A stretch of DNA of 64,000 bases from Flavobacteriales bacterium (GCA_002722245.1 PBLA01000030.1:62001-126000); one strand, 5' to 3'; shown: positions 1 to 64,000, counted from the first letter of the stretch. Notes: generated by a model from the letters alone, not told the origin. Numbers and translations are program-made.

Positions 1-1
1 T

Positions 2-310
2 GTTTTCAGGCATTTTACTGTTGGTGCCGAGGTTCTTTTATCGGAAAATTTAAATGTGCGAATTGGATATAATCACCAAAGAAGGAGTGAGTTAAAGTTA
101 AGGACTGGTTCCAAGTATGGAGCGGTTGGATTTAATTTTGGTTGCGCAGTTAAGGTGAGGAAATTCAAAATTCATTATGGTAGAAGTATATATTCTTTAG
201 CGGGTACAACGAATCATTTATCGATTTCTACCAATTTTTCAGAGTATATTTCGAAAAAGAAAAAGGAAGAACAAAAAAGAAGGGAAGAGAACACAGAGAT
301 TAATAATTGA
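2..310 (+). CDS. porQ: Type IX secretion system protein PorQ, C-terminal part
   Basis: The reading frame is open from the first bases of the window, so this is the last ~102 residues of a gene that begins outside it. The tail matches the end of the outer-membrane beta-barrel PorQ as I know it: a GYNHQRR segment, a glycine- and aromatic-rich strand (GAVGFNFGCAVKV), then YGRSIYSLAG and NHLSIS, ending in a lysine/glutamate-rich tail. PorQ works with PorU, PorV and PorZ in the attachment complex that processes type IX cargo at the cell surface. porQ directly upstream of cmk is a recurrent Bacteroidota arrangement, which supports the call. Its TGA overlaps the cmk ATG by one base. The assignment rests on the C-terminus and gene order only. 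Confidence 0.8.
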   Translation, partial: VFRHFTVGAEVLLSENLNVRIGYNHQRRSELKLRTGSKYGAVGFNFGCAVKVRKFKIHYGRSIYSLAGTTNHLSISTNFSEYISKKKKEEQKRREENTEINN

Positions 311-1008
311 TGAATAGAATTACGATTGCGATAGATGGTTTTTCATCGTGTGGAAAAAGTACACTCGCGAAAGAATTGGCCAAACAACTTTCATACTCCT
401 ATGTAGATACAGGAGCTATGTTTCGTGCAATTGCACTTTATTGCTTAAGGAACGGATTAATTCAGGAAGACGGAACAGAGATTTATAAAATAAAAGAATT
501 TTTAGATGATATCACTGTTGGTTTTGAATTTAATGAAGAAAAAGGGCATGGGGAAGTTACCTTAAATGGTGAGAATGTTGAACAGGAAATACGAAATTTA
601 ACGATTAGTAGAATTGTTACTAAAATATCTGGGATTAAGGAAGTAAGAGAAAAACTATTAATTATACAGAAAGCTTTAGGGGCAGAAAAAGGCGTTGTTT
701 TAGATGGTAGAGATATCGGTACAGTTGTTTTTCCAAATGCTGAACTAAAAGTTTTTATGACCGCAGCAACCAAAACTCGTGCTACTCGTAGATTAAATGA
801 GCTTAAGGGAAAAGGACATAAAGTTTCATTGCAAGAAGTTGAAGAAAATTTAAGAATGAGGGATCATAATGATACCACACGAGAAGAAAGTCCATTGATT
901 CAAGCGGAGGACGCTGTTGTTATTGACAACACCAACTTAACCAAAAGAGATCAATTGTATATGATTCTGGCGTTAGCTGAGCAACGTATTAATCAAGAAA
1001 ATGTTTAA
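310..1008 (+). CDS. cmk: (d)CMP kinase
   Basis: Cytidylate kinase phosphorylates CMP and dCMP with ATP in pyrimidine nucleotide salvage and synthesis. The 232-residue product has the N-terminal P-loop (IDGFSSCGKST, about residues 8-18), VDTGAMFRA just after it, the LDGRDIGTVVFP nucleotide-monophosphate-binding segment, and a lid-like RATRRLNEL region followed by RMRDHNDTTREESPL. All are hallmarks of the family and the length is normal. I chose ATG at 310, which overlaps the porQ stop in a TGATG junction; a TTG one codon earlier is possible but unnecessary. The downstream lipoprotein gene starts inside the last codons, so the three genes are probably co-transcribed. Confidence 0.95.
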   Translation: MNRITIAIDGFSSCGKSTLAKELAKQLSYSYVDTGAMFRAIALYCLRNGLIQEDGTEIYKIKEFLDDITVGFEFNEEKGHGEVTLNGENVEQEIRNLTISRIVTKISGIKEVREKLLIIQKALGAEKGVVLDGRDIGTVVFPNAELKVFMTAATKTRATRRLNELKGKGHKVSLQEVEENLRMRDHNDTTREESPLIQAEDAVVIDNTNLTKRDQLYMILALAEQRINQENV

Positions 1009-1354
1009 AGGAATGATAAATAGGACTCAATTTACATTTTTGATTTTTATAAGTACATTTTTTTTGTTTAGTTGTACACGTGATGAGATAAGAGAAAATG
1101 TTCTTGAGTGCTCTTCTTCCTATACCTATGATGTTGATATTAAGCCGATTATTACTGGTAATTGTGTTGGCTGTCATAGTCCTAATGGCCGTGATTGGCC
1201 ATATTTAACAAGTTATGCCGAGATTTCAAATCATATTGATGCGATTGAAAGAGAAGTTGTTATTGAGAAAGAGATGCCTAAAAATGGTAGCCTTTCAGAT
1301 GGGGAGATTCAAAAAATTAAATGCTGGATTGATGAGGGATTCCCTGAGAAATAA
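1001..1354 (+). CDS. Small lipoprotein with one cytochrome c heme-binding motif
   Basis: This 117-residue protein has a short basic start, a hydrophobic stretch and a lipobox-like FLFSC, giving a probable lipidated Cys25. A single CVGCH heme c attachment motif sits at residues 55-59, followed by about 60 residues containing PYLTSYAEI and ending in an EIQKIKCWIDEGFPEK segment. That ending is typical of the small cytochrome c-like domains in Bacteroidota in which a methionine before it (here MPKNG) is the likely axial ligand. An envelope electron-carrier or sensor role is inference. The gene overlaps the end of cmk by 8 bases. A start at the ATG four codons later is equally possible. Confidence 0.7.
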   Translation: MFKGMINRTQFTFLIFISTFFLFSCTRDEIRENVLECSSSYTYDVDIKPIITGNCVGCHSPNGRDWPYLTSYAEISNHIDAIEREVVIEKEMPKNGSLSDGEIQKIKCWIDEGFPEK

Positions 1355-1453
1355 TCAAAAGTTTATATCTTCATTGTTTGGATTAACTTCTAAAAGTCCT
1401 TTTTAAAATTTTATTGGTAACGGATTAACAAAAGAGTTGTATACTTTTACAAC

Positions 1454-2200
1454 GTGTTAGAATTACAAGAAATAGTACTTTGTATCATTGCAGGGTTATT
1501 GGCCGGAATCATAAATACACTAGCCGGTAGTGGAAGTATAATAACCCTTTCGCTTCTTACATTTTTAGGATTGCCTACTAACATTGCCAATGGCACGAAT
1601 AGAATTGGTTTATTTTTTCAAAGTGCTGGAAGTACATTTAAATTTTATCAACAACGAGAATTGATTTTATCGCATCGTTTGGGATTATTAACCCTTTCTG
1701 TAAGTGGTGCTATTTTTGGAGTGATGGTAGCGAGTAGACTCCCTGAAGATCACTTTCAGAGTATCTTAGGGGGGGTGTTTTGTGTGCTGTTTTTAATTGT
1801 TCTTTTTGAACCTCATAAACATCTTAAGCATATTGAGAAGTTTTCAAAACTTATGCCTTTGATTATGGCGGGGATTGGCTTTTATGCGGGATTTATTCAA
1901 GTAGGAGCAGGAGTATTTATGTTAGCAGTTATGCATGTTGTGTGGGGGAAGTCCTATACATCCTTGAACCCTCTTAAGGTCTTTATTATTTTACTGATTA
2001 ACATCATTGCATTAGTGGGGTATGGTTTGGTGAATCAAATTCATTGGGAATTTGGATTGTTACTGGCAATTGGTCAATTGATCGGTGGTTTAGTCGGTGT
2101 ACGTTTAAACAACCTGAAAGGTAAAATAGAGCCCTTTTTAAAGATGCTGATCTTGGGTATTATTTTAATTTCAATTCTACGTTTTTGGCATTTAATTTAA
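1454..2200 (+). CDS. TSUP (TauE/SafE) family membrane permease
   Basis: The product is 248 residues and almost entirely hydrophobic, with about seven to eight predicted membrane spans. It carries the duplicated family signature: GIINTLAGSGSIITL near the N-terminus and GFIQVGAGVFML in the second half. TSUP proteins move small organic or sulfur-containing anions such as sulfite, sulfoacetate or carboxylates, but the substrate cannot be read from this sequence. The start is a GTG; no ATG lies upstream in frame close enough to be convincing. It stands about 100 bases after the cytochrome-like gene and about 40 before the acyltransferase, so linkage to the latter is possible. Confidence 0.85.
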   Translation: MLELQEIVLCIIAGLLAGIINTLAGSGSIITLSLLTFLGLPTNIANGTNRIGLFFQSAGSTFKFYQQRELILSHRLGLLTLSVSGAIFGVMVASRLPEDHFQSILGGVFCVLFLIVLFEPHKHLKHIEKFSKLMPLIMAGIGFYAGFIQVGAGVFMLAVMHVVWGKSYTSLNPLKVFIILLINIIALVGYGLVNQIHWEFGLLLAIGQLIGGLVGVRLNNLKGKIEPFLKMLILGIILISILRFWHLI

Positions 2201-2241
2201 TATGTGGCGTTATTTAGAAAAGAAGAATGAAGTAATTGATT

Positions 2242-3594
2242 ATGATATATACATTTTTTGAAATACTATTAAAAATTGCTACCCGAATTTATTTTAAAAA
2301 TAAGTATGTTACAGGCAAAGAAGCTATTCCAAAAGGAAAGCCGGTAATGTTTGTAGCTAATCATCCCGGTGCATTTATGGATCCAATTGTTATTGGCACT
2401 TTTGGTGATCGATCGCTTTATTACATTGCAAGAGGTGAATCATTTAAAAATAAATTGGCTGCGTGGTTTTTTAAAAAAATCCACATGATTCCCGTGTACA
2501 GAAAAGAAGAAACACCTGAATTAACTCATAAAAATGCGGAGATTTTTAGTGCTTGTTTTGAGCATTTTGAAAAAGGCAGATCATTAATGATTTTTCCAGA
2601 AGGAACAAGTAAAATCGAATATAGATTAAGAAAAGTAAAATCGGGAGCTGCCAGAATTGCGCTGGGAGCTGAGGCTCAAAATAATTTCAATCTTGATTTG
2701 TTTATTGTTCCTGTTGGACTAACCTATTCAAACCCTAAGAATTTCAGAACAGATGTACATGTAAGTTTTGGAAAGCCTATTCATGTTAAAGACTATAAGG
2801 AAGATTATGTCAATGATTCATTTGTCACTGCTAAAAAACTGACAAAGGATATTGAGCAAGGGATAAAAGATCAAATGCTTTTAATTGAAAATAAAGAAAA
2901 CGATACATTATTTGATCAATTACAAACGTTATATTTTGAGGAAATGATCAAACGTTTTAAAGAACCTAATCTATCTAATGAGGAGGAATTACAATTAAAA
3001 AATGATGTGGTGAGAGCGATAGATTATTTTAAGGATACAGATCCAAATCTTATAAGTAAACTACAGGGATTATTAGATGAATACTTTTTTGAAATTAATG
3101 ACATTGAAAAAAAGCATCCTGATTTTAATAAAAGATTGATTGGAGGTAAAACTTCATTAACACAACATTTTTTCAATTTATTTGTTGGATTACCTCTTTT
3201 TATTGCAGGTTTTTTTACGCACATAATACCGTATAAATTATCGGGGTTTTTGGCTGAGAGGTTTTCTCAGCGAGATGATTTTACTGGAGGGTTGAGGTTA
3301 GTCATAGGTACCTTTACTTTTTTGTTTAATTATATTGCTTTGGGGCTTATATTTAATCAATTTATTTCGTTAGAGTACGTCCTTTTGAGTATTCTGATTC
3401 TTCCATTCCTTGGTATGTACACGTTAGGGTATGAACGTATATTCAAAGCGTTAAAAGCGGAACTGTTTTATCAAAAAATGGTCGTTACTGAAAATGAGAA
3501 TTTTAAAAAGATAATGGATTTAAGAGCAAATATTATCGACGAATTAGAGCAGGCACGTTTATTGTACAATTCAACTGTTTTAAATGTAGTTTAA
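2242..3594 (+). CDS. PlsC-type phospholipid acyltransferase with C-terminal membrane domain
   Basis: The N-terminal half is a 1-acylglycerol-3-phosphate acyltransferase-like domain. It has an NHPGAFMDP motif (about residues 40-48) with five residues rather than the usual four between His and Asp, a variant I know from Bacteroidota lysophospholipid acyltransferases, and FPEGTS about residue 120, the acceptor-binding motif. The C-terminal half adds a charged helical stretch and then hydrophobic spans between about residues 310 and 400. The role is acyl transfer in phospholipid or related lipid synthesis at the inner membrane; donor and acceptor are unknown. I used the ATG at 2242 rather than the TTG two codons upstream. 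The next gene follows almost at once. Confidence 0.85.
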   Translation: MIYTFFEILLKIATRIYFKNKYVTGKEAIPKGKPVMFVANHPGAFMDPIVIGTFGDRSLYYIARGESFKNKLAAWFFKKIHMIPVYRKEETPELTHKNAEIFSACFEHFEKGRSLMIFPEGTSKIEYRLRKVKSGAARIALGAEAQNNFNLDLFIVPVGLTYSNPKNFRTDVHVSFGKPIHVKDYKEDYVNDSFVTAKKLTKDIEQGIKDQMLLIENKENDTLFDQLQTLYFEEMIKRFKEPNLSNEEELQLKNDVVRAIDYFKDTDPNLISKLQGLLDEYFFEINDIEKKHPDFNKRLIGGKTSLTQHFFNLFVGLPLFIAGFFTHIIPYKLSGFLAERFSQRDDFTGGLRLVIGTFTFLFNYIALGLIFNQFISLEYVLLSILILPFLGMYTLGYERIFKALKAELFYQKMVVTENENFKKIMDLRANIIDELEQARLLYNSTVLNVV

Positions 3595-3597
3595 TTG

Positions 3598-4998
3598 ATG
3601 AAGCGTGTTCTGATTTTTACCTTATTTCTTTTGTTCTTTTTTGAGAGTTATGCCCAAAGAAATCATAATGGCTTGTTTTTACATAGAGAAAATAGTGCTT
3701 TTGGAGAGGTTGAATTTTGGATTGCTCGAATAGATACGTTTCTGGTAACAAATACTACAAATAAAACACTGTATATTCTTAAACAAATGGTTCCTCGCGA
3801 CTTTGAACTTCGTCTTCCCTCGCATGGAATTAAACCTGGTGCTACTGCTCCAATTGAGGTAATTTATAATCCAAGCATAACAGGTAAATTTAAAAGAAAA
3901 TTAAAATTGTATCATTCAGGTACAAATCAACCGTTTTATTTAAGTTTTAAAGGTGAGATTATTGGATTTGATGAATATAATCAATTGGCTTGCCCAAGTT
4001 TTAGTAGACCAAACTACATGAAGCCAAGTTTTAAGATGTCAATTCTTGTATTGGATTCATTAACCCAAAAGCCCATCAAAAAGGCTTTATTAGAGTTGAG
4101 TAAAGGAGAAGGATATCAACAATTTTTTACGAATTCGGATGGAGAAATGGAGAGGACTTCTCAATTGGGATTGTTTTTTATCTACTCAGAGGCAAAGGGG
4201 TATTACTCAAAAGAAATAGAGCATTATTTTAATCCTAAAAGAAGATCAATTACAATTACATTGGTTCCAAAAGAAAAAAGTATTCAACGATTAGATTCCG
4301 TGTTGATTGAGTTACCAGAAATATCATTAAATGATAATGAAAAAACAATTCTTGAGAAGCAGAATATTAATGCCATATCGTATGATCGTTTCCCTGAAAA
4401 TAAAGAAGAAAATGACCAGTTTCCTCGGTCTGAATTTTGTGAAAACAATGTGGTTTTTTTAATTGATGTTTCATCTAGTATGCGAGGAGAGGATCGACTG
4501 GACTTGCTAAAAAAGTCTATGATCCAATTAACGCATATGTTAAGATCAATAGATAAGGTCACAATTATGACTTACTCGGATGAATCACAGGTTGTTTTAT
4601 CAGCTACATCGGCACATCATAAAGACGAGATCATTAAAATAATTAATGGATTAAAGGCGGGTGGTAGTACCTATGGTGGAAAAGCCATCCGGCAAGCGTA
4701 TAAAATCTTAAAAAATGAGTTTATTACAGGGGGAAATAATCAGATTATTTTAGCAACAGATGGAGGGTTTAATGGTTTGGGAAAGGGGGAGAAACAATTA
4801 AACCGATTAATAAAGGGAAAAGCAAATCAGCAAATGAAATTCTCCAGTATTGGTTTTGGAAAAAATAGGAGAGGTAAAGATATGATAGAAAATCTTTCAA
4901 AGTCTGGAGAGGGTAACTATTTATATATTTCAAACGAGGATCAAGCAAAGACAGCTTTGAATAATATGATTATGATTCAAAGTGCTTTAAAGAGATAA
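3598..4998 (+). CDS. Secreted von Willebrand factor A protein with DUF1573-like N-domain
   Basis: A signal peptide (residues 1-20, ending SYAQ) is followed by an immunoglobulin-like DUF1573/ASH-type domain (about 20-125: FLVTNTTNKTLYI, GIKPGATAPIEVIYNP). A central carboxypeptidase-regulatory-like beta domain comes next (about 140-230). The C-terminal vWA domain (about 280-466) has a complete MIDAS start, FLIDVSSSM, with a later TDGG. Such proteins bind metal and partner proteins in the envelope; no specific role can be named. The ATG at 3598 follows the acyltransferase stop by three bases, so the genes are probably co-transcribed. The gene is convergent with the TruA-like gene and only about 10 bases separate them. 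Confidence 0.8.
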   Translation: MKRVLIFTLFLLFFFESYAQRNHNGLFLHRENSAFGEVEFWIARIDTFLVTNTTNKTLYILKQMVPRDFELRLPSHGIKPGATAPIEVIYNPSITGKFKRKLKLYHSGTNQPFYLSFKGEIIGFDEYNQLACPSFSRPNYMKPSFKMSILVLDSLTQKPIKKALLELSKGEGYQQFFTNSDGEMERTSQLGLFFIYSEAKGYYSKEIEHYFNPKRRSITITLVPKEKSIQRLDSVLIELPEISLNDNEKTILEKQNINAISYDRFPENKEENDQFPRSEFCENNVVFLIDVSSSMRGEDRLDLLKKSMIQLTHMLRSIDKVTIMTYSDESQVVLSATSAHHKDEIIKIINGLKAGGSTYGGKAIRQAYKILKNEFITGGNNQIILATDGGFNGLGKGEKQLNRLIKGKANQQMKFSSIGFGKNRRGKDMIENLSKSGEGNYLYISNEDQAKTALNNMIMIQSALKR

Positions 4999-5008
4999 TT
5001 TAAACGCA

Positions 5009-5806
5009 TTAACGGTTATTGGAATCGGATTCAAAATAAACATTATTTAAAACTAAACCAGACGAAGGAGCGATGTGTTTGATTGGCAAACCTTCAGGGT
5101 TATCTAATGTTGCTTTAAATTGCTCTAAATTCCATTCCCTTCTTCCCACATTCACAAGTGCACCTACCATTAATCGTACTTGATATCTTAAAAACCCTTT
5201 ACTTTTTACCCTGTAAATGTAGGATGCTGTGGGAACAAAGTTGGCTTTGATGCGCTCGTTGGTAAGGATTTCTGAAACTAGGATTTCACGCTCAAAAACC
5301 GTATTTGGTTGAGGTTTACTGGCATATCGTTTAAAATTATGTTTGCCTTTAAACAAAAGAGCTGCCTCTTTCATACGCTCAATATCTAATTGATGACCAA
5401 AATCTCTGATTAAAGGGGCGTTAAACGGATGACTTTTCTCACCACAGGAAAAGTAATAATGATATTCTTTTTCTATTGAATGTTGAATAATATTAAACGA
5501 AGCATTCACTTCATCAATTCTTTTTGCACGAATATCTGAGGGGAGATTTTCATTCAAAAGGGAAAGTAACTTTTCTGTATTGCATACCTGTAATGTAAAT
5601 AACTCAAAAGCAAAGTTATTTGCTGATACTTTAGCATCTGTTCTACTGCAACCTAGTGTTTTAAATTCATTATGCTGAAAAATAAAAGCAAATGTTTTAT
5701 CAATCATACCTTGAATGCTACGATAATTAGGTTGTTTTTGCCATCCATGATAACGAAAACCTAAGAATTCGATTCGAATTAAATAAAAATAAGACCAACG
5801 TGCCAT
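5009..5806 (-). CDS. TruA-like tRNA pseudouridine synthase (divergent)
   Basis: The 265-residue product matches TruA in order and length: an N-terminal FLGFRYHGWQKQP segment, the catalytic loop, and the second half with HNFKRYA and a YRVKSKGFLRYQVRLMVGALVNVG segment. TruA modifies U38-40 in the anticodon arm. The loop here reads CSRTDAKVSA around Asp57, so the nucleophilic Asp and the preceding Arg-Thr are kept, but the usual GRTDAGVHA glycines and histidine are changed. It may be a paralogue with a different target. The ATG at 5806 overlaps the stop of the upstream SDR gene (TAATG), so the two are translationally coupled; the upstream TTG is not needed. Confidence 0.8.
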   Translation of the reverse strand: MARWSYFYLIRIEFLGFRYHGWQKQPNYRSIQGMIDKTFAFIFQHNEFKTLGCSRTDAKVSANNFAFELFTLQVCNTEKLLSLLNENLPSDIRAKRIDEVNASFNIIQHSIEKEYHYYFSCGEKSHPFNAPLIRDFGHQLDIERMKEAALLFKGKHNFKRYASKPQPNTVFEREILVSEILTNERIKANFVPTASYIYRVKSKGFLRYQVRLMVGALVNVGRREWNLEQFKATLDNPEGLPIKHIAPSSGLVLNNVYFESDSNNR

Positions 5807-7362
5807 TACCAATCAATAGGTTTGTAATCCTTTAAGAATTTGCCACACCAATGCTTTCCTGTATTTACACCATCAAATAATGGATCAAGAACTCTTGCAG
5901 CGCCATCAACAATGTCAAGAGGAGGCTGGAAATCATGAACTTCCTCTTTATGTTTAGAAAGCTCTGATGGGTCTTCATCGGTCACCCAACCTGTATCCAC
6001 AGCATTCATGTAGATGCCGTCTTTTGCCAGATCCAAAGCAGAGGTATGCGTCATCATATTAAGTGCAGCTTTTGCCATGTTGGTATGCGGGTGACGATCT
6101 TCTTTAAAAAAGCGGTGGAATTTTCCTTCCATTGCAGAAACATTAATGATATGTTTTTTACCCGTATTGTCTTTTCGCATTATTTTAGATAATCTACTAC
6201 ACAAAACAAAAGGCGCAACGGAATTTACTAATTGTACCTCAATCATTTCCAACGTTTCTACCTCACCTAGTTTTAATCGCCAACTGTTTGTTTTTCTTAA
6301 GTCAACTTGCTGTAAATCAGCATCTAACTCCCCTTCTGGGAATACTTCTTTTGTTGGAAGAGAGTTGTCGAAACTATAGGGGATTTGGGAAAGTTTAGCA
6401 GAGGCTCTTATTCCAATGCCTGGTTCAGGAGCATGCCATGCAACAGGTAATTGCGTATTTTTTTCGTTTGTTGAGGCGAGTGCTAAACTTCTTAATTCGT
6501 CGATAGAATCATGATGGTCAACTAACAAATCAAGTACATCTTTAGATAATTTTTCTCTGGGTTTCTCCTCGTTTTCCATCAAGTGAGCATAAAAACCAGC
6601 TGGTCTTCTCACAGTTTGCGCGGCATTATTGATTAATATATCTAACCGTCCATATTTTTGTTCGATGAAATTACAGAATATTTCTACGCTAGGTATATGT
6701 CTTAAATCTAAGCCATGAATCCGTAAACGATCTTTCCAATCATCATAATCATCTTCTTTGGCATATCTTAAAGCTGAATCAATAGGAAATCGGGTAGTGG
6801 CGATAACAGTGGCTCCCGATCGTAACAACATTAAAACAATATGGTACCCAATTTTTAATCTTGATCCGGTTACTACAGCAACTTGTCCTTTTAGATCAGC
6901 TAATTGGAATCGTTTGGCATAATTGAAGTCACCACATTCAGGACACATTTGATCATAAAAGTGATGAAGTTTAGTGAATTTAACTTTACATACATAACAA
7001 TTACGAGGCTTTTCTAATTCACCAGTTTCCTTTTCATGTACGTCTGATTCACCAATCATTTTTGGTGCAATGAATACAGCAGCTTCTCTAGCACTTCTAA
7101 TTCCAGTTTCTTTTCGTGCGTGTTTTTCTCGCTCTCTTCTTTTTCGTTCAGCCGCTTTTTTCGCATCCTTTCTTCGAGTATTAAATTCTTCACGATCTGG
7201 TCGGCTAAGTTGGCCAGCGGCTCGCATTAGCGCAACTCGTTTTTGCTCATTTAAATCAAATAATTGTGTCGGATGAGAAACTAATTTTTCAAGAATTTCT
7301 GTAGCCAGAGCAATTTCTTCCTCGCTCACTTTTTCATCAGGTGCGTTATTCGAATCAGACAT
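5806..7362 (-). CDS. SDR-fold protein with N-terminal coiled coil and zinc ribbon
   Basis: Residues 1-100 are highly charged (Arg/Lys/Glu-rich, likely helical, about 60-90). A CxxC...CxxC zinc ribbon follows (Cys122, 125, 140, 143), then a Rossmann fold of the short-chain dehydrogenase family from about 160: [12 protein letters not shown] for NAD(P) binding and NNAAQT at 245-250. The catalytic serine appears kept (INVSAMEG), but the position of the YxxxK tyrosine seems to be threonine (TNMAK), so ordinary dehydrogenase chemistry is doubtful. At 518 residues it is about twice a normal SDR. It is the first gene of a coupled pair with the TruA-like enzyme, which hints at RNA rather than metabolite work; that is inference. 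Confidence 0.8.
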
Positions 7363-7366
7363 TGCG

Positions 7367-7374
7367 CAAAGATA
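7367..7374 (-). promoter_or_regulatory. Candidate -7 box upstream of the SDR gene
   Basis: The minus strand reads TATCTTTG, an exact match to the Bacteroidota TAnnTTTG consensus, and ends only four bases before the SDR ATG. A transcript from it would have almost no leader. I see no convincing TTG at the -33 position. Confidence 0.45.
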
Positions 7375-7400
7375 CGAATAAACGAGAGGTATAAAATGGT

Positions 7401-7535
7401 TTAAAATACCATCAGATTGGTGTCTTTTTTCATCCTTTTATACTTTTTTTTACCTCCTACACAATATTTACCTGAGTTACATGCGAAAGAAGAACAGATG
7501 ATTAAAATAAGAATAATACGAAATGAGTGTCGCAT
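7401..7535 (-). CDS. Small putative lipoprotein, 44 residues
   Basis: The peptide starts [13 protein letters not shown], continues to a lipobox-like SSFAC, and ends in a short basic tail ([18 protein letters not shown]). This is the typical pattern of the tiny lipoproteins of Bacteroidota. It lies alone between the divergently read SDR and ispH genes, about 40 bases upstream of the SDR gene on the same strand. A longer form starting at 7583 is open but adds an atypical N-terminus. No function can be assigned, and it could still be a chance frame. Confidence 0.45.
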
Positions 7536-7602
7536 GGTATAGAAACGTATTTTTTTAAACTTTATTATAAATGATGTGTTCATTCTGTATGATGTTAATT
7601 AT

Positions 7603-7610
7603 TAAATTTG
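7603..7610 (+). promoter_or_regulatory. Candidate -7 box upstream of ispH
   Basis: TAAATTTG fits the TAnnTTTG consensus and lies 16 bases before the ispH ATG. The matching -33 element is weak. Confidence 0.45.
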
Positions 7611-7626
7611 TGTCAATCATTTAAGT

Positions 7627-8871
7627 ATGCGAGAATTTGATGTTCCTGAATTTTACAGAAGTCCTATAATCTCTCAATTAAAAGAGATTAGAAAAACGCT
7701 TGACCCCAAAAAAAAGGACTTTACACCCACTAAATTGGATTTTGGTCCAGTTCGATTTTTAATTGCGCGACATTTTGGATTTTGTTTCGGTGTTGAGAAT
7801 GCGATTGAGCGAGCCTACAAAGCGCTTGAAGAAAACCCGGGTAAGCGTATTTATTTCTTAAGTGAAATGATACATAATCCTCTTGTAAACTCTGATTTAC
7901 AATCTCGAGGAATCCGTTTCATTTTGGATACGCATGGAAAACAATTGATAGAGTGGAATGAGATAACCTCTGATGATTTAGTGATTATTCCGGCTTTTGG
8001 AACAACACTTGAAACAAAACAGTTGTTAGCTGAAAAAGGAGTAACTACCGACGAATACAATACAACTTGTCCTTTTGTGGAACGCGTTTGGAAGATGAGC
8101 AAGAAGTTAGGTGATAAAGATTATACCATTGTTATTCACGGTAAAAGTAATCATGAAGAAACAAGAGCTACATTCTCTCATGCTGCTCAAGAGGGTCCTG
8201 CAGTTATTGTGAAAAACCTTGAGGAGACTAAACTACTCGAAGAATACATTAGGGGAAATAAAAATAGCGATGAATTTTATAATGATTTTGCTGGCAAATA
8301 CAGTAAAGGGTTCCAACCTGATGTGCATTTAAGAAAGATAGGTGTTGTGAATCAAACGACTATGTTGGCTAGTGAAACAAAAGAAATTGCCGCATACATT
8401 AAGAGTGTTGTTGAAGAATTATACGGTGAGAACAATAAAGCTTTTGCGGATACGAGAGATTCATTATGCTATGCTACTAATGATAATCAAAGTGCCACCT
8501 ACGGATTATTACAAGAGGGTGCTGATTTAGCAATTGTTGTTGGGGGGTATAACAGCTCAAACACCACGCATTTGGTTGAACTATGTGAGGAAAAATGTTC
8601 AACTTACTTTGTATCAGGTAAAGAAAAATTAAAAAGTACCGATACGATTCAACATTTCGATTGGAGAAAGAAAGAAGAGGTTCATTCGGTAAACTTCCTA
8701 CCCAAGAAAGAAAAGGTGGATATCATTCTTACTTCTGGTGCAAGTTGTCCAGATAGTACTGTGGAGGCTGTGTTAAGATCACTGTTAGCATTTTTTCCTG
8801 ATACACGATCCGTAGAGGATGTTTTAAAAGAAGTAAAAGATTTATACGCCGAAAAAGATGAGCTTATATAA
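7627..8871 (+). CDS. ispH: 4-hydroxy-3-methylbut-2-enyl diphosphate reductase
   Basis: IspH is the last enzyme of the MEP isoprenoid pathway and reduces HMBPP to IPP and DMAPP with a 4Fe-4S cluster. The three cluster cysteines are visible in [22 protein letters not shown] and [14 protein letters not shown], and the HGKSNHEE segment carries conserved substrate-binding residues. At 414 residues it is the long form, as in plant and cyanobacterial relatives, with an N-terminal extension and an insertion in the middle. It begins an operon: pyrD starts inside its last 14 bases and a secreted protein follows. ispF of the same pathway lies about 14 kb away on the other strand. Confidence 0.95.
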
Positions 8872-9895
8872 AACAATTATAAAACCAATTTTATTTTCTT
8901 TTGATCCCGAGAAGATTCATCATTTTGTATTTAGTGGGATTAAAATGTTGTCTAAGGTGCCTGGTTTACAACAAATCAATAGATGGTTTTATAAAGTGAA
9001 TCATCCAGATTTAGAACGAGAGGTTTTTGGTCTTAAATTTTCAAGTCCCGTTGGTTTGGCAGCTGGTTTTGACAAAGATGCGAAGTTGTTTAATGAATTA
9101 GCAAATTATGGATTTGGATTCATTGAAATAGGTACGTTAACACCTAAAGGTCAATTGGGTAATTCGAAACCTAGATTATTTAGATTGCCTGAAGATCAAG
9201 CGCTTATAAACAGAATGGGATTTAACAATGAAGGCGTTTACGCTGCTGTAGAGCGACTGAAAAATAGGGAAACTAAAATTATAATTGGAGGAAATATAGG
9301 TAAAAATACGCAAACTGAATCCGCTCAAACAGATGAGGATTATATTGCTGTTTTTAATGCTCTTTTTGACCATGTTGATTATTTTGTGGTAAATGTAAGT
9401 TGTCCGAATGTAGGAAATCTCACAAAACTTCAAGAAAAAGAGCCACTGATGCAGTTGATGCAAAAAATTTCAACAATTAATAACTCGAAATCAAAACCGA
9501 AACCTTTATTACTTAAAATTGCGCCAGACTTAAGCGAACCAGAATTAGATGATGTCATTGATATTATTAAAACATTGAATTTAGATGGTGTGGTAGCAGC
9601 TAATACTTCAATTAATAGAGAGGGGCTTCATACATCGGAAAACAGATTAAAGGAAATTGGATGGCCTGGTGGTTTAAGTGGTAAGCCCGTTAGTGATAGA
9701 TCCACTCAAGTAATCAGTTATTTATATAAAAATCTTGGAGATCATTATCCAATTATTGGTGTTGGGGGAATACATTCAGAGAGGGATGCATTAGAAAAAT
9801 TAAAAGCTGGTGCGAAATTGGTACAAATCTACACGGGGTTTATTTACGAAGGACCTGGACTTGTAAAACGGATTAATAAAGCATTACTTAAATGA
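8858..9895 (+). CDS. pyrD: Quinone-dependent dihydroorotate dehydrogenase (class 2)
   Basis: PyrD oxidises dihydroorotate to orotate in pyrimidine synthesis and passes electrons to membrane quinones. The N-terminal helical segment ([20 protein letters not shown]) is the class 2 membrane-association region. FMN and substrate-binding motifs follow: [70 protein letters not shown] and GVGGIHS near the end. The length of 345 residues is normal. The 14-base overlap with ispH and the ATGA overlap with the next gene indicate translational coupling. Confidence 0.95.
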
Positions 9896-10578
9896 AGCAC
9901 TCTATTTTGTTGGTGTTTTTGATGGGAATACTATTTTCCCGCCTAATTGCTCAATGTGAAAATTATTCTCTGAAACAGGAGGTTTTAATGACCCAGAATA
10001 TCGCGCTGATTCAAGGAATGAAAGTAATAGATGATTCAGTAGAAGTTCACATCATTAAAAAATGGAAAGGGAATTCTTATGGAGATGGATTCAAATTTAA
10101 GATAGAACCAATAGGTTCTCAATATTTTAGAATTGATTCTGGTAGAAATTATCTGTTGTTTTGGTTTGATAGTTTACAGATTGATCCTTGCTCAAGGAGT
10201 GCCGAGTACAAACATGCCCACTACGAAAAGGAGTTGGATGAAATACTCTCTAAAAATGTGGTTTTAAGCCCTCAAATATATGATTCACTTAATTACATCA
10301 AAAGGAATGTATTCAAATCCTATAGAGAAAATGTTCAATATGATATTCAGCAAGGAAAATTTGCATTCTATGATGTGCGTATTGATAAGCTTGTTCCATT
10401 TAAAGATTTACCGAAAGAATTGTCTTATTTTAATCCAAGAAGATTTTATGTAATTGATAAAAACATAGAAACTGCGCATACAACCTATGATGCCGTTTTT
10501 GCTGTGCTTTTGGGAAAAAAGGAGTTGATCTTAACAAAGGAACTCAAAAAGAAGGCTCTTCAAGCATGCTTTAAGTGA
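9892..10578 (+). CDS. Secreted protein of unknown function
   Basis: The 228-residue product has a clear signal peptide (about residues 1-20, ending LIAQC). The first half is beta-rich with two late cysteines; the pattern of a long strand ([10 protein letters not shown]), then [10 protein letters not shown] and DPCSRS, recalls the netrin/TIMP-like (NTR) fold, but this is a weak resemblance. The remainder is charged. It starts in an ATGA overlap with pyrD, so it is expressed with ispH-pyrD, although nothing links it to their pathways. I do not recognise the family. Confidence 0.6.
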
Positions 10579-10606
10579 TAATCAATGTCGCTGTAATAAA
10601 AAAGAA

Positions 10607-10627
10607 AAGTCGCCATAATGACGACTT
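10607..10627. terminator. Short hairpin between convergent genes
   Basis: AAGTCG and CGACTT form a six-pair stem around a nine-base loop. On the minus strand it is followed by a T-rich run (TTTTCTTTTTT), so it looks like a terminator for minus-strand transcription from the cysteine-rich lipoprotein gene. On the plus strand the T run is weak. Confidence 0.5.
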
Positions 10628-10728
10628 CTCCTCCTTGCTTTAACTTTTAGTTGTTTCGAAAACTATAGAACAAATATATATTGTTTTTAAATCGTTTCCA
10701 AATTTAAGTCTTAAATTATAATAAATAC

Positions 10729-10781
10729 GGTGATTTAATACATTAAATTAAAAAAACGTTTCCTTTTTGGTGATTTAATAC
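10729..10781. repeat. Two direct 13-base repeats, 40 bases apart
   Basis: GGTGATTTAATAC occurs at 10729-10741 and again at 10769-10781 in the AT-rich gap between the convergent genes. Nothing else is recognisable here; it may be chance duplication or a protein-binding pair. Confidence 0.4.
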
Positions 10782-10810
10782 TAGTTAAATATTTATTAAA
10801 TAGAATTTTT

Positions 10811-11185
10811 TTAGTTGTCTAACGAACAACAGGCTTTCTCACAAGCATTTTCACAATGCTTGGATTTATCAACGGTACAACATTTCTTTTGACAAGATGC
10901 CTCGCATTGAACATTATTGGAAATACTATCTACAGGATTTAGTATTTCCAATGAAGATGAGGAACAACATTTTTTTTGAGATTGTTTTTCTGCACATTTT
11001 TTCTTGCATTCATCGTCGCAAGATTCATGATTTGTCGTAGCAGAATGACTACATGTATTATTTTTTTTACAACACTGTTTTTCTGTGGAAGCTTTTTCTT
11101 GAATCTTTTCAGATGATTCTGTGTTTGAACATGAAGCTAAAATCAAGGTAAGTGCTATAACAATAGATGTGAAAAAGTATTTCAT
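10811..11185 (-). CDS. Cysteine-rich lipoprotein, metallothionein-like composition
   Basis: The 124-residue product has a signal peptide with lipobox LILASC (lipid Cys19). The remaining ~105 residues contain 16 cysteines in clusters such as EKQCCKK, DECKKKCAEK, CQKKCC and ENACEKACC, among many lysines. Four CC pairs and several CxxxC spacings suggest either metal binding or dense disulfide cross-linking in the envelope. There are also histidines between the clusters. No named family is recognised. Downstream lies a candidate terminator; upstream is the end of the FAH gene, about 100 bases away. The start at 11185 is preferred to the ATG nine codons upstream because it gives a normal signal peptide. 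Confidence 0.7.
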   Translation of the reverse strand: MKYFFTSIVIALTLILASCSNTESSEKIQEKASTEKQCCKKNNTCSHSATTNHESCDDECKKKCAEKQSQKKCCSSSSLEILNPVDSISNNVQCEASCQKKCCTVDKSKHCENACEKACCSLDN

Positions 11186-11285
11186 ATGCTTAATATTCTT
11201 GTTAAGATACATCGAATTGTCTTAGGAGGCAATTGAAAACGCTTGGTAAGGGTTAGAAAGAATCAATATGACTCTTTTTAAAGAC

Positions 11286-11900
11286 TTATTTGATTTTAAA
11301 TTCAAACATTTTCCGATCACCAATATAACCTACTAGTTCATCATTAATAGCCACTTTGCTAACTCCCGAAGGTGTTCCAGTATAGATCAAATCACCTATT
11401 TTTAAGGTAAAGTATTTTGAAACTTCGCAGATTAATTCTTCGATAGAAAAAATCATTTCATTTGAATTGCCATTCTGTACTTTTTTACCATTTTTTTCTA
11501 AACGAAAACTCAAATTATTCAAGTCGCCTAATTCGTTTTTAGGAATAAAATATTTAGAAATAACAGCCGAAGAATCGAAGGCTTTTGCTTTTTCCCAAGG
11601 GAGACCTTTTTCTTTTAGTTTATATTGGAGATCTCTGGCTGTAAAATCAATCCCTAGACCAATTTCATCAAAGTATTTGTGTGCAAATTTAGGTTGAATG
11701 TTCTTACCTAGCCTTTTTATTTTGACGATAAGTTCCACTTCGTGGTGAATCTCATTACTAAAATCAGGAATAAAAAAAGGATCATTGTTTCGTAGTAATG
11801 CAGAGTCTGGTTTAAGAAAAATAACAGGTTCTGAAGGTTGCTCGTTGTTTAATTCCCTCGCATGTTCTTTATAATTTCTGCCAATACAAATTATTTTCAT
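11286..11900 (-). CDS. Fumarylacetoacetate hydrolase (FAH) family protein
   Basis: The 204-residue single-domain FAH-fold enzyme starts MKIICIGRNYKEHARE, the classic opening. It carries the metal ligands in EIHHEVELIV and GIDFTARDLQ, with GDLIYTGTPSGV near the C-terminus. Short FAH proteins of this type act as acylpyruvate hydrolases or oxaloacetate decarboxylases, cleaving carbon-carbon bonds with Mg2+ or Mn2+; which applies here is not visible. The ATG overlaps the stop of the exonuclease gene (TAATG), so the longer frame reaching 11993 is read-back into that gene and is rejected. It is the last gene of a three-gene operon. Confidence 0.9.
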   Translation of the reverse strand: MKIICIGRNYKEHARELNNEQPSEPVIFLKPDSALLRNNDPFFIPDFSNEIHHEVELIVKIKRLGKNIQPKFAHKYFDEIGLGIDFTARDLQYKLKEKGLPWEKAKAFDSSAVISKYFIPKNELGDLNNLSFRLEKNGKKVQNGNSNEMIFSIEELICEVSKYFTLKIGDLIYTGTPSGVSKVAINDELVGYIGDRKMFEFKIK

Positions 11901-12721
11901 TATGAATTTCCGAATTTCTTTTTGAGTAATTTTAGTTTTATCGTTTCTAAGACCTTTTTGGTTTCTATGGAAAACTCTCCATTCATCATCCATGCATAAT
12001 AGGATGGTTCTTCAGTTAAAACTTCTTCAACAGGCTTTCCTTTATGTTTACCAAAATTAAAACATGCGATTTCGGCTTGGTTGTAAATAAACCTTCCAGC
12101 CAAGTCAACATGATTATTACGTTTTGAAAATTCAGCTAATTTTTGAATATCATTTACTACGGGAATGGAGGTTTTTCCATCTTTATCTGTAAATGCTGTA
12201 TTTTCATATTTATCGAGCATGGATTGCAGCACTTCATATGTTGCATTGGTATCAGCTGATGCGCTATGAGCATTTGTCAAATCTTTATGACAATAGAATT
12301 TATAGGCAGCTACAAGTGTTCTTTGTTCCATTTGATGAAAAATATTCTGAACATCTACTAAATGGATATTGGAAACATCAAACCAAATTCCTACACGATT
12401 AAATTCCTCCAATAAAAGAGGAACATCAAATTTATTAGAATTGAATCCGCCTATATCTGAATTACTCATGAATTCAAATAATCCTTTCGCAACTTGTTTA
12501 AATGTAGGTTCATCTTTTACATCTTCATCATAAATACCATGTACTAATGATGCTTCCAATGGAATCGGAATTTCGGGATTGATTTTTCTGCATTTCACCT
12601 CTTCGTTTCCATCTGGGTGAACTTTTGTAATAGCGATTTCTACAATACGATCAGTAGATATATTTGTACCTGTTGTTTCCAAATCAAAGAAACAAATTGG
12701 TCGTTTTAAGTTAAGTTTCAT
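11900..12721 (-). CDS. DnaQ-like 3'-5' exonuclease with ExoX-like C-terminal domain
   Basis: Residues about 8-170 form a DEDDh exonuclease domain: FFDLETTGTN (ExoI, Asp and Glu), the GFNSNKFDVPLL region (ExoII), and HSASADTNATYEV (ExoIII with the catalytic His and Asp). A C-terminal module, FNFGKHKGKPVEEV...PSYYAWMMNGEF, is the small domain I know from ExoX-like exonucleases. It is expected to trim single-stranded DNA or RNA 3' ends in repair or proofreading rather than act as the polymerase III epsilon subunit proper. It lies between the PD40 gene (8-base gap) and the coupled FAH gene. Confidence 0.9.
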   Translation of the reverse strand: MKLNLKRPICFFDLETTGTNISTDRIVEIAITKVHPDGNEEVKCRKINPEIPIPLEASLVHGIYDEDVKDEPTFKQVAKGLFEFMSNSDIGGFNSNKFDVPLLLEEFNRVGIWFDVSNIHLVDVQNIFHQMEQRTLVAAYKFYCHKDLTNAHSASADTNATYEVLQSMLDKYENTAFTDKDGKTSIPVVNDIQKLAEFSKRNNHVDLAGRFIYNQAEIACFNFGKHKGKPVEEVLTEEPSYYAWMMNGEFSIETKKVLETIKLKLLKKKFGNS

Positions 12722-12729
12722 GATTACCT

Positions 12730-14463
12730 TTAATTAGCGAGGGGTTTTAGGTAAAAGTCTCTTGACAATTCAGGCGTGTAGTTTACTTTATCAAAAACAC
12801 GAATTATCTTTTCCAAAGATTCAAAATATTTATTCTCAATTTTTATGGTATATAGACCAGGTTCTAAAATCATAATGAACTTTCCATTTCTAGCATTTGG
12901 AGTATATTTTCCGTAGAGTTTGCCTTCTTGTGTTTTAACCTCCACTGAGCTATTGGTAAAAATATTTAAGTGATCTAATTGATTTTTCTTATTCTCATAC
13001 ATTTTGTTCGCGGCATGAATAATTTCTGGAAGTGCTTTTGCGGATTTTAAGGAATCAACTTTTTGTTTTAAATGATTAATCTGAGCATGCACTTCATCTA
13101 ATTTTTTTGAATTACTACTCAGAGTATCTGCAAAGACCGATGATTTGATTACTGTATAACTAGGCATTGCATCATGAAAAGTTAATCTGTAAATATCTCG
13201 CATTCCTTGAGAGTCATTTCTAATATCGGATTTGTATGCATACCTCCCGTTCTTTACAAAGGTTATTGTAAAATCATCGTAAGAAGTATTTACGGGATAG
13301 CCTAAATTTTTTGGTTTCGTCCATGATTTTAGTGTTTCCGAAAACTCAGATTTAAAGAGGTCAAAGCCACCCATTCCAGGGAGTCCATTTGAAGAAAATG
13401 TAAAATAATCTTGATGCTGCGAAAAATTCGGGAAGTTTTCATCCCATTTTGTATTAATTGAAGGCCCCATGTTAATTGGGCTACCCCATTCCCCATTTGG
13501 GAGTCGTTTACTCATCCATAAATCTAATCCACCATATCCACCGCGCATATCAGAGGAGAAAATCATTAGCGACCCATCATTGGTAATGGTTGCAGCTAGT
13601 TCAGAAAAATTTCGAGTATTTATACTAGTGAGGTATTTTGATGCGGGATAGGATCGCTTACCTGGGGCTTTGTATGACATTTTAAGCTGCATATTCATTT
13701 CGGCATCAGAGGCATAAATAAAGTAGTTTCCGTTCGGGGATCCTCCAGCCACTTGTTCTACATTTTCTGAGCTGAATGTTCCACTCAAACTTCTGGCACT
13801 ACTAAATCGATCTCTTCCCCGTTTTACTTTACTAGAGGCAACGTCAGGAATAAAACCATCCATGTCAGGAATATCTCCTCTACACCCTTTTCGATCAGTT
13901 GTAAAAAGTATAATGTCCTCCTTATCTGTAATGAAGGGATGCATATCATTGTATTTACTATTCACATCTTTTCCTAAATTTTGAAATGTTACGTTTACAG
14001 GATGTTTCATGATTTCTTTACTAAAAGCGATGTTTCTCTTGTAATTTTCCACTTCAGCTAACTTTTCACCTGTTAGTGATTCTAGAGATTCATATTTTTC
14101 AAACATTTTTAAGGACATTTCAAATTGGTAACCAAAAAAATAAGCCTTCGCCAGCTCCAAATAAACTTCATGATCAGGATTCCCGAGCTTAATTACCTTT
14201 TTTAAGTATTCAACAGCTTTGTATTTATTTGCACCTGAAGATTTTAAATAGCACTGAGCTATTTTCCTGTTTAGTTTTTTACTTTTTGGTTTGTTAGGAA
14301 GTGCCATTAGATACTCCCTGAGGGCACATTGATAAAATCCATAGCTAAAATGTTCTGCAGCCGTGGTTCGATTACCAGTTGGTTTTGGATAACAGTCCTG
14401 GCCTTTGCTTTGGGAAAAGGGGGTCGTTAAAATAATGAGAAATATTCCAATGCTTAATTTCAT
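12730..14463 (-). CDS. Secreted TPR and PD40 beta-propeller protein
   Basis: A signal peptide (residues 1-22) precedes TPR-like helices (about 35-150, with YLKKVIKLGNPDHEVYLELAKAYFFG). A WD40-like PD40 propeller follows (about 170-420), with repeated motifs such as ILFTTDRKG, YFIYASD, LMIFSSDMRGGYGGLDLW and DYFTFSSNGLPGMGGFDLF. Then come a coiled-coil stretch (about 440-500) and a small beta domain resembling a carboxypeptidase-regulatory-like fold. The layout is that of OmpA-linked envelope proteins such as PorE but with no OmpA peptidoglycan-binding domain. A periplasmic scaffold role is inference. ATG at 14463 is chosen because it gives a clean signal peptide; the frame extends 20 codons further upstream. 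Confidence 0.8.
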   Translation of the reverse strand: MKLSIGIFLIILTTPFSQSKGQDCYPKPTGNRTTAAEHFSYGFYQCALREYLMALPNKPKSKKLNRKIAQCYLKSSGANKYKAVEYLKKVIKLGNPDHEVYLELAKAYFFGYQFEMSLKMFEKYESLESLTGEKLAEVENYKRNIAFSKEIMKHPVNVTFQNLGKDVNSKYNDMHPFITDKEDIILFTTDRKGCRGDIPDMDGFIPDVASSKVKRGRDRFSSARSLSGTFSSENVEQVAGGSPNGNYFIYASDAEMNMQLKMSYKAPGKRSYPASKYLTSINTRNFSELAATITNDGSLMIFSSDMRGGYGGLDLWMSKRLPNGEWGSPINMGPSINTKWDENFPNFSQHQDYFTFSSNGLPGMGGFDLFKSEFSETLKSWTKPKNLGYPVNTSYDDFTITFVKNGRYAYKSDIRNDSQGMRDIYRLTFHDAMPSYTVIKSSVFADTLSSNSKKLDEVHAQINHLKQKVDSLKSAKALPEIIHAANKMYENKKNQLDHLNIFTNSSVEVKTQEGKLYGKYTPNARNGKFIMILEPGLYTIKIENKYFESLEKIIRVFDKVNYTPELSRDFYLKPLAN

Positions 14464-14623
14464 AACATTTTTATTAGACAAAAAGGAAATCAATTGTCGT
14501 ACCAACATTCTAAAATAAGGCATTGTATTTTAAAATTAAAAAATTACGATCCTTCTTATTAACAATTTACAATGGAGGTAATAATTGGAAAAGGAATTCA
14601 TTAAATTTGATCTACTTTCTTTC

Positions 14624-15988
14624 ATGACTACAGCTAACCATATATCGCTTTCAGAATTAAATTCGTTAATTCGAGAGGCTATTGAAATGAACTTTCTTGA
14701 AGAGGTTTGGTTGGTAGCAGAGATTGCTGAAATGCGTATAGCTGGTGCAGGACATTGTTACCTTGATTTAGTTGAGAAAAAAAATGAACGAATAGTTGCT
14801 CGAATGCGAGCAAATATTTGGAAACTTCAATATGAGCGTATTGCTGCACATTTCTTTGTTTCAACCGGGAGCAATATCAAAAAGGGTATGAAGGTCCTTT
14901 TTTCTGTTGGAATCAATTTTCACGAACAGTATGGAATTAGTCTTGTTGTTAAAAATATTGATCCAAATTATTCATTGGGAGATTTAGCTCGACAAAAAAA
15001 GGAAATATTAGAGCAGCTAGCCAAGGAAAAACTTGTTAATAAAAACGGATTATTAACGCTTGAATTCGTTCCAAAAAGAGTAGCTGTGATTTCTAGTCAA
15101 ACTGCTGCTGGTTATGAGGATTTTATGAATCAACTCACCCAAAATAAAGATCAATATTTATTTGAAACAACGTTGTTTCCAACTGTTATGCAAGGGACAG
15201 AAGTAGAGCATTCATTAGTCAGTAATTTGTCATCAATTGCGGTTGGAAATTTTGATTGTGTAGTGATCATACGAGGTGGTGGTGCAAGTTTGGACTTGGC
15301 AGGTTTTGATAATTATAACGTGGGTAAAACCATCGCCAATTTTCCATTGCCCGTATTAACAGGAATTGGACATGAGCGTGACGAAACGGTTGCTGATATT
15401 GTTGCGCATACGAAATTGAAGACGCCAACGGCTGTGGCTGATTTTTTAATTGGTAAAATGCAAGATTTTGAAGAATACTATAAAGGTCTTCAAGAGGCAT
15501 TGATCTTCTTTTCTAGAGAACAATTATCTCGTCATAAAATTTCGATAAAGCAATTAGTACAGGAAACAAAATTAGCCACGCAAAAAACGCTTTTTGATCA
15601 ACGAGTGAAATTAGTGGAAATTAAAAAATCAATTCCAGGTTTTGCAAAGCGTTTTATTCGTTCTGAGGAACAAAAGTCATCATCAATAATCAATCGTTTG
15701 GCTGTTTGTAAAGCTGAAGTCACGAAGATTCAAAAAACAAAACTTGTAAAATTAGAGTCTCATTTAGTTTCTGTTAGCACGCAAGCAATCAAAAAAGAGA
15801 AGCATAAATTCGATTTAATTCATAAAACAATAGAGTTGGTTCACCCTGATAATGTATTAAAACGAGGATATGCAATGATTTTTAAAAATGGTAATGTGGT
15901 TACCGACAAAATAAAAGTGAAAGAAGGAGAGGAAATTGAGATTAAATGGAGAGATGGAGTTAAAAAATCAAAAATTTTAGAAAAATGA
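14624..15988 (+). CDS. xseA: Exodeoxyribonuclease VII large subunit
   Basis: XseA is the catalytic subunit of ExoVII, which degrades single-stranded DNA from both ends. The N-terminal OB-fold (ISLSELNSLIREAIEMNF..., about residues 5-100) leads into the catalytic region with RVAVISSQTAAGYEDF, VVIIRGGGASLDLAGFDNY and TGIGHERDETVADIVAHTKLKTPTA split across about residues 155-270. Coiled-coil helices follow. I prefer ATG at 14624, which places the OB-fold at the normal start. A TTG at 14585 in the same frame has an unusually good GGAGG six bases upstream and would add 13 residues. The xseB ATG overlaps the stop. Confidence 0.93.
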   Translation: MTTANHISLSELNSLIREAIEMNFLEEVWLVAEIAEMRIAGAGHCYLDLVEKKNERIVARMRANIWKLQYERIAAHFFVSTGSNIKKGMKVLFSVGINFHEQYGISLVVKNIDPNYSLGDLARQKKEILEQLAKEKLVNKNGLLTLEFVPKRVAVISSQTAAGYEDFMNQLTQNKDQYLFETTLFPTVMQGTEVEHSLVSNLSSIAVGNFDCVVIIRGGGASLDLAGFDNYNVGKTIANFPLPVLTGIGHERDETVADIVAHTKLKTPTAVADFLIGKMQDFEEYYKGLQEALIFFSREQLSRHKISIKQLVQETKLATQKTLFDQRVKLVEIKKSIPGFAKRFIRSEEQKSSSIINRLAVCKAEVTKIQKTKLVKLESHLVSVSTQAIKKEKHKFDLIHKTIELVHPDNVLKRGYAMIFKNGNVVTDKIKVKEGEEIEIKWRDGVKKSKILEK

Positions 15989-16191
15989 GTGCAAAAAAGA
16001 TAACGTACAAAGATGCCATTGAGGAATTAGAGGATATTGTTCATGGTATTGAAAACGAAGACATTGATGTAGATGATTTGGCTAAAAAGGTAGAACGAGC
16101 CAGCAAATTACTTAAAGTATGCTCTGATAAACTAAAAAAGACAGAAGAGGAGGTTGATCAAGTAATAAAACAACTAAACGAAAAGGAATAA
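15985..16191 (+). CDS. xseB: Exodeoxyribonuclease VII small subunit
   Basis: This 68-residue helical protein has the family pattern KKITYKDAIEELEDIVHGIENEDIDVDDL... followed by a lysine-rich second helix. XseB subunits bind the helices of XseA and are needed for activity. It starts in an ATGA overlap with xseA and ends in a TAATG overlap with pdxH, so all three are translationally coupled. Confidence 0.93.
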   Translation: MSAKKITYKDAIEELEDIVHGIENEDIDVDDLAKKVERASKLLKVCSDKLKKTEEEVDQVIKQLNEKE

Positions 16192-16832
16192 TGACCGATA
16201 ATCCATACGATCAAAGAATCGATTACACGAAAAATAATTATTTAGAAGACAAAGATCTTCCTGATAATCCATTCCCATTATTTGAAGGATGGTATCAGGT
16301 TGCGCTGAAACGTATACACCCTGATCCGAATGCGATGGTTTTAAGCACTCTGAAAGATGGCCAGCCAAGAGGGCGGGTTGTACTTTTGAAACAAATGGAT
16401 AAAAAAGGCTTTACTTTTTTCACAAACTATGACAGTGCAAAAGCCCAAGAAATTGCGCAGGACCCTAAGGGTTCACTAACCTTTTTTTGGAATACGTTAG
16501 AACGACAAATTAGAATTGAAGGTTCAATCGTGAAGATAGCAGATAAAGAATCCGATGAATATTTTATGAGTCGTCCAATCGGAAGTAGAATAGGGGCTTG
16601 GGCTTCTCCTCAAAGTAGTGAGATAAAAACAAGAAAAGAACTGGAGGATCGCGTTCGAAAGATCCAAGAAAAATTTAAAGGAGAAGAAGTTGTTCGTCCT
16701 CAAAATTGGGGAGGACTTCGTTTAGAGCCTCATTATTTTGAATTTTGGCAAGGGGCATCAAGTAGGCTTCACGACCGAATTGTCTATGAATTGGACAAGG
16801 GGGTGTGGAAACAAAAAAGACTTGCACCGTAA
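16191..16832 (+). CDS. pdxH: Pyridoxamine 5'-phosphate oxidase
   Basis: PdxH makes pyridoxal 5'-phosphate from pyridoxine or pyridoxamine phosphate using FMN and oxygen. The 213-residue product is of normal length and carries ALSTLK-like FMN-binding sequence (DPNAMVLSTLKDGQPRGRVVLLK in two halves), GFTFFTNYDSAKA, LTFFWNTLERQIRIEG, RPIGSRIGAWASPQSS, and the C-terminal NWGGLRLEPHYFEFWQG and RLHDRI segments. The ATG overlaps the xseB stop. Coupling of a cofactor enzyme to ExoVII is probably only operon economy. Confidence 0.95.
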   Translation: MTDNPYDQRIDYTKNNYLEDKDLPDNPFPLFEGWYQVALKRIHPDPNAMVLSTLKDGQPRGRVVLLKQMDKKGFTFFTNYDSAKAQEIAQDPKGSLTFFWNTLERQIRIEGSIVKIADKESDEYFMSRPIGSRIGAWASPQSSEIKTRKELEDRVRKIQEKFKGEEVVRPQNWGGLRLEPHYFEFWQGASSRLHDRIVYELDKGVWKQKRLAP

Positions 16833-16865
16833 AAAAAATAAGAAGAGAAAAAGAAATTATAAGAT

Positions 16866-17159
16866 TTGAAGAAAAAAGACAATCAAATAAAATTGGGGGA
16901 TGCATTGAAGGAGTTGATGGAAACCTACCAGCTTGGAGTTAAAATGAATGAAGTTCGTTTATACGAAGCATGGGATAAAGTTTTAGGCCCTACTATTGCA
17001 AATCATACGGTCTCAAAGCAATTAATTGACGGGAGATTGATTATTCGATTAGATTCAGCTGCATTACGGAACGAATTGGCTTTTGCTAAATCTAAATTAA
17101 TAAAATCCTTAAATGACGAACTTGGAATAGTTCTCGTTAAAGAGATTATGTTTGCTTAA
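16866..17159 (+). CDS. DUF721 (DciA-like) protein
   Basis: The 97-residue product matches the DUF721 pattern: LGDALKELMETYQLGVKMNEVRLYEAWDKVLGPTIANHT in consecutive segments, then a short beta-rich part ending RNELAFAKSKLIKSLNDELG. The family includes DciA, the helicase loader or operator that replaced DnaC in most bacteria, but short Bacteroidota members are not all shown to have that role. The start appears to be TTG at 16866, since no upstream in-frame ATG exists and later ATGs would remove conserved residues. It follows pdxH by 33 bases and is the last gene of the group. Confidence 0.8.
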   Translation: MKKKDNQIKLGDALKELMETYQLGVKMNEVRLYEAWDKVLGPTIANHTVSKQLIDGRLIIRLDSAALRNELAFAKSKLIKSLNDELGIVLVKEIMFA

Positions 17160-17305
17160 ATTTTTTTAATCCTTTTAAACGGAGTATTGAGTTATGGCTC
17201 TATTTACAGAGCGTTTTAACCCTATTTTATTAATAATAAGTCCATGCAGCCTGTTTATTGAGTTTTAAGTCTTTTAAAGAGTATTATGAAAAACTTATTA
17301 TTTAT

Positions 17306-19240
17306 CTAGAATTTAACCCTTAGTAGAACTCTAAATTCTGATTTTTTATTTCCCTCAATTCGATCATTCCCACTACCAATAAATTCCTTAAATAAGAAAT
17401 ACGTTTTAGCATATTTAATCCATAATTGAAAATGGTTGTTTATTTTTTTTGAGTAATTAACAAAATATCTAATACCCTTATCATAATAGGCAGGGATGGT
17501 AAAATGATAAAGAACATCGTTTTCATAATTGTAAATTCGAGTATCCCAATTATCGGTATTGAAATAGGTGATTCTTCCATTAAATCGAGCTTGTTTTTTT
17601 GTGTAGCAAAATTGAATAAAATGAGATGTTCCAGATGTCAAATTTTCTTGTTTTGAGTGGATTATATAGTCTAGTCTAGTTTGGAATTCAATATCATCAG
17701 TTAAATTTATTTTGTAGTGAAGATAAAACTTGGTGAGGTTCCGATTTGATAGTGTATTCATCAAGAAAGATGTATTTGACACGTTTTCCATTTTAATTGA
17801 TTTGTTCATAAATAGCTTTAGTGAAGACGAAGTGAAGTCTTTTATAATCATGGCTAAATATTCTCTTCCAAAATGTGGTAGGTGGGCTTGATACTTTGGG
17901 TTGATAAAAGAGAATACATCTGCGCTTAAATAGTAGCTAATTTTGTTCGATCGTCCTTCTGTAGCGAAAAGAATTCCTCTTTCATTTTGTACTTGTGATC
18001 CTTCAGAAAGAGAATTGGAGCGAAAGGAATTGTATTTGGGATTAAAATATCGTGTTTGAATTAGTACGTTTAATTCATTTAAATTGAGCGCAAAAAAATG
18101 TGATAATGCGATATTGCCTTCCTGATCGGAGGCGATTTCTCCTTTAAGAAGAATATTCTCTTTTAGATATCTGTATGCAAAACTATTGTTCCAAAGGTGA
18201 TGGTGGTTATAATTTATATTGTAGTAATTTACTTCAGGAAAAAAAGCTGTTTTAGAAGAATAATACAATGAGTTAAGCTGTAAAAAGATTCCTTTGCATA
18301 AAAAGGCCTGTTGTGTACCAATTAATGAATACATTCCTTTATTTCTCTTTTCAATTTCAGTATTTGTTCTATGTAATCCGTCGATTTTAAATGAATAAAA
18401 CAATGAGTCGTCGCTGTTGCCATGAAGTGCATTACGACTCCAGAAATAAGTAGAGTTAATTTTGTGTAGTTTAGTTTGGATCGCTATTCCTCTCTCATAG
18501 TTAGACTCATTTGTACTTGCATTAGATTTTATTGTTTTTTTTAATTTATACAAATGATTCAGTGATCGATTTTTTGGATTGAATACTGCATTTGAATGGA
18601 TAAGTCCTTCGCCTAGTTCAATTGAAAAAGCGCCGATATTTAGTTGGTTAATTGCGTGATTGAATTTACATTGAAAACCGCCCTTAAGGTGGGATTGTCG
18701 AAAAGGTTCACCTTTGTCTTTTTCCCACGTAAAAAAAGCATGCTGGTTTTTCATGAAAATTTGTCCTCTACATAATTCCTGACTTCTACCTCCAAGGAAT
18801 CGATTACTATCGGATCGTATAAAACCATGAGACTGATTCAATAACCAAGATGACTTATAGATCAGTTCACCTTTTGTTTTTGATGTTTTTTTTTGAGGAA
18901 AGAAAGCAATAAATGGGGAGATCAGGTTAACGAGTGCTTCATTGAAAAAATATAAATTCATCAACTCGTATTTGCTTAAAATATCTCCGTTTGTAGTAAT
19001 GTATTTTTGAATGGTGTGATAATGGCGTTGATTAAGCAGAGGAAAACGCGTTATATCATCTCTTTTAAGGTTATTGATTTCAAGCGGTGCATCTAGATAC
19101 GATTGAAGGACCAATGCTTGGTTTTCAAGATCAATTTCTTCAGTGTTTAGTTGTTGAAGATAATTCAATGCATTGTCAATGGGGTTTTGACCAAAAATGG
19201 AAAAGCTTAAAAGTAGAAATATACTTGTGAATTTCACCAT
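17306..19240 (-). CDS. Outer-membrane beta-barrel protein with helix-hairpin-helix-like N-region
   Basis: A signal peptide (1-17, ending SIFGQ) is followed by about 100 residues that read like the degenerate HhH segment of ComEA-related Bacteroidota proteins (EINNLKRDDITRFPLLNQRHYHTIQKYITTNGDIL across two short stretches). The remaining ~520 residues alternate aromatic and polar residues in beta-strand pattern and end in a typical outer-membrane C-terminal strand (RVLLRVKF). The overall size and layout match the 'helix-hairpin-helix domain-containing protein' of about 650 residues seen across the phylum; its function is unknown to me. The start overlaps the end of the preceding gene by a few bases, so the two form a conserved-looking pair. 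Confidence 0.7.
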   Translation of the reverse strand: MVKFTSIFLLLSFSIFGQNPIDNALNYLQQLNTEEIDLENQALVLQSYLDAPLEINNLKRDDITRFPLLNQRHYHTIQKYITTNGDILSKYELMNLYFFNEALVNLISPFIAFFPQKKTSKTKGELIYKSSWLLNQSHGFIRSDSNRFLGGRSQELCRGQIFMKNQHAFFTWEKDKGEPFRQSHLKGGFQCKFNHAINQLNIGAFSIELGEGLIHSNAVFNPKNRSLNHLYKLKKTIKSNASTNESNYERGIAIQTKLHKINSTYFWSRNALHGNSDDSLFYSFKIDGLHRTNTEIEKRNKGMYSLIGTQQAFLCKGIFLQLNSLYYSSKTAFFPEVNYYNINYNHHHLWNNSFAYRYLKENILLKGEIASDQEGNIALSHFFALNLNELNVLIQTRYFNPKYNSFRSNSLSEGSQVQNERGILFATEGRSNKISYYLSADVFSFINPKYQAHLPHFGREYLAMIIKDFTSSSLKLFMNKSIKMENVSNTSFLMNTLSNRNLTKFYLHYKINLTDDIEFQTRLDYIIHSKQENLTSGTSHFIQFCYTKKQARFNGRITYFNTDNWDTRIYNYENDVLYHFTIPAYYDKGIRYFVNYSKKINNHFQLWIKYAKTYFLFKEFIGSGNDRIEGNKKSEFRVLLRVKF

Positions 19241-19977
19241 AAATATGCGATCCCTAATTGATTTGACACCCCCATTTTTTGATGGTAGCCATTTAACAAT
19301 TGGTATTCCAAATGTTTTGTTTTCCAGTTGGTTATGAATTGGATAGGAGATTCGGAAGAATTAATTTCCAAACATAAATTAAGGGATGGAAGTGGTTGTA
19401 AAATACCAAATACTCTAAAAGTAAATGGACGATAAAACCCTGTTTCAATCGAAATAAAACTGCTAAAAACCTCTGTTATAGAATACCTCCATTGTGTATT
19501 TAATTGATCTGGTATTTCAGAGCGATTACTAGAAAAATCTTGGTTGGAAAGAGAGCAGTAGAAAATATGATCTTCATTTAATGTAAAACTCAATCCCCAA
19601 AAAGGTTTAAAATGAGCATTGAATGTTGGAAATTCAGCTTGATGAAAATAAACGATTTGTCCTCCTAAACCCATTGCTAATTTTGGAGACAATACTTTAG
19701 AAAATGAGCATGAAATTCGGTTTTGAGCGAATTTTGAATTGCCTTTTTGCTCAAACTGAAAAAGAAGATATTTTTCCTTTTTATGAAAGTTGATACCAAC
19801 GGCCTTGTTGTTCCATTCTGTAATCCAGTATTTGTTTTCTAGGGCACAAAATGCAGCGTTAGCATCCTGAATACTAAAAACAGGATTATAAGTGGCATTC
19901 CAAAAAGAATTAATTGCTAGATTAGCCCAATTTTTATGGTTTAACAGTACCATAAAAAAGAACAAATATTTTTTCAT
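19234..19977 (-). CDS. Putative outer-membrane beta-barrel protein, partner of the HhH-like protein
   Basis: The product (about 247 residues) has a short signal peptide (KKYLFFFMVLLNHKNWANL) and then beta strands rich in aromatic residues. AFCALENKYWITEWNNKAVGI and the SKVLSPKLAMGLGGQIVYF region resemble the porin-like PorV/PorQ superfamily in style, and the chain ends in LGIAYLW, a plausible terminal strand. Its stop overlaps the start of the 644-residue barrel gene, so the two should be made together. No function is recognised. A start two codons upstream at 19983 is also possible. Confidence 0.6.
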   Translation of the reverse strand: MKKYLFFFMVLLNHKNWANLAINSFWNATYNPVFSIQDANAAFCALENKYWITEWNNKAVGINFHKKEKYLLFQFEQKGNSKFAQNRISCSFSKVLSPKLAMGLGGQIVYFHQAEFPTFNAHFKPFWGLSFTLNEDHIFYCSLSNQDFSSNRSEIPDQLNTQWRYSITEVFSSFISIETGFYRPFTFRVFGILQPLPSLNLCLEINSSESPIQFITNWKTKHLEYQLLNGYHQKMGVSNQLGIAYLW

Positions 19978-20046
19978 AAACATGAAATTAATAGCTTCAA
20001 TTGTAAATATTTGTAAATCGAATTTTTAATCGGGCAACCAAGGGAA

Positions 20047-20054
20047 TATATTTG
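20047..20054 (+). promoter_or_regulatory. Candidate -7 box upstream of the PKD lipoprotein
   Basis: TATATTTG matches the TAnnTTTG consensus and ends 17 bases before the ATG. Confidence 0.45.
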
Positions 20055-20071
20055 CGTCTAATAGATCGAGA

Positions 20072-21070
20072 ATGATTAAAAAATTTAACTTTTACTGCCT
20101 TATTTTACTAGCTATCATTGCTTTTTCGTGTGATGAGTCCGAAAAATGCGAAATAACAGATTTATCAGCTGTTGTTCAGGATAAAAAAGTTTCTGTTAAT
20201 ATTTCTGTTCGGTCCACTGAAAATATTAAACAATATAACTGGTATTTTAGTGATAGTTTTTCTTTGGCAACGCTATCGCCAAGTGTTGAGCATATACTTA
20301 CTCATAATGGCGAATACCTTGTTGAGGTAGAGGCAGAAAGTGTAAGTGGTGAAATTTGTTCTTTACAAGAAGTGTTCTTTGTGAATGATTCGTCTATTGT
20401 AAGAGATACATGTGATGTAGATATCTCAAATATTGAAATAGATCAAGGAGAAATAACTGCCGATGCAACCATTGAGGGATCCTATAATGGAGCAATATTC
20501 ATATGGGATAATGGGGTTGATGATTACGATACTACTCTTGTTCCTAGATATGAAACAGAATACGCGTTAGCAGGTAATTATCCTTTAAAGGTGTATTATA
20601 CTCAAGGAGGTTGTCAAGATTCTGCTATTAAATATGTGAATATTGATGAAGTAAGTCCTCAATGTGGAGTGGGTAAAATACCGTTGCCTAATCTTGAAGG
20701 AAGTAAAATTTCTTTCCCTTATTCATCTAACGAAATTCCAGGAAATCCTATTTTTTCTTTTGATTTTGGAGATGGTACACCAATCATAAATATCGAAACC
20801 AGTTATTACGAACATACTTTTCAAGAGCCTGGAATTTATCGAATAAAAGTTAAACTCGAATTTGAAAATGGACAATGCTCTAAAGAGCGAATCTTTATTG
20901 TAAACATTAAAGATGAAGTAAATAATTCATCAAATAGCGACGGTGATTTTCAGCAAAACACCAATGATTCGATTACTGTTCTCAATTATGAAGGTAATCC
21001 ACAATTTGAGCATCTTTTAGAAGGGTTGAATAATTGGAGTATTGATGAGATTGTATTCATCAATTTTTAA
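20072..21070 (+). CDS. Lipoprotein with PKD-like beta-sandwich domains
   Basis: The 332-residue product has a lipobox-like AFSC at residues 17-20. It contains about three PKD-type repeats: one around YNWYFSDSF...HNGEYLVEVEAES, a second around FIWDNGVDDY...AGNYPLKVYY, and a third, best preserved, at FSFDFGDGTPI...YYEHTFQEPGIYRIKVKLEF, with the typical FGDG and H-F-G-Y signatures. The C-terminus is an acidic, asparagine-rich tail with no T9SS sorting domain visible. PKD domains usually mediate binding in surface proteins. It stands alone between convergent and divergent neighbours. Confidence 0.75.
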   Translation: MIKKFNFYCLILLAIIAFSCDESEKCEITDLSAVVQDKKVSVNISVRSTENIKQYNWYFSDSFSLATLSPSVEHILTHNGEYLVEVEAESVSGEICSLQEVFFVNDSSIVRDTCDVDISNIEIDQGEITADATIEGSYNGAIFIWDNGVDDYDTTLVPRYETEYALAGNYPLKVYYTQGGCQDSAIKYVNIDEVSPQCGVGKIPLPNLEGSKISFPYSSNEIPGNPIFSFDFGDGTPIINIETSYYEHTFQEPGIYRIKVKLEFENGQCSKERIFIVNIKDEVNNSSNSDGDFQQNTNDSITVLNYEGNPQFEHLLEGLNNWSIDEIVFINF

Positions 21071-21292
21071 TATACTTTACTGAATTCATTAGTTTTTTGA
21101 CTTGGGTTTTTAAAGAATAATTTCTAAATCTAATTTTTCGAATACGTGATCACAATAATTTGAATTTTCGCATAATTTTCAATAAGTGCAGGTAAAGAAG
21201 AACCAACAGCGTTACTCGTTTTGCTTTTCGATTTGTATCATAAATGCTCGTGTTCATCTTGCAGAATTCCACTTAATGGTTGAATCTACACT

Positions 21293-21332
21293 AAAATGAA
21301 AAAGGTCAGCATAGGCTGACCTTTTTCATTTT
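21293..21332. terminator. Strong bidirectional hairpin terminator
   Basis: A perfect 18-base stem is formed by 21293-21310 and 21315-21332 around the loop ATAG. The GC-rich top (GGTCAGC/GCTGACC) sits on an A/T-rich base, so both strands present a hairpin followed by T residues. It lies just past the 3' end of the SPFH gene and can also stop transcription from the PKD gene. The rest of the gap from 21071 holds nothing I recognise. Confidence 0.85.
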
Positions 21333-21348
21333 TATTATTCAATTGTAT

Positions 21349-22128
21349 TTACTCTTTTACTTTAGAGTCGATAATCATTGGCGTTGTACCATCTGTGATG
21401 ATAATTTTCGTGTTTGGAGATTGAGATAAGTCTTTAAATACCTCTAAACTTTTCCACTCGATATTTTCTTTTGTAATACCTTCTCGTAAAATCTGCTGAG
21501 CCTTTTTAATCCCTTCAGCTTCGATTTGTTTTCTTTCAGCTTCTTTTTTTTCACGATCCAACACAAATTGCATTTGCTGTGCTTCCTGTTCAGCTCTTAA
21601 TTTTTCTTCAATCGCTTGATATAAACGGCCTGGTAATGCAATGCTCTTTAACATTATTCCTTCGATTACGATTCCTCTTCCATCTAATCTCTCCATCATT
21701 AATTTCTTAATGGCCTGTTCAATTTCTCCACGTTTACCGGAGTGCATATCCTTTGCATAGAATTTTGCACAAACATCAGCCGATGATGATCGAAATGTAC
21801 TAAGTATTAGAATTCGTTCATAGTCTCTTCCTACCTCTTGAAGAATAGGGATGATTTTATCCGACTGAACATGGTATAGAATGGAAATTTCAGCTTTTAC
21901 ATTTAACCCTTCTTTTGAGGGTAAATTCAAGCGAACTTCTCGATTAACAGTACTTGTTTTTACTTTAACTACTTGAGTAACAAATGGATTGATGACCATC
22001 ACTCCTTCTGAACTGGGATTTCCGTGAAGTTTTCCTAAGGTTTGTCGTACACCTACTTCTCCTGGATTTACAATGGCACATGAGGTGAGAAGTGCTATTG
22101 TTCCTGCAATGAATGCTAATTTTTTCAT
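21349..22128 (-). CDS. SPFH/prohibitin-family lipoprotein
   Basis: The 259-residue product has an N-terminal signal with lipobox-like LLTSC, then the SPFH (band 7) domain: VNPGEVGVRQTLGKL, VINPFVTQVVKVKTSTV and a DVCAKFYAKDMHSGKRGEIEQ region with VEGIMLKSIALP after the start IVI. A glutamate/lysine-rich coiled coil (about 170-215: EKLRAEQEAQQMQFVLDREK) follows, as expected for ring-forming prohibitin-like proteins. The usual N-terminal membrane helix is replaced by lipidation, so the ring would sit at the periplasmic face of a membrane. Function in these bacteria is not established. It is a single gene with its own terminator. Confidence 0.85.
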   Translation of the reverse strand: MKKLAFIAGTIALLTSCAIVNPGEVGVRQTLGKLHGNPSSEGVMVINPFVTQVVKVKTSTVNREVRLNLPSKEGLNVKAEISILYHVQSDKIIPILQEVGRDYERILILSTFRSSSADVCAKFYAKDMHSGKRGEIEQAIKKLMMERLDGRGIVIEGIMLKSIALPGRLYQAIEEKLRAEQEAQQMQFVLDREKKEAERKQIEAEGIKKAQQILREGITKENIEWKSLEVFKDLSQSPNTKIIITDGTTPMIIDSKVKE

Positions 22129-22280
22129 GGTTGAAATTTTAGGGATTAAATATATAAATTAACAAGAATTATGCCTAATTTATCATAGGAAGTAAAAGAT
22201 AATATTTTGTAACACATAGTATTCTATGTTTACATTTCTATTTTGCACGTACATTCTGTAAAATTAACATTTATTGGTAT

Positions 22281-22757
22281 CTAGGAGTTAATAAGACAAA
22301 CAGCATGCGCATTTACCCCCTCTTCCTTTCCAACATATCCTAGTTTTTCGGTGGTCGTTGCTTTAACAGATATTACATTGACATCAACTTGCATCACCTC
22401 AGCTAATTTTTGACGTATTGCTAATATATGAGGTTTTATTTTTGGAAGCTGTAAACTTACAGTTGCGTCAATATTTCCAATACTGAACCCTTCGTTTGTA
22501 ATCAATCGCACAACTTCTTTTAATAATATTTTAGAATCAATGCCCTTATAGTCATCTGAGGTATCAGGGAAATGATATCCGATATCACCCAGTGCTGCAG
22601 CTCCAAGAAGTGCATCACATATTGCGTGAATTAAAACATCAGCGTCAGAGTGCCCAACTGCTCCTTTGTAATGATCCAATAAAATACCACCAAGCCAAAA
22701 TTCTTCACCTTCAGCGAGCTGGTGCACATCAAAACCAAATCCTATTCGAAATCCCAT
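22281..22757 (-). CDS. ispF: 2-C-methyl-D-erythritol 2,4-cyclodiphosphate synthase
   Basis: IspF closes the cyclic diphosphate in the MEP isoprenoid pathway. The 158-residue product has the metal-binding GFGFDVHQL start, the HSDADVLIHAICDALLGAAALGD region in two parts, HFPDT, and the C-terminal KATTTEKLGYVGKEEGV. I take ATG at 22757; the frame reaches a GTG at 22790, but that would overlap porV and add residues the family lacks. It starts five bases after porV ends on the same strand, so it is probably transcribed with porV. Confidence 0.95.
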   Translation of the reverse strand: MGFRIGFGFDVHQLAEGEEFWLGGILLDHYKGAVGHSDADVLIHAICDALLGAAALGDIGYHFPDTSDDYKGIDSKILLKEVVRLITNEGFSIGNIDATVSLQLPKIKPHILAIRQKLAEVMQVDVNVISVKATTTEKLGYVGKEEGVNAHAVCLINS

Positions 22758-22761
22758 GTTA

Positions 22762-23979
22762 TTAAATTCCTGATCCTTCATTTGATCCACCTTCTGGTAC
22801 TACAGATTTGATGTCAGCAAAATCAAAACTCATTGTAAATCGTAATGTATTTTCTAAAGGATTTCTTTGGGTAAATGGTACAAGGTAGGAGAAGTCCAAA
22901 TTGAAGATATTGTACTTTAATCCTATCCCTAGAGTCATGTGGTTTCGATTTCCTTTATTTGGATTTTCATAAAAGTATCCCATTCTTATGGCGAATTGTT
23001 GATCATACCAATATTCCATCCCTAGGGACCAATTTATTTCATTAAATTCTTCTTTCATTCCTCCTGGAGCATCATAAAAAGACTGAATTATTGCTTGTGC
23101 TGCTGCAATTTCAGGATTTTTACCGGCAATGATTTCTTTCACACCGTTTGTTTCTTCTCCATATACAGGAGGGGTTGGCACTAAGAGTTTATTGGCGTCT
23201 AGATAAAAGCTAATTTCGTTATAATCATCAATATTAACGTTTACACCTGTACCTAATTTTAAGTTCATGGGAATGAAGTCCCTTTCGGCAGATTCACTAT
23301 AGGAAACTTTATTACCTACATTTTGAATATTGAATCCAAAAAGGTAATTCCCTATTTTTTCACCAAATTTGACTGGTTTTTTGTAAAAGGCATTTAAATC
23401 AACAGCAATGGCATGACCGGCTTTAGAATCGCTTCCATTTACTGCTGCTCCTTGAGTTAAATTACTAAATACATAGCGAACAGCAAATCCACCCGCAAGA
23501 CGATCATTAAATTTGTATCCTGCACCAGCTAAGTCTAGTGCTAATTCATTTGGGTTCGCTTTTTGAAGTAAGCTGGCATCTTCGCCTCTAAATGTAATTT
23601 CACCCAACGAAAAATATCGTATACCGTGGCTTAAACTTAGTCGCTCATTTGGTTTCCAAGTATATGCTGCTTGTGTCATGTTGATATCAGGCACTAAACT
23701 TCTCAACCATGGAACATAAGAAATGGTTAAATCTTGTTTTTTCTCGGAGAAAACTGCTTTAGAACAATTCCAATAAGCCGAGTTGGCATCAGGTAATGTA
23801 GCTACACCTACATCTCCCATTGCACCAGCTCTTGAATCTGGTCCTATCATTAAAAAAGGAACAGCAGTTGTTATCGTATTTAACTCTTTACTGTAATCTC
23901 TATCGTCCTGTGCATTTAATGGGTAACTTGAAAAGATCAAACAAATAAATGCGGTAAGGATAAATTGGAATAATTTCAT
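22762..23979 (-). CDS. porV: Type IX secretion system outer-membrane protein PorV
   Basis: The 405-residue barrel has a signal peptide (1-23, ending LNAQ) and the PorV hallmark stretch TAVPFLMIGPDSRAGAMGDVGVAT followed by PDANSAYWNCSKAVF. The repeat of GYKFNDRLAGGFAVRY, FGFNIQNVGNKVSYSE and the C-terminal GIGLKYNIFNLDFSYLVPFTQRNPLENTLRF segments is standard for the family. PorV is the shuttle protein that receives cargo from the translocon and takes it to the attachment complex with the PorU sortase. It sits directly downstream of porU, the usual gene order, separated by 78 bases with a candidate promoter. Confidence 0.95.
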   Translation of the reverse strand: MKLFQFILTAFICLIFSSYPLNAQDDRDYSKELNTITTAVPFLMIGPDSRAGAMGDVGVATLPDANSAYWNCSKAVFSEKKQDLTISYVPWLRSLVPDINMTQAAYTWKPNERLSLSHGIRYFSLGEITFRGEDASLLQKANPNELALDLAGAGYKFNDRLAGGFAVRYVFSNLTQGAAVNGSDSKAGHAIAVDLNAFYKKPVKFGEKIGNYLFGFNIQNVGNKVSYSESAERDFIPMNLKLGTGVNVNIDDYNEISFYLDANKLLVPTPPVYGEETNGVKEIIAGKNPEIAAAQAIIQSFYDAPGGMKEEFNEINWSLGMEYWYDQQFAIRMGYFYENPNKGNRNHMTLGIGLKYNIFNLDFSYLVPFTQRNPLENTLRFTMSFDFADIKSVVPEGGSNEGSGI

Positions 23980-24028
23980 ATACTTTATCTCTTTGAATCA
24001 ATCGGATATAATCCCAATGATTGATGTA

Positions 24029-24036
24029 CAAATATA
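24029..24036 (-). promoter_or_regulatory. Candidate -7 box upstream of porV
   Basis: The minus strand reads TATATTTG, a consensus -7 element, 49 bases before the porV ATG. It would give porV its own transcript besides read-through from porU. Confidence 0.45.
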
Positions 24037-24056
24037 ATTGATTAAGACTAATTGAC

Positions 24057-27000
24057 TCATCGAAGAACAACCAATTTTTCTGTTTTTCGATCAGAATCGC
24101 CGTTTGGCGATCGGACTTCCAATTGGTATACGTAAACACCTCGTCCAATTTTTTCACCAAAATCATCTAAACCGTCCCATTTTATAGGTAAACTATTCAT
24201 GTTTCCATTGGTTAAAACTTCAGTTTGAATGGTTTTAATCACCTTTCCTGAAACAGTGAATATTTTAATAAGTACCTCTAAAGTTTCATTCATTTTATTG
24301 TGCTCAAACAAGAAGCTTGTCTCGGTGGTAAATGGGTTGGGGTAATTATACACGTGATCTATGGCGAGTTTCGCATCATTGGCAACAATAAACTCTGTGT
24401 AAGCATTTCCAGAATTGTTGTTTACATCCCATACTTTTAAGGAAAGTGAATGAGTGCCATCACTAAGTTCGTTTAACGGGTAAATTATTTTCCCCTCTTT
24501 ATAATTATTGAGTGCAGCTGAATAATAGTCATTGAGGATAATTGGGTTTTCATACTCTTCATCCAATACTGCAGTTATATCATGTCCAAGGCTTGTTCCC
24601 GATGTATTAATTCCATTTTCGTCTTGAATAAGCGCTAAAATAAGAGGGTTTTCATCTGTTATTCCTCCAAAATTAAAATTGGTGTCATTCATAAAAAGTT
24701 CTACTGTTGGATCTTGTTGATCCAATTGAGCAGAATCTGACGAACCTCCTACAATGATCTGTTCAGTGTAACCTGATCCATCAATAGTATCATTCGCAAA
24801 ATAATAACTTATTCTTCCTTCACCATAGGAGTAATTTATATCTTTTGGTACAATGAATTCAAAGGAGAATTTTCCATTAGTAACCGAAGCTGTTCCTTTA
24901 TAAATTATGCTGTTTCTTTTTTCAAAATCAATGGTTTTGCCGATGGTATTATTGTCTAAAGTGGAGAGTGTTTGTGATTTGTCGTAAACGATAGGATAAA
25001 CAAACCCATTAACGGAATGTAATTGATCATTTAGGTGTATTTCTCCTTCAATACTTACTTTTGATAATGCTTTTAAAGTATCGGTATTATTGGAGAATAC
25101 TTTACCGTTTATTTTTGTTGTAACTACATTGTATTTTGGGTAGGCCATTTTTAATGCGGGGTCACCCAAAAGAGCAAACTTTCTATTATTAAAATTTGTT
25201 CCTAATGCGCTATTTACTTTGGTAAGTCGGATGGCGTCTCCTAAAGTAGGCATCTCACCATTTAATTCGTTTAAAGCGGCTTCTATGAAATTTATGGAAA
25301 AACCAATATTATTGGATATGCCTCCATATACTAATCGAGTTGTAGTCACCATAGCGATTGCTCCTCCGTTTGGATTAAGAATAACATATTCTCCACCAGA
25401 GGTTCGTTCAGGATTATCAAATCGAGAAAATTCACATGTTGCGGTGATAAATACAGGTAAAGCGTTCTTATTATTCCATGAATTGATGTCATCAATATCG
25501 AGTATTTTTTCATCTGCCCATCCACCTTCTCCACCATGACCAATATAACTGGCAAAAAAAGCGCCTTCTTCCATGGATTCTCTAATTTCTCTATTTACAT
25601 CAGGGTAGCGTCCTCCGCCGGCTGTTGATATTTTATTGTATGCGTCTAAATATACCTTGTTCACATTAAAACTACTGTCCTCATCAAGGAGAGCGTCAAT
25701 GATATCTTCTGTTTGAGTTAAATGCGAGGTTGTATAATTGTCCGCTAATGATCCGTCATCAGCAACAAAAAGAACATTATTTTTCCATGGATTAAATGTT
25801 GATTTAATATCATTTCCAGATAAACCGTCATAGGCTACTTTACTTGTAGCATTTGCATAATGTATGATCTTATCTACCATACCTTGTGCTTCTTCAAGGG
25901 TTTTTGTGGGCAGTCTGCCAATGCCTATGTCAACTGTAGAATTTGCGCTATATATACTATATGGATCATCTAACATACCAAAGAAATCATCACTTACGAA
26001 ACTTACAGTTGGTGAGTAGGAGTTACTGGACTGAAAACTAGGAATAAAATAATCCGATTCGGATATTCTATTTTTTGGATCATAATTTCCGTCTCCAAAA
26101 AGGAGAACATATTTTAATCTGCTCTCACTTGAGGATGCGTTGTTATATAAATATTTTAAAAAGTTTCGAATGCCCGCGATGTCAGGATGACCGTTTGAAA
26201 ATTCATTATAAATTTCCTGTGGAGTCACAATTGCTGTTGTTAAATTGGAAAAAGAGTTGTGGAAGTTTGCCAGTTTTTCTGCTGCAGATCGAAATGAAGG
26301 TGCAGTAATTAAAATGTAATCAATATCCGTTAGAGCAAGGAGGTTTTGATTGGCTATTTTGTTTACGTAAAATGGTGTTTTAAATCCCGATTCATTAAAT
26401 GCAATAAAACGAGTGATTGAATCGGTAAGTGTTTTAAACGTAGTTTTAGTATTATTAAAATCTACAGTAACTTCATGAGTGGCGTAAGGATTGGTTACAT
26501 CCCATACTTTTGTGGATGCTGATGTATTTTGAAGTTCAAATTGAGAAATATTTCCAGTCCCAACAGATTTTGGCTGGCTAAAGTATAAAGGTGTTTCGTT
26601 TAGTTTTAATTCACATTCAGTTTTCATTTCCAAATAATCTAACCAGGCTGTTGCGCCAGATATTGGATAATTGTATTCAAGTTTGAACGAAACATTGGCT
26701 GATGAATGCTCAAAGCTATCTTCTTCTGTGATCATAGTAACATAGTTGCTGGTGTAATTACTACTTACGGCATTAATGTTCTTTTTTTGATGCACAATCA
26801 CATCATTATTTTTAAAATTAAAATTGTTTCCGCTCGATTGTGTTGAGCGAACTGCAATTTTTGACTTAAAATGAATTTTTGCTGTATTAACTTTATTCGT
26901 AAAGGTGAACGGGTAACTTTTTTCCAATCCAGAAATTAAGTCAAAATAATCACCATACCAATCTCTTCCTGATTGAATTAAATTGGTGTTATCTACTTCA

Positions 27001-27923
27001 TAAAACTGGTGGTTTTCATACGTATTAAAGAAATGGGTATGAGGATCTGTGATCTGTGCTTTTTGTGTAATTCTCTTTCCATCGGTTGTCCCAATATTGA
27101 CAAAATAATAGGTGGTATCTGTATAAAGGTGTTTATGATGATAAAAATAACCTGCAGTGGAATTCCATTCCCAATTATCGGCTTGTGTAGCGAAGAATAA
27201 GATATAATCTTCACTGTTGAATTCATCATCATCTTCCCCTGAAATATAAAGTGGTAATTCGGGTAGGGTAGAAGGTGTAGAAGAATGGACAGATTCGTTT
27301 AACATTCCTTCTGAATAACCGAAAACTCTGATTTTATTAGGGTCAATGTTTTCGATGTTTATACCATTTTGACTGAAAAAGCTACTGGTTAATTTCTGTA
27401 TTCCGGTTGACGTTACTCCTATTTTGTACCAATCTCCCGAAGACATTTCCGAATTTTCTCCTGATCGAAACGTTCGGTTTTGAGCAGGGGGAATATCAGC
27501 CTTGATAAAGGAGTAGGAGTAATCAAAGGAAACTAATTTTTTCGCAACACCTGATTCATCAATTTCAATTGCCGGTATTAAAAATTGAATTAATGAATAG
27601 TGATCAATTTTTCTTATCGTAGTTTTTACCTTTATTTCTCCTTTAAAGGCATATTTTTTTTGTGCTTTCTGAAAGGTTTTGTGATTAATCTGAATGTCCG
27701 CACTATTTACTTTTCCATATACTTTTTTTGAAATCATGTAATAAGGTACTGAAGAAGGAGACGTGTACACAGCCTTATTAAAATAAGGTCTTTCCATACG
27801 CTCTAAATCTTCATTTAACTCAATTAGATCGGTTTTCCAAGTGATCTGAACAGCACCTTTTTCTTGTGCAACTCCACGAACAATTAAAAACAGAAGGATT
27901 ATTGAAAACAGTAATTTTTTCAT
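24057..27923 (-). CDS. porU: Type IX secretion sortase PorU (peptidase C25 family)
   Basis: PorU removes the C-terminal sorting domain from cargo and links the protein to a lipid-glycan anchor. The 1288-residue product has a signal peptide (1-20, ending RGVAQ) and a beta-rich N-terminal half. The gingipain-like C25 domain (about 530-930) shows DYILITAPSF, the catalytic histidine in SYIGHGGEGGWADE and the catalytic cysteine in VFITATCEFSRFD. The C-terminus carries a type A-like sorting fold (YNYPNPFTTETSFLFEH to GRGVYVYQLEV), which PorU is known to keep. ATG at 27923 gives a proper signal peptide; an extension to 27998 does not. Confidence 0.95.
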   Translation of the reverse strand: MKKLLFSIILLFLIVRGVAQEKGAVQITWKTDLIELNEDLERMERPYFNKAVYTSPSSVPYYMISKKVYGKVNSADIQINHKTFQKAQKKYAFKGEIKVKTTIRKIDHYSLIQFLIPAIEIDESGVAKKLVSFDYSYSFIKADIPPAQNRTFRSGENSEMSSGDWYKIGVTSTGIQKLTSSFFSQNGINIENIDPNKIRVFGYSEGMLNESVHSSTPSTLPELPLYISGEDDDEFNSEDYILFFATQADNWEWNSTAGYFYHHKHLYTDTTYYFVNIGTTDGKRITQKAQITDPHTHFFNTYENHQFYEVDNTNLIQSGRDWYGDYFDLISGLEKSYPFTFTNKVNTAKIHFKSKIAVRSTQSSGNNFNFKNNDVIVHQKKNINAVSSNYTSNYVTMITEEDSFEHSSANVSFKLEYNYPISGATAWLDYLEMKTECELKLNETPLYFSQPKSVGTGNISQFELQNTSASTKVWDVTNPYATHEVTVDFNNTKTTFKTLTDSITRFIAFNESGFKTPFYVNKIANQNLLALTDIDYILITAPSFRSAAEKLANFHNSFSNLTTAIVTPQEIYNEFSNGHPDIAGIRNFLKYLYNNASSSESRLKYVLLFGDGNYDPKNRISESDYFIPSFQSSNSYSPTVSFVSDDFFGMLDDPYSIYSANSTVDIGIGRLPTKTLEEAQGMVDKIIHYANATSKVAYDGLSGNDIKSTFNPWKNNVLFVADDGSLADNYTTSHLTQTEDIIDALLDEDSSFNVNKVYLDAYNKISTAGGGRYPDVNREIRESMEEGAFFASYIGHGGEGGWADEKILDIDDINSWNNKNALPVFITATCEFSRFDNPERTSGGEYVILNPNGGAIAMVTTTRLVYGGISNNIGFSINFIEAALNELNGEMPTLGDAIRLTKVNSALGTNFNNRKFALLGDPALKMAYPKYNVVTTKINGKVFSNNTDTLKALSKVSIEGEIHLNDQLHSVNGFVYPIVYDKSQTLSTLDNNTIGKTIDFEKRNSIIYKGTASVTNGKFSFEFIVPKDINYSYGEGRISYYFANDTIDGSGYTEQIIVGGSSDSAQLDQQDPTVELFMNDTNFNFGGITDENPLILALIQDENGINTSGTSLGHDITAVLDEEYENPIILNDYYSAALNNYKEGKIIYPLNELSDGTHSLSLKVWDVNNNSGNAYTEFIVANDAKLAIDHVYNYPNPFTTETSFLFEHNKMNETLEVLIKIFTVSGKVIKTIQTEVLTNGNMNSLPIKWDGLDDFGEKIGRGVYVYQLEVRSPNGDSDRKTEKLVVLR

Positions 27924-28043
27924 TCTGAAAATATAGAATTTTTCATTGATTCTGATTGCAAAACGGTCTAAGTATAAAGGTATTGTTTTCGGTAGCAAAA
28001 AAGTAATCTAGAATGCATAAATAAATTACTGAATAAAAGATGG

Positions 28044-29831
28044 TTATTCCTCAATGAGCTGCTTCTGATATAGGTTTTTGTATTTCCCGTTAACCGCACA
28101 TAATTCATCATGAGTACCTTCCTCGATAATTCTTCCATCTTCAATCATGATAATGTGATCTGCATGCTTAATACTAGATATTCGATGACTGACTAAAATC
28201 GTCGTTTTATCAATCATAATTTCTTTGAGATTTTTCAATATTTTTTCTTCAGTTTCTGTATCAACAGCCGAAAGGCAGTCGTCAAAAATAAGAATGTTAG
28301 GGTTTTTCAACAATGCACGGGCAATACTAACTCTCTGTTTTTGACCACCAGATAGAGTAATTCCACGCTCTCCTACCACTGTTTCATATCCTTTTGTAAA
28401 ACCCTTGATGTTATGATGAACAGCAGCTTGATTTGCAGCCCATTCAATCTCTTTTTGATTTGATTTTGATTCATTACCAAAAGTTCCGAAACTGATATTA
28501 TTTGCGATTGTATCTGAGAATAAAAAAACCTCCTGCGGGACGCATCCTGTTTGATTTCTCAAATTATCAAGATTAATTTTTTGAATAGGAGTATGATCTA
28601 TCAGAATTGTACCTGAGGAACAATCGTACAATCTATTTAATAGTTGAACAATTGTAGATTTTCCACTCCCTGTTTTTCCTACGATAGCGAGTGTTTCGCC
28701 CGGGTTAATTTTGAAAGAAATATCGCTCAATGCTTCAATTCCACTCTCTGGATAAACAAATTGAACATTTTTAAACTCGATTAATCCTTGAATAGCGGTT
28801 TCTTTAGTACAAGTATTCGTGATTTTTGGAGTTGTTTTCAAAAATTCATTAATTCTTTTTTGACTAGCAATGGCTCTTTGAATAAGTGAAGTAACCCAGC
28901 CCAGAGAGGCAACAGGCCAAGTGAGCAAGTTTATATAGATGACAAATTCTCCGATATTACCATAGGTAATTGAACCTTTTATAACCTCTAAACCCCCAAT
29001 GTAAATGGTAATTAGTGTGCTCAATACAGGAAGAAAAAGTATTACTGGGTGAAAAAGAGATTCTGTTTTTACGAGACTCATTGCTGTAGATCGGTAGTTT
29101 TCAGCTTCCAGATTAAAGTTTTCAATCGTAGCGTTTGATTTATTGTAGGCTTTAATTACTCGAATTCCTGAAAATGTTTCTTGACTTAAACTGAAAATTT
29201 TGGATAACTGTTTTTGAACACGTTCACTTTTAATATTTATTAGTCGAGACACGTAATATATCGCGATTGACATGATGGGCAAAGGCAAGAGAATATATAC
29301 ACTTAATTCGGCATTTATACTCACCATGGTGGTTATAACAAGTGTGAAAAGAACAATAAGATTGATTAGGTACATGATAGAGGGACCAAGGTACATCCTC
29401 ACTTTACTCACATCATCTCCGATACGATTCATGATATCGCCTGTTTTATTTTCTTTGTAAAAAGAGGTGTCAAGTTGCTGATAATGATTGTAAATATCAT
29501 TTTTCAAATCGAATTCAATGAAGCGAGAAACCATGATTATAGTATACCGCATGAAAAAGGTGAACACACCTTTTATAAGTGCGAGGGCAAATAAGGCAAT
29601 ACCCAAAAAAACCAGACTTTTTACTAAATCCTCATATACTTGTTTCTGAAAATCAGAATCTTCCAAAAGATTATATGTGTTCAAAGTTTCAATAACAATA
29701 TCAATGGATGATCGGAAGATTTTGGCTGGGTATAAGTTAAACCAATTGGCACAAATAATGAATAAAACGCCCAATAGCAAGCGCCATTTATATTTATAAA
29801 GATATTTATTTAATGATTTTAATTCCTTCAA
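28044..29831 (-). CDS. ABC exporter, fused permease and ATPase (MsbA-like)
   Basis: Residues about 15-320 form a six-helix type 1 exporter membrane domain, and about 340-595 the nucleotide-binding domain. The Walker A motif is VGKTGSGKST, the signature LSGGQKQR, and the Walker B region reads ILIFDDCLSAVD. The residue after the Walker B Asp is Asp instead of the usual catalytic Glu, as in degenerate sites of heterodimeric exporters such as YheI/YknU, so a partner half-transporter may exist elsewhere. HRISSIKHAD supplies the switch histidine. Substrate (lipid, drug or peptide) is unknown. It is a single gene downstream of the LytTR regulator, about 155 bases away. Confidence 0.9.
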   Translation of the reverse strand: MKELKSLNKYLYKYKWRLLLGVLFIICANWFNLYPAKIFRSSIDIVIETLNTYNLLEDSDFQKQVYEDLVKSLVFLGIALFALALIKGVFTFFMRYTIIMVSRFIEFDLKNDIYNHYQQLDTSFYKENKTGDIMNRIGDDVSKVRMYLGPSIMYLINLIVLFTLVITTMVSINAELSVYILLPLPIMSIAIYYVSRLINIKSERVQKQLSKIFSLSQETFSGIRVIKAYNKSNATIENFNLEAENYRSTAMSLVKTESLFHPVILFLPVLSTLITIYIGGLEVIKGSITYGNIGEFVIYINLLTWPVASLGWVTSLIQRAIASQKRINEFLKTTPKITNTCTKETAIQGLIEFKNVQFVYPESGIEALSDISFKINPGETLAIVGKTGSGKSTIVQLLNRLYDCSSGTILIDHTPIQKINLDNLRNQTGCVPQEVFLFSDTIANNISFGTFGNESKSNQKEIEWAANQAAVHHNIKGFTKGYETVVGERGITLSGGQKQRVSIARALLKNPNILIFDDCLSAVDTETEEKILKNLKEIMIDKTTILVSHRISSIKHADHIIMIEDGRIIEEGTHDELCAVNGKYKNLYQKQLIEE

Positions 29832-29986
29832 GATCTATGAAATAAATTCTCCCTTAAAAGTACATAAATTAACGTTCAGGCTAGTTTTGTACTCGTAATA
29901 AAGATGATAGATATATTATATCAGTTTATGCGTAATATGGTTTTTTTCAGTGTGTTAATTTTAAAAGATAAGCAGTGTGGGCTTTT

Positions 29987-30736
29987 TTACAAACTAAACT
30001 TTTTCATAAAAGCATCTTTTCGATTTATGGATAAAGGAATGATTTGGTTGGTACTCAATTTAATTTCTCCAACTTTCCCTTTTTGGTATGCGTCAACATA
30101 ATTCATATTAATAATATGACTTTTATGAACTCTTACAAAATCAAAATCGGATAGCGTATGTTCATAAAATTTGAGGGTTTTACATACCGTTTTCTTTCTT
30201 CCTCCAAGTAAATGAAAATCTGTTAAATTATCATTGGCCTGCAAATGAACTACATCTTTTAATTGAACCACATCAAATCCTTCCATGGTAGGAAGAACAA
30301 TTTTCTTGAGTTGTTTATTTTCAATTGATAGGTTTTCCAAAAGGATATTCGCTTTCTTTATGTTAGACTGTTGTTGTAAATGTTCTCTTACTTTTTTTAC
30401 AGCATCAATTAATTCATCAATATCAACAGGTTTGAGTAGATATGCACAAGAACTCAAATTAATGGCTTGAATAGCGTAATTACTGTAGGCTGTTACAAAA
30501 ATGGTTTCAAAAGGAACTTCATTAAATTGGTCAAGGAGATCAAAAGCATTTCCAAATGGCATTTCAATGTCTAAAAAAACCAGGTTAGGCTGATGTTTTT
30601 GAATTAAATCATATCCTTCTTTTATATTTGAGGCTTCTCCTAATATTTCTACAAACGGACAATATTCCTTTAAATAGTTTCTTAAAGTTAATCGACTAGC
30701 TTCTTCATCCTCTATGATTAAAGCCTTTAAATTCAT
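29987..30736 (-). CDS. LytTR-family response regulator
   Basis: The receiver domain (residues 1-120) has LIIEDEEASRLTL with the acidic pair, the phosphoacceptor Asp in VFLDIEMPFGNAF, and LLKPVDIDEL with the conserved lysine. A linker leads to a LytTR DNA-binding domain (about 145-245: VVHLQANDNLTDFHLLGG, HTLSDFDFVRVHKSHIINM, and LSINRKDAFMKKF). LytTR regulators bind direct repeats and often control surface or extracellular functions. It overlaps the end of the sensor kinase gene in an ATGA junction, so both are made together. Confidence 0.95.
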   Translation of the reverse strand: MNLKALIIEDEEASRLTLRNYLKEYCPFVEILGEASNIKEGYDLIQKHQPNLVFLDIEMPFGNAFDLLDQFNEVPFETIFVTAYSNYAIQAINLSSCAYLLKPVDIDELIDAVKKVREHLQQQSNIKKANILLENLSIENKQLKKIVLPTMEGFDVVQLKDVVHLQANDNLTDFHLLGGRKKTVCKTLKFYEHTLSDFDFVRVHKSHIINMNYVDAYQKGKVGEIKLSTNQIIPLSINRKDAFMKKFSL

Positions 30737-32682
30737 AGTGTTTTAAGTTTTTGTTGTGGTATAATTAGTTTCACTACAGTACCTGTACCATCTTGATTCA
30801 AATCATAGGTTGAAACATCAACATGAATTCCATTAAGATCATTAATAATGTTAATACGCTGTTTAATATTTCGCAACGCAGTACTTTTATTTTTCTTTTG
30901 ATTATGAGTTTTTAATTCAGCACTTCGTTTTCTCCCGATTCCGTTATCTTCAATCATGATAATGAGGTTTTGATCATTTTTTGCGAGGTCAAGTTTTAAA
31001 TTACCTGAATCTTTTTTGTACCGAAGTCCATGCCATACAGCATTTTCAATATAGGGCTGAACAAGCATAGGAGGGATATTAAAATTTTCTTCGTCTATGT
31101 CTTTGTGAACAGTAAACGAATATTCAAACTGATCTTTGAATCTGAAATGTTCTAATTTTAAATATAATTCAAGAATTTCCAATTCTTTATGTAGCGGGAT
31201 AAAATCATATTCTGAATTTTCCATAACTAGTCGCATTAACTTGGAGAAGTTCGTGAGAAATTTATTGGCAGAACGCTGATCATTTTCGGAAATAAAACTG
31301 TTTACAGAATTTAAAGCGTTAAATATAAAGTGAGGATTCATCTGAGAACGCAAGGAGCGAAGAGCTAATTTTTGATTGGCGATTCTTCGTTGTTTTGATA
31401 CTTTTAAAATATAAAGAACAGCGCCACAACCAATTAATATGAGTCCGAGTAAAAATCCAATAGCCCATTTGCTTGCTGAGAGCACATCCTCTTTAAGAGC
31501 ATCTTCTTTCATTAGACTTTGAATAGCATTTTGAGAGATTTCTTTTTCCTTTCTCAATGTTTCCAGCTGAATGAGGTTCTCCATTCCTTTATTATGTCCC
31601 TTTAATTGTAGTGTTGTTCTTTTAATAGCGATAGTGTCTTCAAGTATCGTATAAAAGTTGAGAAATTTTCGAGCCATTTGATCGTTCTCTAATTTTCTTG
31701 CTGTATTTCTAATTACTTCTATTTCGCTAAGGTCAATAATGGAGTAATTAGGCGAATCAATATATTTATTTATGGCTTTTGCGGCATCATTGATCTTATT
31801 CAATGAAAAGTATGATTCGGCTAATCTTAAATATTCTAATGCATTTTTGGGTTTTTCAAGAGACTGAAACGATTCTCGAATTAGAGAAACATTTTCCTCA
31901 TCGCGCTTGTTAGATCTTAATGCTTTGGAAAAAGATTTTTTGACTTGTTCTTTTTGTACGTCGTTTTTACCATTCGTAAGCGCTATTGCATTTCTGTAGG
32001 CTTCTATACCATCCTCAGTTCTAGAAGTGGAAATATAACAAATAGCCAATTTATTTAGGACGTCAATTCTGTAATTTGTGTCTAGTTTTTGCTCGTTTAG
32101 TTCAAGAAGTTTTCCTATGGCTTTTTTGAAATGTTTAAGCGCCATAAGGTTATTAATATGTAAACTATTTAGATTAAAACGTTCCTTAATAGGAGTATCT
32201 CTAATTAAATTTTCAAGAATTTCATTTGATTTAAGATAGTTTCCTGTTTCTGAGTAAAGTTGGGCATACAAGAGCGGTAAATCAATCACATCAATTTTTA
32301 TTTTACTGCTTTGGGATAATTTCAAATATTGTAAAGCCACATTTGGTTCACGCAAAGCATGATAAATTTTTGCAGTTGTAAAATAAGATAGGTTAAGTGC
32401 TTTTTTTAAATCATTCTCAATACAAGATTTTGTAATTATTTCTATTTCTTTTAGTTCTGTTTCTGTTAATGGATCAACTTTTAAAATATTCCTAATTAAG
32501 TTAAGGTGGAGTTCCTCCATTATTTCTTGAGGCTTACTCTTCGATTCTTTTAAAGCAGTCTTTTCTTTATTCCAAGTTTCCTTTTTAAAAACATCGGTGT
32601 CAAATGTCTTTTCATTTTGAGCTGAAAGAGGAAATAAAAGAGCTGTGAGTATAAGTAAACCAAATGAAATTTTATTTGTCAT
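30733..32682 (-). CDS. LytS-type sensor histidine kinase with TPR sensor region
   Basis: A signal sequence precedes about 350 residues of TPR-like helical repeats, predicted to be periplasmic. A single membrane helix follows (about 405-425, WAIGFLLGLILIGCGAVLYIL in part). The cytoplasmic kinase is of the LytS/HisKA_7TM type: LRSLRSQMNPHFIFNALNS holds the phosphorylated histidine, and the ATPase domain has PPMLVQPYIENAVWHG and MIEDNGIGR motifs. This TPR-kinase-LytTR layout is common in Bacteroidota. The signal sensed cannot be inferred. The 222 bases upstream, as far as the next gene, hold nothing I recognise. Confidence 0.93.
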   Translation of the reverse strand: MTNKISFGLLILTALLFPLSAQNEKTFDTDVFKKETWNKEKTALKESKSKPQEIMEELHLNLIRNILKVDPLTETELKEIEIITKSCIENDLKKALNLSYFTTAKIYHALREPNVALQYLKLSQSSKIKIDVIDLPLLYAQLYSETGNYLKSNEILENLIRDTPIKERFNLNSLHINNLMALKHFKKAIGKLLELNEQKLDTNYRIDVLNKLAICYISTSRTEDGIEAYRNAIALTNGKNDVQKEQVKKSFSKALRSNKRDEENVSLIRESFQSLEKPKNALEYLRLAESYFSLNKINDAAKAINKYIDSPNYSIIDLSEIEVIRNTARKLENDQMARKFLNFYTILEDTIAIKRTTLQLKGHNKGMENLIQLETLRKEKEISQNAIQSLMKEDALKEDVLSASKWAIGFLLGLILIGCGAVLYILKVSKQRRIANQKLALRSLRSQMNPHFIFNALNSVNSFISENDQRSANKFLTNFSKLMRLVMENSEYDFIPLHKELEILELYLKLEHFRFKDQFEYSFTVHKDIDEENFNIPPMLVQPYIENAVWHGLRYKKDSGNLKLDLAKNDQNLIIMIEDNGIGRKRSAELKTHNQKKNKSTALRNIKQRINIINDLNGIHVDVSTYDLNQDGTGTVVKLIIPQQKLKTL

Positions 32683-32904
32683 TAGAGATATTGAGTTGGT
32701 TTGTAAACATCCTTAAAAAGTTTGGATAATCCAAATATAAAAACGCTCAAATCCTTATTCTGTATGGTTTTAGACCTTCTTGTAATTAGATAGCTATCTA
32801 TGAAATCCTTTTTACTAAATAGAAAAGCTATTTCCCTAAATCCACCTTTTTTTTCATTTTTTTTCCTCACAATTTAGAAGGGTAATCAATTAAAAACGAT
32901 TAAG

Positions 32905-34122
32905 ATGAAATCAAAAATCCTTCCTGCAATTGTCTCTGGTTTAGTTGCGTCAACATTATTTTCATGTGACACAGAAATCACAAACGACAACTCACATTTA
33001 AGAAATCCACAAACAGTACAAGTTAAACCAAACAACTTAGCTCAAAATGTGGGTAATTCAAAAAAAACCAAGATTAAATTGGCCCTCATTTTAGATACAA
33101 GTAATAGTATGGACGGCTTAATTAACCAAGCAAAAAATCAACTTTGGAAAATCGTCATGGAGTTAGCAAAAACGAAAGATAAAAATGGGGAAGATCCATC
33201 TATCGATCTTGCACTTTATCAATATGGCAATGACAATCTTAGTATTCGAAACGGATATATTGAACTTGTTCAGAAATTCACAGGTGAATTAGATGAAATA
33301 TCAGAGAAATTATTTGCACTAACAACAAGAGGAGGAGAAGAGTATTGTGGGCAAGTGATTAATAATTCTTTAAGTGAGTTAGCTTGGAGTAATTCTCCCC
33401 AAGATTTACAAATGATTTATATTGCTGGAAACGAACGGTTTAATCAGGGGTATCTCGATTATAAAAAAGTATGTGTTTGGGCCAAAAAGAAAAATATCAC
33501 GGTGAATACTATATTCTGTGGAAAAAGAACAGAAGGGATTAAATCTTTATGGAAGCATGGGGCCGATTTAACTGGTGGCCAATTTGCATGCATTGATTCC
33601 GATATTCAAACGGTTCATTATTCCTCACCTTATGACAATGAAATTTCAAGACTAAATACAGCCTTGAATAATACATATGTACCCTACAATACATCAGGAG
33701 TAGCAAAAAAACGTAAACAATTATCGGAGGATAGTAAAGCAGAAAGACTAAATAAATCCATGGCATCAAAACGATATTTATCCAAAGGAAGCAAGGTTTA
33801 CAGAAATAAACAGTGGGATTTAGTAGATTATTCAAAAGAAACTCATTTTAACATAGATAGTGTTTCGGCAGTTGCCCTTCCAGACTCTTTAGGTAAACTC
33901 TCAAAATCAGCATTAAAAAATAAAATAGAAGAGCTTTCAAAAAAGCGCGAAAGTATCAAAAAAGAGATGTCAAATTTGAGTAAAAAAAGGGAGGATTATG
34001 TTCAAAAGCAAAAAATTAATGCGATCAAGAACGATACTGTTTTATTAGAGGACGCGATCATTAAGGGTTTAAAAGAACAAGCTAAAAAGAAATCCATCAC
34101 ATTTGAAAAGAAAATGAACTAA
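32905..34122 (+). CDS. von Willebrand factor A lipoprotein with C-terminal coiled coil
   Basis: The 405-residue product has a signal peptide with lipobox-like TLFSC (about Cys21). The vWA domain (about 55-270) has the MIDAS start LILDTSNSMDGL and a middle segment TRGGEEYCGQVI. The C-terminal ~85 residues are a lysine/glutamate-rich coiled coil (LSKKRESIKKEMSNLSKKRE in part). The vWA core with its AGNERFNQG and NTIFCGK segments resembles a family of standalone bacterial vWA lipoproteins of unknown role. It faces an ~220-base gap upstream from the kinase gene and is transcribed on the opposite strand. Confidence 0.8.
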   Translation: MKSKILPAIVSGLVASTLFSCDTEITNDNSHLRNPQTVQVKPNNLAQNVGNSKKTKIKLALILDTSNSMDGLINQAKNQLWKIVMELAKTKDKNGEDPSIDLALYQYGNDNLSIRNGYIELVQKFTGELDEISEKLFALTTRGGEEYCGQVINNSLSELAWSNSPQDLQMIYIAGNERFNQGYLDYKKVCVWAKKKNITVNTIFCGKRTEGIKSLWKHGADLTGGQFACIDSDIQTVHYSSPYDNEISRLNTALNNTYVPYNTSGVAKKRKQLSEDSKAERLNKSMASKRYLSKGSKVYRNKQWDLVDYSKETHFNIDSVSAVALPDSLGKLSKSALKNKIEELSKKRESIKKEMSNLSKKREDYVQKQKINAIKNDTVLLEDAIIKGLKEQAKKKSITFEKKMN

Positions 34123-34145
34123 CAGGTAGCGCAAGGTCAATTTAA

Positions 34146-34177
34146 GGACGCATAAGAGGAGTCAGGCCTCTGCGTCC
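34146..34177 (+). other. GC-rich stem-loop without a T tract
   Basis: GGACGC and GCGTCC pair, followed by a three-base bulge (ATA) on one side and a further AGAGG/CCTCT stem around the loop AGTCAGG. It is conspicuously GC-rich in this AT-rich gap between two genes. No run of T follows, so it is not a standard terminator. It could be an mRNA 3'-end stabiliser, a leader structure for the next gene or a small RNA element. Confidence 0.5.
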
Positions 34178-34248
34178 ATTGATCTAAAATAGTTCAATGC
34201 TGCTGAATACTAAAAAATTCATTTAATACACTCAAACACCACAACATC

Positions 34249-34875
34249 ATGAAAAAAATAATCATGCTATTATTAGCACTAGGAGTAGTATGCTCAGTTG
34301 TCGCAAAAACAAATTATCAAACTAAAATTTTAGAATCAAAAAATACATTGGAGCACTCTAAAACAGACTCTATAATGTCTCTTAATTTTTTTACAATAAT
34401 GACTGATTCCGTTTTTCCTTCCTGGATGGGAACCAAATGGGATTATAATGGGATTTCCAATATTCCAGGAAAAGGAATGATTGCATGTGGATACTTTGTA
34501 ACGACAACATTAAAGCATGTAGGGTTTAATTTAAATCGATATAAATTGGCTCAGCAGGCTGCTTCAACCGTAATTCAAGTTTTATGTGATAGTAGCAGAT
34601 TATATTCCTATTCAGTAGATGCTGCAATAAAGAAATTGAAAGGACTTGGCAACAACAAATTATATGTTGTAGGGCTCGATTATCATGTTGGGTTTATAGC
34701 TGTCAAAAACAATGAGGTTTTCTTTATTCATTCGGATTATTTCAAAGGAGAGGTTTTAAAAGAAAAAGCTCAAAATTCCAAGGCTTTTAAAAATACTACT
34801 GCCTATGTTTTTGGCGAGATCACAAACAATAAAGAATTGTTTAATAAATGGAAAAATGGCATAAAAATATACTAA
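34249..34875 (+). CDS. Exported papain-like (NlpC/CHAP-type) cysteine peptidase candidate
   Basis: The 208-residue product has a signal peptide (1-19, ending VVAK). A catalytic arrangement typical of NlpC/P60 or CHAP folds is visible: Cys80 in KGMIACGYFV at the start of a helix, His146 in LDYHVGFI, and a polar residue in FIHSDY (about 161-164). No closer family is recognised, and substrate cannot be named, though cell-wall peptide is likely. It is coupled to the next gene by a TAATG overlap, and that gene is an L,D-transpeptidase-like enzyme, which supports a peptidoglycan role. This functional link is inference. Confidence 0.6.
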   Translation: MKKIIMLLLALGVVCSVVAKTNYQTKILESKNTLEHSKTDSIMSLNFFTIMTDSVFPSWMGTKWDYNGISNIPGKGMIACGYFVTTTLKHVGFNLNRYKLAQQAASTVIQVLCDSSRLYSYSVDAAIKKLKGLGNNKLYVVGLDYHVGFIAVKNNEVFFIHSDYFKGEVLKEKAQNSKAFKNTTAYVFGEITNNKELFNKWKNGIKIY

Positions 34876-35477
34876 TGAAAGGAATTGTTATAATTATCAT
34901 GGGGTCTGTTTTTATGAAGTTTTTTCCACCAATAAATGAAACGGTGCCTAAAAAGCCTGATTATTCATCTAAAACAACCGCTGCGTTCAAATTTGTAAAA
35001 AGGAATCATTTGGATACGACTATTTGTTTTTTAATTGATATGCGTGTGCACGCAGGAAAGAGGAGATTTGCTATTTGGGATTTTATGGGAGATTCAGTGA
35101 TGCGAGAAATGATTGTTACACATGGAAGCGCAGGAGTTAAGGGGCTTCCAGAAAGCAGAGCGGATCTCCCTACTTTTAGTAATTTACCAGGAAGTTTTGC
35201 TACTTCATTAGGAAAATATCGAGTAGGCCGAAGATCATATAGTAACTGGGGGATAAATGTGCATTATAAATTACATGGGTTAGATTCAACAAACAGTAAT
35301 GCTTATCGAAGAATTGTGGTTTTACATAGTTTTTCAGGAGTTGATAAAGCGGAAATTTATCCCGAAGAACCTCCGTATAGTTTAGGGTGTCCAATGGTAA
35401 GTAATGAGGATATGACTTATCTTGATGGCTTGCTTAAAAGAAAGAAAAATGTATTAATGTGGATTTACTTTGATTGA
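34875..35477 (+). CDS. Murein L,D-transpeptidase-like (YkuD_2-type) protein
   Basis: The 200-residue product starts with a short hydrophobic segment (about residues 4-18). The catalytic core shows the pattern of the YkuD_2 family: VTHGSAGVKGLPESRADLP, SLGKYRVGRRSY, YKLHGLDSTNSNAYRRIVVLHS (His151) and SLGCPMVS with the presumed nucleophile Cys172. L,D-transpeptidases cross-link or modify peptidoglycan stem peptides. The ATG at 34875 overlaps the stop of the papain-like gene; an upstream ATG at 34848 in the same frame is inside that gene and less likely. A terminator follows about 50 bases downstream. Confidence 0.8.
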   Translation: MKGIVIIIMGSVFMKFFPPINETVPKKPDYSSKTTAAFKFVKRNHLDTTICFLIDMRVHAGKRRFAIWDFMGDSVMREMIVTHGSAGVKGLPESRADLPTFSNLPGSFATSLGKYRVGRRSYSNWGINVHYKLHGLDSTNSNAYRRIVVLHSFSGVDKAEIYPEEPPYSLGCPMVSNEDMTYLDGLLKRKKNVLMWIYFD

Positions 35478-35528
35478 CGTTTAAGTTGAGAAGTCAGATT
35501 TGAAAGGTAATTCATTTTTGATAATGAA

Positions 35529-35552
35529 AAAAGGGAGCTAAAGCTCCCTTTT
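35529..35552. terminator. Bidirectional hairpin terminator
   Basis: AAAAGGGAG and CTCCCTTTT pair around CTAAAG. It lies between the convergent L,D-transpeptidase-like and purB genes, close to both ends, and serves both strands. Confidence 0.8.
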
Positions 35553-35575
35553 GATGATTATTTATAGTTCTTCTT

Positions 35576-36934
35576 TCAAGATATACTGGCAGTTAATCCA
35601 GTGTAGTTGTATGGTGATATTTGTTTTAATTCCTTTTTGATGTCTTCAGACACATCCAATGTTTCAATAAATTCAGCAATGGATTTTTCAGTAATGGTAT
35701 CGTTTGTTCTTGTTAATGCTTTTAAAGCTTCATAAGGTTTAGGATATCCTTCGCGTCTTAATATCGTTTGAATCGCTTCGGCGACAACAGCCCAGTTTTT
35801 TTCTAAATCTTCCTTTAGCTTATTTTCATTCAATAATAATTTACCTAAACCTTTAAGTGTGGAAGCCAATCCAATAATCGAATGTCCCACAGGAACACCA
35901 ACGTTTCTTAAAACTGTAGAGTCTGTAAGGTCTCGTTGGAGTCTTGAAATAGGAAGTTTAGCAGCTAAATGCTCAAAAATTCCATTTGCAATCCCTAAAT
36001 TCCCCTCTGAATTTTCAAAGTCAATAGGGTTTACTTTATGTGGCATTGCAGAAGAACCTACCTCACCATCTTTCAATTTTTGCTTAAAATAATCAATTGA
36101 AATATAGGTCCAGATATCTCGATCTAAATCAATTAAAATATTGTTAATTCGCTTCATTGCATCAAACAAGGCGGCAATGTTGTCGTAATGTTCAATTTGA
36201 GTAGTGGTTTGGGAACGGTTTAGTTTAAGTACATTATCAACAAAATGATTTGCAAATTCAATCCAGTTTCTTCCAGGAAATGCTACTTTATGTGCATTAA
36301 AATTACCTGTAGCTCCACCAAATTTTGCTGAAAAAGGAATTGCTTTTAATTGATCTAATTGTATCCGAAGCCTTTCTACAAAAACAAATATTTCTTTTCC
36401 AAGCGTTGTTGGCGATGCAGGTTGCCCATGTGTTCGAGCTAAAAGTGGAATGTTATTCCATTCTTTGGCATAATTAATTAACACATTAAGTACTTCATGC
36501 AGCATTGGGTAGTATACATCGTTCAATGCATCTTTTAAGGATAAAGGAATAGAGGTGTTGTTAATATCTTGAGAGGTTAAACCAAAGTGTATGAATTCCA
36601 ATGAGTCGGATAGTCCGAGAACAGACATTTTCTTCTTAATAAAATATTCAACGGCTTTTACATCGTGATTGGTTGTTTTCTCTATTTCCTTTACAGCCAA
36701 TGCATCGGCTTCAGTAAAGTTTTCATAAATAGCTCTTAGCTTAGGAAATAATTTACTTTCCACTTCAGATAATTGGGGGAGCGGAATTTCACAAAGCCCT
36801 ATAAAATACTCAATTTCAACTTTTACTCTGTATTTAATAAGTGCTGCTTCTGAAAAATAATTCGCTAGGTCTTTTGTTACCCTTCTATACCTTCCGTCAA
36901 TGGGTGAAATAGCAGTTAAAGTATTTAGTTCCAT
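35576..36934 (-). CDS. purB: Adenylosuccinate lyase
   Basis: PurB cleaves SAICAR and adenylosuccinate in purine synthesis. The 452-residue product starts MELNTLTAISPIDGRYRRV, the family opening, with TNHDVKAVEYFIK, FGLTSQDINN, ARTHGQPASPTTLGKE (catalytic His) and the flexible signature loop GSSAMPHKVNPIDFENSEGN, where the catalytic serine lies. Length is normal. A near-consensus TATATTTA box is visible upstream on the minus strand. It is transcribed alone, ending at the shared terminator. Confidence 0.96.
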   Translation of the reverse strand: MELNTLTAISPIDGRYRRVTKDLANYFSEAALIKYRVKVEIEYFIGLCEIPLPQLSEVESKLFPKLRAIYENFTEADALAVKEIEKTTNHDVKAVEYFIKKKMSVLGLSDSLEFIHFGLTSQDINNTSIPLSLKDALNDVYYPMLHEVLNVLINYAKEWNNIPLLARTHGQPASPTTLGKEIFVFVERLRIQLDQLKAIPFSAKFGGATGNFNAHKVAFPGRNWIEFANHFVDNVLKLNRSQTTTQIEHYDNIAALFDAMKRINNILIDLDRDIWTYISIDYFKQKLKDGEVGSSAMPHKVNPIDFENSEGNLGIANGIFEHLAAKLPISRLQRDLTDSTVLRNVGVPVGHSIIGLASTLKGLGKLLLNENKLKEDLEKNWAVVAEAIQTILRREGYPKPYEALKALTRTNDTITEKSIAEFIETLDVSEDIKKELKQISPYNYTGLTASIS

Positions 36935-37069
36935 GTCATCAAAATTAGGCCGTAAATATAATGAATTTAAAGGGTATTTACTTTACTGTTGAAAGCTATT
37001 GAAAACTTGTGAATTTGGAGAAAGAATGAACGCTGGATTTAGAACGAATTAGACAGAGATTTTTTTACA

Positions 37070-38188
37070 TTAAGGGGTTATGAAGAAGGTGTTCGATTTG
37101 AATGAAATACCATTTATAAATAATTCAATTCGGTGCTTCCCTGGGTAAATTTTTCGAGTAGATCGAATTTGAAGCGAATGTTTTTTTTTAAAATGAATTG
37201 ATTGGCCTTCTTTTAAGGATTTCGTTCTAAGTTTAAAAGTTTTTGGAGCCGTGCGGCCATTTGATTTCATAAAATGACAGATGTAGTCAATCATCAGTTG
37301 CTCTTCATGAGATCCGATATTCGTGATGGTAAATTGAAACAGAATGTAATCACCTATTTTAATTTTAGAAGAACTTAATTTAAAATCAGAAACTTCAATA
37401 TTGGGAGAAAGAGAATATCCTGCAATTTCAAGTGCTTTTTGATTTCCTTTTTTAAGTTCACTTCGAAGAGCATGTTTTACGATCCAGTTTGTGTTGGGAC
37501 GGTTTTCTTTCTTCCACTTCTCTAATGCATTTAAGGCAATTTCAGGATTATCTTTTGTGATATCATTGAGGTGGTTAGCAACTGATTTTTGAACGTATTT
37601 TGAGTTATCATCTTTTAAAAGTTCTAATATATCAAGGGTGATTTCAGGGTGTTTGATGAATCTATGAATTACTTGTGCCCATGGCAATCGAGGACGCAAC
37701 CCTTCAGAAACTAGCCTCCTAACATGATGATTATTGTTTTGAGTCCATTCTTTTAAAATGGATAATGTTTCATCAGGATAGTGAACGATAAAAGATCGAA
37801 TAGCAAATTCAGAAGTAAAACGCTTTGTGATTTCTTTTAATAAATCCATTGAAACGTGAAGAAATGCACGCTGACATCCTTTTTTTTCTACGAATATTGC
37901 AAAAGGCATGAAAATAAAGTTTTCCCAATTATTCGATTTTATTTCAATTTTTTCAACGCATCTTCTGATAATTAAGGCACTTTCCAAGAAGTTATTGGGA
38001 AGAAATTGGATCAACGCATTCGCGATACAATTTGCCCTACTTTTAAAGCTGTCATTATGAGAGAAAGAGGACGCTTTGTGTGAGAATTTTAGATGCTCAA
38101 ATGGAGAATACACATAGCTTATATGATATGCTATTGTTTGAACCAATTGTTTGTTGAAGACGTCTCTAATTAACGCATGATCACTCAT
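37070..38188 (-). CDS. AlkC-like DNA alkylation repair protein with C-terminal Ig-like domain
   Basis: The first ~265 residues are HEAT-like helical repeats of the AlkC/AlkD DNA glycosylase superfamily, with the characteristic HHVRRLVSEGLRPRLPWAQ and YVQKSVANHLNDITKDNP stretches. Residues about 270-372 form a beta-sandwich (KIGDYILFQFTITNIG, MIDYICHFMKSNG, KIYPGKHRIELFING), matching the Ig-like C-terminal domain known in AlkC. AlkC removes alkylated bases such as 3-methyladenine and 3-methylcytosine without base flipping. The combination makes AlkC more likely than AlkD. It lies alone between purB and the DUF4173 gene; both neighbours are on the same strand. Confidence 0.85.
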   Translation of the reverse strand: MSDHALIRDVFNKQLVQTIAYHISYVYSPFEHLKFSHKASSFSHNDSFKSRANCIANALIQFLPNNFLESALIIRRCVEKIEIKSNNWENFIFMPFAIFVEKKGCQRAFLHVSMDLLKEITKRFTSEFAIRSFIVHYPDETLSILKEWTQNNNHHVRRLVSEGLRPRLPWAQVIHRFIKHPEITLDILELLKDDNSKYVQKSVANHLNDITKDNPEIALNALEKWKKENRPNTNWIVKHALRSELKKGNQKALEIAGYSLSPNIEVSDFKLSSSKIKIGDYILFQFTITNIGSHEEQLMIDYICHFMKSNGRTAPKTFKLRTKSLKEGQSIHFKKKHSLQIRSTRKIYPGKHRIELFINGISFKSNTFFITP

Positions 38189-38250
38189 GTTCCCAAATTA
38201 AGTGTTTAACGGAGACAATAAAAGTCGTCACTTTATTTTTTTACTGAAAT

Positions 38251-39768
38251 TTAACGCTGAATATCAAAGTACGTAGCGGTTTGTTGATCCGACCAGTTCC
38301 AAGATAAAAAACTCTGTTTTTGATAATTGTGCTTAAATTTTTCAATTCTGTAATCTAAACGCTCAATGAGGGATTGATTTTTAGTCCATTTATACAAAAG
38401 TTTATATTTTCTGTAATCACGATTTTTATTGATAAGTAGTTTTCGGTGTTGATCCAAAATAGGAAGTGTTTTATCAGACAACGAAAGTTCAAACAAATAG
38501 TCAATCTGTTTGCTTTCAGCATGCGCTAAATTATGTTTAGTAATGATTACATCCCAATTAAAAAGCGAACTGATTAGTAAAATTAAGAACACAGCAATTG
38601 CGTTCGTTTTGAGTAAATAAGTATTTGTTTTTTTTGCTTTTACTTTAAAAATAAGTGTAGCTAAACCAAAAAGAGTGGCAGAAACAAAAATAACCACACC
38701 AATTCTTTTGTAAGCAAGGCCATGATGAATAACATAATGGTACACCCTCATTAAAACAGAACAGGTTAGCAGAACGTTTTGACAGATCCAAACATAGGTG
38801 GCTATTTTTAAGCTTTTATTTTTAGGATAAAAATTGAGGTTTTTTCTAAAAATATAGAGAACGATGATTGCAGAAAGTATAATACTAAAAATTAAAATCC
38901 ATGTTCCTTTGTGCAACATACTGGAATAATCACTATTCATTGCATTTCTCTCCAAGAAGAAAACATTAATATCAAGTAGGTTTACACATAATAGAAGAGC
39001 ATTAAGGGCAATTAGCGTAATCAGGGCCATTCTAAATTCTGTTTTTAGCGCAATCATTGAGGCGCTTTTCTTTATTGATGCTGAATTTAATGGCTGTTTT
39101 TCCCTTTGAAGATTGTTGTTCTTGAGTGGTTCATTATTATCAAACAAATGTAAAGATTGGTAATAGTAAATTCCAATTCCAGTCAATAATCCAAAGCCAA
39201 TAAACAGAAAACGAGCAAAAGGATAATGCTCAAAAATATGCGATAAGTAATCCCCTAAATTTTCAAAAATAATATTTAGCTTATTTGCAAAAACAGGATT
39301 TGCAGAGCTGTATATAATTGTAAACAAAATTGTAATACCTAGGGGGATTACAGCTAGCTTAAACCACTTCCATGCTTTACCGGATAAGCCGGTGTCAGGG
39401 ACTGAGAAAAAACTGTTTTTTCGAAATGGTGAAGTTATTATACTCAGGAAGCCACTTGGAATAAGAAGATAAATTGTTTTAAGTTGTTTTTCCATTAATG
39501 AGGCCACGAAAAGAAAAACAGAGGAAAACAGCATGATTTTACTGAATAATGAATTGTGGTAAAGTACACCTGCACTAGAAAAAACGATTCCTAAAAGTGC
39601 AAGGAGCGCTTGTTTGTTGTTTTTAGTAGTTGGATTTTGAAGGAAGAGTAAACCTCCAAAGATCAAAACAAATAGAGTGAGGTTGATGCCGAACTTTTCT
39701 TGCCAGAAGAAAATATTAAACAAAATTGTAAAAAGAATGACCGAAATTCCCTGAGGTAACTTTTTCAT
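38251..39768 (-). CDS. DUF4173 multi-pass membrane protein
   Basis: The 505-residue product has about 12 predicted membrane segments distributed over residues 1-415. The region GLSGKAWKWFKLAVIPLGITILFT...SSANPVFA matches what I know of the DUF4173/DUF4153 family. The C-terminal 90 residues are soluble and highly charged (LDQHRKLLINKNRDYRKYK, ending SWNWSDQQTATYFDIQR). No function is known for the family, and nothing in the context suggests one. The assignment is from the pattern and from size. Confidence 0.7.
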   Translation of the reverse strand: MKKLPQGISVILFTILFNIFFWQEKFGINLTLFVLIFGGLLFLQNPTTKNNKQALLALLGIVFSSAGVLYHNSLFSKIMLFSSVFLFVASLMEKQLKTIYLLIPSGFLSIITSPFRKNSFFSVPDTGLSGKAWKWFKLAVIPLGITILFTIIYSSANPVFANKLNIIFENLGDYLSHIFEHYPFARFLFIGFGLLTGIGIYYYQSLHLFDNNEPLKNNNLQREKQPLNSASIKKSASMIALKTEFRMALITLIALNALLLCVNLLDINVFFLERNAMNSDYSSMLHKGTWILIFSIILSAIIVLYIFRKNLNFYPKNKSLKIATYVWICQNVLLTCSVLMRVYHYVIHHGLAYKRIGVVIFVSATLFGLATLIFKVKAKKTNTYLLKTNAIAVFLILLISSLFNWDVIITKHNLAHAESKQIDYLFELSLSDKTLPILDQHRKLLINKNRDYRKYKLLYKWTKNQSLIERLDYRIEKFKHNYQKQSFLSWNWSDQQTATYFDIQR

Positions 39769-39847
39769 GTTAGTATAAATTGTAATTGTTTTTTTTCATT
39801 GTGAAGTTAGTTTGAGAAAAGATTCAAATAGATTAAGAAAACCTTTT

Positions 39848-39877
39848 TTGTGTTAACGATTGTTAATTGTATTTTAG
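39848..39877 (+). promoter_or_regulatory. Promoter of tRNA-Leu
   Basis: TTG at 39848-39850, a 19-base spacer and TATTTTAG at 39870-39877 fit the Bacteroidota TTG-N19-TAnnTTtG layout with one mismatch, and place the transcription start about 15 bases before the tRNA. The same TATTTTAG octamer precedes fbaA and argS. Confidence 0.55.
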
Positions 39878-39898
39878 CGTTCTAGTTCTTTATTCGAT

Positions 39899-39980
39899 GC
39901 CCTGGTGGTGAAATTGGTAGACACGCAATCTTGAGGGGGTTGTGGCAACAGCCGTGCTGGTTCGAGTCCAGTCCAGGGCA
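39899..39980 (+). tRNA. tRNA-Leu (anticodon GAG)
   Basis: The acceptor stem GCCCTGG pairs with CCAGGGC, followed by discriminator A at 39980. The D-arm holds GTGAAATTGGTAGACAC, the anticodon arm CAATC-TTGAGGG-GGTTG gives anticodon GAG at 39933-39935, a class II variable arm follows, and the T-arm holds TTCGAGT. CCA is not encoded. The 14-base 3' end is repeated twice more downstream. Confidence 0.95.
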
Positions 39981-40250
39981 CATAAATAGCGACTTAGGTC
40001 GCTTTTTTTGTGGTTTGGATTAGACGAGAACCTTGGTTCGAAACGAGCATAGCGAGTTCGCGAATACCTTTTTTTTGAGGACAAATGATGAGCAATCCAG
40101 TCCAGGGCACATAAATAGCGACTTAGGTCGCTTTTTTTGTGATCTGGATTAGACGAGAACCTTGGTTCGAAACGAGCATAACGAGTTCGCGAATACCTTT
40201 TTTTGAGGACAAATGATGAGCAATCCAGTCCAGGGCACATAAATAGCGAC
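39967..40250 (+). repeat. Tandem repeats of the tRNA-Leu 3' tail plus terminator
   Basis: The 3' end of tRNA-Leu (TCCAGTCCAGGGCA) and the following terminator recur with periods of 129 and 128 bases: the shared block begins near 39967, 40096 and 40224. Each full unit holds the tRNA tail, the hairpin AGCGAC-TTAG-GTCGCT with a T run, a GAACCTTGGTTCGAAACGAG segment, an imperfect dyad GAGCATAGCGAGTT, and an AT-rich link. The third copy breaks off after AGCGACTTA, so it is partial and its terminator is lost. Two units differ at a handful of sites (for example GGTTTGG versus GATCTGG). Confidence 0.85.
39988..40009 (+). terminator. Terminator of tRNA-Leu
   Basis: AGCGAC and GTCGCT pair around TTAG and are followed by a run of T. 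A second intact copy lies at 40117-40138 inside the tandem repeat. Confidence 0.85.
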
Positions 40251-40387
40251 TTAAGTTTTTCAAATGACTTAAGGACGATATTCTTTCGTGTCGAATCATC
40301 ACAACTGTAGAAGAAAAAATGTTGGACTTAATATGGATGTCAAATAACATTTTATAGCGTGTTTTCATCATTAATTAGTACATTTAA

Positions 40388-42712
40388 ATGCGTTTGATTA
40401 ATCGATTTCTTTTGGTACGAAAATTCTTCTTCTTTTTATTTCTTGTTCCATTTGTTCCGTTGATTGCTCAAGATTCTCTATCTTTTGACCAATTGGAATG
40501 GAGAGACCTCATGAATATACAGGTTACCTCTGCCGGTAAAAAAGCTCAGAATGTAAAAGATGCACCGGCCAATATTATTGTAGTGACCAAAGCGCAAATT
40601 GAGGAAAGAGGTTATCTTACACTTCAAGAGGTTTTTAGGGATTTACCGGGGTATGATTTTGCAGTTGGAACACCTTCGGGTGAGTATCCTACGCATTTTC
40701 TATTTCGAGGAATTGGAGACGTAGGACAAACAAAATATGCACTATACCTTGATGGAGTTCTTCAAAATGATATTTCAAACGGTTGGTTTAGGCATATAGG
40801 ATATAATTTTTCTTTAAGTAATATTGAACGTATTGAGGTGGTAAGTGGTCCAGGTTCTGCATTGTTTGGTTCGAATGCAGTTGCGGGTTTTGTAAATATC
40901 ATTACTAAACAAGGATACAAGAACAAAAACAAACGATATGAAGCGGTTTCGAATTCTTTTGTGGGTAATAACAATACCTATCATCAAGATTTTAATGGTT
41001 GGGTTCGGTTAAAAAATAAAACTTCGGTCAGTTTTACAGGACGATATTTTCAGTCAGATGGAGATAATGGTATTGGTCGATTCGATCCTGGGAATTACTT
41101 TCAAAATAATTTTGAACCTGATTCTGTGAAATTGAGATCAGGTAGTTTAGCACTCAATGAGAAAACCGAGAGTGGGTTGCCATTGCCTTTGAATAGCGGC
41201 TTTAAGACGAGTGTAAATGACTATTATTTCAGGTCAAAGATAAATTACAAAAATTTTGATATTTCGGCTTCCCACTGGGAAAAGACGGAAGGGCTTGGAA
41301 GTTATGTTGTGGGTTATGAATATTTTACAAACGATGATGAGAAAGATTATTTGGCAAATCATTCGGGACGATCATTTCAAATGAAGTATACGTTTTCCCC
41401 TTCCGATATTATTTCTTCTATGTCCAGAACATATTTTCTTTCCCAGAAAGTAAAGCCTGAAACTGGATTTTCTTACACCTATCAATCCCAAGATATTAAC
41501 ACAAGTGATACAATTGTGCCAAATTATAAGAAAACCTATGAGAGTGAGGGATATTTGATTGGGCTGGAAGAGCAACTTAATTTTAAATTTAATTTAAAGC
41601 ATCATTTAATCTGGGGATTTCAATTTGAACAGAAAATAAGAGAGTTTTTTAATATTAATTATTTTACAAAAGAGGACAGTTCTAATTTGTCATTAATTAA
41701 TCAAAGTATTGAATTACGTCCGGTGTTTTTCTCTGCTAATGGTGCCTCATTTGTTCAAGATGAATATTGGTTGAGTGATAAACTAGTGCTTACTTCTGGA
41801 TTACGATTTGACGTAGACGAGTTTTATGGTGCAATTTTTAATCCTCGAGCAGCACTTGTATTTTCCCAACAACACGGGCTGAATTTTAAGGCGCTTTTTG
41901 GTCAAGGATATAAGCCACCGACGATTTTTGAATTGTATGACGAGTGGAGAGGTTATTTTGATTTAGAGCCCGAAATTATTCAAACCTGTGAGGTCGAATT
42001 AAGTTATTTAAAAGCGAAGTGGGATGTGACATTAAATGCTTTTTACAATGATTTAAAGAATATGATTGTCGTTGCAGAGAATCCAGACGCGATTCGATAT
42101 CCAATTGGAGAAAATGGTCAAAAAGAAGAGTTTTTTCAAAATATAGGAAGTATTAATATGTTAGGGATTTCTTTACGTTCAAACTGGCATCCTTCTAAAA
42201 ACTGGTTAATTAATTGGAATTATCAGACAATATCAAATGGTGCATTTGAATCAATTGATAACACAGCACGACATCGGTTTAATTTTGTGATTAATTATAG
42301 AGGATTTAAGTATTTAAATCTAAATCTCAGAGGGAATTGGTCTGGGAAAATAAAAGCACCAAGTACTAATTTATATTTTCAGCAAAAAACAACTGGATCA
42401 ATTGAAAGTGTGGGGTATGATTATGTGACGGAGCAACAGCCGGATGGATACCTAGATGGTCATTTTTTGCTTCATCTAACGTTAACAGGAAAAAATATTA
42501 ATGTGGGTAAAAACCTAATCGTTGAACCTTTCTTGAAGATAGATAATTTACTCGACGAGCAATACGCTTATATGGGAAGGCAATCAGGAAGTGGAATTCG
42601 TCCGGTGTCTAGTATTCAAACATCAATTACAAATCCAAATGGTTTTATTCCTGCTTATCATCCTCAAGCGGGTAGAGTTATTTTAGGTGGTTTACGATTA
42701 AAGTTTAACTAG
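40388..42712 (+). CDS. TonB-dependent outer-membrane receptor
   Basis: The 774-residue product has a signal peptide (1-28, ending LIAQ), no N-terminal carboxypeptidase-like domain, and a plug (about 50-190) with VTSAGKKAQNVKDAPANIIVV, TLQEVFRDLPGYDF, LFRGIGDVGQTKYALYLDGV and IERIEVVSGPGSALFGSNAVAGFVNIITK segments. A 22-strand barrel follows, ending in an RVILGGLRLKFN C-terminal strand. The compact form is unlike SusC and fits import of a metal chelate, cobalamin or small molecule. It stands 67 bases upstream of the six-gene glycan/small-molecule operon on the same strand, so co-regulation or uptake of a related compound is possible, but this is inference. Confidence 0.9.
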   Translation: MRLINRFLLVRKFFFFLFLVPFVPLIAQDSLSFDQLEWRDLMNIQVTSAGKKAQNVKDAPANIIVVTKAQIEERGYLTLQEVFRDLPGYDFAVGTPSGEYPTHFLFRGIGDVGQTKYALYLDGVLQNDISNGWFRHIGYNFSLSNIERIEVVSGPGSALFGSNAVAGFVNIITKQGYKNKNKRYEAVSNSFVGNNNTYHQDFNGWVRLKNKTSVSFTGRYFQSDGDNGIGRFDPGNYFQNNFEPDSVKLRSGSLALNEKTESGLPLPLNSGFKTSVNDYYFRSKINYKNFDISASHWEKTEGLGSYVVGYEYFTNDDEKDYLANHSGRSFQMKYTFSPSDIISSMSRTYFLSQKVKPETGFSYTYQSQDINTSDTIVPNYKKTYESEGYLIGLEEQLNFKFNLKHHLIWGFQFEQKIREFFNINYFTKEDSSNLSLINQSIELRPVFFSANGASFVQDEYWLSDKLVLTSGLRFDVDEFYGAIFNPRAALVFSQQHGLNFKALFGQGYKPPTIFELYDEWRGYFDLEPEIIQTCEVELSYLKAKWDVTLNAFYNDLKNMIVVAENPDAIRYPIGENGQKEEFFQNIGSINMLGISLRSNWHPSKNWLINWNYQTISNGAFESIDNTARHRFNFVINYRGFKYLNLNLRGNWSGKIKAPSTNLYFQQKTTGSIESVGYDYVTEQQPDGYLDGHFLLHLTLTGKNINVGKNLIVEPFLKIDNLLDEQYAYMGRQSGSGIRPVSSIQTSITNPNGFIPAYHPQAGRVILGGLRLKFN

Positions 42713-42779
42713 TACCTTTCAATAAGTTTGATTTAATGGCTATTTTTATAAACAGTGTCAAAAGATAGGATTACTCTGA

Positions 42780-43682
42780 ATGCAACAGTCAAAAGATATT
42801 TCGATAATAACTCCTGTATACAAAGCTGAAAAGATTGTTGCTGAATTGGTTGCTGAAATAATTAGGTCTATAGAACAAGAAACCTTGAACTATGAAATAA
42901 TTCTTGTAGAGGATGCCTCACCAGACGCTTCTTGGAAAGCAATACAAAATGCATGTGCCTCAAACTCAAATATTAAAGGTGTACGACTTGAAAAGAATTT
43001 TGGCCAGCATGCTGCTATTCAATGCGGTTTAGAACAGTGCGTAGGAGATTTAGTATTTGTGATGGATTGTGATTTACAACATCAACCAAGAGACTTTCAA
43101 AAATTTCTAGAATCAATAAAACGAGAGAATACAGATTTTGTAGTAGGAATTCATCAAAAGAGAAATCATTCATTTTTTAAGAATGTAATCGCTTTTATTT
43201 TTTACAAGCTATATGGTGTGTTTATCGGGGAAAATCAGGTTTCCTTTGGTAAGGAATTGAGTAATTTCACACTTCTCAAAAGAAATGTTGTGGATGAATT
43301 AGTTTTAAAGCGAAGAAAGGGGGCACATTTTTTAATGAACTTAAGAACGATAAAACAAAACTATTCTGTTGTTCATATTGAACATTCAAATCGGTTTGAG
43401 GGGAATAGTTCGTATTCTTTTATAAAACAATATAAACATGGTTTGGAGGGATTGGGAGTACATACTCATTTGGGATCTTTCAACATGATTTTTGTATTTT
43501 TTGCAGTTTTATGTCTTGGAGGAGTATTTATGATTAACAATTTCCTTTTCATCCCTGGTGTAATATTCTCATTTATAGGCTTAATTATGCTTATTTTAGC
43601 CTACTCGGTGAGGCGTTTTAATAGGATTTTGGAAAATGCTGAACCGCAACAGATTTTCAGGATTCAAGAGGTGCTTAATTAA
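42780..43682 (+). CDS. GT2 glycosyltransferase with two C-terminal membrane helices
   Basis: The GT-A fold covers residues 1-220: ISIITPVYKAEK, LVEDASPDASW, KNFGQHAAIQCGL, the metal-binding FVMDCDLQHQP (96-103). Two membrane helices (about 232-280) and a short basic tail follow. This is the ArnC/GtrB/DPM1 layout, whose members transfer a sugar from a nucleotide to polyprenyl phosphate at the cytoplasmic face. It is the first gene of a tight operon (gaps or overlaps of -4 to +2 bases onward), and its product could make the lipid-linked sugar on which the other enzymes act. Donor and acceptor cannot be read here. Confidence 0.85.
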   Translation: MQQSKDISIITPVYKAEKIVAELVAEIIRSIEQETLNYEIILVEDASPDASWKAIQNACASNSNIKGVRLEKNFGQHAAIQCGLEQCVGDLVFVMDCDLQHQPRDFQKFLESIKRENTDFVVGIHQKRNHSFFKNVIAFIFYKLYGVFIGENQVSFGKELSNFTLLKRNVVDELVLKRRKGAHFLMNLRTIKQNYSVVHIEHSNRFEGNSSYSFIKQYKHGLEGLGVHTHLGSFNMIFVFFAVLCLGGVFMINNFLFIPGVIFSFIGLIMLILAYSVRRFNRILENAEPQQIFRIQEVLN

Positions 43683-43684
43683 AC

Positions 43685-44485
43685 ATGTATTCATACGGAT
43701 TTGATAAACAAAATAAAAACCAAGAGCTAATTTCTGAGAGCTTATTCCTCAATGGGTATTATGTGTTGAAAAACGTTCTTCAGTCTGAAGAGCTAAAAGA
43801 AATTCGTGTTAAAATTGATAAGTATTTACTTCAACAAGAATCAGTATTCACCAACAGAGAATTAGAATCCATTGGAGAAGTTAATCAGTTAAGAGCTCCT
43901 ATTCAATATGATGAAGTGTTTTTAAACATTTTAATGAAACCGCAAATTATTGATTTTGTAAAAGGTCAATTAGGAGAGTACTACATACTACAGCAACAAA
44001 ACGCTGTGGTTAATCAACCCAATTCTGAGCACCATCAATCAGCTTGGCATAGAGATTTACCTTATCTGAATTTAACCAGTTCAAAATTGTTAGCGGTTAA
44101 CGCATATTTCTGTATTGATGAATTTAACCCTAGGACAGGAGCAACATTTTTTGTGCCTCATACCCACAAAGCTGATTTTTTTCCAAGTGATCAATTTTTA
44201 AAGAATAATGCAATTCAAGTGAATGCAGAAGCTGGTGATGTTATTTTGTTTGATACTATGATTATACACCGAGCAGGTGAGAATATCTCTGATTACAAAC
44301 GAAGAGGGATTAATAGTGTTTTTTCTCGATCAATAATTCGCCAGCAAATTGATTATAGTGTCCTATTAAAGGACAAGTATCAAAATCATTCTCAGGAAAT
44401 TCAGCAAATACTAGGGTTCGATTGCGCTTCACCTAGTTCTGTAAAAGAATTCCGACAAAGATTTTTATATCGTAAATCGAAATGA
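43685..44485 (+). CDS. PhyH-family Fe(II)/2-oxoglutarate dioxygenase
   Basis: The double-stranded beta-helix core is recognisable from the iron-binding WHRDLP (His122, Asp124) and the distal His195 in MIIHRAGEN, followed about 11 residues later by an Arg (206 or 207) that should bind 2-oxoglutarate. PhyH relatives hydroxylate, halogenate or desaturate small molecules. The 266-residue length is normal. It begins two bases after the GT2 gene and ends in an ATGA overlap with a second oxygenase gene. The substrate is unknown. Confidence 0.85.
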   Translation: MYSYGFDKQNKNQELISESLFLNGYYVLKNVLQSEELKEIRVKIDKYLLQQESVFTNRELESIGEVNQLRAPIQYDEVFLNILMKPQIIDFVKGQLGEYYILQQQNAVVNQPNSEHHQSAWHRDLPYLNLTSSKLLAVNAYFCIDEFNPRTGATFFVPHTHKADFFPSDQFLKNNAIQVNAEAGDVILFDTMIIHRAGENISDYKRRGINSVFSRSIIRQQIDYSVLLKDKYQNHSQEIQQILGFDCASPSSVKEFRQRFLYRKSK

Positions 44486-45252
44486 AAAAGATCATTACGG
44501 TTGAAAATATAGATCAAGTTTTTAGCGATCAATCTAGTCTTGATAGTTTGAAATCATCCATTCTTAATGATGATATCGTTATTGTAAGAGATGTGATTTC
44601 CCAAAAGTTAATTCAAGAAATCAAGGGTTATCTAACGCAGGTTGGTAAGTCCTCTTTTCCAAATTATGAACGAATAAAATTTGGAGCTAAAGACTTTCAT
44701 AGAATCAATAATAATGATCCGAGAGCTTATGTAAAAGGAGCTTTTCATCAGTTTGTTTTTTATCCTTGGAATCAGAATTATTTCGATTTATTTAATCAGT
44801 TTTCTAAGGCTTATCAGTTAAAAAATATTTTAAGTGGAATAGAACCAGACGCTTTTATGTTTCCTACAAAAGAAGATGATTTTACCGCTCGAATTGCTTT
44901 TCAATTTTATCCTAAAGGTATTGGATATTTAAACAATCATGCAGATCCTGTTGATCAGCATCAAATTGCTGTTCCTATTTTGGTTATGTCCGAAAAAGGA
45001 ATAGATTTTAATGAAGGTGGGGCGTATGTGAAATACGAGGATGAAAAGGTGTTTATAGAAGATCACACTGAAATTGGAGATGTTGTATTTTTCAAAGCTT
45101 CCTTGGAACATGGAGTTGATAAAGTTGATGTTCAAAGCGATGCTGCATGGCTTGATTTTAAAGGAAGATGGATGGGACTTTTAGCCGTGAATCAATTTTT
45201 TAATACCAATGTTATTTCAGAGTCAGTTGAATTAAAGCAAAAGAAAATATGA
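44482..45252 (+). CDS. Second putative Fe(II)/2-oxoglutarate-type oxygenase
   Basis: The 256-residue product carries an HxD...H...R layout: LNNHADPVD (His153, Asp155), SLEHGVDKV (His210) and KGRWMGL (Arg229) downstream, set in a beta-rich context (FQFYPKGIG, AVPILVMS). It is not obviously similar to the PhyH protein next to it apart from this metal site. An unusual feature is a longer N-terminal helical section with conserved-looking FGAKDFHRIN. I infer an oxygenase acting on the same product or an intermediate. It overlaps its two neighbours in ATGA junctions. Confidence 0.75.
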   Translation: MKKIITVENIDQVFSDQSSLDSLKSSILNDDIVIVRDVISQKLIQEIKGYLTQVGKSSFPNYERIKFGAKDFHRINNNDPRAYVKGAFHQFVFYPWNQNYFDLFNQFSKAYQLKNILSGIEPDAFMFPTKEDDFTARIAFQFYPKGIGYLNNHADPVDQHQIAVPILVMSEKGIDFNEGGAYVKYEDEKVFIEDHTEIGDVVFFKASLEHGVDKVDVQSDAAWLDFKGRWMGLLAVNQFFNTNVISESVELKQKKI

Positions 45253-46163
45253 TCTGGGAAAGGAGAGGTTTTATTTGTGGTCCACGAGAGGATATTTCTT
45301 GGTTAAGAAATGGTGTAAGTAGTGCAACAGTTGATGTTTTAAATGAGTCCAAAGGACTTATTAAAATATTTGTAAGTGGGAGAGATGCTCAAAATAGAAC
45401 GAATATTGGTTGTGTAGAATTCGACGTATTCAATCACTGTATTCTTGATATTCAAAAAGAACCTATTTTAAATCTTGGACCATTAGGATCTTTTGATGAA
45501 AACGGACAGTCATATCCTTTCCTCGTTAAAAATGAAAAAGAAGATTTACTTTTTTACACAGGCTGGTCTCCAAGTGTATTAACACCCTTTCAAAACTTTA
45601 TTGGCTTAGGAATAAGACCATCATTTTCTAATGATAAATTTATTCGTTATTCCAATGTCCCTGTTTTAGATCGATCAAATGAAGATTATTCCTCTACAGG
45701 GTCTTGTTGTGTATTGAGAGAACAGGGAATATACAAAATGTGGTATACCGCTTTTGAAAGATGGGAGGAACATAATGGTGCGCAAAAGCATTACTACCGT
45801 ATTAAATATGCAACTTCATTAGATGGAAGGAATTGGGAAAGATCTAATGAGGTATGTATAAATTTTAAAAATTCTGATGAATTTGCAATCTGCCGACCTG
45901 CAGTATTTAAATGGAAGGAAAAGTATCATATGCTATATTCCTACAGAGGGGTTCGATATCAATTGGGGTATGCCATTTCAGAGGATGGAATAAATTGGAA
46001 AAGGAAGGATGAACGCGTAAAATTAGAAGGTAATTCTGAAAAATGGGAAAATGAAGAAATTTGTTACCCTGCGATTTTTACAATACATAACGAAATTTAT
46101 ATGCTTTATTCTGGTAACAACTACGGTAGGGCTGGATTTGGATTAGCTAAACTTAAAGTATGA
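45249..46163 (+). CDS. Five-bladed beta-propeller glycosidase-like protein
   Basis: The 304-residue product shows repeated propeller-blade patterns of the GH43/GH32/GH130 type: FVSGRDAQNRTNIGCVEFD, LLFYTGWSPS, GSCCVLREQGIYKMWYTAFERW, RPAVFKWKEKYHMLYSYRG, ISEDGINWKRKDE and CYPAIFTIHNEIYMLYSGNNYG. There is no signal peptide, so it acts in the cytosol. Acidic catalytic residues cannot be fixed by eye. In surface-polysaccharide loci such propellers may be glycosyl transferases, phosphorylases or binding proteins instead of hydrolases, so hydrolase activity should not be assumed. It is coupled at both ends. Confidence 0.7.
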   Translation: MIWERRGFICGPREDISWLRNGVSSATVDVLNESKGLIKIFVSGRDAQNRTNIGCVEFDVFNHCILDIQKEPILNLGPLGSFDENGQSYPFLVKNEKEDLLFYTGWSPSVLTPFQNFIGLGIRPSFSNDKFIRYSNVPVLDRSNEDYSSTGSCCVLREQGIYKMWYTAFERWEEHNGAQKHYYRIKYATSLDGRNWERSNEVCINFKNSDEFAICRPAVFKWKEKYHMLYSYRGVRYQLGYAISEDGINWKRKDERVKLEGNSEKWENEEICYPAIFTIHNEIYMLYSGNNYGRAGFGLAKLKV

Positions 46164-46939
46164 TACCAATTTTCGATAGTTTAACACACCCTACGCTGGA
46201 TGGGAAATGGTTGAATAGGGATACTTTGGCGACATTTGATGATTTAAAAAGTCAAATGAAACAAGCTTATGTTCCGTTTGCTATTGCCTGTGGGATTAAC
46301 GGGAATGGGTATAATCACGAAGAGTACTTTAGTGTTTCTTCAAATGTTGACGGACTCATTCCTATTGCTCGATTAAACATGTCTGCGGATTCTTTAGAAC
46401 AAGAACTTCAACATATTTATGACATTGGTTATAAAGGCATTAAAATTCATCCAAGGTATGAGAAGTTTAATTATTCAGAAGAGAAGCTTTCAAGAGTATT
46501 TATAAAGTGTCAACAACTCGGACTTATTGTGCATTGGTGTTCATTTTATTATACAGAGATTAATAATTACCCCAGTTATGATCCTTATTTTTTAATTGTG
46601 AATGCTTTGAAAAAAGCGCCTAAATTAGATTTAGTTATTGTACATGGCGGTGTTCATGATTTACTTAAATATGCCGAGTTGGCGCGTTTTAATTCAAACA
46701 TTCTCTTGGATTTATCCTTAACATTATTTCAATATAAGGAAACAACGCATTATCAAAATATTCAATTTTTACTCAAAAAAATAGATCGAAGACTATGTCT
46801 TGGTTCTGATCATCCAGAAATTCAATTGCTTGACTTAAGAACAGAATTTGAGGAGTTTTGTAAATTAGATTTAGCCGAGGAAAAACTTTGGAATATTGCA
46901 TGTAGAAATATTGGAGCGAAATATAAAATTGAATTTTAG
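46160..46939 (+). CDS. Amidohydrolase-superfamily (TIM-barrel) metal hydrolase
   Basis: The 259-residue TIM-barrel product has the amidohydrolase_2 signature, with metal-binding candidates in FDSLTHPTLDG (His), KGIKIHPRYEKF, VHWCSFYY, IVHGGVHDLL and LCLGSDHPEIQ (Asp). The family covers decarboxylases and hydrolases of lactones, amides and C-C bonds. There is no export signal. It sits in the middle of the six-gene operon, with an ATGA junction before it and its stop overlapping the ATP-grasp gene. The exact reaction cannot be stated. Confidence 0.8.
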   Translation: MIPIFDSLTHPTLDGKWLNRDTLATFDDLKSQMKQAYVPFAIACGINGNGYNHEEYFSVSSNVDGLIPIARLNMSADSLEQELQHIYDIGYKGIKIHPRYEKFNYSEEKLSRVFIKCQQLGLIVHWCSFYYTEINNYPSYDPYFLIVNALKKAPKLDLVIVHGGVHDLLKYAELARFNSNILLDLSLTLFQYKETTHYQNIQFLLKKIDRRLCLGSDHPEIQLLDLRTEFEEFCKLDLAEEKLWNIACRNIGAKYKIEF

Positions 46940-48140
46940 TAAAACCATAGCTTTTTTAGGAGCCGCAGGTACCCAACTATCTCCTGTTCTTTATGCCAAG
47001 CAAAAAGGATATCGGATAATTACAATTGATAATAAACCCGATAATTCAGGTCATGCTCACAGTGATAAAAGTTATAATGTTAGTATAACTGCACATAGTG
47101 AGGTTTTAACTATTTGTAAGGCAGAAAAGGTAGATGCAGTCATTGGATATGCATCAGATATTGCGAGTGAGACTCAAGCATTTGTTGCTTATGAATTAGG
47201 TCTCACAGGACCTCTTATTGAAGCGAATAAAGTACTCATTAATAAATGGGAGTTTAGAAGTTTTTTAAAGGCAAAAGGACTTCAAAGTATATTTTTTCAA
47301 AAATTTGAATATACTCAATTAGAAGGGCTTCAGTTAATTTTGGAAAGTCAATTCAATAAGGAGGAGAAATTTATTATTAAACCTACTGATTCGGCAGGAT
47401 CAAAAGGGGCATATGTATTTAAATTAAAGGATTTTGCCTTAGAAAAGGCAAAACAATCTTTTTCTTTTTCTCAATCAAAGACAATAATTGTGGAATCATT
47501 CATTGATAAAAAATCTCCTCAAATATGTGGTGATGGATTTATTTTAGATGGAGAAATTCAATTTATTGATTTTGGCGATGGACACTTCCACGATTTTGAA
47601 AAATCTCCTGTTCCGTTTGGAGAAACTTTTCCAGGAAGTTATAAAAAGGAGATATATGACCAATGTCGAAACAAACTCCAAGCAATACTATCAACATTAA
47701 CCTATGAAGGACCATTTAATTTTGATATTTTCTTAACTAAAAATGGAGATATTTTCATTAATGAAATTGGACCAAGAAGTGGTGGTAATTATATTCCAGA
47801 TGTTTTGGGAATAAAGAATGGATTTGACTTTGTGGGTCAAATAGTGGAGTTTTATTTGGGAAATTCACCTGTATTTGCAAGTATAAATAATCAAAATAAT
47901 ATAGCTTCTTACATGATTCATTCAGCATCAGATGGATTGTTAAATAAAGTGGATGTTGTTGAACCCGAAGGGATGCATGTGCTAAGTAAAAAAGTGTTTA
48001 TAAAAGAGAACGACTCTATTTTTAAGTTTATTTCAGGAAATCACACGATTGGCAATTTATTACTTCAGTTTGACTCAAAATCAACCATGCTAAACTGTTT
48101 TAAGAGTTTAAACGAGCATGTTACTATCACGTATAAATAA
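46929..48140 (+). CDS. ATP-grasp carboxylate-amine ligase-like protein
   Basis: The ~403-residue product opens with an IAFLGAAGTQLSPVLYAKQKG Rossmann-like segment, then the ATP-grasp fold: KFIIKPTDSAGSKGAYVF (glycine-rich loop), IIVESFIDKKSPQICG and FNFDIFLTKNGDIFINEIGPRSGGN, the last with the typical metal-binding ExGPRxGG pattern. ATP-grasp enzymes join a carboxylate to an amine or thiol through an acyl phosphate. The start is uncertain: no ATG is present, and TTG at 46929, overlapping the amidohydrolase end by 11 bases, is the most likely; TTG at 46911 or 46896 are alternatives. It is the last gene of the operon. Confidence 0.8.
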   Translation: MNFSKTIAFLGAAGTQLSPVLYAKQKGYRIITIDNKPDNSGHAHSDKSYNVSITAHSEVLTICKAEKVDAVIGYASDIASETQAFVAYELGLTGPLIEANKVLINKWEFRSFLKAKGLQSIFFQKFEYTQLEGLQLILESQFNKEEKFIIKPTDSAGSKGAYVFKLKDFALEKAKQSFSFSQSKTIIVESFIDKKSPQICGDGFILDGEIQFIDFGDGHFHDFEKSPVPFGETFPGSYKKEIYDQCRNKLQAILSTLTYEGPFNFDIFLTKNGDIFINEIGPRSGGNYIPDVLGIKNGFDFVGQIVEFYLGNSPVFASINNQNNIASYMIHSASDGLLNKVDVVEPEGMHVLSKKVFIKENDSIFKFISGNHTIGNLLLQFDSKSTMLNCFKSLNEHVTITYK

Positions 48141-48259
48141 TGATATTAATTAGCGGTATGTTATTGTAAGCTAATGGATTGGTAATTGTAGGCAATTTAT
48201 TTAAGTCCTTTTAACATTTTGGATCGCCTTCAATTTAAATCGTTTTTTATCTTTCGGTT

Positions 48260-48928
48260 GTGTTTAAATTATCCACTAATTTCGTATCAAGTCTTATCAA
48301 TATCTTGCTGTATGTACTAGTCAGTGTGGGACTTTTTTTAATGCTTCGACTAATTATTCCCTACTTTGAATTTGATTCAGCAGAGGGGTTTTTAGTATTT
48401 AAACAGGATTATGTCCATATTCCAATTTGGCATTATTCATTTTATATCCATGTTTTTTCTAGTACGATTTGTTTAATTGCAGGTCTAACTCAGTTCTCAA
48501 AAACGGTTCTTAAAAATTCTCCAAAATCACATAAGATTCTTGGTAGGATATACGCCTATAATATTTTGGTGATTAATTTTCCAGTGGGAATGATAATGGC
48601 TTTTTATGCCAACGGATTGTGGCCTACAAAAACGGCGTTTATCTTATTAGATTTGCTATGGTTTTGGTTTACTCTCAAAGCTGTTTTGGATATCAAAAAA
48701 GGGAATGTTTTATCGCATAAGAAAAATATGATCAGGAGCTTTGCCTTGACTTTTTCAGCAGTTACACTCAGGAGTTGGAATGTGCTTTTATCCAATACGA
48801 CATCGATAGATCCATTAACGCTTTATATGATAAATGGCTGGCTTGGTTGGTTGCCAAATTTAATTGTTGTTGAGGTGTATAATTTTCGAATGAGTAAAAG
48901 ACTTTTCCGATCTTCAATAACCCATTAA
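48260..48928 (+). CDS. DUF2306-type multi-pass membrane protein
   Basis: The 222-residue product has about six to seven predicted membrane helices and the DUF2306 hallmarks HVFSSTICLIAGLTQFS, HKILGRIYAYNIL and SHKKNMIRSFALTFSAVTLRSW. The function of the family is unknown. The start is a GTG at 48260 that allows the first helix. It is separated from the ATP-grasp gene by about 120 bases, so it need not belong to that operon. The four bases at its end overlap the stop of the next gene, which is convergent. Confidence 0.75.
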   Translation: MFKLSTNFVSSLINILLYVLVSVGLFLMLRLIIPYFEFDSAEGFLVFKQDYVHIPIWHYSFYIHVFSSTICLIAGLTQFSKTVLKNSPKSHKILGRIYAYNILVINFPVGMIMAFYANGLWPTKTAFILLDLLWFWFTLKAVLDIKKGNVLSHKKNMIRSFALTFSAVTLRSWNVLLSNTTSIDPLTLYMINGWLGWLPNLIVVEVYNFRMSKRLFRSSITH

Positions 48929-49140
48929 ATTGGTGCCCCTCCACGGTAAAAGTTCATTTGAGATAAAATGATAATGCCAATAATTGCTCCTATAAGAAAG
49001 GTGAAAAAGACAAATACCAGTGAGCTGATAAGCCACTTATATTTTGAAGATAATTTTTTGAGCCTCCAATAAATAATTCTCGCAGGAATAAAACCTAAAA
49101 TAACAGGGAGTAGAAAAAATAAAATTTCAAGTATTTTCAT
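48925..49140 (-). CDS. Small two-helix membrane protein
   Basis: The 71-residue product has two hydrophobic segments (about 4-22 and 38-60) split by a basic loop (RLKKLSSKYK) and ends in MNFYRGGAPI. No family is recognised. It is convergent with the DUF2306 gene. The start at 49140 gives a short, normal N-terminus; an ATG four codons upstream is also possible. The next 157 bases hold nothing I recognise. Confidence 0.55.
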   Translation of the reverse strand: MKILEILFFLLPVILGFIPARIIYWRLKKLSSKYKWLISSLVFVFFTFLIGAIIGIIILSQMNFYRGGAPI

Positions 49141-49309
49141 GATTAAACTCATTTAATTTATCAAACGATTTGGAGGATAATGTATTATCTCTCAATTGTT
49201 AAAATAAGTTTAATAAACTTGATTAGGGGAGATCATTTTTTAATTGATGCAGATGGTTGATTATATGCAATAAATTAGGAGAAAATTGACTCTTAATTTA
49301 TGACCTTAT

Positions 49310-50557
49310 TTATTGAAATGGACTGATTTTTACAAATCCAAATTTTCCATTATCAAGGGCAATTATTGCCCCGCCATCAGGAGTTAAATCTATAGCTTCT
49401 CCTGCCCAATCTGTTCCTTTTCCACCACCATAGGTTTTTTGCCAATCAAGGTTTCCGTTTTGATCTAATTTAATAAGGTAAATGTGCCAGGTATTCGAAT
49501 TGTCACCGCTATTTCCACACCGTCTTTTATATCGGTTGTATTCATCACCAGTGCCAGCAATAACGATACATCCGCCATCATTAGTTGATTTTATGTCCCA
49601 AGCCTCATCATGAATGAACTTTGGATTAAAACCTCTTGGATTACCACATTTAATTTCCCAAAGTTGATTTCCCGATGTGTCTATCTTTGTCGTATATGTA
49701 TCCCAGTTTTGGGTTCCTGATTTGGTATGCCCGGTGAGAAATATTGAACCATCATCGCTTACATCCATCCCAAAACAATGGTCTTCTAAGGCTCCTCCAT
49801 AACGCTTGCTCCATATAATATTTCCCTCAAGATTGGTTTTTAATAGGCCATAATCCGATGCGTTTTTGGTTAAACCAGAAATAAACAGGTTATTTTCAAT
49901 TTTTCGTATTCTGTAGGCATGTGCTATATGATTATTTAAATTCAAACCCTTAATTTTAGAACCGTTTGAATCTAAAACCGTGAGGTATCCTTCTCCCTCA
50001 GTAAAAAAAGTATTGTTCGGGTCATTAGCATTAACATAGCCAACAGCTATTATTCCGCCAGAGGTACATATTATATTTTCAAAGGCATCATTGCCACCAT
50101 TGTCAATTGTTTGATTGAAGATAACTGCCCCGCTATTTTTGTTGAGTTTAATAATCGCGCTGTTTTCATTAATAGCACCACAAATAATATATGCATTTTT
50201 AGTTTCAATTACTGAATTCCCTAAATTATGACCACCATCGGAAAACTCTTTTTTCCAAAGTAATTTACCCGTTTCATCTGTTTTTACAACCATTATTTTA
50301 GCAGAATTCGGAAGCGTTCCAGTTTCTCCAATTTGAATAAATCCACCATCAGAACAAGTGAGGATGTAATGGCCATGAGCCTCTGACTGTGAACCAGCTA
50401 TTTCTGAGGTCCACTCTTTATTGGGTGCGTTTGGATAGTCTTTAAGATTACAATCATTGTTTACTTTTTTACATCCTGTAATCAATAGAATTAAAGAGAG
50501 AGCATATATGAGCACGTTCAAGTTCACTAGCGATAAAAAGAGTTTTGAAAAAAACAT
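49310..50557 (-). CDS. Lipoprotein with repeated beta-propeller-like motifs
   Basis: The 415-residue product has a hydrophobic start with lipobox-like LLITGC (about Cys29). It then shows repeated blades built around [71 protein letters not shown] and [10 protein letters not shown], spaced about 45-50 residues apart, with [16 protein letters not shown]-type strands between. This is the Bacteroidota 'delta-60-like' propeller pattern; partners are unknown. Its gene follows the tRNA-Ser on the same strand, with the terminator of that tRNA overlapping its upstream region. Confidence 0.75.
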
Positions 50558-50569
50558 TCTTTAAAAAAT

Positions 50570-50598
50570 AAAAAGCACTGATAAAATCAGTGCTTTTT
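50570..50598. terminator. Hairpin terminator after tRNA-Ser
   Basis: AAAAAGCACTGAT and ATCAGTGCTTTTT pair around AAA. On the minus strand it follows the tRNA by four bases and ends in T residues, so it should stop tRNA-Ser transcription. The downstream lipoprotein start lies 12 bases beyond, so its promoter probably overlaps or follows this site. Confidence 0.85.
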
Positions 50599-50602
50599 GA
50601 GG

Positions 50603-50687
50603 CGGTGAAGGAGGGATTCGAACCCCCGGTAGGTTTCCCTACGCCAGTTTTCAAGACTGGTACATTCGGCCACTCTGTCACTTCACC
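50603..50687 (-). tRNA. tRNA-Ser (anticodon UGA)
   Basis: Reading the minus strand, acceptor GGTGAAG pairs with CTTCACC, followed by discriminator G. The D-arm holds GACAGAGTGGCCGAATG, the anticodon arm CCAGT-CTTGAAA-ACTGG gives anticodon TGA at 50651-50653, and a long class II variable arm (GTAGGGAAACCTAC) is followed by the T-arm GGTTCGAATC. CCA is not encoded. The single gene reads UCN serine codons. Confidence 0.95.
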
Positions 50688-50691
50688 GCGG

Positions 50692-50699
50692 CGAAGATA
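50692..50699 (-). promoter_or_regulatory. Candidate -7 box of tRNA-Ser
   Basis: The minus strand reads TATCTTCG, one mismatch from TAnnTTTG, four bases before the mature tRNA. A TTG lies 21 bases further upstream. Confidence 0.4.
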
Positions 50700-50805
50700 C
50701 GTCTTTTTTGATTTTTACAGCAAGTATTTTTAAAATTAATTTGAGGTTAATTTAATATACTTCTGCGCAAGAAACTCAAGATAAGGGTGATGAATATATA
50801 ATTGA

Positions 50806-51111
50806 TTATTGCTCGCTCAATATATCCATGATTGTCCCGCTTCCAATAGTTCTTTGTCCCTCAAGTAAAATGAAACTGGCACCTTTATGGAGATGAATTC
50901 CTGGATTTCCTTTTATTTGTAGCTGCAGTTTTATTTGATCGCCTGGAAAAAGCGTGTCAGAATCTGATAAATTAAAAATTGTAAAATATTCACATGGGGA
51001 ACTATCAAATACTAGTTTTGGACTAAAACCTTGTCCAAATGGTACGCTTCTGCCTCCATTTTTAGTGCTTAAAAAGGCGATTTGAGCAAATATTTCAGAA
51101 GAGGTGGACAT
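50806..51111 (-). CDS. Free-standing EF-Tu domain 3-like protein
   Basis: The 101-residue product aligns by eye with domain 3 of elongation factor Tu along its whole length: FAQIAFLSTKNGGRSVPFGQGFSP matches the EF-Tu blade with GGR and PF; DTLFPGDQIKLQLQI matches the MPGDNIK loop; GASFILLEGQRTIGSGTIMDIL matches the REGGRTVGAGV end. There is no GTPase domain. It starts in a TAATG overlap with the MarR-family gene, so the two are co-translated. Function is unknown; binding to tRNA, EF-Ts or the regulator are possibilities. Confidence 0.75.
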   Translation of the reverse strand: MSTSSEIFAQIAFLSTKNGGRSVPFGQGFSPKLVFDSSPCEYFTIFNLSDSDTLFPGDQIKLQLQIKGNPGIHLHKGASFILLEGQRTIGSGTIMDILSEQ

Positions 51112-51557
51112 TATTGCTCCCTAACTTTATCCAATAAATTACTGAGTGTAAGAGCTTCCTCATCTGATAAATTATATCCTGCATAGATTTTTTGAGTTTC
51201 TTGTTCCACCAAGTCAATAATTTTAGAGCCAGACTCTGTAATAGAAATTTCCATTTTTCGCCTGTTACTTTCACATAAAGAACGCTCTACATAGCCGAGC
51301 TTCACAAGTTTATCTACCAGTCGGGTTAAATCTCTGCCTTTGTCCAGCATAACGTCTTTTATATAACCGGGTGAAACAGGTTTAGGATGACTACCTCGAA
51401 CAATTCGAAGAATATTGTAGTGCTGACTTAGAATACCATGCTTATTGTATATTGGGGCTCCTACATCGCGTAACCAATTGGCTGTATAAAAAATGTTTAC
51501 TGTAGCCATGATGCGGTTACTGCTAAAGTTAGATTTTATTTCCTCTTTTATTCCCAT
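51111..51557 (-). CDS. MarR-family transcriptional regulator
   Basis: The 148-residue product is a typical MarR winged helix: an N-terminal helix (RIMATVNIFYTANWL), GILSQHYNILRIVRG, then recognition-helix and wing segments SPGYIKDVML-DKGRDLTRLVDKLVKLGYVERSL-CESNRRKMEISITESG. The C-terminal helices dimerise. The ligand is unknown. Its gene has its own promoter in the 50 bases upstream and is followed by the coupled EF-Tu domain 3-like gene. A consensus promoter in the gap between it and the peptidase gene suggests autoregulation, which I cannot test. Confidence 0.9.
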   Translation of the reverse strand: MGIKEEIKSNFSSNRIMATVNIFYTANWLRDVGAPIYNKHGILSQHYNILRIVRGSHPKPVSPGYIKDVMLDKGRDLTRLVDKLVKLGYVERSLCESNRRKMEISITESGSKIIDLVEQETQKIYAGYNLSDEEALTLSNLLDKVREQ

Positions 51558-51576
51558 TTCTCAACTTTTGTGAAAA

Positions 51577-51606
51577 CAAATATAAAGAATATGGTACTCA
51601 ATTCAA
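51577..51606 (-). promoter_or_regulatory. Promoter of the MarR-EF-Tu domain 3 operon
   Basis: On the minus strand, TTG (51604-51606), a 19-base spacer and TATATTTG (51577-51584) make a textbook Bacteroidota promoter 19 bases upstream of the MarR ATG. It lies just past the end of the M42-type gene. Confidence 0.65.
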
Positions 51607-51610
51607 TAGG

Positions 51611-52531
51611 CTAGAGTAGCTTGCTCATTAAAATTTTATATAAACTGAGCATTGCATCAAAATCTTTTATCGCTATTTTTTCAAAAGGGGAGTGAACATT
51701 GTTCTCAGGAGCTCCAATAAAGCACCATTGAAAAGGATAAGGACTAAGGTGTAACGCGTTCGCATCACTTCCCCCTGCGCTTTCAACTTCAAGTTGAAAG
51801 GGAATGTTCGAATCTTCAGCGATTTTAATGATTTGGTCAATAAATTTTCTTCTTGGAATTCCTGAGTCTCGCATAGATATGGCAACCCCATTGCCATGTT
51901 GAATCCCTGTAGTAACCCATGTTATATCAGAAATCAACGCATTCATTACACCATAATTTTCATAGATGTATTTCCCTAAAAACTGAGCGTTTCCTCCGCC
52001 GTGTTCCTCGTAGCAACTGAAGCAGATTATCCCATTTTGTAAAGATTCAGCTAATAAAAGCGCATTAAAAACACCAAGTCGATTATCAAGATAACATGAC
52101 TCTATATAGCCATTTTCTTCCTTAAAAATGCATTTAAAACACAGCGTTGTTCCACGATCAATTTCCCTATGATAGATATAAGAAATCGTATTGTCTTCAT
52201 CTACAAAAAGCTCACATTCAATAAATCCTTTCGAATCTTCTCCAATTAATTTCCAACCAGATTCCACCTGAGGACTGCCAATTTTTATAAGTTGAGAACC
52301 ATAACCAACAGTAAATCCAATAGAGTCCATGTGGGCAAAAACGGCGGTTTTTGGTTTGCCAAATACCAATACAATAGAATCTTGAAACGTTTTTCCTTTT
52401 AAAACTGTTGGTTCAACGGACCAACTTTGTTTATTTTGCTCAATGTAATTTAATATAAATTCTGTCATTAAAAACTCACTTCCAGAGGGAGCATGAATAG
52501 AGCACATTTTTTGTAAAAGAGAGAAATTCAT
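51611..52531 (-). CDS. M42-type metallo-aminopeptidase
   Basis: The 306-residue product has the M42/M20 di-zinc layout: FAHMDSIGF (His and Asp), CYLDNRLGVFNAL (bridging Asp), CYEEHGGGNAQ (catalytic Glu and ligand Glu), ISDITWV (Asp ligand), SAGGSDANAL, and NNVHSPFEKIAI (His). M42 enzymes trim short peptides in the cytosol as large assemblies. At 306 residues it is somewhat shorter than most. It lies upstream of the MarR gene on the same strand, with a promoter in between, so transcriptional linkage is uncertain. Confidence 0.8.
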   Translation of the reverse strand: MNFSLLQKMCSIHAPSGSEFLMTEFILNYIEQNKQSWSVEPTVLKGKTFQDSIVLVFGKPKTAVFAHMDSIGFTVGYGSQLIKIGSPQVESGWKLIGEDSKGFIECELFVDEDNTISYIYHREIDRGTTLCFKCIFKEENGYIESCYLDNRLGVFNALLLAESLQNGIICFSCYEEHGGGNAQFLGKYIYENYGVMNALISDITWVTTGIQHGNGVAISMRDSGIPRRKFIDQIIKIAEDSNIPFQLEVESAGGSDANALHLSPYPFQWCFIGAPENNVHSPFEKIAIKDFDAMLSLYKILMSKLL

Positions 52532-52696
52532 AACACAAAAATGAATAATTGTAATCAGTTAAGCTAATGATTTTAGAATTGTGCTGTATTCTTTGTTGTA
52601 AATAGGTTTTTGAGTTGATCTGTAATAACTTGAAGTGAGCACAAGTTTGATGATTTAGTTCCTTTTAAAATAGAATTGAATAGTATATTTATAGGT

Positions 52697-53464
52697 ATGT
52701 TAAAGCGATTGATTTTTGCAGTGATTATCTCATTGGTTTCTTGTTCTGTTGATGAGCTTCCTTCCTGTAATGGAATTGGCATTGAAGGAGAGATATGTAA
52801 GGAATACCAATATGTTAATGGGGACTTCAATGGAAGTAATCAATATTTTTATGATTTAGATACGCAGTTAAAAACAAAAACCATCACAAAAGGTAAGAAT
52901 GGAAATGAAGAGGGGAGTACTTTATATGCGTACGATTCATTAAAAAGAATTTCGCAAATTACACTGGAGGATATTAATGGCAGGGAACTCAGTGTAAAAA
53001 CGCTGAAATATAGTGATTCAGGGTTTTTGATCCTTGAAAAAATAGAAGGGCAATTGAATACAACATTTGAGCGACATTTTGAGAATAATGCGCTTGTTGC
53101 AGAAACTTACATGCAAGATGGTGGTGTTTTGTGGGTTGATTCATTGGAATATTTTTCAGGTACTGAAAGTTTGTATCGAAAAATTCGCTATTCGAATAAC
53201 TCCATTACTCAAATTATATACTTTGAAGATTATTCAAATAATGTAAAAGAAGAGAAAATAACAGATGCCAACGGTATGATACAATCAAGAAAGGTCTTAA
53301 AGTTTGATGAAAATGATAATATTTTGGAGGAATTAATTTATTCTGAAAGTGACCTGCTTGTAAAGCAATCGATTTATTCATACGAAAGTGGCTTATTGGA
53401 ACGTGTAGTGAAATTTAATGGGGCAGGGGTAGAGTTTGAACGTTTTGAATATCAAAGATTTTAA
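52697..53464 (+). CDS. Lipoprotein with MORN/YD-like repeats
   Basis: The 255-residue product has a lipobox-like SLVSC (about Cys16). The rest is made of short beta strands with repeating charged-aromatic patterns such as LKYSDSGFLILEKIEG, RHFENNALVAETYM, LKFDENDNILEELIY and YSYESGLLERVVKF, reminiscent of MORN-like or YD-like repeats. The function is unknown. ATG at 52697 gives a clean signal peptide. It is followed at once by the MBL-fold gene, whose ATG lies one base after this stop. Confidence 0.65.
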   Translation: MLKRLIFAVIISLVSCSVDELPSCNGIGIEGEICKEYQYVNGDFNGSNQYFYDLDTQLKTKTITKGKNGNEEGSTLYAYDSLKRISQITLEDINGRELSVKTLKYSDSGFLILEKIEGQLNTTFERHFENNALVAETYMQDGGVLWVDSLEYFSGTESLYRKIRYSNNSITQIIYFEDYSNNVKEEKITDANGMIQSRKVLKFDENDNILEELIYSESDLLVKQSIYSYESGLLERVVKFNGAGVEFERFEYQRF

Positions 53465-53465
53465 G

Positions 53466-54212
53466 ATGGAAATAAAAGTTTTAGGAACTGGGAATGCGTT
53501 TAATCAGCAAAGTAGAATGAACTCTTCTTTTTTCATTCATTCTGGAGATCAGAATATCTTAATCGATTGTGGATTCACCGTGCCTTTAGCTCTTCACAAT
53601 GAAAATATTGATCCATCATCAATTGATATGATCTTTATTACTCATTACCATGGAGACCACTATGCTGGATTATCCTCCTTATTATTAAGTTTAAAATATA
53701 TTTACAAGCAACAGAAGCCATTAAAAATTTGTGGGCCTGGTGACGTGAAGTCAAAGATAAGGGAGTTGCTTAGCGTGTTGTATAATGGGAATGAATCTTT
53801 ACTTGATGAATTAGCTATTGATTTTTTTTCAGTTCCTTCTGAGGGAGGACTGTTAACTATAGGTGAAATAGAAGTAGAGGTCTATAAAATGATCCATTCA
53901 TTAAAGGCTTTACCTGTTGGGTATGTGCTAAATTTAAATGAATTTAAGATTGGATTTTCAGGGGATACTTGTTGGCATAGCGGAGTAGAACAATTTCTAT
54001 CCGATTGTGATAAAGCAATTATTGAATGTAGTTTTTCAGAAAAAATAGGTGAAGGGCATATAAGCGTGGATGAATTAGAAGCAAGTGCCAAAATACAACA
54101 AAAGAAAAAAGATATTTACCTTACTCATTTGTACTCAGAGTCATCGAAAAAAGCAAAAGACTTTGGTTACAATGTTCTTGAAGATGGAGATCGCTTAAAT
54201 TTCAAATCTTAG
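53466..54212 (+). CDS. MBL-fold hydrolase (RNase Z-like)
   Basis: The 248-residue product is a compact metallo-beta-lactamase fold: IKVLGTGNAFNQQSRMNSS, NILIDCGFTVPL, the metal-binding THYHGDHYAG, GFSGDTCWHSG with the ligand Asp, and IIECSFSEKIGEGHIS and LTHLYSESS with the last histidines. This resembles RNase Z and related phosphodiesterases, but no exosite arm for tRNA binding is evident, so a small-molecule or cyclic-nucleotide phosphodiesterase is as likely. The upstream lipoprotein gene ends one base before. The convergent small gene overlaps its last 18 bases. Confidence 0.85.
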   Translation: MEIKVLGTGNAFNQQSRMNSSFFIHSGDQNILIDCGFTVPLALHNENIDPSSIDMIFITHYHGDHYAGLSSLLLSLKYIYKQQKPLKICGPGDVKSKIRELLSVLYNGNESLLDELAIDFFSVPSEGGLLTIGEIEVEVYKMIHSLKALPVGYVLNLNEFKIGFSGDTCWHSGVEQFLSDCDKAIIECSFSEKIGEGHISVDELEASAKIQQKKKDIYLTHLYSESSKKAKDFGYNVLEDGDRLNFKS

Positions 54213-54446
54213 CTCTTGTTTTTTAGGTTTAGATTTACTTTTCCAAAAAACCTCAGATTTAGTACTCATTGGATGTAATAGGTTGTAATAGTCATTGATA
54301 TTCATTCGTTTCGGTATTATTTTTTCCGATTGATCATATTGTATCTCAACGAATATAATGTCTTGATTATCATTATTGATGTTTCTTTTTTTCGAAAAAG
54401 TCAATAGAATTATTGAAAAAGTTAAGAGTGTAAATGATCGCTTCAT
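54195..54446 (-). CDS. Small secreted protein of unknown function
   Basis: The 83-residue product has a signal-peptide-like start (KRSFTLLTFSIILLTFS) and a polar remainder with IIFVEIQYDQSEKII and a basic end. I recognise no family. The start at 54446 is used; an upstream in-frame ATG is possible. It overlaps the end of the MBL gene by 18 bases on the other strand and lies close to the DUF4268 gene. It may be real, but evidence is limited. Confidence 0.4.
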   Translation of the reverse strand: MKRSFTLLTFSIILLTFSKKRNINNDNQDIIFVEIQYDQSEKIIPKRMNINDYYNLLHPMSTKSEVFWKSKSKPKKQELRFEI

Positions 54447-54485
54447 GTTGGTTTTATAATACAGAAAAACCAAAATGTAACAGAT

Positions 54486-54947
54486 TTAATTGTCTAAATC
54501 TCTAAAAATATCCTGTGAAACCTCCCAGAATTCATGTAAAGCAATTAGATTCTTTTCAATAAAGCAATATATTTCTCCCCAATCTGATTCACTATTTATA
54601 GATGGGCCTGTTAATTCAGTGTAAATCCTAGCAATATAATAACCTGAGTCTAAGCGGTATTTTTTTATCCAAACCATTTCATCCATTGATTGATTTAGAA
54701 TTGACTTGAATTCCTCAAATTGCTCATAAAAAATCTCTCTGATACTTTGATCTTTGTGCACGATATCAATACAAACTCTCGAGATTTTTTTTTGGCACTC
54801 AATTTTAAATTTTATATCATTCACTCCAGTTCTATAATTTACCCAACGAATTTTTTCTCCATATTCGGGGATATATTTTTTCATATAAATACCAAAATTG
54901 GTGAAAAATCGCATTTTTCTATTTCTAGACTCTTCTTTACTCCACAT
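54486..54947 (-). CDS. DUF4268 protein
   Basis: The 153-residue product matches DUF4268 (MWSKEESRNRKMRFFTNFG, KIRWVNYRTGVNDIKFKIE, VCIDIVHKDQSIREIFYEQF, WIKKYRLDSGYYIARIY and WGEIYCFIEKNLIALHEFW). It is often attached to or near nuclease-like or restriction proteins, but as a standalone protein its function is unknown. It is soluble. No signal is visible. The next 120 bases lead to fbaA on the other strand. Confidence 0.8.
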   Translation of the reverse strand: MWSKEESRNRKMRFFTNFGIYMKKYIPEYGEKIRWVNYRTGVNDIKFKIECQKKISRVCIDIVHKDQSIREIFYEQFEEFKSILNQSMDEMVWIKKYRLDSGYYIARIYTELTGPSINSESDWGEIYCFIEKNLIALHEFWEVSQDIFRDLDN

Positions 54948-55066
54948 ATCAGATAATGAGCTGTAAAAATAACATTTAATAAAATGTTAACGATCGATAC
55001 AAAGTATTAAAGGCACATTAACAAAGAAATGCTTATTTTAGCGGCAAAATTTAAACAAAGACTAAT

Positions 55067-56155
55067 ATGAGTGAAACTGCTGTTAAAATTGGACCAGGTG
55101 TAGTAACCGGTGATGGTGTTCAAGAAATATTTAGAATGGCTAAAGAGCATCAATTTGCTTTGCCAGGGGTGAATGTTGTATCATCCAATAGTATTAATGG
55201 AGTGCTAGAAACTGCAGCAGCAGTGGATTCTCCTGTAATTGTTCAATTTTCAAATGGAGGAGGACAGTTTGTTGCAGGAAAAGGACTTGGGAATGAAGGT
55301 CAAAAAGGAGCCATAGCTGGTTCGATTGCTGGTGCTCAGCATGTTTGGAATATGGCAGATAAATACGGTGCTACAGCATTATTACATACTGACCATTGTG
55401 CGAAAAAATTATTGCCTTGGATCGATGGATTATTGGATGCCGGTGAGGAATTTTATAAGGCGAATGGTGTGCCATTATTTTCTTCTCACATGATTGATTT
55501 GTCCGAAGAGTCACTAGAGGAGAATATGGATATCTGTAAACGATATTTAGAGAGAATGAGTAAAATGGGGATGACGTTAGAAATTGAATTAGGAATTACT
55601 GGTGGAGAGGAAGATGGTGTAGATAATTCTGATGTTGATGAGTCAAAATTATATACTCAGCCTGAAGAAGTTGCATATGCTTGGGATGAATTAAGTAAAG
55701 TTTCTGATAAATTTACAGTTGCTGCTGCTTTTGGAAATGTTCATGGTGTTTATAAGCCTGGAAACGTAAAATTGACGCCTAAAATTTTAGATAACTCTCA
55801 AAAGTTCTTAGAAAAAAGAGATGGTTTGGCAGATAAACCTGTTTCTTTTGTTTTTCATGGAGGTTCAGGTTCTTCAGTAGAGGAAATCAGAGAGGCTATT
55901 TCATATGGTTCTGTAAAAATGAATATTGACACCGATTTGCAATGGGCTTTTTGGGAAGGTGTAAAAGATTACTATGTTGCCAATGAAGCATACTTACAGG
56001 GTCAAATTGGTAGCCCTGATGGCGTAGACTCTCCAAATAAAAAATATTATGATCCTAGAGTATGGTTGAGAAAAGCAGAAGTGTCGTTTGTAGAGCGATT
56101 AAAACTAGCTTTTGATGACTTAAATAATATAGGAACAATGAAGTACTTCAGATAA
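55067..56155 (+). CDS. fbaA: Class II fructose-bisphosphate aldolase
   Basis: FbaA splits fructose 1,6-bisphosphate in glycolysis and makes it in gluconeogenesis. The 362-residue product is the long class IIA type: KIGPGVVTGDGVQEIF, LPGVNVVSSNSINGVLE, the zinc-binding LLHTDHCAKKLLPW, LEIELGITGGEEDG, AFGNVHGVY, FVFHGGSGSS and KMNIDTDLQWAFWEG are all conserved. A TATTTTAG box lies about 30 bases upstream. A strong terminator follows. Confidence 0.96.
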   Translation: MSETAVKIGPGVVTGDGVQEIFRMAKEHQFALPGVNVVSSNSINGVLETAAAVDSPVIVQFSNGGGQFVAGKGLGNEGQKGAIAGSIAGAQHVWNMADKYGATALLHTDHCAKKLLPWIDGLLDAGEEFYKANGVPLFSSHMIDLSEESLEENMDICKRYLERMSKMGMTLEIELGITGGEEDGVDNSDVDESKLYTQPEEVAYAWDELSKVSDKFTVAAAFGNVHGVYKPGNVKLTPKILDNSQKFLEKRDGLADKPVSFVFHGGSGSSVEEIREAISYGSVKMNIDTDLQWAFWEGVKDYYVANEAYLQGQIGSPDGVDSPNKKYYDPRVWLRKAEVSFVERLKLAFDDLNNIGTMKYFR

Positions 56156-56176
56156 GAAGTAGTGAATTAAAAAATG

Positions 56177-56210
56177 AAAAAATCCTTGCTAAATCTAGCA
56201 AGGATTTTTT
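56177..56210. terminator. Strong hairpin terminator of fbaA
   Basis: A 15-pair stem (56177-56191 with 56196-56210) around AATC, with AAAAAATCC at the base and TAGCAAGG before a T run. It can act on both strands but is placed for fbaA. The following ~210 bases to the next gene hold nothing I recognise. Confidence 0.85.
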
Positions 56211-56423
56211 TGTTTTAGATTGGAGTTTTTGTGTTTTGTCAATGAAAAAACGATTAAATATTTGGTGTTGTTCTTGAGAAATGGACATCAATATAATAAA
56301 GCCTCCTATAGGTTAATACTCTAAGTAATGATAATTCAGTACTTTTTTGTGAATAAAGAAGCTGGTATATGACCAAATATGATGTAAATCAGTTGAAATA
56401 ATAAATTCAGTTGGACACAAGAA

Positions 56424-57197
56424 TTAAATTATCTTTTTAATAATTCTTAAGTTGTGAGAGTAACTATTGCTTTCAGCATTATAAATCCCTTGATGATCCA
56501 GAGTATCTATTCTAACTTTTCCAGAAGCATGAATAATTTTATTGTTCCCTAATAAAATTCCAACATGTGTAATTTTTCCTTCATCATTATCAAAAAATGC
56601 TAAATCGCCTTCCTCAGCCTCCTCAATGAAAGAATACCCTTCCCCAAGTTTGGCTTGTTGATGAGCGTCTCTCGGAATCACTATGTTGTTAATTTTATAA
56701 ACAATTTGGGTAAATCCACTACAATCTATTCCAAAAGGTGATTTGCCACCCCAGAGGTATGGAGCATTTAAATACATAAATGCATCCTCTACAATTTTAC
56801 TTTTTATTTTAGGGTCTGAAGGGTTTGAAAAACTGCCTTCAAAAGGAATGATTTCAGTTCCAATTTTAAATGTCCCTTCATTAAAAAAGGGAAGTGTGCT
56901 TCCTTGAATGATGGGTAATAGGTTATTTTTGTATTTGATAACATGAACTAAATCAGTTGAGCAATGATAAGGTAATCGAGTTAAGCTATCAAAATCACCT
57001 TGACTTAGTTTTTTATATTGTTTTTTACAAATCCAACATTCATAACCATCAAAGTGATTTTTCACTTTGACGAACTTCTCTTTTGCTTCAATGATTGTGA
57101 ATATTTCGCCAAAAAGTAACTGAGTGATCATTTCACTTTTGTCGGAAGCTTCTGCTCTTCCTGGCACAACACTAAGTTCTATTATTCCGTATTTCAA
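56424..57197 (-). CDS. NlpC/P60 (C40) peptidase with N-terminal SH3-like domains
   Basis: The 257-residue product has an N-terminal bacterial SH3-like region (about 1-130; IIELSVVPGRAEASDKSEMITQLLFGE in the family style) and a C40 catalytic domain (about 135-250): APYLWGGKSPFGIDCSGFTQ (nucleophile Cys), THVGILLGNNKIIHAS (His and the third catalytic polar residue). It hydrolyses peptide bonds in peptidoglycan stems or gamma-D-glutamyl links. The start is TTG at 57197; no in-frame ATG lies upstream and the family starts exactly here. No signal peptide is evident, which is common for this group. The lolA gene lies 49 bases upstream. Confidence 0.9.
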   Translation of the reverse strand: MKYGIIELSVVPGRAEASDKSEMITQLLFGEIFTIIEAKEKFVKVKNHFDGYECWICKKQYKKLSQGDFDSLTRLPYHCSTDLVHVIKYKNNLLPIIQGSTLPFFNEGTFKIGTEIIPFEGSFSNPSDPKIKSKIVEDAFMYLNAPYLWGGKSPFGIDCSGFTQIVYKINNIVIPRDAHQQAKLGEGYSFIEEAEEGDLAFFDNDEGKITHVGILLGNNKIIHASGKVRIDTLDHQGIYNAESNSYSHNLRIIKKII

Positions 57198-57246
57198 AGC
57201 ATTAAAGTTTATTTTAACGTGAACTAAAAGAGAATGTTCTTTTCAA

Positions 57247-57981
57247 TTATTTTGCATTCCGTTGATCATCGCAGTCCCATCCTTTATTTGCGGGCCACCT
57301 TTGGCATTCACATTTAAAAATATCATCAGAGATAGTTGAATCGTATGTAGCATTATTTACGGTAACAGAGAATACTTTTGCACTCGTTTTGTGGAAAAGT
57401 TCAATTTTTTGAATTTCATGTGTTGAATTATTCACAAATAATGTAACTCTTCTGTAGGGTTGAGAATTGTCAGCATCAGGATATAAATCGATAAGGTCAA
57501 GAGTCACGTTATTTTCCGTTTGTTGTCCCATGTAGCGGTATTTATATCCTCTTTCATAAATTGTAAACATTTCCTGAGGCGAAAATTCATCGGGATCATT
57601 AAAATTGGCATCGGTTATTGATACCTCTTGGTCTTCTGTAATTACTTCACAAATACTGATACCATCACTTATTTTGATCGTGCCAAATATTTCATACCAA
57701 TACTTGTTTTCTTTGATCTTAAGTTTTCCTGTCTGTGTTTCCTCCATTTCTCCATTTTTAACAGTAAATGTGAAATCGAGTGTGATGTTCTTTCTTGATT
57801 TTGTTGTTTCTGTAACCTTATTCAATATTTCTGTGGCCTTGGGGTCTTTTTGAGGAATAGGTAATGAATTTGAAATAGTAGTAGATATCGTGTTATGATC
57901 CACTGGATTAACGTCAACTGTCAATGGAATTTCATTACTGGTTAACGAAGCTGCAAATAATGCTGCAAATAAGCTTTTCAT
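57247..57981 (-). CDS. lolA: LolA-family outer-membrane lipoprotein carrier
   Basis: The 244-residue product starts with a short export signal (KSLFAALFAAS) and continues with a LolA-type half-barrel: KATEILNKVTETTKSRKNITLDFTFTV, GKLKIKENKYWYEIF, EVITEDQEVSITDANF and the C-terminal VTLFVNNSTHEIQKIELF. LolA carries lipoproteins across the periplasm. The C-terminus adds a Cys-containing tail (FKCECQRWPANKGWDCDD) not typical of the E. coli protein. It lies 23 bases downstream of ftsK; ftsK followed by lolA is a standard Bacteroidota pair. Confidence 0.88.
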   Translation of the reverse strand: MKSLFAALFAASLTSNEIPLTVDVNPVDHNTISTTISNSLPIPQKDPKATEILNKVTETTKSRKNITLDFTFTVKNGEMEETQTGKLKIKENKYWYEIFGTIKISDGISICEVITEDQEVSITDANFNDPDEFSPQEMFTIYERGYKYRYMGQQTENNVTLDLIDLYPDADNSQPYRRVTLFVNNSTHEIQKIELFHKTSAKVFSVTVNNATYDSTISDDIFKCECQRWPANKGWDCDDQRNAK

Positions 57982-58004
57982 ACTTGGTTTACTTTAAGTT
58001 TAAA

Positions 58005-60635
58005 TTAATTAATGTTTTTTATTTCTAGGTCTATCAATTTCTGTTCCAAACTCATTTCATCTGGAACTAAAACTTGTCTTGCCTTACTTCCTTCAAAAGG
58101 TCCAATAATTCCTGCGGCTTCCAATTGATCAACAATTCTACCTGCTCTGTTATAGCCTAGTTTTAATTTTCTTTGAAGAAGCGAGGCTGATCCTTGTTGA
58201 TGCAAAACAATGATTCTTGCTGCTTCTTCAAACTTATCGTCTCGGTCATCCATGTCAATGTCTGTAGTTCCACTACCTTCACCATTTGGATCTATGTATT
58301 CAGGCAGTAGATGGGCATCTGGATAACCTCTCTGCTCTCCAATAAATTCGCAGATTTCTTCTACCTCTGGGGTGTCAACAAAAGCACATTGGATACGAAT
58401 AAGTTCATTACCTGTACTTAGGAGCATATCTCCTCTTCCTATAAGTTGATCAGCTCCACCTGCATCCAATATTGTTCTGGAGTCAATTTTTGAAGTGACT
58501 CTAAATGCAATACGAGCCGGGAAATTTGCTTTAATTGTACCTGTAATTATGTTAACAGAAGGTCTTTGTGTAGCAATAATTAAGTGAATGCCTATCGCTC
58601 TTGCGAGCTGAGCAAGTCGGGCAATTGGTGTTTCAATTTCCTTCCCTGCGGTCATAATTAAATCTGCAAATTCATCAATTACCAAAACTATGTATGGAAG
58701 AAATCGATGACCTTTTTCTGGATTTAATTTACGTTGTTTAAACTTTGCATTGTATTCAATAATATTCCTACAATGTGCATTTTTTAACAACTCGTATCGA
58801 TCATCCATTTCAATACAAAGAGAATTTACCGTATTTACTACTTTTTGAGTATCAGTAATGATTGCATCTTCTTCATCAGGTAGTTTAGCAAGAAAATGTC
58901 TATACACCTTATTAAATAAAGTGAGTTCAACTTTCTTTGGATCTACTAGAACCAACTTTAATTCCGAAGGATGTTTTCTGTAAAGTAAACTAACAAGAAT
59001 AGCATTTAAACCTACCGATTTTCCTTGTCCTGTTGCCCCTGCCATTAACAAATGAGGCATTTTGGCTAAATCAATTGTAAATGTCTCATTAGTAATTGTT
59101 TTACCTAATGCAAGAGGTAATTCCATTTTTGCTTCCTGAAAAGCTTTTGATGAAATTGCAGTATGCATGGATACAATATCAGGACTTGGATTTGGAACTT
59201 CTATACCAATTGTGCCTTTACCTGGAATAGGGGCAATGATTCGAATTCCTAAGGCAGAGAGGGAAAGCGCTATATCGTCTTCTAGGTTTTTTATTTTCGA
59301 TATTCGAACACCAGGTGCAGGTACGATTTCATACAAAGTTATGGTCGGTCCAATTGTTGCCTTAATGGAATCAATTTCTATTTTATAATTGCGTAGGGTA
59401 TTTACAATATTATCCTTGTTTTCTTCAAGGATGACCGGATCTACAGTTTGCTTTTGACCAGCATCGTATTGATTCAGTAAATCAATTTTTGGGAATTGAT
59501 AATCACCTAAATCTAGCTTTGGATCATATTCTCCAAATTCCCTCACTTTTTCATTGATTTCATCCTCGGAAAGCGATTCCTCTTTTTCAACAGCTTTTTC
59601 TACTTCAAAAGACAAATCAGATATAACAAGAGGAGTCTCTTCATCGCTCTTTGTTGATGTTTCCAGTGTTATATCCTCTTGGGTTTTAGATGAATTTATT
59701 GGCTGATTAGGTTCAATACTCAAAGAAATACTAGCATTCTCCTGAGGTTGCTCCTCTACAATTTGAGAATTGTTTAAACTTCCTTCATCAAAGTGCTCTG
59801 ATTCCGTGTCGCTTTTAGTCGTTGGTGTTTGCTGTATTGGATTTTCTTCAGGTAAAATGGTAGTGAAGGTGTTATTAGCCGTTATTATATTTTCTTTGCC
59901 TTCTTCTTTTTTTGAATCTAAATCACTTTCTCTTTTTGTAGATAAGTTAAACACATTCTCTAATTTATAATTGAATGAGAAACGAATAATTAGAAAGCAA
60001 AAAAATAGTAATATGAATGCGGTTCCCCATGTTCCTGAAATGTGCCCGAGCCATATATTTATTTGACTACCAACTGCCCCGCCATAATTAAATGTGCTTT
60101 TTTGGAAAATTAACCCTAGTAAAGTGGCTCCCCATAACATAATAGGAACGGTTTGCTGAACCGTTTTCTTTAATGGTAAAATTTCTTTTTTAAACGTGAG
60201 CTTCAATCCTGAAATAAAAAGTAGAAAAGGTATGCCAAACGCAAAAACACCAAAACTTCCGTTTATGAAAAAGTTGGAAAGTTTTGCACCTATGGTTCCC
60301 ATAGTGTTTTTAGGTTCATCATCATAATTATAGTTGTGATTGAATACTTCAAAACCTGTTGTGCTCCAAGTATGCACTTTATCCTGATCAAATTGCCAAG
60401 TAAAAAAATAGGAGACAAAACTTAAAAACAAAAAAAAGGCAGAAAGAAGAAAGGAAAGACCTATAATATATCGATTTCTTTCATTGGTGATGAATGTGCG
60501 TAAAGGAAGCGTTATTGATGCAAATGAAATAATTTTTTTGTCGGTCTTGTTTGATAACCTATTAGTCCCATTTTTTTTTTCTCTTGAGGGATTTTTAAAT
60601 GTATTTTTTTGTTGTTTTTTACGATTTCCAAACAT
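58005..60635 (-). CDS. ftsK: FtsK/SpoIIIE-type DNA translocase
   Basis: FtsK pumps chromosomal DNA at the division septum. The 876-residue product has four predicted membrane helices in the first ~230 residues, an acidic and Ser/Thr-rich linker (about 235-400), the alpha domain, the RecA-like motor with LLMAGATGQGKSVGLNAILV (Walker A) and IVLVIDEFADLI (Walker B), and a gamma winged-helix domain at the C-terminus (LLQRKLKLGYNRAGRIVDQLE). The linker is short compared with E. coli. It heads the ftsK-lolA unit; the 5' end lies about 100 bases from the repeat-protein terminator. Confidence 0.96.
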   Translation of the reverse strand: MFGNRKKQQKNTFKNPSREKKNGTNRLSNKTDKKIISFASITLPLRTFITNERNRYIIGLSFLLSAFFLFLSFVSYFFTWQFDQDKVHTWSTTGFEVFNHNYNYDDEPKNTMGTIGAKLSNFFINGSFGVFAFGIPFLLFISGLKLTFKKEILPLKKTVQQTVPIMLWGATLLGLIFQKSTFNYGGAVGSQINIWLGHISGTWGTAFILLFFCFLIIRFSFNYKLENVFNLSTKRESDLDSKKEEGKENIITANNTFTTILPEENPIQQTPTTKSDTESEHFDEGSLNNSQIVEEQPQENASISLSIEPNQPINSSKTQEDITLETSTKSDEETPLVISDLSFEVEKAVEKEESLSEDEINEKVREFGEYDPKLDLGDYQFPKIDLLNQYDAGQKQTVDPVILEENKDNIVNTLRNYKIEIDSIKATIGPTITLYEIVPAPGVRISKIKNLEDDIALSLSALGIRIIAPIPGKGTIGIEVPNPSPDIVSMHTAISSKAFQEAKMELPLALGKTITNETFTIDLAKMPHLLMAGATGQGKSVGLNAILVSLLYRKHPSELKLVLVDPKKVELTLFNKVYRHFLAKLPDEEDAIITDTQKVVNTVNSLCIEMDDRYELLKNAHCRNIIEYNAKFKQRKLNPEKGHRFLPYIVLVIDEFADLIMTAGKEIETPIARLAQLARAIGIHLIIATQRPSVNIITGTIKANFPARIAFRVTSKIDSRTILDAGGADQLIGRGDMLLSTGNELIRIQCAFVDTPEVEEICEFIGEQRGYPDAHLLPEYIDPNGEGSGTTDIDMDDRDDKFEEAARIIVLHQQGSASLLQRKLKLGYNRAGRIVDQLEAAGIIGPFEGSKARQVLVPDEMSLEQKLIDLEIKNIN

Positions 60636-60733
60636 GTCAATTCCACATCAGCGACCTAGCAATAAAAATAGTCTTAACCACCGTGCTAGATATACAGTAA
60701 CTCCAAAAGTTATACACTATTGTTTTTTGAAAT

Positions 60734-60763
60734 AAAAAAGCCCCGTATACACGAGGCTTTTTT
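60734..60763. terminator. Hairpin terminator of the repeat-protein gene
   Basis: AAAAAAGCC (60734-60742) pairs with GGCTTTTTT (60755-60763), and after one C-A mismatch CGT pairs with ACG around ATAC. It is immediately downstream of the INT_rpt gene stop on the minus strand and has T runs in both directions. Confidence 0.8.
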
Positions 60764-60764
60764 A

Positions 60765-62411
60765 CTAAACAAGAAATTCTTCAAAAGAAATCCAGCCTTT
60801 CCGCTGATACGTCATCTGAGGTAGTTCAGGGAATTTATCTGGTTTTAATGCGCTTTCTATGAATTTAATCAACTCATCTTTAGAAGTTAGATTCTCACGC
60901 GCTACAATTGCTTTCGCTTCATTATAACTCATGAAGGATCTTCTTTCTTTTCGATGTTTATCACTCCAAAGGAAATCTTTAAATCCTTTCCAACCTTTTT
61001 TCTCGTATTTACGAACAACATTTGAGGGGATGTCATTAGGTTTGGGAGGGAGATGTTCGTATTCGCCTTTACAATAGGCAACCCATTCCACTGAGCTCGT
61101 TAAGCCAAGTTGGCGAACAAATTTTCTAGCTTCAGTAAATTTTCTATACTCAAAGTGAGCGTATGGAAAAGCTTCTGACCCTATCCAGTCTCCAATTCCT
61201 ATCCAGCCTTTATCCTTATACACACCTGAAGGATTAGCAGGTATATCTTCTGGTTTTTCAGGTAGATGATTGAAGTTTCCAGAAATATAGTTATGCCAAT
61301 CACTGTAATTTTTAAGTCCTAATTGATGAACAAATTTTTTTGCTTCCTCATAAGGTCTAAACTTGCTATACTTTTGACGATGAATATTCGATTGGAGGAA
61401 GTCTTTGTATCCACACCATCCGTCATCTGCATATTTTCTGGCCACATTGGTGGGTATGTCTTCGGGTTTCTCTGGAAGATGAGGAAACTCTCCTTTGCAA
61501 TAAGCAATCCATTTTTCAGAGGAAGTAAGACCTAATTCTCGCACAAATTCTCTCGCACTTTCAAAAGGGCGATATTTTCTTTTAAATGGGGCTATTGTAT
61601 ATGTTCCAAACCAATCTCCATATCCGTTCCAACCGTGGCCTTTGTAAACTAACTCAGGCGAATTTGGAATATCTTGAGGTTTTGGTTTTTGTCCTGGAAG
61701 TTCATTCTTAACATACTTTAACCACTCCTTGAGGTTTTTAATACCAAGACTATGTACAAAAGCTCTTGCTTCATTGAATTCTCTAGCATTGTTTAACCTT
61801 CTCACTCTTCGGTGTTCTTTTGCATTTAAGAAATCATTCATACCGTTCCACCCGATATCCCTATATTTTCTAGCAACGTTAGTGGGGATGTCATCCGGTT
61901 TTGGGGGTAAATGACTAATTTCTCCCTTGCAATATTTTAACCAATATTCCGATGATGTTAAACCTAAACCTCTTGCAAATTCTCGAGCTTCTTTAAAATC
62001 TCTGTAGTTGTTATTCAACTTTAGGTTTTCAGTACCGAGCCAGTCATTGTATCCCGACCATCCACTATTTTTATAGTAAATGTGTGGGGAGGACGGAATT
62101 TCAGGTGGCTTTAATCCAAATTCATTGGGATTCCAATTACACCATTTTTTCCATTCTGAGGTGCTTTTAAATTTTTTATTTCTTACAATTTTTTTTGCTT
62201 CTTCGAATGAAAGAAAAGGAACTTTTTCGTGGTTTCCTAGCCAATGTTTCCATCCATTCCAGGCTTTATAGACTTCATCAGGATTAACCGGGATGTCATC
62301 AGGTTTTAAATTGTCAATGGATGAGTAAACAACCCATTCATAGCGATTTCTAAGGCCTAGTTTCAAAGCAAATTCTCTAGCTTTATTGAAGCTACGGAAT
62401 TTTCTATTCAT
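60765..62411 (-). CDS. Protein with eight INT_rpt (phage-integrase repeat) units
   Basis: The 548-residue product consists of eight ~57-63-residue repeats starting near residues 4, 65, 136, 209, 279, 350, 422 and 492. Each reads roughly FxEAREFxRxLGLxSxxEWxxYxKG...P.KPxDIPxNPxxVYKxxGWxGxxDWLGT. This is the pattern of Pfam INT_rpt, named from repeats in some tyrosine integrases. No catalytic domain, signal or membrane segment is present. Repeats at 136, 279 and 422 are one subtype (LTSS, YCKGE, NVARKY, DFL then HR); those at 209 and 350 are another (VYKxxGW, GDW). Thus the protein grew by duplicating a two-repeat unit. Function is unknown, possibly DNA or protein binding. Confidence 0.85.
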   Translation of the reverse strand: MNRKFRSFNKAREFALKLGLRNRYEWVVYSSIDNLKPDDIPVNPDEVYKAWNGWKHWLGNHEKVPFLSFEEAKKIVRNKKFKSTSEWKKWCNWNPNEFGLKPPEIPSSPHIYYKNSGWSGYNDWLGTENLKLNNNYRDFKEAREFARGLGLTSSEYWLKYCKGEISHLPPKPDDIPTNVARKYRDIGWNGMNDFLNAKEHRRVRRLNNAREFNEARAFVHSLGIKNLKEWLKYVKNELPGQKPKPQDIPNSPELVYKGHGWNGYGDWFGTYTIAPFKRKYRPFESAREFVRELGLTSSEKWIAYCKGEFPHLPEKPEDIPTNVARKYADDGWCGYKDFLQSNIHRQKYSKFRPYEEAKKFVHQLGLKNYSDWHNYISGNFNHLPEKPEDIPANPSGVYKDKGWIGIGDWIGSEAFPYAHFEYRKFTEARKFVRQLGLTSSVEWVAYCKGEYEHLPPKPNDIPSNVVRKYEKKGWKGFKDFLWSDKHRKERRSFMSYNEAKAIVARENLTSKDELIKFIESALKPDKFPELPQMTYQRKGWISFEEFLV

Positions 62412-62591
62412 ATTTAATTATATTAAGGATGTATAAAATTATAAATTTTTTGGATAAAAAATTAAGTTTACTTGTGTTGGCTTAATAGATCTTGTCTAAT
62501 TGTAGATTTGGAAATTATTTAAACATATATACTATATGTCGTGGTAAGGCGTATTCAATGAATTGATTTATTTTAGCATAAAATAATCGTT

Positions 62592-64000
62592 ATGGCATTG
62601 GAAAAAGTTTTGGCAGAAAAAGTAGCTGACTTAGTGAATTTAAAGTATGGGGCAAATCTGTCTTCTAAGGAAATTCAAATACAAAAAACATTAGCCAGTT
62701 TTGAAGGAGATCTTACTGTTGTTATATTCCCTCTATTAAAATTTTCCAAAATGAACCCCATTCAAACGGGACAAGATATAGGTGATGAACTTGTTAAATC
62801 ACTGGAAGATGTTGAATCGTTTAATGTTGTAAAAGGCTTTCTGAATGTTGTTCTTTCTAATGATAATTGGGGGTCAACTTTGAATGCAATAGCTTCTAAT
62901 GTTAGTTTTGGTTTACTAAAGAAGTCACGTGTGCAAAACGTAATGGTTGAATATTCATCCCCAAATACAAATAAACCCCTTCATTTAGGACACATAAGAA
63001 ACAATTTTCTTGGATATTCTGTCGCTGAGATATTAAAAGCAAGTGGTCATAATATTATAAAAACACAAATTATAAACGATAGAGGAATTCATATTTGTAA
63101 AAGTATGCTTAGTTGGCAAAAGTTCGCTAATGGAGGCACGCCTGAATCTGAAGGCTTAAAGGGTGATCACCTTGTTGGGAAATATTATGTGGAGTTCGAT
63201 AAGCATTATAAAGTTGAAATGGCTGAATTAATGGACAAAGGGATGTCCAAAGAGGAAGCCATGCAAGAGGCTCCAATATTTAAAGAAGCCAAAGCCATGT
63301 TGAAAAAATGGGAACAGGGTGATAAGGAGGTAGTTCAACTCTGGGAAATGATGAATGGATGGGTGTATCAAGGTTTTGAATCCACATACAAAGCCATGGG
63401 TGTTGATTTTGATAAATTATACTATGAATCTAACACGTATTTGTTAGGCAAAAAAGTTGTTGAAGAAGGGCTTGATAAAGGAGTTTTCTACAAAAGAGAG
63501 GATGGTTCTGTATGGTGTGATTTAAGTGAAGAAGGGCTTGATGAAAAACTTGTTTTAAGACAAGACGGTACAGCAGTTTACATGACTCAAGATATTGGAA
63601 CAGCTATTGAACGGTACAAGGATTTCAATATTAATGGTATAATTTATACCGTAGGAAATGAACAAGAATATCATTTTAAAGTATTGTTTTTGATTCTTAA
63701 AAAATTAGGGTATAGTTTTTATGAAGGATTATACCACCTTTCCTACGGAATGGTAGAATTACCAAGCGGTAAAATGAAAACTCGTGAAGGAACAGTTGTG
63801 GATGCTGATGATCTAATGAAAGAAATGATTTACACTGCTTCTGAAGCAACAAAAGAAAAAGGCAAGTTGGATGGATACTCCAAGCAGGAGATAGAAAAGA
63901 TTAATGAGACGGTAGGAATGGCTGCCTTAAAGTACTACCTATTAAAAGTTGATCCAAAGAAGGGTATATTATTCAATCCAGAGGAGTCTATCGATTTTAA
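62592..64000 (+). CDS. argS: Arginyl-tRNA synthetase, N-terminal part
   Basis: The frame is open from ATG 62592 to the window end (about 469 residues of roughly 590). It has the ArgS-specific N-terminal domain (LASFEGDLTVVIFPLLK), the HIGH-like PNTNKPLHLGHIRNN, DRGIHICKSML, and GTAVYMTQDIGTAIERY with NEQEYHFKVLF. Further on, the KMKTREGTVVDADDLM stretch precedes the anticodon-binding domain, which begins near the end. It charges tRNA-Arg. It is divergent from the repeat-protein gene. A TATTTTAG box lies 16 bases upstream of the ATG. Confidence 0.96.
   Translation, partial: MALEKVLAEKVADLVNLKYGANLSSKEIQIQKTLASFEGDLTVVIFPLLKFSKMNPIQTGQDIGDELVKSLEDVESFNVVKGFLNVVLSNDNWGSTLNAIASNVSFGLLKKSRVQNVMVEYSSPNTNKPLHLGHIRNNFLGYSVAEILKASGHNIIKTQIINDRGIHICKSMLSWQKFANGGTPESEGLKGDHLVGKYYVEFDKHYKVEMAELMDKGMSKEEAMQEAPIFKEAKAMLKKWEQGDKEVVQLWEMMNGWVYQGFESTYKAMGVDFDKLYYESNTYLLGKKVVEEGLDKGVFYKREDGSVWCDLSEEGLDEKLVLRQDGTAVYMTQDIGTAIERYKDFNINGIIYTVGNEQEYHFKVLFLILKKLGYSFYEGLYHLSYGMVELPSGKMKTREGTVVDADDLMKEMIYTASEATKEKGKLDGYSKQEIEKINETVGMAALKYYLLKVDPKKGILFNPEESIDF

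Follow-up and report, generated by a model that had tools for sequence, protein, structure and literature searches.

A gene set found in unrelated bacteria beside genes for a surface 4-amino sugar, and its probable role in tailoring that sugar

Introduction

Substituents on surface 4-amino-4,6-dideoxysugars can influence antigenicity, phage binding and symbiosis. Among the described systems closest to the gene set studied here is the Arn pathway (ArnB-ArnC-ArnD-ArnE/F-ArnT) of polyprenyl-linked 4-amino-arabinose. The two have in common a 4-amino sugar transaminase and an ArnC-like GT2 glycosyltransferase, and an Arn-like SMR flippase-like protein is encoded in Hyella and at some plasmid loci. 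In outline, our gene set would also work in a similar way. However, it has WecE instead of ArnB, and the Arn pathway offers no counterpart to its ATP-grasp ligase, two 2-oxoglutarate (2OG) oxygenases, amidohydrolase and propeller. In the WecE-WecD branch of enterobacterial common antigen, WecE makes dTDP-Fuc4N and N-acylation comes next, as we propose for the module. WecD acetylates with acetyl-CoA, whereas an ATP-grasp enzyme and oxidising enzymes occupy its place in the module. The propeller is similar in sequence to GH130 mannoside phosphorylases, but its blade order is swapped and the EDP segment is replaced.

A hydroxylated acyl group on a dTDP-4-amino-4,6-dideoxyhexose, as we propose for the module, is known from the viosamine island of Pseudomonas syringae (vioA, B, M, R, S, T, acp), where the product is found on a surface protein glycan (PMC3927599). 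There, in contrast, the acyl chain is built on an acyl carrier protein and attached by VioB, and the seven genes include neither an ATP-grasp nor a 2OG oxygenase gene. An ATP-grasp ligase gene also belongs to the sfmABCDE system of Shewanella oneidensis, where it affects flagellin glycan mass and is needed for the full glycan (PMC3765264); that system is nonulosonic-acid based and differs in having no oxygenase, propeller or amidohydrolase genes. Acyl groups known on Qui4N include formyl, N-acetylglycyl and hydroxybutyryl-alanyl groups among others, and a dihydroxyhexanoyl-substituted Qui2NAc4N has been indexed (PMC3210612).

Here we analyse a six-gene operon in a 64,000-nucleotide stretch of a Flavobacteriales genome, hereafter the window. 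For this combination of genes we found no published description in the open-access literature; the set is undescribed and is found again in unrelated bacteria, next to genes for a surface 4-amino sugar.

Results

Layout of the operon

The window (G000:C33:62001-126000) is part of a 3.0 Mb genome in 34 contigs, which we examined by family and protein searches. Between 42780 and 48140 lie six intact ORFs, all on the plus strand (Table 1). We reproduced the tight spacing reported in the original prediction: 2 bases separate the GT2 and PhyH genes, and the three ATGA overlaps lie at 44482, 45249 and 46160; the last junction overlaps as well. Around the 5' end of the ATP-grasp gene, whose longest frame begins at 46896, there is no ATG, and a TTG at 46929 (or 46911 or 46896) is a plausible start that overlaps the preceding stop. 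A promoter scan of the operon performed no better than shuffles, and the longest terminator-like stems fall within the ATP-grasp gene.

Table 1. Genes of the operon, with positions counted from the first base of the window
Product	Position	Strand	Basis
GT2, polyprenyl-phosphate sugar transferase type (ArnC/GtrB-like)	42780..43682	+	Pfam, two C-terminal membrane segments, relatives
PhyH-family Fe(II)/2OG oxygenase (P0002)	43685..44485	+	Pfam, H122xD124, H195, R206
Putative second Fe(II)/2OG oxygenase (P0003), own family, module core gene	44482..45252	+	Motif, model; all Pfam scores below cut-off
Five-bladed propeller, distant GH130 kin, permuted blade order, core gene	45249..46163	+	Pfam, alignment
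Amidohydrolase-superfamily TIM barrel, altered metal site, core gene	46160..46939	+	Pfam, model, alignment
Probable ATP-grasp carboxylate-amine ligase, core function	46929..48140	+	Proposed start TTG 46929; Pfam, PDB matches

Enzyme families

The families originally named found support, from Pfam for five of the proteins and from a conserved HxD...H...R pattern and a model for the second oxygenase. The GT2 protein scores 104 bits (cut-off 23.3) and ends in two hydrophobic segments. ArnC/GtrB-type members of this family load polyprenyl phosphate; against the ArnC equivalog (NCBIfam PRK10714) the protein reaches 100 bits, far below the cut-off of 529.

P0002 is a PhyH-type protein by score (88 bits, cut-off 22) and by the presence of H122, D124, H195 and R206, and PhyH-type enzymes hydroxylate. 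P0003 exceeded no Pfam cut-off (best 16.9 against 27). Its residues H153xD155, H210 and R229 are invariant among 11 aligned proteins of its family and a sister family, and its model, which is of moderate confidence and locally low at residues 153-157, matches Fe/2OG oxygenases (AndA/OkaE; E 8e-9) with a TM of only about 0.4. P0003 thus appears to be a member of the Fe/2OG oxygenase superfamily with a family of its own.

The propeller had been called glycosidase-like. The Pfam GH130 model (PF04041) matches at 35 bits (cut-off 26) in two partial stretches, and the sequence resembles the GH130 structures 9fj8 and 7fip, with the blade order permuted in the alignment. It is not collinear with GH130 over its full length and falls below every equivalog cut-off. 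In GH130 enzymes the EDP(R) segment carries the catalytic Asp. Here EDP reads [R/K/H]P, with ED replaced by CR, CK, CH or SK, and the loss of this signature segment makes a phosphorylase or glycosidase role doubtful; in all probability, the protein does not function as a GH130 enzyme.

The amidohydrolase matches Amidohydro_2 at 42 bits (cut-off 26.4), and its TIM-barrel model (pLDDT 87.5) has 3irs as the best fold match. H10, H97, H162 and D217 are invariant in the alignment. After strand 1, where an HxH metal motif would be expected, the family has DSLTH or DSLSH; because the first His is lost, the enzyme probably either has an altered metal site or works without a metal. Among its fold neighbours are lactonases and dihydroorotases, and on that basis its reaction is best guessed to be the opening or closing of a ring.

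The ATP-grasp protein scores 28.5 bits with PylC-like_N (cut-off 27) and 23.3 with the ATP-grasp model, just under the cut-off of 27; its PDB matches are 4dim, 4wd3 and 3vot. Enzymes of the PylC/L-amino-acid-ligase type couple a carboxylate to an amine. Clusters for secreted small molecules often contain ATP-grasp amino-acid ligases and PhyH oxygenases, and L-amino-acid ligases and natural-product oxygenases are the PDB relatives found here, so the operon might build a secreted natural product, peptide-like or glycosylated, instead of part of a surface glycan. We consider this highly improbable, given that relatives of the genes are located with polysaccharide exporters and enzymes, that the window encodes a polyprenyl-type GT2, and that none of the neighbouring ORFs encodes a carrier protein, a condensation domain or a dedicated exporter.

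Recurrence in other genomes

Conservation beyond the genus had been proposed as the check on whether the six genes form one co-expressed system. The gene set is kept far outside the genus, which supports a single system: a core made up of P0003-family oxygenase, propeller, amidohydrolase and ATP-grasp turns up again at seven loci in other genomes. These are two loci in Flavobacteriales (L017 and L022), Hyella patelloides (L021), Halomonas denitrificans (L024), another genome of the order of Halomonas (L073), an alphaproteobacterial plasmid from Pseudoroseomonas (L044) and a planctomycete contig (L025). Five loci, that of G167 among them, came from an oxygenase profile scan of 85,000 species genomes, L073 from a further genome search and L044 from a plasmid search. 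L017 and L023 are the same locus, and L075-L077 and L079 were not counted, as their weak oxygenase matches represent a different subfamily or come without most of the core.

The Hyella locus contains all six families together with WecE and an EamA/SMR protein of ArnE/F size (WecE, GT2, beta-lactamase-like, ATP-grasp, amidohydrolase, PhyH, oxygenase, propeller, EamA/SMR, large membrane protein). L022 encodes a membrane protein, oxygenase, ATP-grasp, HMGL aldolase, a 322-aa protein, GT2, propeller, amidohydrolase, WecE and an ABC exporter, and L017 has the same order minus the propeller. The Halomonas locus reads WecE, ATP-grasp, amidohydrolase, oxygenase, propeller, second oxygenase, and L073 reads ATP-grasp, amidohydrolase, beta-lactamase-like, oxygenase, propeller, second oxygenase, with WecE further on. 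On the Pseudoroseomonas plasmid the order is rffA, HMGL, propeller, amidohydrolase, oxygenase, ATP-grasp, and the incomplete 4.9 kb planctomycete contig carries WecE, oxygenase, GT2, a hexapeptide acetyltransferase and propeller.

With the window counted, the oxygenase is accompanied by the propeller in 7/8 loci, by the amidohydrolase and by the ATP-grasp in 7/8 each (the L025 contig being incomplete), and by GT2 in 5/8. By a simple density estimate, chance would place the propeller no more than 10 kb from the oxygenase in four genomes with a probability of about 4e-10. GT2 relatives with 20-33% identity occur in L017, L021, L022, L025, L045 and L051. Some observations count against reading the six genes as one tailoring module: we found no relative of GT2 close to the core in L024, L044 or L073, the propeller is missing from the entire L017 genome, and PhyH is present in few loci. 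In Hyella (L021) and Neorhizobium (L051), a PhyH relative adjoins the propeller.

Across loci, the core oxygenase, propeller and amidohydrolase are 26-48% identical to those of the window and better conserved than the ATP-grasp, at only 17-21%. With identity this low, the substrate or even the role of the window ATP-grasp may differ from that in the core loci. A constant sugar combined with a varying acyl donor would fit this contrast. Relatives of the window-type ATP-grasp, 31% identical, occur in L078, a flagellin-adjacent island with WbqC and a propeller, and in the rfb plasmid of Brachyspira hyodysenteriae.

The oxygenase family was present in about 1% or less of genomes in samples of 340-395 from three groups and is therefore rare and scattered. 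Neither the window ATP-grasp nor the amidohydrolase has a close relative among the same-genus and same-family genomes sampled; in G167, of the same class, the amidohydrolase is 43% identical.

WecE and surface-glycan context

A gene for WecE/RffA (dTDP-4-amino-4,6-dideoxygalactose transaminase) is located about 10 kb or less from the core in all seven other loci, which span several phyla; the window is the one exception among the eight oxygenase loci. The flanking DegT proteins of L017, L021, L022, L024 and L025 pass the WecE cut-offs of TIGR02379 and NF008687 (495-629 bits against 435), and the L044 gene is annotated rffA. Several loci adjoin lipopolysaccharide or capsule genes. Judging gene types by sequence, a Wzm/Wzt-type ABC exporter follows in L022, and L024 and L073 adjoin polysaccharide-export genes of the Wza/Wzc type.

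The propeller family also occurs on plasmids of Rhizobium, Neorhizobium, Peteryoungia, Azospirillum and Bernardetia, together with WbqC, GT2, acetyltransferases, methyltransferases, EamA/SMR proteins and, in several cases, rffA. Separate searches with P0002 and P0004 led to the same Neorhizobium and Rhizobium plasmids, where the closest plasmid relatives of P0002 adjoin a propeller gene or lie about 20 kb away, and separate searches with P0003 and P0005 led to the same Pseudoroseomonas plasmid.

Because this neighbourhood of wecE/rffA and surface-glycan genes is repeated, the main clue to function and one missing from the original prediction, we assign the gene set to 4-amino-4,6-dideoxysugar tailoring. 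The original statement that the operon matches no nameable pathway is thus not quite right, and its suggestion of a lipid-linked sugar that is oxidised and amidated stays a fair guess. The module could instead make or modify a different surface sugar (e.g. a nonulosonic acid or diamino uronic acid), wecE being merely a frequent neighbour in variable glycan loci. NeuB- and SpsF-like genes are also found in L017, L078 lies near flagellin genes with another DegT that is only 27% identical, and the window operon has no adjacent WecE. We regard a different sugar as unlikely, since proximity of WecE to the core in every other locus, across several phyla, would hardly result from a random glycan neighbour.

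The window genome has eight DegT-family matches. Its own WecE is encoded on another contig (C29:137445) and is 50-62% identical to the WecEs of the module loci (60-62% to those of L022 and L017); its neighbours are WbqC, a formyltransferase and an ABC exporter, which constitute an O-antigen-type locus. Beside the window operon we found no WecE, flippase or other glycan genes, which counts against surface-sugar tailoring, and the ORFs near it include no recognised Arn-type flippase or GT-C transferase, SMR proteins being seen in relatives only. The operon may act on the product of the distant WecE.

Proposed function

We hypothesize, with somewhat more confidence than doubt, that the six genes form an accessory module that tailors a surface-glycan sugar, a polyprenyl-linked 4-amino-4,6-dideoxyhexose of the Fuc4N type. 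Most likely, the module decorates a surface 4-amino sugar with an oxidised, amide-linked group. We infer the following substrate, order of reactions, individual enzyme reactions and use of the distant WecE. WecE, encoded elsewhere in the genome, would supply the dTDP-4-amino sugar; enzymes of this family yield dTDP-4-amino-4,6-dideoxyhexose, and the 4-epimer produced by WecE-type homologs may vary. The ATP-grasp enzyme would acylate the 4-amino group with an amino acid or other carboxylic acid, and some loci carry an aldolase of the 4-hydroxy-2-oxovalerate type, which could be a source of the acid. The two Fe/2OG oxygenases would hydroxylate the acyl group or the sugar, the amidohydrolase would close, open or trim an amide or lactone of the substituent, and the propeller would bind or process a sugar intermediate. 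GT2 is predicted to transfer the finished sugar to polyprenyl phosphate, and the lipid-linked sugar, once flipped, would be incorporated into O-antigen, capsule or some other polymer of the surface.

More tentatively, and in our estimation rather doubtfully, the six genes could belong to a widespread, horizontally mobile module that produces a chemically new class of N-acylated 4-amino-4,6-dideoxysugar, with ATP-grasp acylation on the nucleotide- or lipid-linked sugar, in-place hydroxylation by the two Fe/2OG oxygenases, lactam or lactone cyclisation by the divergent amidohydrolase, and a glycosidase-derived propeller acting as carrier or transferase.

Surface amino-sugar tailoring is a good guilt-by-association assignment for the module, with the chemistry predicted from the protein families. 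It would tie several hypothetical proteins (an oxygenase of a new family, an atypical propeller and a divergent amidohydrolase) to one sugar, Fuc4N or an epimer, in a module that occurs in environmental bacteria of several phyla.

Chromosomal position

The GC content of the operon (0.31-0.34) is similar to that of its flanks, and composition carries no foreign-DNA signal. A virus or phage origin was rejected: viral contigs yielded no confirmed relative of the amidohydrolase, and P0003 had no counterpart among phage records.

As originally reported, a TonB receptor gene ends 67 bases upstream of GT2 on the same strand. Its orthologs in two genomes of the same genus, G003 and G002, are located elsewhere, beside a queA-like gene and without the operon, so TonB is a local neighbour; on the synteny in these genomes we rejected a coupling of the receptor to the operon. 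The same evidence bears on whether this is an uptake or breakdown operon, in which the TonB receptor would import a glycoconjugate for degradation by the propeller, amidohydrolase and oxygenases. The adjacent receptor and the glycosidase-like and hydrolase-like members are in keeping with such a role, which we find barely credible: no TonB gene was noted beside the module in the loci read, and GT2 and ATP-grasp are synthetic enzymes.

The operon is located between tRNA-Leu and tRNA-Ser, an interval that in the window contains, besides the operon, the TonB gene, a DUF2306 gene and a further ORF. In G003 the order is purB, two homologs, tRNA-Leu(gag), one SDR-like gene, tRNA-Ser(tga), a peptidase and the following genes. 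This order matches that of the window except between the tRNAs, where G003 has only the unrelated SDR-like gene (purB, SDR and peptidase are names read from the sequences). A location in a variable interval, together with the flippase and WecE missing from the operon, might mean that the window copy arrived without its partners, as an orphan passenger that yields no product in this host. We give this very little credence because all six frames and the catalytic motifs are intact and because a close WecE and an exporter locus of the O-antigen type are encoded in the genome. Given the synteny with G003 and the differing content between the tRNAs, the operon is cargo of a variable interval, gained by the host at a variable chromosomal spot.

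Module relatives in other loci

The P0006-type ATP-grasp, which is like that of the window operon, also occurs on the rfb plasmid of Brachyspira hyodysenteriae. Its neighbours there are three amidoligase genes of the ATP-grasp type and one radical SAM/SPASM gene, a gene set that suggests an aminoacylated O-antigen. At the flagellin-adjacent locus (L078), a PLP-synthase-like gene follows the ATP-grasp, and the oxygenase resembling P0003, the window's second Fe(II)/2OG oxygenase, is broken across two frames.

A sister oxygenase subfamily shares 45-67% identity among its L024, L073 and L074 members and about 20-25% with P0003. SMR, GT2 or WbqC genes also accompany this subfamily. The cyanobacterial (L021) and gammaproteobacterial (L073) module versions have a serine hydrolase in common. 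Two Flavobacteriales loci encode a conserved protein with no Pfam match, and the L022 copy also had no NCBIfam match.

Repeats in the window

Tandem repeats of 128-129 nt follow tRNA-Leu(gag) and contain its 3' end (three partial copies), possibly a trace of integration events. A mechanical ORF is composed of these repeats. Near the window end, a 548-aa ORF is built from several copies of one unit (AREFVRxLGLTSSxEW...KPxDIPxNVxRKYxxxGW), resembling integrase-repeat proteins of marine bacteria.

Coordinates of the features described
Feature	Position	Remark
Conserved protein, 313-322 aa	L022:13000-13968; L017:10331-11272	Flanked by aldolase and GT2
Beta-lactamase-like serine hydrolase	L021:5766-6869; L073:8754-9770	53% identical
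Sister oxygenase subfamily	L024:11747-12535; L073:11612-12403; L074:7240-8124; L075:9340-10104	
Flagellin, FliD-like and FliS-like genes, then WbqC, propeller, P0003-like oxygenase, P0006-type ATP-grasp	L078:151-15922	
P0006-type ATP-grasp with radical SAM/SPASM and amidoligase neighbours, rfb plasmid	L093:4069-14847	
tRNA-Leu(gag) plus the repeats after it	window 39899-40256	
Mechanical ORF	window 39890-40240	
Repeat-protein ORF	window 60765-62411
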